From assembly GCA_026987195.1 (NCBI GenBank), contig JALSNC010000206.1:1-32550 (forward strand): DNA of 32,550 bases. The letters are read 5' to 3'. This document shows, in pieces, positions 1 through 32,550 of the stretch; position 1 is the first letter of the stretch, and every line of letters begins with the position of its first letter. This DNA comes from Desulfobulbaceae bacterium (GTDB lineage: Bacteria > Desulfobacterota > Desulfobulbia > Desulfobulbales > Desulfobulbaceae). The notes below the pieces were generated by a model that was given only the letters and a program-made list of their open reading frames with translations, searched no databases and had not been told where the DNA came from. The translations under genes were made by a program, and so were the position numbers.

Positions 1-124
1 GCTCGGCACCCTTGCCCTGGGCCTGACCATGGGCCAGTTCCTCAGCTCGGCCATGGTCCTGGCCGGTATCCTGCTCTGGGGGTGGAGAACAAGGGTGATG
101 GGGCCCGGGAAGATGGAGACTTGA
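1..124 (+). CDS. lgt: C-terminal end of prolipoprotein diacylglyceryl transferase (Lgt-like), partial
   Basis: Only the last 40 codons are in the window (frame from base 2, stop TGA at 122-124). The peptide contains GLTMGQFLSSAMVLAGILLW followed by a basic tail. This matches the conserved last membrane helix of Lgt, where SMGQ..S.PM..AG is typical. Lgt is an inner-membrane enzyme that moves diacylglycerol from phosphatidylglycerol to the lipobox cysteine of prelipoproteins. The gene converges on the alginate operon. The call rests on a short segment, so it is moderately sure; another polytopic membrane protein is possible. Confidence 0.65.
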   Translation, partial: LGTLALGLTMGQFLSSAMVLAGILLWGWRTRVMGPGKMET

Positions 125-134
125 TCCTGTTCCC

Positions 135-200
135 GTGAACGTCTACAGCATTGTGGCCGGAACAACCGAGGGTTGGCCATCCCGTGAGGGGTCAGGTTAT
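135..200 (-). repeat. Family 1 repeat, short form (copy D)
   Basis: Read on the minus strand this stretch carries CCCCTCACGGGATGGCCAAC, then CCTCGG, GGCCACAATGCTGTAGACG and TTCACGGG. It matches the first ~65 bp of the 157-bp family 1 element at 10356-10512 but lacks the long hairpin half. It fills the whole gap between the lgt-like stop and the algL stop. No flanking duplication is visible. It may be a solo end left by a larger element or an internal deletion. Confidence 0.7.
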
Positions 201-1339
201 CAACGCTGAAAAGGAGCATAGAGCCGGGTCAGGTTACCGCCCAGCCGGGTGGAGACCATCTTCCCGTATTCACCGACCAGCCTGTGTACTGCCGGGTCGG
301 CATGAAAGACGGTGCCATAGGGCAGCAGCCATGCCAGGGAGTATGGGGTACGGAGGCTGTCGACCTCCTGGGGACTGGAGGTGACCTCGGCAAAGATTGC
401 CGGATTCCCGATGCCTTCCACCACCCGGTCGACCAGACGACGGTAACCGGCCGTTTCCCCGGCCTGGAGATGCATGCCGTTGGCCTCGCCAAAGACGAGG
501 ATCATGGTCAGGGGCTGCAGGGCGTAGTTATGGTACAGCAGGGCCCGCGTCCGGCGCCGGAGCTCGTTGGGCAGATAGCCCTGGTCCGTCACCTGTTCAT
601 TGACCGCGATGCGCAGCCGGTTCCAGGCCCAGACAAAGAGATCCCTGCGGTCGAGCACCACGCTGGCGGCCATCACGGCCCAGCCCGCCCAGTAGTCATG
701 GTTGTTGATATGCTTGAGATCGCGGCCGCTGTAGTCCTGCCGCACCGTCTCGGCCAGCCGGGTGAACCATGCCTCCACCGCTCTCACCTGCCGCGGATGG
801 CCGGTCATCTCCTCCGGTGCCGCCAGGCTGACCTGCAGCCATGCCGAGGCTGTGGCAGCCAGCAGCCACTTGCGGCTGGCCATGCCGATCTCGTTACATT
901 CCGTGTTCAGCAGCGCATCTGCAGCGGCCCAGGAGCTGACCTGCTCGAGAAAACATTCCAGGACACGGGGATCGCCGTCTGCCTCGACATACCGGTCCGC
1001 CAGGCTGGAAACCGTCTTCTCAAAATTTCGCAGGATCCCGGCGAGACGCTCATACTCGGCGCTGGCCTCCGGGTTGATCCTGTCCCGCGCCCGGTCACTG
1101 CCCCTGTACTTGCTGGGAAAGACCAGGGAGCCGGTATAGGGCGGCAGCAGGGCCGGACAGGCAAAGGTTGATGGTTGCGTGCCCGCCGGCGGCCGGTAAT
1201 AGCCCGCCGGCGCATGGAGCGGGCCTGCGGGCTGATCGGCTTCGAGCATGTACCGGGCCGGCATCTGCGGGGCTGCCGCCGGCTTCTCCGGGCAGAGAAG
1301 AAAAAAGAACAGGAGCAGAAAACAGCAGATCGGTTGCAT
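200..1339 (-). CDS. algL: Alginate lyase AlgL (polysaccharide lyase family 5)
   Basis: A 379-residue protein with a signal peptide (MQPICCFLLLFFFLLC...). The family core is clear: NNHDYWAGWAVMAASV, then GYLPNELRRRTRALLYHNYA and a late LGGNLTRLY, as in Pseudomonas AlgL. The NNH and RR...YHN segments are the known active-site regions of PL5 lyases. AlgL acts in the periplasm, cutting alginate by beta-elimination. In Pseudomonas it clears polymer that leaks from the export complex. Here it is the last gene of the operon, 30 bp after algX, and ends beside repeat copy D. In Pseudomonas algL lies between algX and algI, so its place here is rearranged. Confidence 0.95.
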   Translation of the reverse strand: MQPICCFLLLFFFLLCPEKPAAAPQMPARYMLEADQPAGPLHAPAGYYRPPAGTQPSTFACPALLPPYTGSLVFPSKYRGSDRARDRINPEASAEYERLAGILRNFEKTVSSLADRYVEADGDPRVLECFLEQVSSWAAADALLNTECNEIGMASRKWLLAATASAWLQVSLAAPEEMTGHPRQVRAVEAWFTRLAETVRQDYSGRDLKHINNHDYWAGWAVMAASVVLDRRDLFVWAWNRLRIAVNEQVTDQGYLPNELRRRTRALLYHNYALQPLTMILVFGEANGMHLQAGETAGYRRLVDRVVEGIGNPAIFAEVTSSPQEVDSLRTPYSLAWLLPYGTVFHADPAVHRLVGEYGKMVSTRLGGNLTRLYAPFQR

Positions 1340-1369
1340 GGGGGCCTCGTTATCTGTTCAGATGCTGTT

Positions 1370-2803
1370 TCAGTGGTGGTCATCGCGCTTCCGGCGCCCC
1401 TGTTCACGGCAGATGGCAGCGGTGACCCGGAGTCCGTCCGCGAGACCGGGGGGCAGCTCCACGTCCATGGCGAGAAAGGTGGCCTGTTCCAGGCCGGGCT
1501 GGTGCCGGTTCAGTTCAAAGGTGAAGCGGCCGCCGAGATCGACGTTCCTGCTGTGGCGGATCGTCACCTTTTCCCGGCGGCCGTTCATGTACCAGAGCCG
1601 CGCGTCCAGCCGGTTCACGGCCGGATCGCTGAAGCGCAGGTCAATGATGTAGTCCCGGCCGGTGATGGGCAGGATCGTGCCGCCGCCGTTGAACAGGATC
1701 TCGTTGCTCCCGGGATGCAGGCTGACGCTGCGCCGCAGGAGCGGCTGCTGCCGGTCGCCGCAACCGTTTTCCAGCAGGGCCAGGGCCTGTTCGACGAACA
1801 TGGCTTTCTGGAGAGGATAATAACCCGGCACCTCCCAGACAAGGAAGGCCGGCGGCTCCCGGCGGAAGTCCTCCGATGCCAGGTACTGCAGCAGGGCACC
1901 GTCAAAACCGGCCCCGGCTATGCCGTTGTTGAGGACATCCGCCTCCAGGTACTGGCGCAGGAACCCGGCAAAGTTGTAGTTGTAGGCGCTCCTGCTGAAG
2001 CTGGTCCCCACCAGGACCACCTGCGGTTCTCCCCCGTCGTCCAGCAGCAGGTCCTCGTCGCTGCCCGCAGCGGTGGTGGCGTATTCGTCGACGTACTGGA
2101 GAGGATAGTCCTGGCCGCAGATCTGCAGGGCCGCCCTCTGCAGGGTGCCGTACTTTTCCAGCAGCCCCGTGCGCCGGGTGATGAACTTCCTGTGATCCAG
2201 CTCCTGCCAGGCCGGCTGCCGCCGTATCGCCTCCGCCACCAGGCGGGCGGTTCGGCGGGCGCCATGGGGGGTCCAGTGGTGATCGCGCCGGAAATAGAAC
2301 GCATTTTCCTCCTGTTCCGCGAGCAGGGCAGTCAGGTCGGGCACCAGGATGCCCTGCTGCCGCAACCGATCGAGGACCTCGGCATAACTGGCGGCAGCAG
2401 CGGTAAAATCGTAAGTGCAGTCCAGGAGCCTGTCCGGATGGACCAGCCCCCTGGTCGGCAGGTAGACAAGCACAAGCTGCACGCCTTTCTTTTTCAGCGC
2501 TTCGGCAAGACGGCCCAGATCCGCATATCCGCGATCGTCGGGCCCGAACGACTCCAGCAGCTCCTGATCGGTCCGGAACAGCCAGCCGTCCCTGCCCTGC
2601 ACCAGGCGGGAGAACATCCTGAGGAAACCGGTATTGTAGACCTTCGGGTCCGCGGCCCGGGCACAGAGCGGTGGCGCCGGATCAATCCGATAGACCGGCG
2701 GCCTCACCGGCCCTGCCTCTTCCGCCCGGCACAGGCCGCACAGCAACAGGAACATGGCCGCCAGCAAACCGGCCCGCCCGCAGGGACAATGGCCTCGTCT
2801 CAT
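1370..2803 (-). CDS. algX: Alginate O-acetyltransferase AlgX (SGNH-like domain plus C-terminal carbohydrate-binding module)
   Basis: 477 residues with an N-terminal signal segment (about 1-27), close to the 474 of P. aeruginosa AlgX. The SGNH-like catalytic motifs are present: D174 and H176 in RRDHHWTPHG, the same residue numbers as in P. aeruginosa, and the nucleophile serine in VLVGTSFSR near 268. The last ~130 residues fit the carbohydrate-binding module, which separates AlgX from AlgJ. AlgX acetylates alginate in the periplasm as part of the AlgI-J-F-X route and the export complex. Its start overlaps the algF stop by one base (TGATG), indicating translational coupling. Confidence 0.94.
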   Translation of the reverse strand: MRRGHCPCGRAGLLAAMFLLLCGLCRAEEAGPVRPPVYRIDPAPPLCARAADPKVYNTGFLRMFSRLVQGRDGWLFRTDQELLESFGPDDRGYADLGRLAEALKKKGVQLVLVYLPTRGLVHPDRLLDCTYDFTAAAASYAEVLDRLRQQGILVPDLTALLAEQEENAFYFRRDHHWTPHGARRTARLVAEAIRRQPAWQELDHRKFITRRTGLLEKYGTLQRAALQICGQDYPLQYVDEYATTAAGSDEDLLLDDGGEPQVVLVGTSFSRSAYNYNFAGFLRQYLEADVLNNGIAGAGFDGALLQYLASEDFRREPPAFLVWEVPGYYPLQKAMFVEQALALLENGCGDRQQPLLRRSVSLHPGSNEILFNGGGTILPITGRDYIIDLRFSDPAVNRLDARLWYMNGRREKVTIRHSRNVDLGGRFTFELNRHQPGLEQATFLAMDVELPPGLADGLRVTAAICREQGRRKRDDHH

Positions 2804-3453
2804 CAGCCCTGTCCCCGGCGGACGCTGTTCTCCACCCAGACCACCACCGGCGCGTTCCGGTCTCCGCAGACGAAAAGGCTGAACATCCTGCCCCGTTCCA
2901 GTGTGACCTGCGGCGCCCTGGCAAGCAGGATTTCGCCGTCATAGACATCCAGTTCCACCTGCACCGGGTTGACCCCGCGGGCAGCGCTGGTCATGGTGGC
3001 GGTCTGCCGGAACACCGTCCGCTTCTTCCTGCCGGTCTTCACCGACAGGTGGTCACTGCCGCTCAGATTGTAGAACACAAGCCACGCCTTTTTCCGGTCC
3101 CTGAAGACTGGATCCTCGACCAGGGCCAGCCGATCCGGCAGCAGGACGGCGGTATAGGAACGGTCTGCGGCCAGGGTCATGGTCAGGGTGTGACCGTCCG
3201 CCCGCAGGGTTTTTTTGCCCGGGACGAGAAACCCGTAGGCAGAGGCTCCATAGGCCCTGTCCGCGCGCAGGACCAGTTCGCCCAGCCGGGCCTCCACCCC
3301 GGCAGAGGCCGTGGCGTTGAACAGCCGGACAAAGGCGGATCCGGCCGGAGCTCGGGGACCGTAGAGGGCCTCTTCTCCGGCACGGCAACCATTTCCCGGG
3401 ATAAGGGAAAGCAACAGGACAACACAACAGAAACAGGCGGAAAGCTTCTTCAT
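2803..3453 (-). CDS. algF: Alginate O-acetylation accessory protein AlgF
   Basis: 216 residues from the ATG at 3453, the same length as Pseudomonas AlgF. A GTG one codon upstream would also be open, but the ATG gives a TGATG one-base overlap with algJ, the same arrangement as at the algF/algX junction. There is a signal peptide (MKKLSACFCCVVLLLSL), and the mature start ALYGPRAPAGSAFVRLFNA is typical of the family. AlgF is a periplasmic protein required for alginate acetylation, thought to pass acetyl groups between AlgI/AlgJ and AlgX. No catalytic motif is visible. Confidence 0.93.
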   Translation of the reverse strand: MKKLSACFCCVVLLLSLIPGNGCRAGEEALYGPRAPAGSAFVRLFNATASAGVEARLGELVLRADRAYGASAYGFLVPGKKTLRADGHTLTMTLAADRSYTAVLLPDRLALVEDPVFRDRKKAWLVFYNLSGSDHLSVKTGRKKRTVFRQTATMTSAARGVNPVQVELDVYDGEILLARAPQVTLERGRMFSLFVCGDRNAPVVVWVENSVRRGQG

Positions 3454-4589
3454 CACAGACTCCTTGGTTCAAGGGAAAGAAAGGGGATCATCGCTCCCGG
3501 CCCCGGCCGCCGCTCCCCGCCGACACCGCCTGCCGGCATGGGCAGGTAGCGCTCGGGGAACTCCCAGAGCACCAGTGCAGGCGGCATGTCCGCAAAATCA
3601 TCGGAGCGCAGGTAACGCAGCATCGGTTCCACGGGTCCCTCTCCCTTTTCGGCGTAATTGACCAGGTCACGCCTCAGCTCCCTGCGCAGGGCACCGGCGA
3701 AATTCCAGCGCGGATCGGCGCTGTAGCTGGTGCCGACCAGTGCCACGGCCACCGGTTGCGGGCCGGCGAGCAGCAGGTCATCGGCGTCGTCGCTGCGGTG
3801 CCGCGTCTTCCGTTCCACCAGGATATCGGCCGGCGGCAGGAGGAAGGAACACCAGGGATCCAGGGGAAGATAGGCGAGAAGATCCCCTGCATGGGACCGG
3901 GGGGCAAGACGCTCGGTCACATACTGCTGCCGACCCGGCGGCAGCAGACGGTTGCGGCGGATGACCTCTGCCAGGGCATGGGCGGCCACCTCGGCACCAT
4001 AGGGTGTCCAGTGGGTATCGGTACGGAAAAAGACCTGTCCTCCGGTCCGGCCGGCCGAGAGGGCAACACGCAGATCAGGCGCCGGTATGGCTGCCCGCCG
4101 CAGCATGGCCAGCAGACGGTCATACATCCGGACCTGGACCGGCGCCGGCCTGCGGCCGGCCACATACTCCGGGTAGATCCTGGCCTTGGCCGGCACCACT
4201 GCCATCACCAGGCGGATATGACGCCGGCCGAGGAGATCCGCCACCCTGGCGATGGTCTCCAGGTTGACACCGATCCGGCTGTCGGCCTGGGGATAGGTTC
4301 TGAACTCCTCGTCCGTGTACAGCCAGCCCTGCCGGCCGACGACCACGCCGGGTCTGCCCTCGGCAAAGAGGACATAGGCGATGGCGGCCCAGACATTGGT
4401 ACCCAGGGTGCGGGCGGGGAACGAGCGGTCATAATACTGCTCAAAGACATGGGAGACCACACCATCCATGATCCGGGCACGGGAGGGGACGGAGAAGGAG
4501 GCCAGGCTTCGCAGCGACGGCAGGGACAGGGACAGCAGCATGGAGAGAAAGAGCAGGGAATAGAGGAGATGAAAGCGCCGGCTGGACAT
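3453..4589 (-). CDS. algJ: Alginate O-acetyltransferase AlgJ
   Basis: 378 residues starting at MSSRRFHLLYSLLFLSM, an N-terminal membrane anchor or signal segment. The SGNH-type motifs are present: D191 and H193 in FRTDTHWTPYG and S288 in LVGTSYS. These are almost the same numbers as in P. aeruginosa AlgJ (D190, H192, S288). It takes part in moving acetyl groups from the membrane protein AlgI into the periplasm for alginate acetylation. The start at 4589 was chosen because it follows the algI stop by 14 bp and gives a signal segment at residue 1. The frame stays open far upstream, but that part lies over algI and is not coding. Confidence 0.93.
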   Translation of the reverse strand: MSSRRFHLLYSLLFLSMLLSLSLPSLRSLASFSVPSRARIMDGVVSHVFEQYYDRSFPARTLGTNVWAAIAYVLFAEGRPGVVVGRQGWLYTDEEFRTYPQADSRIGVNLETIARVADLLGRRHIRLVMAVVPAKARIYPEYVAGRRPAPVQVRMYDRLLAMLRRAAIPAPDLRVALSAGRTGGQVFFRTDTHWTPYGAEVAAHALAEVIRRNRLLPPGRQQYVTERLAPRSHAGDLLAYLPLDPWCSFLLPPADILVERKTRHRSDDADDLLLAGPQPVAVALVGTSYSADPRWNFAGALRRELRRDLVNYAEKGEGPVEPMLRYLRSDDFADMPPALVLWEFPERYLPMPAGGVGGERRPGPGAMIPFLSLEPRSL

Positions 4590-4603
4590 GGTGATACCTG
4601 GCC

Positions 4604-6031
4604 TCAGAACTGGAAGTAGAGAAAAGGTGAATAACTCTGCGCCGACAGTTTCAGGATCGACAGCCAGAACAGGGGCAGGAGAAGGATGGCGGCTGCATGG
4701 CGCAGAGCGGTCCGGCGGGGCAGACAGGGCAGGCGGGCGAGATCGATCCGCTGCCAGCAGCCGCCTGCCAGGATGAGGACCCAGGCAAGGAACAGAGTCG
4801 CCACCTGGAGACCGGTGATCTCCTCCCGGTAGAGCAGGCTCAGTCCCCTGCCGTCCGGGACAAACATGGCACCAAGCATGGTGCCCGCTGCACCCAGGTC
4901 TCCGGATCGGAACAGGACCCAGCCCACCAGGATCAGCAGGTTGGTGAAGGCGAGGCGGAAGGGACGGATGCGCCGCTTCTCCCGGATCGCGGTGCCGGTG
5001 GCCCGCTCCAGGGCCAGCCACAGGCCGTGCCAGGCGCCCCAGACCACGAAGGTCCAGTTGGCGCCATGCCAGAGACCACCCAGCAGCATGGTCAGGAACA
5101 GGTTGCGGCAGGTACGCACCAGGCTGCCCCTGTTGCCGCCCAGGGGTATGTAGAGATAATCGCGCAGCCAGGTGGAGAGGCTGATGTGCCAGCGCTGCCA
5201 GAACTCGGAGATGGAGTGGCTGAAATAGGGCTGGTTGAAATTTTCCACGAACCGGAACCCCATCATCAGGCCCAGGCCGATGGCCATGTCGCTGTAGCCG
5301 GAAAAGTCGAAATAGAGCTGGGCGCTGTAGGCCAGGGTCCCCAGCCAGGTGTCGGCCGTACCGGGTTGCGCCAGGGCAAAGGCGTGATCGGCCAGGGGCG
5401 CCAGGGTATCGGCGATGCATACCTTCCTGACAAATCCCTGCATGAACCGCGCCGCCCCCTCGGAGAACTTCTCCACGCTGTGGGTCCGCTGCCGGAACTG
5501 GCCCGCCAGGTCCTTGTAGCGGAGAACAGGGCCGGCGATCAGTTGCGGAAACAGGGCGATAAAGGCGGCAAAATCGACGAAACGGCGCGTGGAGGAGGTA
5601 TCGCCACGGTAAACGTCCACCAGGTAGCTGATGGCCTGGAAGATATAGAAGGAGATACCGATGGGAAGGATGATCTCCAGGCTGCCCAGGGACTGCAGGC
5701 CCATGGAGAGCAGAAGCCGGTTGAGGCTGGCCACGCCGAACCCGGCATACTTGAAGCAGCCCAGGATGGCGAGATCCACGCCGATGCCGGCGACCACCCA
5801 GCGGCGGGCGCCCCGGCTGCGGCTGCCTTGCGCCTCGATCATCCGGCCGGCCAGGTAGTTCCAGAGTGTCACCCCGGCAAAGAGGAACAGGAAATCCACC
5901 CGCCACCAGCCATAGAAGATACAGGAGCCGATGAGGATGGTCCAGGAACGGTACCTGGAGGGTGTCAGGTAGTAGGCCAGGAGATAGGCCGGCAGGAAGA
6001 GGAAGAGAAAGACGTTGGACGAAAATACCAT
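4604..6031 (-). CDS. algI: MBOAT acyltransferase AlgI for alginate acetylation
   Basis: 475 residues, a polytopic inner-membrane protein of the membrane-bound O-acyltransferase family. The MBOAT histidine is H322 in GGLWHGANWTFVVWG, the same number as the essential H322 of P. aeruginosa AlgI. H282 in WQRWHISLSTW is also kept. N-terminal MVFSSNVFLFLFLPAYLLAY is typical. It is thought to move an acetyl group across the membrane for AlgJ and AlgX. Pseudomonas AlgI has 520 residues, so the C-terminus is somewhat shorter here. It lies between algG (20 bp upstream) and algJ. Confidence 0.95.
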   Translation of the reverse strand: MVFSSNVFLFLFLPAYLLAYYLTPSRYRSWTILIGSCIFYGWWRVDFLFLFAGVTLWNYLAGRMIEAQGSRSRGARRWVVAGIGVDLAILGCFKYAGFGVASLNRLLLSMGLQSLGSLEIILPIGISFYIFQAISYLVDVYRGDTSSTRRFVDFAAFIALFPQLIAGPVLRYKDLAGQFRQRTHSVEKFSEGAARFMQGFVRKVCIADTLAPLADHAFALAQPGTADTWLGTLAYSAQLYFDFSGYSDMAIGLGLMMGFRFVENFNQPYFSHSISEFWQRWHISLSTWLRDYLYIPLGGNRGSLVRTCRNLFLTMLLGGLWHGANWTFVVWGAWHGLWLALERATGTAIREKRRIRPFRLAFTNLLILVGWVLFRSGDLGAAGTMLGAMFVPDGRGLSLLYREEITGLQVATLFLAWVLILAGGCWQRIDLARLPCLPRRTALRHAAAILLLPLFWLSILKLSAQSYSPFLYFQF

Positions 6032-6051
6032 GGCTGCGCTCGGCTGAATAC

Positions 6052-7599
6052 TCAGGGTTGCGGTGCGCCGGCCGGCACGGGTTCGATGGCCACGGCCCTG
6101 CCCGCGACCAGCAGGGAGATGATCTTTTCCTGCCAGGCCTGGAGGACGCCGGTGAACCGTATCCCGTTCCGGCCGCGCGGATAGGCCATGCTGACCCGGT
6201 ACAGGGTGGCGCGCAGGGGGTTGTCGATCTTGAGGGGACCGTGCCGGTTGTCGGCCAGCACGCCTCCCTGGAGGACGAAAGAGAGCTTCTGAAAATGGGG
6301 ATCCCTGACCAGGTCGCGGCCGGTGGCGGACAGATCCCTGACCATGCCGGCGACACCGTAGCGCCGGTTGCGCAGGACGATATTGTCGCGGAGATCCAGA
6401 TCGACGCTGTTGCGCAGCATGATGCCGTGACGCCGGTTGTCCAGGATCACGTTGCCGCTGAGGATGTTGTTGTCACTCTCGTAGATGGCGATGCCGTCAC
6501 CGCCGTTGCCGTAGATGAGATTACCGGCCACCACGTTTCCGGTGCAGTTCCTGTCCAGCAGTATGCCGGACAGGCCGTTGTCGAAACAGCGGTTGTCAAA
6601 TATCCAGGAGTCCTGCACATCCCGGGACATGACAATCCCGTGTTTGTGCCGCGAGGCATGGACCCTGTTGCCCGCGATGATCAGGCGCCGCGACCGGTCG
6701 TGGGGATCGATGCCGTAGACGATGTTGTCGTGGTAGTCGTTGCGCAGGATCACCACGTCGTCGGCCTCGTAGCAGTAGAAACCATAGTAGATATCGGTGA
6801 ACTCGGAATCGATGAGCCAGCCCGAGGGCCGGTGGTGACCACTGCTGCCGTCATCCCGGTTGTACTGGCTGAGGGTGATGCCGTAGGACTTGCTCCGGTG
6901 ATAGCCCAGGCTGGCCACCCGCGAGGCGGCGATATAGGTCTCCGAGTCGCCCCAGGCCGTGATAAAGGGCCGGAAATCGTCCCTGCCGGCATAGGTGGCC
7001 GGGCTGTTTTTCATCTCGTCCCAGCCCGTGACCCGGGTGCGGATGAGGAACATGCGGCCGCCATTGACGAGAAAGGCGCCCCGCTGCAGCGAGAGCCGCA
7101 GTTCGCGAACGCGATCGTCCACCAGCAGGGTCGCTCCCGGTCCGATCACCAGGGGCAGGCGACAGATGTAGATGCCGGGCCCGCTCTCCGCGAACAGCTC
7201 CGGGCCGAGCCGGGAGGCGAGCAGGGCCGGAGTGGCGAGACCGTCCCGGAGGAAGATGGCCCTGGGAAACGAGCGCTGCCGACGGGCCCATTCCCGGATC
7301 CTCTCGCTGCGGCCGGCGGTGAAGTCCTCAAGGGCGGGCTGACGCCGCATGCGCTCCAGACTGATCTTCGCCTGTGGTCCCCGGCCGACGCGTTCCTCCA
7401 CCGCGGCAACGGTGTAGCCGTCCAGGGCGGGCAGGGCAACCTGCTGCCGCGCCAGCCAGCCGGCCGGGATCTCCACGGCCCGGTAGGTGGTCCATGTGGC
7501 GGCCCCTGCCGCCGGCCGGGGAACGACACTGACAAGTGCCAGCATGAGCCCGAGGGCCACGGTCAGCAGAGGAGCGGGTTGTCTTTTCAGTTGCAGCAT
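6052..7599 (-). CDS. algG: Mannuronan C5-epimerase AlgG
   Basis: 515 residues from the ATG at 7599, which begins a clear signal peptide (MLQLKRQPAPLLTVALGLML). The frame is open further upstream, but that would run into algE. The C-terminal half is a right-handed parallel beta-helix with repeated N..I..N/G..GI turns. The epimerase signature DPHD lies at residues 298-301 (IVYGIDPHDRS). AlgG converts D-mannuronate to L-guluronate in the polymer in the periplasm and belongs to the export scaffold. It starts 7 bp after the algE stop, so it is probably coupled. The Shine-Dalgarno match is weak. Confidence 0.94.
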   Translation of the reverse strand: MLQLKRQPAPLLTVALGLMLALVSVVPRPAAGAATWTTYRAVEIPAGWLARQQVALPALDGYTVAAVEERVGRGPQAKISLERMRRQPALEDFTAGRSERIREWARRQRSFPRAIFLRDGLATPALLASRLGPELFAESGPGIYICRLPLVIGPGATLLVDDRVRELRLSLQRGAFLVNGGRMFLIRTRVTGWDEMKNSPATYAGRDDFRPFITAWGDSETYIAASRVASLGYHRSKSYGITLSQYNRDDGSSGHHRPSGWLIDSEFTDIYYGFYCYEADDVVILRNDYHDNIVYGIDPHDRSRRLIIAGNRVHASRHKHGIVMSRDVQDSWIFDNRCFDNGLSGILLDRNCTGNVVAGNLIYGNGGDGIAIYESDNNILSGNVILDNRRHGIMLRNSVDLDLRDNIVLRNRRYGVAGMVRDLSATGRDLVRDPHFQKLSFVLQGGVLADNRHGPLKIDNPLRATLYRVSMAYPRGRNGIRFTGVLQAWQEKIISLLVAGRAVAIEPVPAGAPQP

Positions 7600-7606
7600 G
7601 ACCGGG

Positions 7607-8995
7607 TCAGAAGTCGAGAAAAAAATCCAGGGTAAGGCGATAGAAGAGCGAGTCTTCATCCTCACCGTATGCCGCTCCCGCCAGAAGCATGGAGCTGCGC
7701 AGGCGCAGGTAGCCGCGGCCCTGGATGCCATGCCACCGCAGGGTGTCCAGGTAGCGGGTCAGACAGATGTCCAGTTCCCGGCCGATATCGCCGTTGCCGG
7801 GCACCACGCTGCCGGGCAGGAGGTCGGATCCGTAGGGCCCGTCAGGATCGTCGAGCCGCACGTCCTCGACCAGAACAACACCCTCGTACCGTTCATCGGG
7901 CCGGACCGTGGCGAACAGGGTGGCGACACGGAGATTGCTGAATTCCGGCCGCAGGAAATCACCAAACCTGTAAATGCGGCTGCGGCTGCCGGCGAAACGC
8001 GACCTGTTGCTGCCCAGACCGCTGGCGGTAAAAAGACGGGAGGTTCCTCCCTCGCCACCACCGCTGGCCAGGGCCCAGGCCGCACCGACGCGCAGGGGCA
8101 GGGCCAGGGGGAGTTGCCAGGATGCGCCGAGATCCACGGCCCAGGCATCCACATCCACCCGGGTACTGCCCAGGACCATATCGTTGTCCACCAGCAGATC
8201 CTCGCGGCTGCCGCTCAACCCCATCAGGGTCAACCAGTAGGCCGCCGGGCCCGCGGGCCCGCGGTCAGCGGATTCCGCCCGCAGGCCGTACCAGAGGAAA
8301 TCTCTCCTCGTGCGCCGGCCGCCGGCATCGATGCCCTGGCCGCTGCCGGCCAGACGCTCCCCATCCCTCTGGTACATGACAAAACCGGCCAGCCAGTGCC
8401 CCGGCTGCCACTGCCAGCCCAGATTGCCATAGAGGTTGAACCGGCCCCTGTCCTCATCCTCCAGGTGCCAGCTGTCGGTACGCCAGCCGGCAAAACGGCG
8501 GGCGGCAAACAGATCGGCGCGCAGGAGGGTGGTATCGAAACGCCAGGCCGCGGCCTCGATATCAGTATCAAGGAAGATGCCGTCCCTGTTGCGCAGGCGC
8601 TGGCGGCCAATACGCAGAGACTCCCCCGGGTAGGGGGTCAGGCCGTCATAGTCCACCCAGAACTGGCGCAGACCGACGAAACCGTCGGAAACGATGTTGC
8701 CCTCCTCGCTGTCCAGCCGGGTAGTGGAGGTGGAGGCGAAGAGCTGACCCCTGGCGTAGAGGGTCCAGTGCGGTGCCACCCCGGAGCGGATCCACGGTTT
8801 GACATCCAGGTAGAGGCTCTCCCGGTCACCGGTCAGGCCGAGGCCGGGATCGGTGTCGCTCTCCACCAGGCCCGAGACCTTGATGCGGACCCCGTGGCCG
8901 GATGGCTCCACCCCCGGGTCGGTCGCCGCAGCCGCGGTAGTGACAGCCGACAGGAGGGACAGGACAATGATGGCAAGATGGCGTGCGCGGATCAC
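7607..8995 (-). CDS. algE: Outer-membrane alginate export porin AlgE
   Basis: 462 residues starting at GTG (8995), overlapping the algK stop in GTGA. Signal peptide MIRARHLAIIVLSLLSAVTTAAAA, then a series of alternating amphipathic strands ending in FYRLTLDFFLDF, a terminal aromatic strand typical of beta-barrels. Conserved family features include SLYLDVKPWIR, LRIGRQRLRNRDG and FVMYQRDG. AlgE is the 18-stranded porin through which alginate leaves the cell; the Pseudomonas protein has 490 residues. It works with AlgK and AlgX. Confidence 0.93.
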   Translation of the reverse strand: MIRARHLAIIVLSLLSAVTTAAAATDPGVEPSGHGVRIKVSGLVESDTDPGLGLTGDRESLYLDVKPWIRSGVAPHWTLYARGQLFASTSTTRLDSEEGNIVSDGFVGLRQFWVDYDGLTPYPGESLRIGRQRLRNRDGIFLDTDIEAAAWRFDTTLLRADLFAARRFAGWRTDSWHLEDEDRGRFNLYGNLGWQWQPGHWLAGFVMYQRDGERLAGSGQGIDAGGRRTRRDFLWYGLRAESADRGPAGPAAYWLTLMGLSGSREDLLVDNDMVLGSTRVDVDAWAVDLGASWQLPLALPLRVGAAWALASGGGEGGTSRLFTASGLGSNRSRFAGSRSRIYRFGDFLRPEFSNLRVATLFATVRPDERYEGVVLVEDVRLDDPDGPYGSDLLPGSVVPGNGDIGRELDICLTRYLDTLRWHGIQGRGYLRLRSSMLLAGAAYGEDEDSLFYRLTLDFFLDF

Positions 8996-10350
8996 TTCGA
9001 TTGCTCCGTGGCATACGCTTGCAGCGGATGCCCTGCCTTCCGCCAGGCCTGTTCCTGTTCCAGGAGGGTCGCGGCCTGTCGCCGCTGCTTCGGTGTCGCC
9101 ACCTGCCGCAGCCGGTCGCGGAGGGCTGCGCCCCTGACGCTTCCCTGCCCGGCCGCCAGGGAGGAAAAGACCAGTCCATAGACCGGATTGGCACGGATGC
9201 CACGGCCGCGGACGAACATCTCGGCCAGGGCCAGGTCGGCCCGCGCCTCGCCGGACCGGGCCGCGGCCAGGAGCAAGTCCAGGGCCTGCCGGTGATCAGG
9301 CCGGCCGAGATACCCCCGCGCGTAGATCCGGCCCAGATAGTAGTCGGCCGCAGGCAACCGGTGGGCCACGGCCAGGAAATACTGTTCAGCCCGCAACGGG
9401 TTCCGGGCCACCTGCCGTCCTTCAAAGTAAATCCGCCCCAGGAGGAGATTGCCCTGGTCCGGGTCAACGGTCCTGAGCTGCCTGGCCAGGGAAAGAAGAC
9501 GACCGGGCCGGGCCAGGAACGGATAGTTCATGATCAGGTGCGCCTGGCGGACCAGAGCGCGGGGCTCTGCGGGCGTAACCGCTGCATACAGGGCCAGGGC
9601 ACTCTTTGCCAGGCCGGGATCCACCCTCTCCGCCACCAGAGTGTCGGCCACATCCACTGCCACCGCAGGATCGAGGACGCCGTTCCCGACTCCCTGTTGC
9701 ACCTGCTGCAGCAGCCGCTCCAGGGCCCGGCGACGGTCGCCTAGAAGCATCACCCGGACAAGATCGGCATGACAGGCCGGGACCCGATCCAGGTTCCGGC
9801 GGCAGATCGCCTCGATCTCCTGCAGATGATCGGCACAGGTTCCGGAGCCGCGGTACCAGGTGACCAGGCCATATTCCGGAACAGGGACGCCGCCGCTGCG
9901 GGCAGCGGCAATGGCCCGGTCAACATCCGTCCTCCGGACCAGGTCCGGATGGGCGGCATACATGGAGACCAGGGTCTGGTAGGCCCGGCCATCGCCCCGG
10001 CCGGTGGCCGCCAGCAGGAGCCGCTGCACGGTGAAAAAATCGTCTGCCGGCATCCTGTTGTCCACGGCCAGCATCCTGCCCAGGCGAAGAGCGGCCCGCG
10101 GGTCACGATCCAGGGCCTGGCGGTACCAGAAAACAGCCTGCCGGCGATCGGCATCCCGTTCCATGTCACCCAGATCGACCCAGGCGGCCGCATATCCCCG
10201 GCGACCAAGCTGCTGCAGGTGCCAGCGCGCCGTTTCCCGGTCGCCGTCGGCGGCCGCCCGCCGGGCCAGGGACAGATCGGGCAGGCGGACGCAGCCGGCG
10301 GCAAGCAGAAGACACACCAAAAGCGGCCAACCGCGGTACAGGAGGTTCAT
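8992..10350 (-). CDS. algK: Alginate export lipoprotein AlgK (TPR/Sel1-like)
   Basis: 452 residues from the ATG at 10350. The N-terminus MNLLYRGWPLLVCLLLAAGC is a lipoprotein signal with lipobox LAAGC, which fixes the start; the upstream extension of the frame falls in a mobile repeat. The rest is Sel1/TPR-like helical repeats (for example AWVDLGDMERDADRRQAVFWYRQAL and ADYYLGRIYARG). AlgK is the outer-membrane scaffold lipoprotein that places AlgE and binds AlgX and Alg44. Pseudomonas AlgK has 475 residues. Its ATG lies inside the 8-bp target duplication of the element at 10356-10512, so its original coupling to alg44 has been broken. Confidence 0.92.
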   Translation of the reverse strand: MNLLYRGWPLLVCLLLAAGCVRLPDLSLARRAAADGDRETARWHLQQLGRRGYAAAWVDLGDMERDADRRQAVFWYRQALDRDPRAALRLGRMLAVDNRMPADDFFTVQRLLLAATGRGDGRAYQTLVSMYAAHPDLVRRTDVDRAIAAARSGGVPVPEYGLVTWYRGSGTCADHLQEIEAICRRNLDRVPACHADLVRVMLLGDRRRALERLLQQVQQGVGNGVLDPAVAVDVADTLVAERVDPGLAKSALALYAAVTPAEPRALVRQAHLIMNYPFLARPGRLLSLARQLRTVDPDQGNLLLGRIYFEGRQVARNPLRAEQYFLAVAHRLPAADYYLGRIYARGYLGRPDHRQALDLLLAAARSGEARADLALAEMFVRGRGIRANPVYGLVFSSLAAGQGSVRGAALRDRLRQVATPKQRRQAATLLEQEQAWRKAGHPLQAYATEQSK

Positions 10351-10355
10351 TTTCC

Positions 10356-10512
10356 GTAAGCGCTTACAGGAGCCGCATCTTTGCACGGTCGTGCCTGCCC
10401 GCATAGGTAGGCTATAGCGGTCAGGCATGCCTGCACAAATCTGCGGCCCCTGAGAGTGTTTACACCATTGTGGTCGGACAGACCGATGGTCAGCCATCCC
10501 GTAAGGGGTTAC
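10356..10512 (-). mobile_element. Family 1 non-autonomous element, 157 bp (copy A) with perfect 8-bp target duplication
   Basis: On the minus strand it begins GTAACCCCTTACGGGATGG and ends CCTGTAAGCGCTTAC. Its ends are inverted repeats (GTAACCCCTTAC against GTAAGCGCTTAC, 10 of 12 matching). The sequence CATTTTCC stands at 10348-10355 and again at 10513-10520, a perfect 8-bp target duplication. The 3' two thirds form a long imperfect hairpin whose tip is CCGCTATAG...CTATGCGG (10399-10420). GTAA ends and 8-bp duplications are typical of IS66-family elements, so this looks like a MITE moved by an IS66-type transposase; that assignment is inference. It lies between alg44 and algK. Confidence 0.92.
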
Positions 10513-11693
10513 CATTTTCCTGCCAGCGCTGTCCCGGTCAGAATCGATCCGGCCAGGGTGCCGGGCGCCAGACCGCCGATGCTCACCTGGACCGGCCGGC
10601 CGATGAACCGGGCGGCAATGGGCTGATCCGGGACGATGCGGACCAGTACGGAATCAGTACCACTCTCGGCCACGGACGGAGACATCACCTGCGCCACCCG
10701 GCCGGACAGTTCCCCGGCCTGGCCGGCGATCCGCAGCCGCACCGGATCGCCCGGGGCGATACGCCCGCCCCGGGAAAAGGGAAAACGGGCCATGACAAAG
10801 GGTTGTGCATCCACATCCACCAGCCGGAATATCTCCTGGCCGCGGGCGGCGAACTGGCCATCGGCCACCAGTTGTTCCTGGATGCGGCAGTTGCACGGAC
10901 TGGTGATGGTGCCCTTGAGCGTCTTGCGCAGGAGCTGCTCCACAGTGCCGGGCGCGGGGAGGTCGCCCCGCAGGCTGCCCCTGACCAGATCCAGGAGGGA
11001 CGAACGGAACAGGGCCAGCGGTTCGCCCTGACCGACCTGTCCGTCCCCGCCGACCACACTCTCGAGAATGCCATCCCGGGGCATGGTGACGGTATAGGTG
11101 CGGGCGGTCACCGTGGCCGACTGGGCATGACCGACAAAGTAGAGATCATAGAGCCGGCCGCAGACCAGGCCGAAGGCCACCAGGCCGACACCGAAAAAGA
11201 CCAGGCTCAGGAACACCGGCCGCACCCGGTGGCGCAGCCCGGATCGTTCCTCACCGGTACGTTTGCGGCGGGGCCGTGTGAAGTTGTCTCTTGCCAGGAT
11301 GTCGAGGGTGTCATCCACACTCACCAGTTCGCCACTCAGAAACGACGTGATCAGGTGCCGCAGCACCGCCACCTGGCGGGGCTCCATCCGCTCAAACTCA
11401 CAGCCGGTATCACCGGAATCTCGATCCTGCCAGCGGACCTGAAAACGAACCGGCAGGGAAAGGTCGATTGTGCCTACGCTGAAGCAGAGGGTGGCGGTGC
11501 ACTGATCACCTGCAGCCAGGGAAAGGGCGGATTCCTGTATGCGGAAGCCGCCGGCGGACAGGTCGTGCAGCTCACACCGGTGTTCCTCTCCCCCGGGACC
11601 GACAAAGTGGAGAATGGCCGGAAGACGGACCCGGGCATACTGCCGCTGGGCCTCTGACTCATGGACCATATTCATGGGGGTTTTGTCTGACAT
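10509..11693 (-). CDS. alg44: Alginate polymerase co-regulator Alg44 (PilZ, c-di-GMP binding)
   Basis: 394 residues from the ATG at 11693, with GGAG about 9 bases before it; a GTG one codon upstream is an alternative. An N-terminal PilZ domain (about 15-115) holds RQYARVRLP (RxxxR) and DLSAGGF (DxSxxG), the c-di-GMP binding motifs. One membrane helix follows (about 155-178), then a periplasmic HlyD-like hairpin domain. In Pseudomonas, c-di-GMP bound to Alg44 switches on the Alg8 synthase. The final codons are odd: the last Trp codon and the TAA stop come from the inserted repeat. Without the insertion the gene would end in a TGA overlapping the algK ATG. Confidence 0.94.
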   Translation of the reverse strand: MSDKTPMNMVHESEAQRQYARVRLPAILHFVGPGGEEHRCELHDLSAGGFRIQESALSLAAGDQCTATLCFSVGTIDLSLPVRFQVRWQDRDSGDTGCEFERMEPRQVAVLRHLITSFLSGELVSVDDTLDILARDNFTRPRRKRTGEERSGLRHRVRPVFLSLVFFGVGLVAFGLVCGRLYDLYFVGHAQSATVTARTYTVTMPRDGILESVVGGDGQVGQGEPLALFRSSLLDLVRGSLRGDLPAPGTVEQLLRKTLKGTITSPCNCRIQEQLVADGQFAARGQEIFRLVDVDAQPFVMARFPFSRGGRIAPGDPVRLRIAGQAGELSGRVAQVMSPSVAESGTDSVLVRIVPDQPIAARFIGRPVQVSIGGLAPGTLAGSILTGTALAGKW

Positions 11694-11741
11694 CACAGGG
11701 GCTCCATCCGTAATATTGATTGTCCTCAGCCAGGGCCGGCA

Positions 11742-13223
11742 TCAGACCAGGTTAAGCAGCAGAAAGAGAAAGACCGAGCTGGCGGCAAAGGTCAGGGCCC
11801 GGGAGGACCAGCGGTTGAACCAGGGTCTGAACCCGGTGTTTCCGGTCGCAAGCCGTGTCTTCTGCCTGGTCCATGACTGCCGGTCCAGACGAAAAAAGAC
11901 ATAGATCTTCATCAGCGAGCCGAAGATCTGGTTATAGTAGAGCAGCACCGGAAAGGCCGGCCCGACCCGGTGTCCGGAGGCGATGAGGAGCAGGACCAGC
12001 AGCAGGCGCGTGGACCCGATCCAGAGCAGGTAGATGAGAAAATAGAGGATCGAATACCTGACGGAGGCGATGACGGCGATGATCGGCGCCAGCAGGCTGG
12101 TCCACATGGAGATCCGCTGGTCCAGCAGGACATAGGAGGCAAACAGTCCGAGGCGCTGCACCCCGAGCTTCAGGGCCCGGGAGTTCTGGCGCAGCGAATT
12201 GCCATACCAGCGGAACATCAGCTGGCGGCTCGCCGGGACAAACCCGGGATCGGGCGGATGTTCCACCGTGGTGACCGAGGCGTCCGGAACATAGTAGGTA
12301 TCCCAGCCAAGCCGCATGAGGCTGAACCAGCTCGACTTGTCGTCACCGGTGAGAAACCGGAAGTGGCCCAGCCGCCAGTGGTCCAGAGCATCGTTTTCCA
12401 CATCATCGATAAACCCCGGATCGGTGACCACCACGGCCCGGAACAGGGACATCCTGCCGGTCATGGTCAGGACCCGCCAGGAGAGTGCCATGGAGCACAT
12501 GGCGATCTGGCGCTGGGCAAATCGCAGCCTGTGCCACTGGGCCATGAGATAGCTGCCGCGCACCTCGCAGAACTCGTTGGTGGTCAGGGCGCCCACGGAC
12601 GGAAACAGGCGGAAGAAGGGAACCGTTCTCTGTACCACCCCCGGGTCCAGGACCGTGTCGCCATCCACCACTGCCACCACCGCATCCTCATCGGGCAGGT
12701 CCCTGGAGATGGCGCGAAAGCCGTAGGCCAGGCCGTCCCGTTTTCCGGTCCCGGGGATGCGGACCACCACCAGGCGTACCCGCGACGGTGGCGCCTTCCG
12801 CCGCCACAGGGCCCGGATCAGCATCTCGTCAGCCAGCTCGACGATGGAGGCGACCACCACTGCCGGATACCCGCAGGCCACGGCTTCGTCGATCACCGAG
12901 CCATAGACCAGCCCCGTGGTCCCGGCATCGATGCGAAAACTGGTCACCAGGAGATAGACCCGGGACGGTGCCGCCGCATCTCCCAGGGCAAGGGCGCGCC
13001 TGCGATGCCGGGGGAAGAGCAGGTGCAGGAAGAAGACACCCCGCAGGTAGTGGATGATGCCGATGGAATACCGCCACATCCCGACTGCGCCGATGAGGAG
13101 GATGAAATGACGCGATCCCGGGGTGAGCACGGTCTTCGGTAACAGGGTGGCCAGGGCCAGAAGAATGGTAAGATACACCAGCCAGCCGGTGATGTTGTTG
13201 AAGGTGCGCAGCAGACGATTCAT
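11742..13223 (-). CDS. alg8: Mannuronan synthase Alg8 (glycosyltransferase family 2)
   Basis: 493 residues against 494 in P. aeruginosa. There are membrane helices at both ends and a cytoplasmic GT2 domain with VVDGDTVL (DxD-type), the region TGDDKSSW (general-base/TED-like position) and [13 protein letters not shown] (QxxRW-like position). Alg8 polymerises GDP-mannuronic acid and passes the chain across the inner membrane together with Alg44. The gene starts 29 bp after the algD stop and is followed by alg44 after 48 bp. Confidence 0.95.
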
Positions 13224-13252
13224 TGCTCACGGAGGAAACGGGCAGGGCAGCG

Positions 13253-14563
13253 TCACCAGCAGATCCCCTGATGGGTCTCAGTGGACGGATGCGGCAGGAC
13301 ACCCACCAGGTCCACCACCTTTTTCCCCACCGGCAGATCGTGGACCACCCTGGCGAAACTCTTGTCGTTGTTGCCGATCACCAGGACCTCGGCATGCGCC
13401 ACCACCTGATCGAGATCATCGGTGAGCAGGGAGGAGACATGCGGAATCCTGGTCTCGATGAACTCCCGGTTGGCGCCGTTGACACGGGAATATTCCACGT
13501 GCCGGTCATAGATGGCCAGATCATAGCCTTTGCCGATCATCATCTCGGCCAGTTCGACCAGCGGACTCTCCCGCAGGTCATCGGTGCCGGCCTTGAAACT
13601 CAGGCCCAGCAGACCGATCCGCCGTCCACCCAGGGAGGAAACCAGGTCAAAGGCCTTCTGCAACTGGTTGCGGTTGCTGGGCAGAACCGCGCTGAGCAGG
13701 GGATGCTCCACATCAAGCCGGGAGGCACGGTAACTCAGGGCACGGATGTCCTTTGGCAGACAGGAACCGCCAAAGGCGAATCCGGGCCGCATGTAGTACT
13801 CGGAGATATTGAGCTTGTTGTCCCGGCAGAGGATGTTCATCACCTCCCTGCCATCGACACCGAGGGCCTTGGCGATATTTCCGATCTCATTGGCAAAACT
13901 CACCTTGACCGCATGCCAGACATTGCAGGTGTACTTGATCATCTCCGCCACCTCCACCCCCTGGCGGACAATTGGGGCATCTAGATGACGGTAGAGGGTC
14001 TCCAGGACATCGCCGGACAGGGGATCGAGCTCGCCGATCACGGTGATGGGGGGATTGCGGTAATCGTGGACCGCGGTACTCTCTCGCAGGAACTCCGGGT
14101 TGACGGCAACGCCGAAATCCACTCCGGCCCGCTTGCCGGAACACGACTCCAGCAGAGGAATGACCACATTCCGGACCGTGCCCGGCAGCACCGTTGACCG
14201 GACCACCACGGTATGACGATCCCTCTTGCGGGCCAGGACCTCACCGATCTGGATGCAGACCGCCTTGACATACGCAAGATCGAGGTCGCCATTCTTCTTG
14301 CTCGGCGTCCCCACACAGATCATGGACAGGTCGGTGTCCATGACCGCCCTGTCGATGTCCGCGGTTCCCCGGATCAGGCCGGCGGTCACACCCCGCCGGA
14401 GGAGTTCTCCCAGCTCGGGTTCGACGATGGGCGACCTGCCCTGATTGATCAGGTCAATCTTGACATCGGAGACATCCACACCGATGATGTGGTGTCCCCG
14501 GTCGGCAAGACAGGCCGTGCACACAGCGCCGACATACCCGAGTCCCAAGATGGAGATACGCAT
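13253..14563 (-). CDS. algD: GDP-mannose 6-dehydrogenase AlgD
   Basis: 436 residues, the same length as P. aeruginosa AlgD. The NAD-binding N-terminus MRISILGLGYVGAVCTACLA and the catalytic cysteine C268 in RPGFAFGGSCLPKDIRAL, at the same number as in Pseudomonas, are clear. The enzyme oxidises GDP-mannose to GDP-mannuronate, the committed step of alginate synthesis, in the cytoplasm. It is the first gene of the operon. Upstream are a sigma-54 type promoter (14731-14746), a perfect palindrome in the predicted leader (14661-14687) and an inverted repeat (14819-14842). Other UDP/GDP-sugar dehydrogenases are alike, but the context and the GDP-mannose type N-terminus settle the call. Confidence 0.96.
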   Translation of the reverse strand: MRISILGLGYVGAVCTACLADRGHHIIGVDVSDVKIDLINQGRSPIVEPELGELLRRGVTAGLIRGTADIDRAVMDTDLSMICVGTPSKKNGDLDLAYVKAVCIQIGEVLARKRDRHTVVVRSTVLPGTVRNVVIPLLESCSGKRAGVDFGVAVNPEFLRESTAVHDYRNPPITVIGELDPLSGDVLETLYRHLDAPIVRQGVEVAEMIKYTCNVWHAVKVSFANEIGNIAKALGVDGREVMNILCRDNKLNISEYYMRPGFAFGGSCLPKDIRALSYRASRLDVEHPLLSAVLPSNRNQLQKAFDLVSSLGGRRIGLLGLSFKAGTDDLRESPLVELAEMMIGKGYDLAIYDRHVEYSRVNGANREFIETRIPHVSSLLTDDLDQVVAHAEVLVIGNNDKSFARVVHDLPVGKKVVDLVGVLPHPSTETHQGICW

Positions 14564-14660
14564 GATTATTTCCTCATACAGAAAATTTTCGGGTCGGCAT
14601 GGGCAAAAGTGTCAGTATTGCAATGGAGTTGCCGCTCGATATGAACTGTTCCGACAGAGG

Positions 14661-14687
14661 GCGTGATCCGGTGCCACCGGATCACGC
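14661..14687. promoter_or_regulatory. Perfect 13+1+13 palindrome in the algD leader
   Basis: GCGTGATCCGGTG, one central base, then CACCGGATCACGC: a perfect inverted repeat. It lies between the predicted sigma-54 start site and the algD ATG, about 100 bp before the gene. With a one-base centre it suits a dimeric DNA-binding protein better than an RNA hairpin. There is no T-run after it, so it is not a normal terminator. The binding protein is unknown. Confidence 0.75.
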
Positions 14688-14730
14688 CGCAGGACTTCCT
14701 CGTGGAGGAGCACCTGGTCAGCAGGACTAT

Positions 14731-14746
14731 AGCACTCCCTGTGCCA
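14731..14746 (-). promoter_or_regulatory. Candidate sigma-54 promoter of the algD operon
   Basis: On the minus strand: TGGCACAGGGAGTGCT. The -24 GG and -12 GC are exactly 12 bases apart, and the -24 half TGGCAC is a perfect match. An A/T-rich tract (about 14752-14790) lies upstream, a common place for bending by IHF. The predicted start is near 14720, leaving a leader of about 155 bases. Pseudomonas algD is also partly under RpoN, which supports the idea. Confidence 0.7.
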
Positions 14747-14818
14747 TCAGAAGAAAATACCATTAAAACAATAAGATAAAAAAGAAACATCAGAACAGGA
14801 CCGGGATTCTTCCCCCCA

Positions 14819-14842
14819 GGTTGTCACTCAACAAAGACAACC
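14819..14842. promoter_or_regulatory. Inverted repeat about 100 bp upstream of the algD -12 box
   Basis: GGTTGTC, ten bases, GACAACC: a perfect 7+7 inverted repeat. Its distance and symmetry suit an activator site for a sigma-54 promoter. It is not the same as the TGCAACA-type site found in the right half of the window, so a different activator may be used. Regulatory function is inference. Confidence 0.45.
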
Positions 14843-15256
14843 GGCAGGAAAAAAAGACTCTTCTCCCCGACTCTCTGCATGTTTCCCCAGTCTGCGGGAG
14901 GCAACAACGCGATGGTTCCAGGCACCGCATCGGTGCATGGAATTCCCACCCGCATGGCAGGTCGCGGAGGTGGCCGGAGGCGGTTGTCCCTGCATCCGTG
15001 CCGGAAGCGGGTCCGGCACATGGAAGGGAAACGATCACACGAGACTCAACCTGGCGATTTTCAGATCGTATACCGGCAAGCGCTGCCGCAGATTCGCGCA
15101 GGTACTCCTGACCTCTGACAGGTGAGCGCAGTGAGACTCCGAGGCGTAGCGATGTCGGACAGGCGGAGGCGTACAGGTAGTGCGTCGGATGTTGGCCGCA
15201 GCCGCTGCAACGCAGTAGATCGGACTTTTTGCAACGCCATCAAAGATGGGGTGCCT
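14843..15256. other. Gene-free interval with small hairpins
   Basis: No credible gene is seen on either strand. Perfect small hairpins are present: GCACCG-CAT-CGGTGC (14922-14936) and GTGCCGGA-AGCGGG-TCCGGCAC (14998-15019). Around 15110-15180 lies a patch with AGACTCCG and two GGACAGG/TGACAGG words. AGACTCCG also appears twice inside repeat copy B (15648-15862), so this may be a decayed relative. A small RNA cannot be excluded, but there is no clear promoter or terminator. Confidence 0.4.
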
Positions 15257-15317
15257 GTAAGCGCTTACACCACTGTGCCCGGAAAAACCGATGGCTGGTC
15301 ATCCAGCGAGAGGGTAC
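15257..15317 (-). repeat. Family 1 repeat, short 61-bp form (copy E)
   Basis: On the minus strand it starts GTACCCTCTCGCTGGATGAC, passes through CCATCGGTTTTTCCGG and CACAGTGG, and ends TGTAAGCGCTTAC. It matches the left third of the 157-bp element. Both ends are GTA-type, but the flanking 8-mers (GGGTGCCT and GCGGACAG) differ, so no target duplication is left. The stretch from 15318 to 15539 shows no gene. Confidence 0.75.
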
Positions 15318-15539
15318 GCGGACAGGTGGAGGAGAGGGGAGGGTACCCGGTACGCATCGGAATGAGGGGAGAAAAGGATCAGCAACCGGTGGGAACGGGT
15401 AACAGTGTCGGTCCTTTCAGGTGGTTGCCCATGGCGGTGAACTCTAGGGGAACAGCGGGTGGATGGCGTTGCTGTCGATCAACGGAAAACCACGGCAGGC
15501 TTTTCCCCGACAACGGCAGAAGAGCACAACAGCAACAGC

Positions 15540-15568
15540 AAAAACCCCATTCACGGACATGAATGGGG
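15540..15568 (-). terminator. Rho-independent terminator, leftward, probably of the HU transcript
   Basis: On the minus strand the stem CCCCATTCA / TGAATGGGG with a six-base loop is followed by TTTTTG. It is a perfect 9-bp stem with a U-run. The nearest minus-strand gene upstream is HU (stop at 15867). The 300 bp between them hold repeat copy B, which may have been inserted between gene and terminator. Confidence 0.8.
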
Positions 15569-15647
15569 TGGAAAGGTACTACAGATCCTGCAGGAAAGCG
15601 TGAACCGGGATGCAGCCGCAGCCAACCCGTTGCATTGCCTGCAGGGC

Positions 15648-15862
15648 GTACCCCCTCACGGGATGGCTACCCATCGGTTTGTCCGACCACAATGGTGGCA
15701 GCGCTCTCATGGGCCGCAGATTCGGATTCTACGCTTACCTGTGCAGGCGTGCCTGGCCGCAGGTAAGAGACCATAGGGAGACTCCGACAGCCTACCTAGC
15801 GGGCAGGCACGACCGTGCAAAGTGGTAAGCGAAGACTCCGTGCGGCTCCTGTGAGCACGTAC
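15648..15862 (+). mobile_element. Family 1 element, long 215-bp form (copy B)
   Basis: Begins GTACCCCCTCACGGGATGGC and ends GGCTCCTGTGAGCACGTAC, five bases before the HU stop. Compared with copies A and C (157 bp) it has three extra pieces totalling 58 bp. The extra piece in the left arm (CGGATTCTACGCTTACC) and the one in the right arm (GGTAAGCGAAGACTCCG) are near reverse complements, so together they lengthen the hairpin stem. The third piece sits in the loop. No exact target duplication is visible. Confidence 0.85.
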
Positions 15863-15866
15863 CCGG

Positions 15867-16139
15867 CTACTGCAGCTTGTCGGCAAGATCCTTGCCCGGC
15901 CGGAATTTGACGGCCCGTCGCGGAGGAATACGCACTGTCTCACCGGTCTTGGGATTACGTCCGACCCGTGGTGCCCGCTCCACGATGGAAAAGCTGCCGA
16001 ATCCCACCAGGGTCACCCGTTCCCCCTCCTGGATGGCGCTGGTCATGGATGTCAGCATGGAATTGAGTCCACGCTCTGCGGCAATCTTGCTGATGTTCGC
16101 TGCCTTGGCCAGGGAGTCGACAAGATCTTTTTTATTCAT
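15867..16139 (-). CDS. hup: Histone-like DNA-binding protein HU
   Basis: 90 residues, the standard HU/IHF length. MNKKDLVDSLAKAANISK is the typical N-terminus, followed by GFGSFSIVERAPRVGRNPKTG and RIPPRRAVKFRPGKDL. The RNPKTG segment is the tip of the DNA-inserting beta-arm with its conserved proline. HU dimers bend and compact DNA. Residue pattern fits HU more than IHF. The gene is alone, with a rich set of inverted and direct repeats upstream (16240-16319), and reads towards the terminator at 15540-15568. Confidence 0.95.
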   Translation of the reverse strand: MNKKDLVDSLAKAANISKIAAERGLNSMLTSMTSAIQEGERVTLVGFGSFSIVERAPRVGRNPKTGETVRIPPRRAVKFRPGKDLADKLQ

Positions 16140-16239
16140 TCCACCCCTCCTGTTCCGGGTTTGATTGGCGGACGGCGACCACGCCGTAAAACCAACAGTA
16201 CGAATAATGGTACTTAAACCCGGATCAGGAAAAAAAACA

Positions 16240-16319
16240 ATTGGGGGAATTACCCATTTTTGACTAGGTAATTCTACCTAATCCATTGGGGGAGAAGCCA
16301 TTACCATGATCCGGATCAT
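16240..16319. promoter_or_regulatory. Operator-like array between the response-regulator stop and HU
   Basis: Several ordered repeats are packed in 80 bp: the direct repeat ATTGGGGGA at 16240-16248 and 16285-16293; the inverted pair GAATTACC (16247-16254) and GGTAATTC (16267-16274); the overlapping TAGGTA-ATTC-TACCTA (16265-16280); and the perfect 14-bp palindrome ATGATCCGGATCAT (16306-16319) over the stop codon of the upstream response regulator. The array sits upstream of HU, so control of hup is the simplest reading. TACCCAT at 16252-16258 fits the NarL-type heptamer, and the neighbouring regulator is NarL-like. No clear -35/-10 pair was picked. Confidence 0.55.
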
Positions 16320-16969
16320 TCGGGAACCACGATGGAATTGCGCAGAACGTACTTGATCAGGTCAACGGTGCTCTTCATCTCGAATTTTTTCAGGAGACTG
16401 GCCCGGTGGTGGTCGATGGTGCGGGGACTCAGGCAGAGGACCTCGGCCATCTGCTTGCTGGTATACCCCTTGATCACCATCTGCAGGACCTGCTTTTCCC
16501 GCTCGGTGAGCTGGACGATGGGAACCCGCCGCTGATCGCGAAAGGCGGCGATCATCTCGTCGGTCACCTCGCTGGAGAGCTGGGGAGAGACATAGGTCTT
16601 TCCCTCCCGTACCCTGCGGATGGCACTGAGCAACTCCGTGTCGGAGTCGTCCTTCATCAGGTAGCCATGGGCGCCGGCGGCGATGGAATGGTAAAAATAC
16701 TGGCGGTTGCTGTGCATGGTCAGGATAAGGAGGAGCAGATGCGGATGGAGCTCGCGGATCCTGCCCATGGCCTCTATGCCGTTCATGCCGGGCATGGAGA
16801 TATCCATGATCACCATGTCCGCCTCCCGGCGCTGCAGGAGTTCGAGCAGTTCCAGGCCGTCGGCCGCCTCGCCGACCACCTCCATGTCCCGGTCCTGACA
16901 GATGATGCTTTTGATCCCCTGCCTGATCAGGCTGTGATCATCTGCTATGACGATGCGAATCGGCGCCAT
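16316..16969 (-). CDS. NarL/FixJ-family response regulator (REC + LuxR HTH)
   Basis: 217 residues. The receiver domain (1-120) has the acidic pair D10-D11, the phospho-acceptor D56 in MVIMDISMPGMNG, and K106. The LuxR-type HTH (about 150-215) has LTEREKQVLQMVIKGYTSKQ and LSPRTIDHHRASLLKKF. It should bind DNA as a dimer when phosphorylated. It starts 3 bp after the stop of the nth-xth fusion and so is probably co-transcribed with it. No histidine kinase lies next to it. Its target is unknown; the operator-like array just downstream is a candidate. Confidence 0.9.
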   Translation of the reverse strand: MAPIRIVIADDHSLIRQGIKSIICQDRDMEVVGEAADGLELLELLQRREADMVIMDISMPGMNGIEAMGRIRELHPHLLLLILTMHSNRQYFYHSIAAGAHGYLMKDDSDTELLSAIRRVREGKTYVSPQLSSEVTDEMIAAFRDQRRVPIVQLTEREKQVLQMVIKGYTSKQMAEVLCLSPRTIDHHRASLLKKFEMKSTVDLIKYVLRNSIVVPE

Positions 16970-16972
16970 GAC

Positions 16973-18418
16973 TCACCTGAACTCGATACTGACCGGGCAG
17001 TGGTCCGAACCCGGCACCTCGTCGTGGATGGCGGCGGCAAGTACCCGGTCCCGGCTGCCGGGATCGACGATGAAATAGTCGATCCTCCAGCCGATATTCC
17101 TGGCCCTGGCGTCAAAGCGGTAGCTCCACCAGGTATAGTGGTCCGGTTCCTGGTTGAAACGGCGGAAGGTATCCACATAGCCTGCCCCGACAAGCTCGTC
17201 CATCCAGGCCCGTTCCGGGGGTGAAAAACCGGGATTCTTTTCATTGCCCGCCGGGTTGGCCAGGTCGATCTCCCGGTGGGCGACGTTGAGATCACCACCG
17301 AGGACCACGGATTTCCTTTCGCTCAGCCTGTCCATGAGCTCAAGCATGGCACGGTTGAAGTCCAGCTTGAAGTCCAGCCGTTTCAGTCCGGGGCCGGCAT
17401 TGGGAAAATAACTGTTGATGAAAAAAAAATCATCATATTCGAGCAGCAGGACCCGGCCCTCCCCGTCCAGTTCCTCGCGACCCAGGCCATGGACCACCTC
17501 CAGAGGCCTGCGGCGGGAGAACACGGCGGTGCCCGAATATCCCTTCCGCCGGGCTGGATTCCAGTAGACATGGTAACCGGGCACCTTCTTCACCTCGTCG
17601 GGCAACTGCTCGGGCATGGCCTTGATCTCCTGCACGGCGAGGATGTCCGCGTCAAGCTCGTGCAGGGTGTCGAGAAATCCCTTTTTCAGCGCCGCCCGCA
17701 GGCCGTTGACGTTCCAGGAGACCAGCCGCAGGCGACCGTCGGCAACCGGCCGGGCGCTGCCGGCGGCCCTGAGAGGCGTAACGCCGATACGGGGACAGAT
17801 CACGGCCAGGGGACAACGGTCACAGCGGGGGCGCTGCGGCCGGCAGATCTCCTGGCCAAAGGCCACCAGGAGGGAGTTGATCCTGATCCAGTACCGCTGC
17901 GGCAGTTTTTCCCGCAGCACCATCTCGGTCTGGAGCGGCGTCCGGGTGTGAACATAGCCCCAGATATTCATGATCCGGTGGACATGGGTGTCCACGCAGA
18001 TGGCCGGTTTGTTGAAAGCCACCGCCACCACCAGGTTGGCGGTCTTGCGCCCCACCCCGGGCAGCCGGACCAGGGCCTCGACGGTATCGGGAACCCGGCC
18101 CTGGAACTCACGATTCAGGACAGCGGGCAGGGCGGCCAGGTAGCGGGCCTTGTTGCGGAAGAACCCCACCGGATAGATGATCTTCTCCAGGGATTTTTCG
18201 TCCAGACGCGCCAGCTCGGCCGGTGTCGCCGCCCTGGCGAAAAGCCTGCGGGCCGCGGCAGCCGTGACCTCATCCCTGGTCCGGGCAGAGAGGATAGTGG
18301 CCACCAGCACCCTGAACGGATCCCTGGTCTGGGCCGCGATCAGATCCACCACCGGCACCTGGTAGTTGCGCACTTCCTGCTCCAGGATGGCGACCGCCGT
18401 ATCGATAGCAAAGGCCAT
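16973..18418 (-). CDS. Endonuclease III-exonuclease III fusion (bifunctional base-excision repair protein)
   Basis: 481 residues from the ATG at 18418 (AGGGGAG six bases before it). Residues 1-215 are endonuclease III: helix-hairpin-helix LPGVGRKTANLV with the catalytic lysine K125, aspartate D143 in CVDTHVHRI, and the [4Fe-4S] cysteines C192-x6-C199-x2-C202-x5-C208. Residues about 228-481 are exonuclease III (AP endonuclease): LVSWNVNGLRAALKKGF, E264 in VQEIK, GGDLNVAH, WRIDYF and GSDHCPV. Nth removes oxidised pyrimidines and nicks; Xth cleans the 3' end. One chain therefore holds two consecutive repair steps. The frame stays open with no break at the junction, so it is a true fusion in this sequence. 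Confidence 0.93.
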   Translation of the reverse strand: MAFAIDTAVAILEQEVRNYQVPVVDLIAAQTRDPFRVLVATILSARTRDEVTAAAARRLFARAATPAELARLDEKSLEKIIYPVGFFRNKARYLAALPAVLNREFQGRVPDTVEALVRLPGVGRKTANLVVAVAFNKPAICVDTHVHRIMNIWGYVHTRTPLQTEMVLREKLPQRYWIRINSLLVAFGQEICRPQRPRCDRCPLAVICPRIGVTPLRAAGSARPVADGRLRLVSWNVNGLRAALKKGFLDTLHELDADILAVQEIKAMPEQLPDEVKKVPGYHVYWNPARRKGYSGTAVFSRRRPLEVVHGLGREELDGEGRVLLLEYDDFFFINSYFPNAGPGLKRLDFKLDFNRAMLELMDRLSERKSVVLGGDLNVAHREIDLANPAGNEKNPGFSPPERAWMDELVGAGYVDTFRRFNQEPDHYTWWSYRFDARARNIGWRIDYFIVDPGSRDRVLAAAIHDEVPGSDHCPVSIEFR

Positions 18419-18437
18419 GCGGGCTCCCCTGTCGTTC

Positions 18438-18593
18438 AGTACCAGTTCAGCAGCACGCCATCTGCACGCGCTCGTGACTGACCGCAAGCGGACTATGGCG
18501 GCCGGTCACCATCACGCACGGGTGACGCACAGATGAACTGGTACAAAAAGTCGGTATTCTTCAAACGTATTGCCGCCAGCGGTGAACTGTGAC
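18438..18593 (+). mobile_element. Family 2 non-autonomous element, 156 bp (copy F1) with 7-bp target duplication
   Basis: A 106-bp imperfect palindrome (GTACCAGTTCAGCAGCACGC ... AGATGAACTGGTAC, 18439-18544) is followed by a ~50-bp tail ending GCCGCCAGCGGTGAACTGTGAC. GTCGTTC stands directly at both sides (18431-18437 and 18594-18600), a target duplication. The copy at 31799-31954 is the same element in the opposite direction. CAGTTCA occurs at both outer ends and at the end of the palindrome. It lies 20 bp upstream of the nth-xth fusion start, so it may affect its promoter. Confidence 0.88.
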
Positions 18594-18831
18594 GTCGTTC
18601 TTGTCCGCAAAGGCGGCATTCCGCCAAGATGTTGTCCGGACCTCCACCCCTGCACCGTCCGCCGACGGCTGACGGCAAAAATCCCCTCTCCTGCAACAGA
18701 TATCTCCCCACCAAGGGCAATGTACGGTAAATGAACGACAGCGTCAAGCAGGTGGCTGCCCCCTGGACATCTCCGCAAACAGGCATGATAGGTGCAACTC
18801 CCCTGCCAGATACGACAAAAGTGCGCCCGAA

Positions 18832-18849
18832 TGCAACACTTATGTTGCA
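18832..18849. promoter_or_regulatory. 18-bp palindromic site upstream of the PAS sensor gene
   Basis: TGCAACA-CTTA-TGTTGCA, a perfect 7+4+7 inverted repeat, about 85 bp before the sensor start. Half-sites stand nearby: TGCAACAG (18692-18699), GTGCAAC (18792-18798) and GTTGCAC (18864-18870). Near-copies occur at 22006-22023 and 32228-32245 upstream of sigma-54 promoters. A possible sigma-70 promoter, TTGCAA (18845-18850), 17 bases, CACAAT (18868-18873), overlaps the palindrome, which would suit autorepression by the protein that binds it. The interval 18594-18831 holds no gene. Confidence 0.65.
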
Positions 18850-18932
18850 AAAACGACAAGTCCGTTGCACAATACACCACAGATCCGCGCACTGTCGCAG
18901 ACAACGGAGAACCCTTACCACAGGAGAGGCCC

Positions 18933-20090
18933 ATGGCCCGCCGCATATCCGACAAGGCAAAGATGCTCTTCTCCATGACTCTGCTCTTTCTCCTTTTCGG
19001 GGCCCTGCTCTTTTTCCTCGACCTGATGCAGGTGCGCGACATCCGCGCCGGCGGCGACCTGCCCTTCACCCTCTGGACCATGCTCACCCTGGCCTGCCTG
19101 CTCGTCGGCACCCTGATCCTGGCCAACAACGGCTTTGCCGCCGTTCAAAAGGAGCTGGAAGAGTGCCGGCAGCAGATGGAGAAGACCAGCCGGGCCCTGG
19201 AGGAGGCCCATGCCAACTTCAACGAGACAGTGGAGCGGCGCACCTTCGAGATTTCGGTCATCAACGCCTCCCTGAACCGGGAGATCGCCGAACGGATCCA
19301 GGCCGAGGAGGAGAGCAAGAAGCTGCAGCGACGGATGGAGCTGATCCTCGATTCCGCCGGCGAGGGGATCTTCGGGCTCGACACCGAGGGCAAGATCACC
19401 TTCACCAACAAGGCAGCGGCCAAGATGCTGGGCTGGGAACCCGGAGACCTGATCGGACAGTCCCACCACGAGATGGTCCACCACTCCAACGCCGACGGCA
19501 CGCCCAAGGAACTCAGGACCTGCCCGATCCACGAATCGTTCAAGGAGGGCAAACGGAACTTCACGCCCAACGACATCTTCTGGACCAGGCGGGGTACGTT
19601 CTTCCACGTGGAGTATGTGAGCACCCCCATCATCGAGCACAAGCGACTGGTGGGGGCGGTGGTGATCTTCTCCGATATCAGCCAGCGCATCCGGGCCGAG
19701 GAGGAGAGGAAGAAGCTGCAGCACCGGATGGAACTGATCCTGGAATCTGCCGGTGAGGGTATCTTCGGCCTCGACACCGAGGGCCGGGTCACCTTTGCCA
19801 ACAAGGCCGCCGGCCTGATGCTGGGCTGGACGCCGGAAGAGCTGGCAGGCAGGCCGCACCACGAGCTGGTGCACCATACCCATGCCGACGGCTCTCCCTA
19901 CCCGGTGGAGGAATGCCCCATCTACATGGCCTACAAGGACGGCAAGGTCCACTTCAGGTCCGATGATGTCTTCTGGAACAAGGAGGGCGAGAGCTTTCCG
20001 GTGGAGTACATCTCCACCCCCATCATGGAGGACGGCAGGCTGACCGGCGCCGTGGTCGTGTTCAGGGACCTCAACATCTTCAACGAGTGA
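18933..20090 (+). CDS. Membrane protein with two tandem PAS domains and no kinase domain
   Basis: 385 residues from the ATG at 18933, preceded by AGGAG at seven bases. Two membrane helices (about 11-32 and 44-66), a coiled coil (about 70-130), then PAS1 (about 135-250) and PAS2 (about 265-380). The two PAS domains are close duplicates: both carry MELIL(D/E)SAGEGIFGLDTEG, an HHE(M/L)VHH.(N/T).ADG segment, a CPI motif and STPI. The protein ends after PAS2 with FRDLNIFNE, so there is no HisKA, HATPase, GGDEF or methyl-accepting domain. It is 37 bp before the sigma-54 activator gene and should act with it, perhaps by direct binding or with a separate kinase. The histidine-rich segments could bind metal or a cofactor, but that is not shown. 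Confidence 0.85.
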   Translation: MARRISDKAKMLFSMTLLFLLFGALLFFLDLMQVRDIRAGGDLPFTLWTMLTLACLLVGTLILANNGFAAVQKELEECRQQMEKTSRALEEAHANFNETVERRTFEISVINASLNREIAERIQAEEESKKLQRRMELILDSAGEGIFGLDTEGKITFTNKAAAKMLGWEPGDLIGQSHHEMVHHSNADGTPKELRTCPIHESFKEGKRNFTPNDIFWTRRGTFFHVEYVSTPIIEHKRLVGAVVIFSDISQRIRAEEERKKLQHRMELILESAGEGIFGLDTEGRVTFANKAAGLMLGWTPEELAGRPHHELVHHTHADGSPYPVEECPIYMAYKDGKVHFRSDDVFWNKEGESFPVEYISTPIMEDGRLTGAVVVFRDLNIFNE

Positions 20091-20127
20091 ACGGTTCAGG
20101 CAATACTTTTCCCAGCCAGGAGCATCC

Positions 20128-21948
20128 ATGCAGGAAACAACCGGAAAAACCGATGCGGAATCCAGCGCCATCCTGATCATCGACGACGAGGAGAGCCTGC
20201 GGCTGACCTTTCAGCTCTTTCTCCAGCGCCAGGGCTACGGACCGGTGATGACCGCGTCCGGTTTCGAGGAGGCCCTGACCACCATCTCGGAGAATCACTT
20301 CGACCTGATCATCAGCGACATCGTCCTTGAGGGGACATCGGGCATCGATCTGCTGCGCCGCATCCGGGAAATGGGTGTTGACTGCCCGGTGGTGATGGTC
20401 ACCGGCTATCCCAACGTGGAGACCGCCTCCGAGGCGGTCCGGCTGGGCGCCTTTGACTACATCTCCAAGCCGGTGGACAAGGACACCCTGCTCAAGACCG
20501 CCCGCCTTGCCCTGCGCCAGTATCACCTGGAGCAGGAAAAACAGCAGGCCGAGAAGGAAAACCGGCAATACCGCACCTTTCTCGAGACCATCTTCCGCAG
20601 TGTCTCCGACGGCATCATCATCGTCGACCGGGACCTCAACGTGATCAAGATGAACGAGGCCGGCCGCAGGCTCTTCCAGGAGCTGGATCCCGAGGTCAGC
20701 GAGGGCGCCAACCTGCGCAACATCTGCCAGGCCGATGCCCTCTGTTCACTGCGGACCGACCCGGAAAAGGTCCTCCGGACCGGCAACGAGATCACCGAGC
20801 ACAGGATCGAGTGCCGCACCGCAGAGAACGCCGCCAAGGTGCTCTCGGTCTGCATGTCCCCGCTCGATGACGGCCATGGCGGCTTCAAGGGCGTGGTGAT
20901 CGTGATCCGGGACATGAGCCGCGACCAGCCCGGCCGCCCGGGACGGCGCTCGAGTTTCCACCGGTTCATCGGCCAGAGCGACGCCATGCAGACGGTCTAC
21001 ACTATGATCGAAAACGTGGGCAAGGTGGACACCACGGTGCTGATCACCGGGGAGTCGGGCACCGGCAAGGAGCTGGCCGCCGAGGCCCTGCACGAGGAGA
21101 GCCACCGCCGCAACCGGCCGCTGGTGAAGGTGGACTGCACGGCAATACCGGAGAACCTGCTGGAGAGCGAACTGTTCGGTCACCGCAAGGGCGCCTTCAC
21201 CGGAGCCGACCGCGACCGCATGGGCCGGATCCTGCAGGCCGACGGCGGCACCCTCTTCCTGGACGAGATCGGTGATATCTCCACCATGATGCAACTGCGC
21301 CTGCTCCGCTTTCTCCAGGAGAAGACCTTTTATCCCGTGGGCAGGGACACGCCCATCCAGGTCGATGTCCGGGTGATCACTGCCACCAACGTGGACCTCA
21401 AGAAAAAGGTCGAGGCGGGCCAGTTCCGCGAAGATCTCTACTTCCGGCTGCGGGTGATTGATATCATCCTGCCTGCCCTGCGGGAACGGGAAGGCGACAT
21501 CCCCCTGCTGGTCCACCACTTCATCGACCGGATCGCCGGCAAGGTGGGCAAGAAGATCACCGGCATCTCGGATCAGGCCCTCCACTGCATGGAGCGCTAT
21601 CCCTGGCCGGGCAATGTCCGGGAACTCGAGCACGTGCTGGAGCGGGCCTGTGTCCTCTGCGAGGGCCCCACCATCTCCTCCAGTCACCTGCCGGCCGAGA
21701 TCGTCAACTACCGTCCCCGACAACAGGAGGCGCCATCGGCCCGGATCACGCCACAACCCTCCCATGTCGCCGCAGCGACGACGTCCGATATCCAGACCCC
21801 CGTGCCCATGGAGGAGCGGATCCTCAATGCCCTGCGCAGGACCGGCGGCAACAAGGCCAAGGCCGCCCGTCTCCTCAACATCGACAGGTCGACCCTCTAC
21901 CGCAAGATCAAGGAGATGAACATCGATCTGAGTGTGCTCGACCTCTGA
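20128..21948 (+). CDS. Sigma-54-dependent response regulator (REC-PAS-AAA+-Fis HTH)
   Basis: 606 residues with AGGAG before the ATG. REC (about 14-128) has the acidic pair D19-D20, phospho-acceptor D64 and K114 in YISKPVD. A PAS domain follows (about 150-265). The AAA+ domain (about 278-510) has Walker A GESGTGKE (308-315), the sigma-54 contact loop GAFTGA (355-360) and Walker B GGTLFLDE (373-380). The C-terminal Fis-type HTH includes [20 protein letters not shown]. It should be a working bacterial enhancer-binding protein that opens sigma-54 promoters. Four such promoters follow within 11 kb downstream, with a shared palindrome that is a likely binding site. The PAS domain between REC and AAA+ is a less usual layout. 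Confidence 0.94.
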
Positions 21949-21977
21949 GCCCTGCTGCCGGGCGACCCGCTGCGACA

Positions 21978-22023
21978 GTTGCGTAGCAACAGAAGTGTAG
22001 TCCATTGCCACACTTCTGTTGCA
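21978..22023. promoter_or_regulatory. Paired palindromic sites upstream of the transposase-like/ftsH promoter
   Basis: TGCCACACTTCTGTTGCA at 22006-22023 matches the 18-bp site at 18832 in 16 of 18 positions. An inverted twin lies at 21986-21998, giving a perfect 13-bp stem (GCAACAGAAGTGT / ACACTTCTGTTGC) with an 11-base loop. GTTGC-GTA-GCAAC (21978-21990) overlaps it. The pair lies about 170 bp before the -12 box at 22190, a normal activator distance. The stem could also end the activator transcript, but no U-run follows it. Confidence 0.65.
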
Positions 22024-22144
22024 ACCGCCTTCTCCCTCCGCCGTGACAATCCAGCCATGGCCCCCATCCTCCTGTTCCGGCCCAGCACATGACCGGAAAA
22101 ACAACCACGGAACAACAACATGATACCTGCATTCATCAGGCAAA

Positions 22145-22161
22145 CTGATGCAATGCATCAG
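22145..22161. promoter_or_regulatory. 17-bp perfect palindrome just upstream of a -24 box
   Basis: CTGATGCA-A-TGCATCAG, perfect 8+1+8. It ends 15 bases before the -24 half of the sigma-54 promoter at 22177. It differs from the TGCAACA-type site and may bind a second regulator. No other full copy was found in the window. Confidence 0.45.
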
Positions 22162-22176
22162 AACTCTTCTCTTTCC

Positions 22177-22192
22177 TGGCATTACCTGTGCA
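22177..22192 (+). promoter_or_regulatory. Candidate sigma-54 promoter for the transposase-like gene and ftsH
   Basis: TGGCATTACCTGTGCA: GG and GC lie 12 bases apart and the -12 half ends TGCA, as in the consensus. The predicted start is near 22204, about 105 bases before the ATG at 22310. Activator-type sites lie about 170 bp upstream. Confidence 0.75.
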
Positions 22193-22309
22193 CCTTCCCG
22201 GAACAGAGTGGATAAGTCGTACCGGCAGGCAGAATATCGAAGCCCGGCACCATCGTGACGATGTCGCCGACTGCACCTGCCGCCGCCAACACCACTGCAG
22301 GAGATCCCC

Positions 22310-23215
22310 ATGGACAGACACATTCCCCGGATCATGCTATTTCCCGAAACAGCGGCAGAGTTCGAGCGGATCTTTCCCGATGAGAAGACCTGTACCAGCT
22401 ACCTCTTCCATGTGCGCTGGCCCGATGGATTCACCTGCCCCCACTGCCGCTGGCAGACCGCGGACATCCGGCCCTCCCGGACCATCGTCTGCCCTCACTG
22501 CGGCAACCATACCTCTCTCACCACCGCCACGGTCATGCACGGCACAAAAAAACCGCTCTGCTGCTGGCTTTGTGCCATCTGGTGGCTCTGCAGCAATGAC
22601 AACGGTACCAGCGCCAAGGACCTGCAGCGACTGCTCCACCTCTCCAGCTATCAAACCGCCTGGACCTGGATGCAGAAACTGCGCATGGTCATGGCGTCCG
22701 CCGACAGGATACCCTGCCGGGGTACGGTGGAATGCGGCTGCGGTACGGTGGCGCCCGCCTGGGAACGGGACCAGCGGGCCCTGGTACTGGCAGCCGCCGA
22801 GTCCGTCCGGCCCGAAGGGATCACCGGCCGCATCCGCATGCGGATGATCCGGGAACTGTCCACCGAGACGATCAGGCTCTTTCTCCGGGACACGGTGGAG
22901 CCTGGCAGCAGCATCCTTGCACCCGGGCTTGCCGCCTTCCTGGGGGACGATACCCTCGAATCCGCCGGTCTCACCGCCGCGACCAGCAGCCAACCGGTCA
23001 GGATAACGGAGATTATCTCCAGCTTCGAAATATGGCTGAACAGGATCCACCGGGGCGGGGTGGCTCTCAAGCACATGCAGCACTACCTGGACGAATTCTG
23101 CTTTCGCAACAACTCTTCCCTTCTCCCGGACAGGAAGGCGGTCTTCACCGCCCTCCTTCAGGGCTGCATGGCCGGCAGGGCCAAACCCTACCGGGAGCTG
23201 GTACGCCAGCGGTGA
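22310..23215 (+). CDS. IS1595-type (ISXO2-like) transposase homologue, catalytically dead, probably domesticated
   Basis: 301 residues; ATG preceded by AGGAG. The N-terminus keeps the zinc ribbon of ISXO2-like transposases: C43-P-H-C46 and C61-P-H-C64, with FHVRWPDGFTCPHC and TATVMHGTKKPL. The DDE residues are lost: the usual VEVDE is here TVECGCG (139-145) and the usual TDGW is here LAPGLAAF (203-210). The late YLDEFCFRNN (259-268) remains. No inverted ends or target duplications were found around it. It stands 13 bp before ftsH under a sigma-54 promoter. All this points to a host-adapted DNA- or protein-binding role rather than an active insertion sequence. The function is unknown. Confidence 0.82.
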   Translation: MDRHIPRIMLFPETAAEFERIFPDEKTCTSYLFHVRWPDGFTCPHCRWQTADIRPSRTIVCPHCGNHTSLTTATVMHGTKKPLCCWLCAIWWLCSNDNGTSAKDLQRLLHLSSYQTAWTWMQKLRMVMASADRIPCRGTVECGCGTVAPAWERDQRALVLAAAESVRPEGITGRIRMRMIRELSTETIRLFLRDTVEPGSSILAPGLAAFLGDDTLESAGLTAATSSQPVRITEIISSFEIWLNRIHRGGVALKHMQHYLDEFCFRNNSSLLPDRKAVFTALLQGCMAGRAKPYRELVRQR

Positions 23216-23228
23216 ACAGGAGAAGACC

Positions 23229-25055
23229 ATGAAGAACAACGTGCAGATCGGACTCTGGCTGCTGCTGCTGACCGGGCTCGGCATCATCGTCTACAACATC
23301 TGGCTGCGGGAGACCACCTACCCGCCCCTGCCCTACACCCAGTTCCTCAGCGAACTGCAGCAGAACAAGATCCTCCGGGTCCACCTGCAGGGCGGCGCCA
23401 TCAGCGGCGAGGACTCCGCCGGCCGCGACTTCACCACCTATGCGCCGGAGATCTCCACCCTGATGCCGCTGCTGCTCGCGCACGGTGTGGAGATCACGGC
23501 CGAGCCGCCTCCCTACGAGGGGGCCGGCGGCCTGGCCGCGACCATCCTCCCTCTCCTCCTGATCATGGGCGGCTGGTTCCTGTTCAGCCGCAACCGCTCC
23601 GGCGGCACGGCCTTTACCGGCAACCGAAGCAAACGCTTCACCCCCAACAGCGGCCGCAGGATCACCTTTGACGACGTGGCCGGTATTGCCGAAGCCCGGC
23701 AGGAGCTGCAGGAGGTGGTGGAGTTCCTGAAGAACCCCGAACGGTTCAGCCGTCTCGGCGGTCGCATTCCCAAGGGCGTTCTCCTGCAGGGACCGCCGGG
23801 CACTGGCAAGACCCTGCTCGCCAAGGCCATTGCCGGCGAGGCCTCGGTGCCCTTCTACTCCATGGGCGGATCCGATTTCGTCGAGATGTTTGTCGGTGTC
23901 GGCGCCTCCAGGGTACGGGAACTGTTCACCGAGGCCAAGAAAAACGCACCCTGCATCATCTTCATCGACGAGATCGACGCCATCGGCGGCAAGAGGAGCG
24001 GCGGCACCGCCAGTGGTGGCGGTGACGAACGGGAACAGACCCTCAATGCACTGCTGGTGGAGATGGACGGCTTCGGTTCGGAGGAGACCGTGATCGTGCT
24101 CGCGGCCACCAACCGCCCGGACATCCTCGACCCTGCCCTGCTCAGGCCCGGGCGGTTCGACCGTCAGGTCACCATCCCCATTCCCGACGTCAAGGGACGG
24201 CTGAAGATCCTCGAGGTCCACATCAAGAAGATCCGGGCCGCCAAGAGTCTCAATCTCCCCGAGATCGCCCGTTCCACACCTGGCTTCAGCGGCGCCGACA
24301 TCGCCAACCTGGTCAACGAGGCTGCCTTGATGGCGGCACGCCGGAACAAGGACGCGGTGGAGATGGAGGATTTCGACAACGCCAAGGACAAGATCGTCAT
24401 GGGGCTGGAACGGAAAAACGTGGTCATGAGCGAGGAAAACCGGCGGATCACCGCCTATCACGAGGCAGGACACGCCATTGTCGCCAAACTGCTGCCGGAG
24501 ACCGACCCCCTGCACAAGGTGACCATCATCCCGCGGGGCAGGGCCATGGGCCTGACCCAGCAGCTTCCCATCGATGACCGGCTGACCTATTCCAGGGAGT
24601 ATATCACCAACCGGATCAAGATCCTCATGGGAGGTCGCATCGCCGAGGAGCTGATCTTCAACCGCCTTACCACCGGCGCGAGCAACGACATCCTCTCGGC
24701 CACCGAGATCGCCACCCGCCTGGTCTGCGAATGGGGCATGAGCGAGACCATCGGTCCGGTTGCCTACATGCAGGAGCAGGCCGGTTTTCTCGGCAACCAG
24801 TCAGCAGGCCGGCCCCACAGCGAACGGACCGCCATCCTCATCGACCGGGAGGTGAAACGGATCATCTCCGACTGCTGCGACGAGACACGGAATCTGCTCA
24901 GACAGCACAACCGGCTCCTGCACCAGCTCGCCGAGGTGCTGCTGGTGAACGAGACCGTTGACGCGGAAGAGCTCGACATCGTTTTTCACTGCTATCTCAA
25001 AGAACTGCAAAAGGAGGAGGATATGAAAAGACAGCACCGCTGTGCCATCGCCTGA
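23229..25055 (+). CDS. ftsH: ATP-dependent membrane zinc protease FtsH
   Basis: 608 residues. TM1 (about 7-25), a short periplasmic domain, TM2 (about 102-120), AAA+ with Walker A GPPGTGKT (188-195), Walker [10 protein letters not shown] (242-250), the pore loop FVGVG (221-225), the second region of homology [17 protein letters not shown], and the zinc site HEAGH (411-415) with the distal aspartate near D487 in GASNDI. It degrades membrane and regulatory proteins in the inner membrane. Its start is 13 bp after the transposase-like gene, so the two are probably co-transcribed from the sigma-54 promoter. That control is unusual for ftsH and suggests a specialised second copy. The C-terminus ([10 protein letters not shown]) is unusual but in frame. 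Confidence 0.95.
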
Positions 25056-25115
25056 GGCGGATACCGCAAAGGCCCGGGCACACCGCACACCAGGAAAAAC
25101 CAACCGCAATACGCC

Positions 25116-25148
25116 AAAAAGTCGGCAGGCCGCCCATGGACTGCCGAC
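25116..25148. terminator. Hairpin after ftsH
   Basis: GTCGGCAG (25121-25128), 12 bases, CTGCCGAC (25141-25148): a perfect 8-bp stem. An A5 tract stands before it, so on the minus strand it would look like a normal terminator. On the plus strand no U-run follows directly. It may weaken read-through from ftsH into the cytochrome gene. Confidence 0.45.
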
Positions 25149-25185
25149 CGTGCGATCTACTGATTTTCTGCTGAAGGAGGGGACC

Positions 25186-25722
25186 ATGCAGAGAGGAAAT
25201 CACGTGACGCAGGCGGCGCTCACTGCAGCGCTTGCCGCCCTGCTGTTCTTGCCGGCTCCAGGCCGGGCAATGGACGCCACCGATGCGCCGGAAAGTATCG
25301 AGATCGACTCCATGAGCGAGCTCTACGGACCGGTGAGTTTTGATCATCTCATGCACACCGAGATCGCCCAGTGTGCGCAATGCCATCATCACACCACGGG
25401 GACCGGCCCTGCCAGCCCCTTCTGCGGCCGCTGCCACGACGGCGCCGAGGAGGCGGAAAGCGTGGCCTGCACCGACTGCCACCCTGTCAGACGATTCTAC
25501 GCCGACTACCTGATGACCCTGGAAGATCCCGAACTCTACCACATCGACAAGCCGGGCCTCAAGGGCGCCTATCACCTCAACTGTCGCGGCTGCCACGCCA
25601 AGGTCGGCGGCCCCACCGGCTGCCAGGACTGTCACCTCATGACCGAGGCGGGTGAAAAACGGTTCGACACCGGCCAATTCGCCCCGGCGGCGGCCGGAGA
25701 GCGTGTCCGCGCCCACCACTGA
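25186..25722 (+). CDS. Periplasmic pentahaem cytochrome c (class III, c3-like)
   Basis: 178 residues from the ATG at 25186 with AAGGAGGGG before it; the frame is open upstream, but only this start gives a signal peptide (MQRGNHVTQAALTAALAALL...GRA). Five CXXCH haem sites: residues 63-67, 80-84, 95-99, 133-137 and 146-150. VSFDHLMHTEIAQCAQCHHH is the c3-type opening with distal histidines. It should carry electrons in the periplasm between its partners, the FeS and NrfD-like proteins encoded next, and an unknown redox partner. c3 itself has four haems, so this is a five-haem relative. Confidence 0.88.
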   Translation: MQRGNHVTQAALTAALAALLFLPAPGRAMDATDAPESIEIDSMSELYGPVSFDHLMHTEIAQCAQCHHHTTGTGPASPFCGRCHDGAEEAESVACTDCHPVRRFYADYLMTLEDPELYHIDKPGLKGAYHLNCRGCHAKVGGPTGCQDCHLMTEAGEKRFDTGQFAPAAAGERVRAHH

Positions 25723-25769
25723 GACAGGTCCGTGATCACAGAGATGAATTCATTGCCAGGGAGCAAAGC

Positions 25770-26708
25770 ATGAAAGTGAAAGCAAGAATAAGCCGCAGAA
25801 GTTTTCTCGGAAGCGGACTCGCCGGCACCGTGGCCGCGTCCGTCATCGGGGAAAGGCCGGCAGAGGCGGCCCAGGATTTCCAGGGCTATCCCGATGCCAT
25901 GGGCGTCATCGTCGACCTGACCAGATGCGTCGGCTGCCGCAGTTGCGAGGCGGCCTGCAACAAGGAACAGAAACTGCCGCAGCCGGCCGAACCTTTTAAC
26001 GACTATTCCGTGTTCGACCATACACACCACGGCCAGAAACGGCGGACCGACGAGACCCGGTACACGGTGGTCAACAAGTATGAGCTGCCGGAGATCGACC
26101 ATCCCCTGTTCAGAAAGATCCAGTGCAACCACTGCAACGAACCGGCCTGCCTGACCTCCTGTTTCGTCAATGCCTATACCAAAACACCGGAAGGGGCGGT
26201 GATCTACAATCCCAAGGTCTGCGTGGGCTGCCGGACCTGCATGGTGGCCTGCCCCTTCTACATTCCTGCCTTCAGGTACTCGAGCGCCTTTCACGCCCGG
26301 ATCATGAAGTGCATCTTCTGCTACGACACCCGCCTGAAATACGGCAAACCACCGGCCTGTGTCGAGGCCTGCCCCCAGGAGGCCCTCACCTTCGGCAAAC
26401 GCAGGGAGCTGCTGGACCTGGCCCACCATCGGATCCGCGAGAATCCCGGCAGATACGTGGACTATGTCTATGGCGAGCACGAGGTTGGAGGCACATCCTG
26501 GATGTATCTCTCCGGTGTGGATTTTGACAAGGTGGGCATGGACATGCACCTGCCCAAGGAGCCGATCCTGAAGTTTGTCAAGGATTTCCTGGCCATAGTC
26601 CCGATGGTACTGACCATCTGGCCGGCGCTGTTTGCCGGAATCCATCTCCTGGCCACCAGAAAGGACACCGGGACAGCAGAAGGAAACGACGAGAACGGGG
26701 AGGGCTAG
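25770..26708 (+). CDS. Tat-exported ferredoxin subunit with four [4Fe-4S] sites (HybA/DsrO-like)
   Basis: 312 residues. The N-terminus ISRRSFLGSGLAGT is a twin-arginine signal. Four cysteine quartets are seen: C53-56-59-63, C119-122-127-131, C151-154-157-161 and C181-184-197-201. A C-terminal membrane helix (about 270-290, FLAIVPMVLTIWPALFAGIH) anchors it, as in HybA. It should pass electrons between the membrane NrfD-like subunit and the periplasmic cytochrome. The stop is 4 bp before the NrfD-like start, so the two genes are coupled. No catalytic molybdoenzyme or NiFe hydrogenase gene is in the window. Confidence 0.9.
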   Translation: MKVKARISRRSFLGSGLAGTVAASVIGERPAEAAQDFQGYPDAMGVIVDLTRCVGCRSCEAACNKEQKLPQPAEPFNDYSVFDHTHHGQKRRTDETRYTVVNKYELPEIDHPLFRKIQCNHCNEPACLTSCFVNAYTKTPEGAVIYNPKVCVGCRTCMVACPFYIPAFRYSSAFHARIMKCIFCYDTRLKYGKPPACVEACPQEALTFGKRRELLDLAHHRIRENPGRYVDYVYGEHEVGGTSWMYLSGVDFDKVGMDMHLPKEPILKFVKDFLAIVPMVLTIWPALFAGIHLLATRKDTGTAEGNDENGEG

Positions 26709-26712
26709 ATCC

Positions 26713-27966
26713 ATGAAACATATCATCTCAGATGTACCTGCTATTCCCATCGTATCCCACGAGAAACCCGACGGCAGCCGATGGACGATCAGGGAAAAAC
26801 TGCTGCTTGGCCTGAGTCCGTCCGAATACCGCGCCCAGTTCATCCGCAACCCGGTCAACTGGCTGCTGATCTGCATCTTTGCCGTGGGCATCCCCATCAT
26901 CATCCAGCGCTACCTCTTTGGCCTGGCCAGCGTCACCCATGCCTCCAACGACTATCCCTGGGGCCTCTTTCTCGGTTTCGGGCTCTTTGGCATGGTGCCG
27001 CTCTCCGCCTCCGGGTTCATGCTGGGCACGACGGTGGAGGTCTTCGGCCGCAAGGACTTTCATCCCATCGAACGGCTGGCCCTGCTCAACGGCCTGCTGG
27101 GCTACTTCTTTGCCGTGGTCTACCTGGAGGTGGACCTGGGCATGCCCTGGCGGCTGCCCTATCCCATGTTCGTCTCCCTGGGACCGGCGGCGGTCCTCTT
27201 CCTGGTGGCCTGGCATGTCGCCACCTACCTCTCGGTGCAGATCGCCGAGCTCGTGCCCGCCTTCTGCGAATGGTACGGCTGGCTCAAGGGCAAACGGTTC
27301 ATCCGCTCCATCATCCTCGGTCTGACCATTGCCGGCATCATCCTCTCCACCCTGCATCAGGGGGCCCTGGGCGCCCTTTTCACCTATGCGCCCGGCAAGG
27401 TGCATCCGCTCTGGTATTCCGATGCCTTCCAGTGGATCCATTTCTTCTGTTCCTCGATCTTTGCCGGCCTGTCCATGCTCATCGTCGCCTCCACTCTCTG
27501 CAAGTACTTCATGAGGTGGCGCTGCGACGAAAGATTCCTCGACTCCGTGGACCGGCTGACCCTGGGACTGGGCAAGGGATGTGCCTATGCCATGATCACC
27601 TACCTGGTCATCAAGATCGTTGCCGTTGCCCACGACAACGAGTATGCCTACCTGCTGACCGGCTGGGGTCAGTACTACCTGCTGGAACTGGGGATCGGCG
27701 TGGTGCTGCCCATGTTCCTGTTCGCCTATGGCGTCAAGCACGCCCGGGTGGGCCTGGTCCGGTTTGCGGCCGTCATCTCGGCGCTGGGAATCATCTGGAA
27801 CCGGATCAACACGGCGCTCATCGCCTTCAACTGGGATCTCTACCAGGAGATTCCCCACTGGAAGGAGGTCTGGATCACCATCACCATCTACTCGCTCTAC
27901 TTCATCACCTACCGGTTCATCCTCTACCGGCTGCCCATTCTCTATGAATGGAAGGGGGCGAAATAG
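26713..27966 (+). CDS. HybB/NrfD-family integral membrane quinone-site subunit
   Basis: 417 residues from the ATG at 26713. About ten membrane helices. Segments typical of the HybB branch: NDYPWGLFLGFGLFGMVPLS, HPIERLALLNGLLGYFF, VDLGMPWRLPYPM and LSTLHQGALGALF with HPLW after it. NrfD-type proteins exchange electrons with menaquinone and anchor the FeS subunit. With the pentahaem cytochrome and the four-cluster ferredoxin it forms a complete three-part quinone/periplasm electron-transfer module. Direction of flow and physiological partner cannot be told from sequence. Confidence 0.9.
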   Translation: MKHIISDVPAIPIVSHEKPDGSRWTIREKLLLGLSPSEYRAQFIRNPVNWLLICIFAVGIPIIIQRYLFGLASVTHASNDYPWGLFLGFGLFGMVPLSASGFMLGTTVEVFGRKDFHPIERLALLNGLLGYFFAVVYLEVDLGMPWRLPYPMFVSLGPAAVLFLVAWHVATYLSVQIAELVPAFCEWYGWLKGKRFIRSIILGLTIAGIILSTLHQGALGALFTYAPGKVHPLWYSDAFQWIHFFCSSIFAGLSMLIVASTLCKYFMRWRCDERFLDSVDRLTLGLGKGCAYAMITYLVIKIVAVAHDNEYAYLLTGWGQYYLLELGIGVVLPMFLFAYGVKHARVGLVRFAAVISALGIIWNRINTALIAFNWDLYQEIPHWKEVWITITIYSLYFITYRFILYRLPILYEWKGAK

Positions 27967-27979
27967 ACGAACCGCTCAT

Positions 27980-28035
27980 GCCGGCGGCGACGATGGTTCC
28001 GGGATTGTCGCCGCCGGCTGGCACCATCCGGTGCC
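27980..28035 (+). terminator. Two hairpins after the redox module
   Basis: GCCGGCGGCGAC / GTCGCCGCCGGC (27980-27991 and 28007-28018) is a perfect 12-bp stem with a 15-base loop. Directly after it GGCACC-ATCC-GGTGCC (28020-28035) makes a second stem. No U-run follows, so this is a possible Rho-assisted or partial terminator, or an mRNA-stabilising structure, before the histidine kinase gene. Confidence 0.5.
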
Positions 28036-28110
28036 GCGATCGGCGGTGGTGATATACCGATCCCTGACCGGCCTTCCCACATTCAACAGGCAAGGAGTCC
28101 ACCAGGCATC

Positions 28111-30033
28111 ATGATGCGCTTCCTACGAAACATGGAGATCAGGACGGTCTTTCAGCTCATGACCGGCCTCATCATCCTGCTGCTCCTCTCCATCACCACT
28201 CTCGGCATCCGTCAATATCTGCTCTATCGCCACTGTGATCACGTGGTCGACCGCAGCAGTGAACTGCTCTTCCAGTTCACGTCCATCAAGGAGCATATCA
28301 ACGAGGCCCTGCTCGGCCACGGCCATCTCGATGTCCAGGAGATCAGCCGTGAAATACGCGGCTTTGACAAGGAGCTGAAGACCATAATCAACGATATTCT
28401 CATCCCCGAGGAGTTCAAACTCTCCTTCATCTCCCAGATCGACCTGGTGGGCCTCGTGGTCCAGCTCCGGGCCATACAGGAAGAGGGTGACCGGCAGGAG
28501 GAGGTCCAGCGACTGAACCGGTCGCTACGTTCCATCAGCGGTCGCTTCCTGCGTTTCCACGAGCTCCTGTCCGAATACACCAACACGCTCCTCCTGGGCC
28601 TGCACAAGGTCATTGTCGGCACACTGGCCCTGGTGGTCTTCATCATGAGCAGCATGCTGTTCCTCGTGCACCGGACCCTGGCGGAACCTATGCTCCGACT
28701 GAGCCGATCCGCCCTTGCCGCTCTGCGGGACGCCGGGGATCAGGGCGGTGCCGGGGGCACCTCCATGGAGCGACTGGAGGAGGTGATCAACCGTCTTCTC
28801 AGGGAAAAGATCATCCTCACCAACATGCTCCACTGCCTAGAAAATTCCCGTCAGACCCTGACCGTTGAGATGACGGACCAGGAACGGTGGGAGACCCTCT
28901 GCCAGGCCCTGCTGACCAATCCGGAGTATATCATCGCCTGGGTCGGCCTGGTGGACGAAGACCACACCTTCCCGCAACCGGTGGCCGGATGCGGCTGCCT
29001 GGCCCATGCGCCCCTGGAATGCCGGCAACTGCTACGCTACCTGCGGAAATTCTGCCGCCAGGCCGGCAGTCTCTGCACAACGGCCATCAAGGCTGTCGAA
29101 AGCGGTCAGCCATCCATGGGCACTGTCTCCCTGCAGGGAATTCCGGAATTGGCCAATGCCTCCCTTCCCTTTGATCCCGACCAGGTGGCCTGTGCCTCGT
29201 TCCCGGTGACCGACCAGGGCCATTGCCTGGGCGTGGTCACCATCTGTGCGTCTGATCCCGAATGTTTCGGGCCACTGCAGGTGGCATTGCTCAACCTCCT
29301 CATGCAGCAGGTTCTGCAGGCCCGGCTGCGGGACCGTGCCGGCGGCACTCTCTCCATGGAAACCATGACCCGTCTCTACCAGTTCTCGGTCATCGGCGCC
29401 CTGGCCGCCGATGTGGCCCATGAGATGAGCAATATCGCCAATGGATCGCTGAACTGTTCGCAGGCGCTCCTGGACCTTGCCCAGGAGACGCAACGGCAGG
29501 AGGAGGAAACCAGGCTGCTGCAGCGGCTGCATGCCGAGGAAGAGAAGATGAGTCAGCTCTCGGCCAGCCTGCATCGGCTCGCCGGCCAGACCAGCGCTGA
29601 GGAGGACAGGGTGCGCCTGGATAAACTGCTCCCCGACACCCTCCGGATCATCCGCGGCCAGCTCAAGCGGGAACGGATCGATGTCCGGATCGATCTTGAT
29701 GAACATCTGCCGGAACTCACCCTGGAGACGACCAAACTGCAGGTCGTGCTCCTGACGCTACTGCAAAAGGTCCGTGACTGCCTGCCCGACCGGGATTCCC
29801 GTCCCCGCCACCAGATCATCGTTCATGGCTGCCGGCACCCGAGAGATCCCGGCCGGGTCCTCATCCGTATCGACAACTGCCCCCCGGGAATGGACATGGA
29901 GACCGTTCATCAGAATCCCTGGCCGTCGCTTGCCTTCTGCAGGGAACTGATCCGGTCCATGGGCGGAGAACTGCACACGGAGGAAACAACTGACACAACA
30001 GGCATCTGCATCATCACCCTTGCCCTGACCTGA
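28111..30033 (+). CDS. Membrane sensor histidine kinase with GAF-like domain and degraded ATPase domain
   Basis: 640 residues (ATG at 28111; a second in-frame ATG at 28114; AAGGAG at 28092-28097). TM1 about 15-34, a helical periplasmic domain (35-163), TM2 about 166-187, then a cysteine-rich GAF-like region (about 255-400) and a HisKA-like helix with H437 in AADVAHEMSNIANG. The C-terminal ATPase region is poor: the N-box position reads LLQKVRDCL without the usual asparagine, the G1 position reads RIDNCPPGMD, and no G2 glycine loop is seen; SMGGELHTEE remains. It may be unable to autophosphorylate, or its ATPase has diverged strongly. It could serve the activator at 20128 or sense the neighbouring redox module. 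Call as kinase family is fair; activity is doubtful. Confidence 0.78.
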   Translation: MMRFLRNMEIRTVFQLMTGLIILLLLSITTLGIRQYLLYRHCDHVVDRSSELLFQFTSIKEHINEALLGHGHLDVQEISREIRGFDKELKTIINDILIPEEFKLSFISQIDLVGLVVQLRAIQEEGDRQEEVQRLNRSLRSISGRFLRFHELLSEYTNTLLLGLHKVIVGTLALVVFIMSSMLFLVHRTLAEPMLRLSRSALAALRDAGDQGGAGGTSMERLEEVINRLLREKIILTNMLHCLENSRQTLTVEMTDQERWETLCQALLTNPEYIIAWVGLVDEDHTFPQPVAGCGCLAHAPLECRQLLRYLRKFCRQAGSLCTTAIKAVESGQPSMGTVSLQGIPELANASLPFDPDQVACASFPVTDQGHCLGVVTICASDPECFGPLQVALLNLLMQQVLQARLRDRAGGTLSMETMTRLYQFSVIGALAADVAHEMSNIANGSLNCSQALLDLAQETQRQEEETRLLQRLHAEEEKMSQLSASLHRLAGQTSAEEDRVRLDKLLPDTLRIIRGQLKRERIDVRIDLDEHLPELTLETTKLQVVLLTLLQKVRDCLPDRDSRPRHQIIVHGCRHPRDPGRVLIRIDNCPPGMDMETVHQNPWPSLAFCRELIRSMGGELHTEETTDTTGICIITLALT

Positions 30034-30122
30034 CGGTCACCTGCACCAACGCTCCCCCGGAACATGAAATATCGGGGCATTGGGCCCCGCAGCCTGCCGG
30101 GGGTGCCGGCTGTCTCCACGCA

Positions 30123-30158
30123 GACAACACTTCCGCTGCATCTGCAACAGTTCCGACA
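30123..30158. promoter_or_regulatory. Activator-type sites upstream of the first small membrane protein gene
   Basis: GACAACACTTCCGCTGCA (30123-30140) matches the 18-bp site at 18832 in 13 of 18 positions, and TGCAACAG (30143-30150) gives a further half-site. They lie 170-200 bp before the -12 box at 30325, the same spacing as for the ftsH unit. The binding protein is inferred to be the sigma-54 activator encoded at 20128. Confidence 0.5.
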
Positions 30159-30311
30159 CCCCTGCCACGGTTTCGCCGGAGCGCGGTTTTTCTCATCCCC
30201 GGCCCATCCTGACGGCCCGCTGTACTTCCAGAACAAAAAAAACTCTTCATATCCAGGCGGTTACCCATTCCTCCCCGTGGATCGATCCCCGGACTCATCC
30301 CCACAGGCTTC

Positions 30312-30327
30312 TGGCATTGCTCATGCA
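30312..30327 (+). promoter_or_regulatory. Candidate sigma-54 promoter
   Basis: TGGCATTGCTCATGCA, with GG and GC 12 bases apart. The predicted start is near 30338, about 45 bases before the small gene at 30385. TGGCAT and ATGCA are shared with the promoters at 30970 and 32372. Confidence 0.75.
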
Positions 30328-30384
30328 AAGAGAACAATGAACCCGCAATATCCCCAAGAACCCTCAATCGGGGAGGATGCCGCC

Positions 30385-30582
30385 ATGAAGACAGAAACCC
30401 TGCTGACCGACGATGTCCGGATGGACATCGAGCATGAACTCTCCACCTTTCTCCTGATGGTCTGCCTGATCATGGCCATCCTCATCGCCCTGTGGGGCTT
30501 TGCCTGCATGATCGGCGCATTGGTCACCAGCAGTCCCGCCGACCTGATGACCGGCCTGCTGCACGCCATGACCGGCAGTTGA
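30385..30582 (+). CDS. Small single-pass membrane protein, WGFACMIG family (member 1)
   Basis: 65 residues; GGGAGG stands before the ATG. An N-terminal polar part (MKTETLLTDDVRMDIEHELS) is followed by one long membrane helix (about 21-46) with WGFACMIGALV, then a short amphipathic tail ending MTGLLHAMTGS. It shares the WGFACMIG(A/G)L core and the tail pattern with the genes at 31044 and 32452. It has its own sigma-54 promoter. I do not recognise a named family. It could be a small subunit of the nearby redox complex or a stress peptide handled by FtsH; neither is shown. Confidence 0.82.
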   Translation: MKTETLLTDDVRMDIEHELSTFLLMVCLIMAILIALWGFACMIGALVTSSPADLMTGLLHAMTGS

Positions 30583-30969
30583 GACCGCCCCTCCGTCCAC
30601 TGCTCCATCCCTTGCACTCGTTCTCTTCGCACGAACCATCCCGGTGCCCCTCCATACGCAGGTGATTGCCGCCATATCCCAGGGACCGCCTGCCCAGGCC
30701 AGATTTTTCCTGCACCATGGCCGTTGACTCCTCTTTACGCCCCGCAAGTCTGTCCCGACACCCTTCCCCATGCGACCTGTCCACAAGAGGGCGCAACAGG
30801 TGCCACACATCCGTATCCATGCAACAGCCTCCATGCCACATCCCTGTGGCCCGGCCTGTAGCAGTCGCAGGGCGCCTGCTGCGACAACGATCCCTCCCCG
30901 ACAGCCCAAACAGTACAATTACTTTTTATTTCATACCGTTACAGAACAAAGCGATCTCTTTCCCCGAAC
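30583..30969. promoter_or_regulatory. Upstream region of small gene 2 with activator half-sites
   Basis: No gene is seen. Half-sites of the shared palindrome occur as GCAACAGG (30793-30800) and TGCAACAG (30820-30827), 155-190 bp before the -12 box at 30983. GCAGG-GCG-CCTGC lies shortly after them. The first 200 bp show nothing I can name, and no convincing terminator for the gene at 30385. Confidence 0.4.
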
Positions 30970-30985
30970 TGGCATCCCCCATGCA
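30970..30985 (+). promoter_or_regulatory. Candidate sigma-54 promoter
   Basis: TGGCATCCCCCATGCA, GG and GC 12 bases apart. It lies about 60 bases before the small gene at 31044. The stretch between promoter and start resembles the same stretch before the gene at 32452, so gene and promoter seem to have been duplicated together. Confidence 0.75.
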
Positions 30986-31043
30986 ATCAGGAGGGCAAAG
31001 AAAACAACAACAGACACCTTCTCATACAGACAAGGAGGACACC

Positions 31044-31238
31044 ATGAAAGCTACCACCACTGCAAAGACCGAAACGAGAACGGATGTCGGATACGAGGTT
31101 TCGCGGTTCACCCTGGGTGTAGGCATTGCTCTGGCAGCCCTGGTCGGGATGTGGGGATTTGCCTGCATGATCGGCGGACTGGCCACCTGTGGCATTGGCG
31201 AACTCCTGAGAGGATTCCTGACCGCAATTGGCGGCTGA
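31044..31238 (+). CDS. Small single-pass membrane protein, WGFACMIG family (member 2)
   Basis: 64 residues; AAGGAGG before the ATG. The polar N-terminus MKATTTAKTETRTDVGYEVS is followed by a membrane helix (about 22-46) with WGFACMIGGLA and a tail GIGELLRGFLTAIGG. Of its first 33 residues 25 are identical to the partial gene at 32452, and it shares the helix core with the gene at 30385. A strong hairpin follows the stop and then the gene at 31325, so the two may share a transcript. Function is not known. Confidence 0.85.
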   Translation: MKATTTAKTETRTDVGYEVSRFTLGVGIALAALVGMWGFACMIGGLATCGIGELLRGFLTAIGG

Positions 31239-31259
31239 GGCAACCACGAGACCGGAAAT

Positions 31260-31283
31260 GCCGCCTGCCCGACGGCAGGCGGC
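31260..31283 (+). terminator. Strong hairpin between small genes 2 and 3
   Basis: GCCGCCTGCC-CGAC-GGCAGGCGGC: a perfect 10-bp GC-rich stem with a four-base loop, 22 bases after the stop at 31238. There is no U-run. It fits an mRNA 3'-end protector or partial terminator that would leave more small-gene-2 message than message for the next gene. Confidence 0.6.
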
Positions 31284-31324
31284 GATACCCTGAAACACTC
31301 AGGAGCTGCACAGGAGGAAAGACA

Positions 31325-31624
31325 ATGAAGTATCAACAGAAAAGTGGAACAGCGGTAAAAATAGTCCTCGGCTTCGGCGGCCTCATCGGCCTGTGGGCAC
31401 TGGCGGCAATGGGCAGCGCCCTGCACGAGGCCGGCTCCCTCACCGAGCTGGCACGGCAGTACATGGTCGCCACCGGAATGATCACCCCCATGCACACCCT
31501 GGTGGACTACTACACGCACATCAAAGGTATCGAATACCTGATCTGCGCAGCGTTCTTTGTCGCCTTCCCCATCTTTTTCAACTATGTGAACCGGGAGGAG
31601 AAGAGTATCAGGGTCCGTGAATGA
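31325..31624 (+). CDS. Small two-helix membrane protein of unknown function
   Basis: 99 residues; AGGAGG before the ATG. Helix 1 (about 11-33: VKIVLGFGGLIGLWALAAMG) carries a GLIGLWALAAMG pattern loosely like the WGFACMIG core. A loop with LARQYMVATGMITPMHTLVD follows, then helix 2 (about 69-88: IEYLICAAFFVAFPIFFNYV) and a charged end. It follows small gene 2 by 86 bp and is closed by a clear terminator. I do not recognise the family. It may form a complex with the one-helix proteins. Confidence 0.8.
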   Translation: MKYQQKSGTAVKIVLGFGGLIGLWALAAMGSALHEAGSLTELARQYMVATGMITPMHTLVDYYTHIKGIEYLICAAFFVAFPIFFNYVNREEKSIRVRE

Positions 31625-31655
31625 CCCCCCACCCGGGGCACAGGACACCAGGAGG

Positions 31656-31684
31656 AAAAAAGCCCGGCCATGGCCGGGCTTTTT
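31656..31684 (+). terminator. Rho-independent terminator after small gene 3
   Basis: AGCCCGGCCA/TGGCCGGGCT (31661-31680) is a perfect stem followed by TTTT and preceded by an A-run, so it can work in both directions. It closes the small-gene unit 35 bases after the stop. Nothing else is seen from 31685 to 31790. Confidence 0.88.
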
Positions 31685-31798
31685 CATGTCGTTTCTCCGG
31701 ACCCTTGTCTCCGGGAGTGTCGTTTCAGAGGCCAGGCCCCGGGATGGTTCCCTGCCTGCGGCAGGGGCATGATGGCATCTGCCTGATGTTCATGGTTC

Positions 31799-31954
31799 AT
31801 GACAGTTCACCGCTGACGGCACTACGTTTGAATAATAACGACTATTGGTAACAGTTCAGCAGTGCGTCAGCTGTGCGTGATCATGACTGGCCGCTATAGC
31901 CCGCTATGCGGCCGGTTATGAGCGCGTGCAGATGGCGTGCTGCTGAACTGTTAC
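31799..31954 (-). mobile_element. Family 2 non-autonomous element, 156 bp (copy F2) with 7-bp target duplication
   Basis: The same element as at 18438-18593 in the opposite direction: tail first (ACAGTTCACCGCTGACGGC...), then the long palindrome GTAACAGTTCAGCAG...CTGCTGAACTGTTAC (31848-31954). ATGGTTC stands at 31792-31798 and again at 31955-31961, a perfect 7-bp duplication. The palindrome tip CCGCTATAG...CTATGCGG (31891-31911) is nearly the same as the tip of family 1 elements. Confidence 0.9.
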
Positions 31955-31988
31955 ATGGTTCGCTCACCGTGTCTGCGGTCATAAGTCC

Positions 31989-32145
31989 GTAATCCCTCAC
32001 GGGATCACCAACCATCGGTTTTTTTGACCACAATGTGTAAGCGCTCTCAGGGGCCGCAGATTTGTGCAGGCGTGCCTGACCGCTATAGTCTAACCTATGC
32101 GGACAGGCACGCCTGTGCAAAGATGCGGTGCCTGTGAACGCTTAC
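31989..32145 (+). mobile_element. Family 1 non-autonomous element, 157 bp (copy C) with perfect 8-bp target duplication
   Basis: Begins GTAATCCCTCACGGGATC and ends GGTGCCTGTGAACGCTTAC, the same 157-bp length as copy A. ATAAGTCC stands at 31981-31988 and again at 32146-32153, a perfect 8-bp target duplication. The hairpin arms carry GGGGCCGCAGATTTGTGCAG and its partner, and the tip is at 32080-32102. It lies only 27 bp after copy F2, so two elements have entered the same intergenic stretch. Confidence 0.93.
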
Positions 32146-32185
32146 ATAAGTCCGGGACAGCCTTCGGACCTATCCAGCATACAGC

Positions 32186-32245
32186 GCAACACAGTGTTGC
32201 ACCAGCCGCATCACCATACAACATAAATGTAGCACTTGTGTTGCA
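32186..32245. promoter_or_regulatory. Two activator-type palindromes upstream of small gene 4
   Basis: GCAACAC-A-GTGTTGC (32186-32200) is a perfect 7+1+7 palindrome. TGTAGCACTTGTGTTGCA (32228-32245) matches the 18-bp site at 18832 in 15 of 18 positions. They lie about 150-190 bp before the -12 box at 32385, as for the other units. Confidence 0.65.
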
Positions 32246-32371
32246 CAATGATGCGGCACCGCCGCACTTATCGAGGCATTTATCAGAGATCCGCCAGAAA
32301 ATATAAAAAATTTGGACAGAAATTCAGAAAGATAAAGACAGCACCCCATATACGGCCTTTCTGTTGCTTTC

Positions 32372-32387
32372 TGGCATCGCTGATGCA
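32372..32387 (+). promoter_or_regulatory. Candidate sigma-54 promoter
   Basis: TGGCATCGCTGATGCA, GG and GC 12 bases apart. It lies about 65 bases before the ATG at 32452. The leader resembles that of the gene at 31044 (shared GGGCAAAGA and AAGGAGGA words). Confidence 0.75.
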
Positions 32388-32451
32388 ACACAAAGGGCAA
32401 AGAGAACCAACAACGCACAACAAAGCTCTCTGAACATAAAGGAGGAACATC

Positions 32452-32550
32452 ATGAAGGCCATCACCACTGCAAAGAGCGAGACGAGAACGGATGTCGGAT
32501 ACGAGGCCACCAGGTTCACCCTGCACGCAGGTATCGCCATGGCAACCCTG
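32452..32550 (+). CDS. Small membrane protein, WGFACMIG family (member 4 of the small-gene set), cut by the window end
   Basis: 33 codons are visible: MKAITTAKSETRTDVGYEAT, then RFTLHAGIAMATL. 25 of 33 residues match the gene at 31044, with the same spacing after the sigma-54 promoter and an AAGGAGGA ribosome site. The membrane helix with the WGFACMIG core should follow outside the window. It shows that the small-gene array goes on to the right. Confidence 0.85.
   Translation, partial: MKAITTAKSETRTDVGYEATRFTLHAGIAMATL

Follow-up and report, generated by a model that had tools for sequence, protein, structure and literature searches.

The window analysed here is a stretch of 32,550 nucleotides, contig C206 of a 3.8-Mb MAG of a Desulfobulbaceae bacterium that is assembled in 316 contigs. 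Its minus strand carries an operon encoding an NDP-sugar dehydrogenase (13253-14563), a PilZ/HlyD protein (alg44), an AlgK-type lipoprotein and an AlgG-type epimerase, with the product of algK matching the AlgK profile NF038194 at E=3e-83, under its curated cut-off. Between alg44 and algK lies a 157-bp element that is flanked on both sides by a perfect 8-bp CATTTTCC, which reads GGAAAATG on the coding strand, and whose terminal inverted repeats GTAAGCGCTTACAGGA and GTAACCCCTTACGGGA are identical at 13 of 16 positions (Table 1). The element has no gene of its own, its longest frame being 52 codons, and no transposase gene; it is short, ends in inverted repeats, carries a duplication of fixed length that is specific to each copy, has dispersed copies in the genome and is missing from the equivalent sites of relatives, as is characteristic of a MITE.

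Table 1. Features of the alg44/algK junction and the second 157-bp copy in the window
Feature	Position	Strand	Remarks
Mobile element, 157-bp IS66-type MITE (type assigned from sequence), GTAAGCGCTTACAGGA ... TCCCGTAAGGGGTTAC	10356-10512	+	40 homologous copies in own genome; copies with differing 8-bp duplications
Target-site duplication, copy 1, CATTTTCC	10348-10355		contains native algK ATG (10348-10350, - strand)
Target-site duplication, copy 2, CATTTTCC	10513-10520		contains duplicated ATG (10513-10515, - strand)
Left terminal inverted repeat, GTAAGCGCTTACAGGA	10356-10371	+	consensus of copies GTAAGCGCTCACAGGA
Right terminal inverted repeat, GTAACCCCTTACGGGA	10497-10512	-	consensus of copies GTAACCCCTCACGGGA
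Nested near-palindromic hairpin unit, about 108 bp	10356-10463	-	internal ghost end GTAAACACTCTCAGGGG
Stop-free frame of 55 codons, duplicated ATG through element to algK	10351-10515	-	in frame with algK
alg44 (PilZ and HlyD-type domains)	10509-11696	-	one Trp longer than that of the relative
alg44 TAA stop	10509-10511	-	from GTAA tip of element, at +1 of element; protein ends LAGKW*
algK (AlgK-type lipoprotein, Sel1/TPR repeats)	8992-10350	-	native start intact, ATG AAC
Second 157-bp MITE copy	31989-32145	-	duplication ATAAGTCC on both sides

The original prediction held that the element had inserted exactly at a four-base ATGA overlap of alg44 and algK, that the duplicated target contained the algK start codon, and that relatives without the element should show the overlap. 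Removing the element and one duplicate in silico restored GGA AAA TGA for alg44, overlapping ATG AAC for algK. A genome of the same genus (G001, locus L142), whose Alg44 and AlgK are 74% and 64% identical to those of the host, lacks the element and reads GCCGGAAAATGAGATTC at this junction, that is, GGA AAA TGA overlapping ATG AGA; it therefore carries the exact predicted GGAAAATGA overlap and not some other junction, and each copy of the duplication in the host indeed contains an ATG. The same ATGA overlap joins alg44 to algK in 8 of 9 Pseudomonas loci, while the junctions of Marinobacter, Hahella and Teredinibacter mostly differ from it. Since the overlap is present both in the empty site of G001 and in nearly all of the Pseudomonas loci, it is old in the host lineage and was split here.

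The consequences for the two genes were likewise as foreseen. The 3' end of alg44 now reads GGA AAA TGG TAA, so that the protein has gained a single Trp before the stop supplied by the element, and algK retains its own ATG, leaving both proteins whole; the native algK start now lies 158 nt downstream of the alg44 stop, behind a strong predicted hairpin. The coding strand of the element was predicted to fold at -75.6 kcal/mol (z = -5.3), which agrees with the claim that a long hairpin had been put into the operon message. At the level of sequence, these comparisons establish what the element is and where it ends, the empty site that it entered and the integrity of both predicted proteins.

Searching the host genome with a 173-bp query gave 45 matches, 40 of which were extracted as full or near-full copies (84-100% identity), and the left tip GTAAGCGCTCACNG matched at 344 places with no more than one mismatch, compared to 2 for a reversed control. 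Across 101 stretches around copies (266 kb), 8-bp repeats that differed at no more than one position enclosed 51 pairs of ends. Two poor pairs (L008, 324 bp; L022, 100 bp) were dropped as chance, leaving 49 credible copies, 35 with perfect duplications and 14 with one mismatch, although chance may also account for a few further pairs whose repeats have one mismatch and whose ends diverge (L223, for example). All 49 copies carry different duplications, and CATTTTCC is therefore target sequence and not, as would have undone the proposed insertion, a part of the element that recurs elsewhere. Family members range from 61 to 348 bp, with a main class of 157 bp. Both inverted repeats at alg44/algK have CTTAC where the family has CTCAC, and a 223-bp element at L268 (1293-1515) shows the identical paired change in its ends; the two ends of the MITE seem to co-vary. 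Partial matches to the 157-bp element were also found in 24 of 57 related genomes, mostly within the nested unit of about 108 bp. This appears to be a very abundant and hitherto undescribed family of IS66-type MITEs in Desulfobulbales-type genomes.

IS66 ends are described as starting GTAAGCG and as being accompanied by 8-bp repeats (PMC11946415), and the element shares the GTAA ends and the 8-bp target duplication. Complete IS66 elements, located via their PF03050 transposase in genomes of the same family and order, also had GTAA tips and perfect 8-bp duplications. The closest of these were 1546-bp single-ORF copies in G088 and G091 with ends GTAACTAATCACAGGG, which share with the MITE the GTAA tips, the 8-bp duplication and TCACAGGG at end positions 9-16 (GTAA....TCACAGGG); they differ from it in that the MITE is without a gene and has GCGC/CCCC at end bases 5-8 where the IS66 copies have CTAA. 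The match of these closest intact family members to the MITE ends is thus partial, being GTAA and TCACAGGG only. Many MITE copies end in GTAAGCGCTCACAGGG or ...GGA. In the host genome, a transposase remnant of IS66 type (the C-terminal part) adjoins an end GTAATAGTTCACCG, and beyond this remnant the fragmented assembly yielded no intact, autonomous IS66 sharing the ends of the MITE. Judged by its ends and duplication, the element is an IS66-type MITE, named by type and not by an exact parent.

Two further genes in the survey stop at the tip of an element as alg44 does. An OmpA-family gene (L028) takes its TAA from the tip and has lost one codon relative to its empty site; its orthologues in G001 and G002 lack the element and end at nearly the same place as that empty site. 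A gene at L010 also has a tip-supplied TAA and is 20 codons shorter; this pair has no orthologue in the genus, hence no empty site from relatives. At L017 the final residues of the upstream gene are replaced, with a stop 20 nt into the element, and in the reconstructed empty site this gene overlaps the following one by ATGA; G001 and G002 have this pair without the element, but there the gene ends differently from the reconstructed site, and the overlap is not dated by them. At L022 the duplication includes the ATG with which an iron-sulfur protein gene starts. Genes were called on either side of the element in 37 contexts. In 22 of these the two genes share a strand, and in 3 (L001, L017 and L010) the element separates a pair that overlapped or nearly did so; the counts are approximate, since gene calling relied on a basic codon-usage score derived from seven genes of the window. 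No preference for start/stop overlaps as a target was seen among the 49 varied duplications, whose contexts are mostly intergenic. Such a pattern agrees with dispersed insertion and later removal of harmful copies, with no need for target choice.

Taken as a whole, we consider it very probable that an IS66-type MITE inserted into the alg44/algK overlap and that both genes were preserved by the stop in its tip and the duplicated ATG. An IS66-family transposase would have moved the MITE in trans, and entry into the ATGA overlap, with 8-bp duplication of the target, would have followed the split from the sister lineage represented by G001. Alg44 would have been kept by the GTAA tip, which provides TAA one codon past the original end, and algK by the duplication, which brings a second copy of its ATG; any insertion harmful to one of the two genes would have disappeared. 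AlgK might then be made from two starts, the native ATG or the duplicated one, the latter adding 55 residues to the N-terminus of pre-AlgK. The mature lipoprotein would be the same from either, provided that the longer signal peptide is exported and is cut at the LAAGC lipobox. The expected outcome would be an AlgK output that is lower and less tightly coupled, but not lost.

The original prediction had also stated that translational coupling was broken, and this stands in part: the native ATG has been moved away from the alg44 stop as described, but the duplicated ATG (10515-10513) overlaps the new stop as ATGGTAA (10515-10509). As the element and one duplication together measure 165 nt (157+8), or 55 codons, and the frame has no stop, this second ATG is in frame with algK, and a 507-aa ORF (8992-10515) joins the element frame to algK. 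Should ribosomes restart at the overlap, they would still be brought into algK because this frame stays open. That algK is nevertheless truly uncoupled, being translated only de novo from the native ATG with AlgK falling relative to Alg44, is a possibility that we regard as real but somewhat less than even. The spacing of 158 nt is beyond those at which coupling works well (PMC12548453), the predicted hairpin stands between the stop and the native ATG, and Shine-Dalgarno-like pairing at the native ATG is weak (-3.5 kcal/mol). The native ATG itself is predicted to be unpaired. Against such uncoupling, the duplicated ATG offers a start that overlaps the stop, opens into algK and has the better predicted anti-SD pairing (-5.5 kcal/mol).

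The opposite reading is that the open frame of the element carries ribosomes onward from the overlapped start, as in MIRUs, so that coupling is kept by fusion into the AlgK signal peptide. MIRUs resemble the present case in being repeats at the start codon of a coupled pair whose frame overlaps the upstream stop (PMC12548453), and coupling has been reported for their insertions at start codons (PMC12548453). At alg44/algK the frame does start on the upstream stop (ATGGTAA) and runs in frame through 55 open codons, and 20 of 23 copies of the element have the matching frame open. The second MIRU feature, a frame stop over the downstream start, is absent here; a MIRU frame ends overlapping the next start, whereas this one instead fuses with algK. 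The MITE family, unlike MIRUs, has no preference for overlaps, with its 49 different duplications and few copies at such sites, and shuffled elements held at least one open frame of six in 61% of cases (a chance of about 0.61). Selection on the open frame was also considered and, given this value for shuffles, set aside as unproven. On balance a MIRU-like role for the element frame seems unlikely.

All 55 extra residues precede the predicted lipobox cleavage site (LAAGC) of AlgK, and the MNLLYRGWPLLVCLLLAAGC downstream of the extension resembles a lipoprotein signal, as judged from its residues. Because the extra residues precede MNLLYRGWPLLVCLLLAAGC, the mature AlgK could be identical from either start. 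The full sequence of events, in which ribosomes that finish alg44 reinitiate at the duplicated ATG and translate the 55 codons into algK, and the extra residues are shed at the lipobox to leave mature AlgK unchanged, is, to our judgement, rather improbable; if coupling were kept in this manner, a mobile element could enter a coupled junction at almost no cost.

That the hairpin has been selected in the alginate operon for a regulatory function, as a terminator or a site for RNase III/E, we hold to be very unlikely, strong as the predicted fold is. Correia and ERIC elements influence message processing (PMC10969869), and the arms of this element remain complementary across 23 copies, with 95.6% of cells paired and two-sided changes in 11 cells compared to 3.3 in shuffles, a test that is inflated by the relatedness of copies; but any MITE would be expected to show paired arms since the arms are copied as a unit. 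The element held no terminator-like or promoter-like site, with no GC-rich hairpin followed by a T run as in an intrinsic terminator, no signal of selection was seen at the alg44/algK site, and an Rfam search of the element returned no known RNA family. A mis-join induced by repeats, conceivable in a fragmented MAG with hundreds of them, can practically be dismissed, as it would give neither a perfect 8-bp duplication nor the conserved order of alg44 and algK on both sides.

Geobacter uraniireducens, host of the Chunjie MITE, is of the Desulfobacterota type. One copy of Chunjie lies in an operon, the structure of which is reportedly undisturbed (Chen et al. 2008, via PMC10969869). To the extent of the title and summary of that report, Chunjie is like the alg44/algK MITE in having inverted and direct repeats and dozens of intergenic copies of variable size with one in an operon, and unlike it in sequence, in size (178-235 bp) and in the operon concerned (PMC10969869). 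Rickettsia palindromic elements, which form in-frame fusions (PMC10969869), are similarly short and palindromic and add whole codons in an open frame (PMC10969869), but they insert inside coding genes, whereas the MITE is mostly intergenic and its extension, if made, would precede a predicted signal peptide. With Chunjie, MIRUs and these elements, the kind of event is already known. What is distinctive here is the unusually exact proof of the empty site, combined with a second start codon that reads in frame into the following gene. The junction is a clean natural example of a GTAA-ended, 8-bp-duplicating element that entered a gene overlap with both proteins kept and an empty site in a sister species; a GTAA tip reads as a stop in one of its three frames, and with the duplication comes a copy of the start codon of the following gene. 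The duplicated in-frame start makes the question of alg44-algK coupling testable, and the locus offers natural tests of whether 158 nt of hairpin can replace a coupled overlap and whether a lipoprotein signal can bear a long N-terminal extension.

The alginate-type operon (window 1-14600) lies in a Desulfobulbales-type MAG, and its Alg44 is up to about 43% identical to that of Pseudomonas. Among 74 genomes of the family, strong matches were found in G000 and G001 only. This suggests that the operon was acquired from outside. Upstream of it are two more degenerate members of the MITE family, at 15648-15862 and about 15080-15320, with no matching 8-bp duplications. Elsewhere in the genome (L004, 1506-1665), a MITE copy with the duplication AAATTTTC interrupts the apparent transposase gene of another element.
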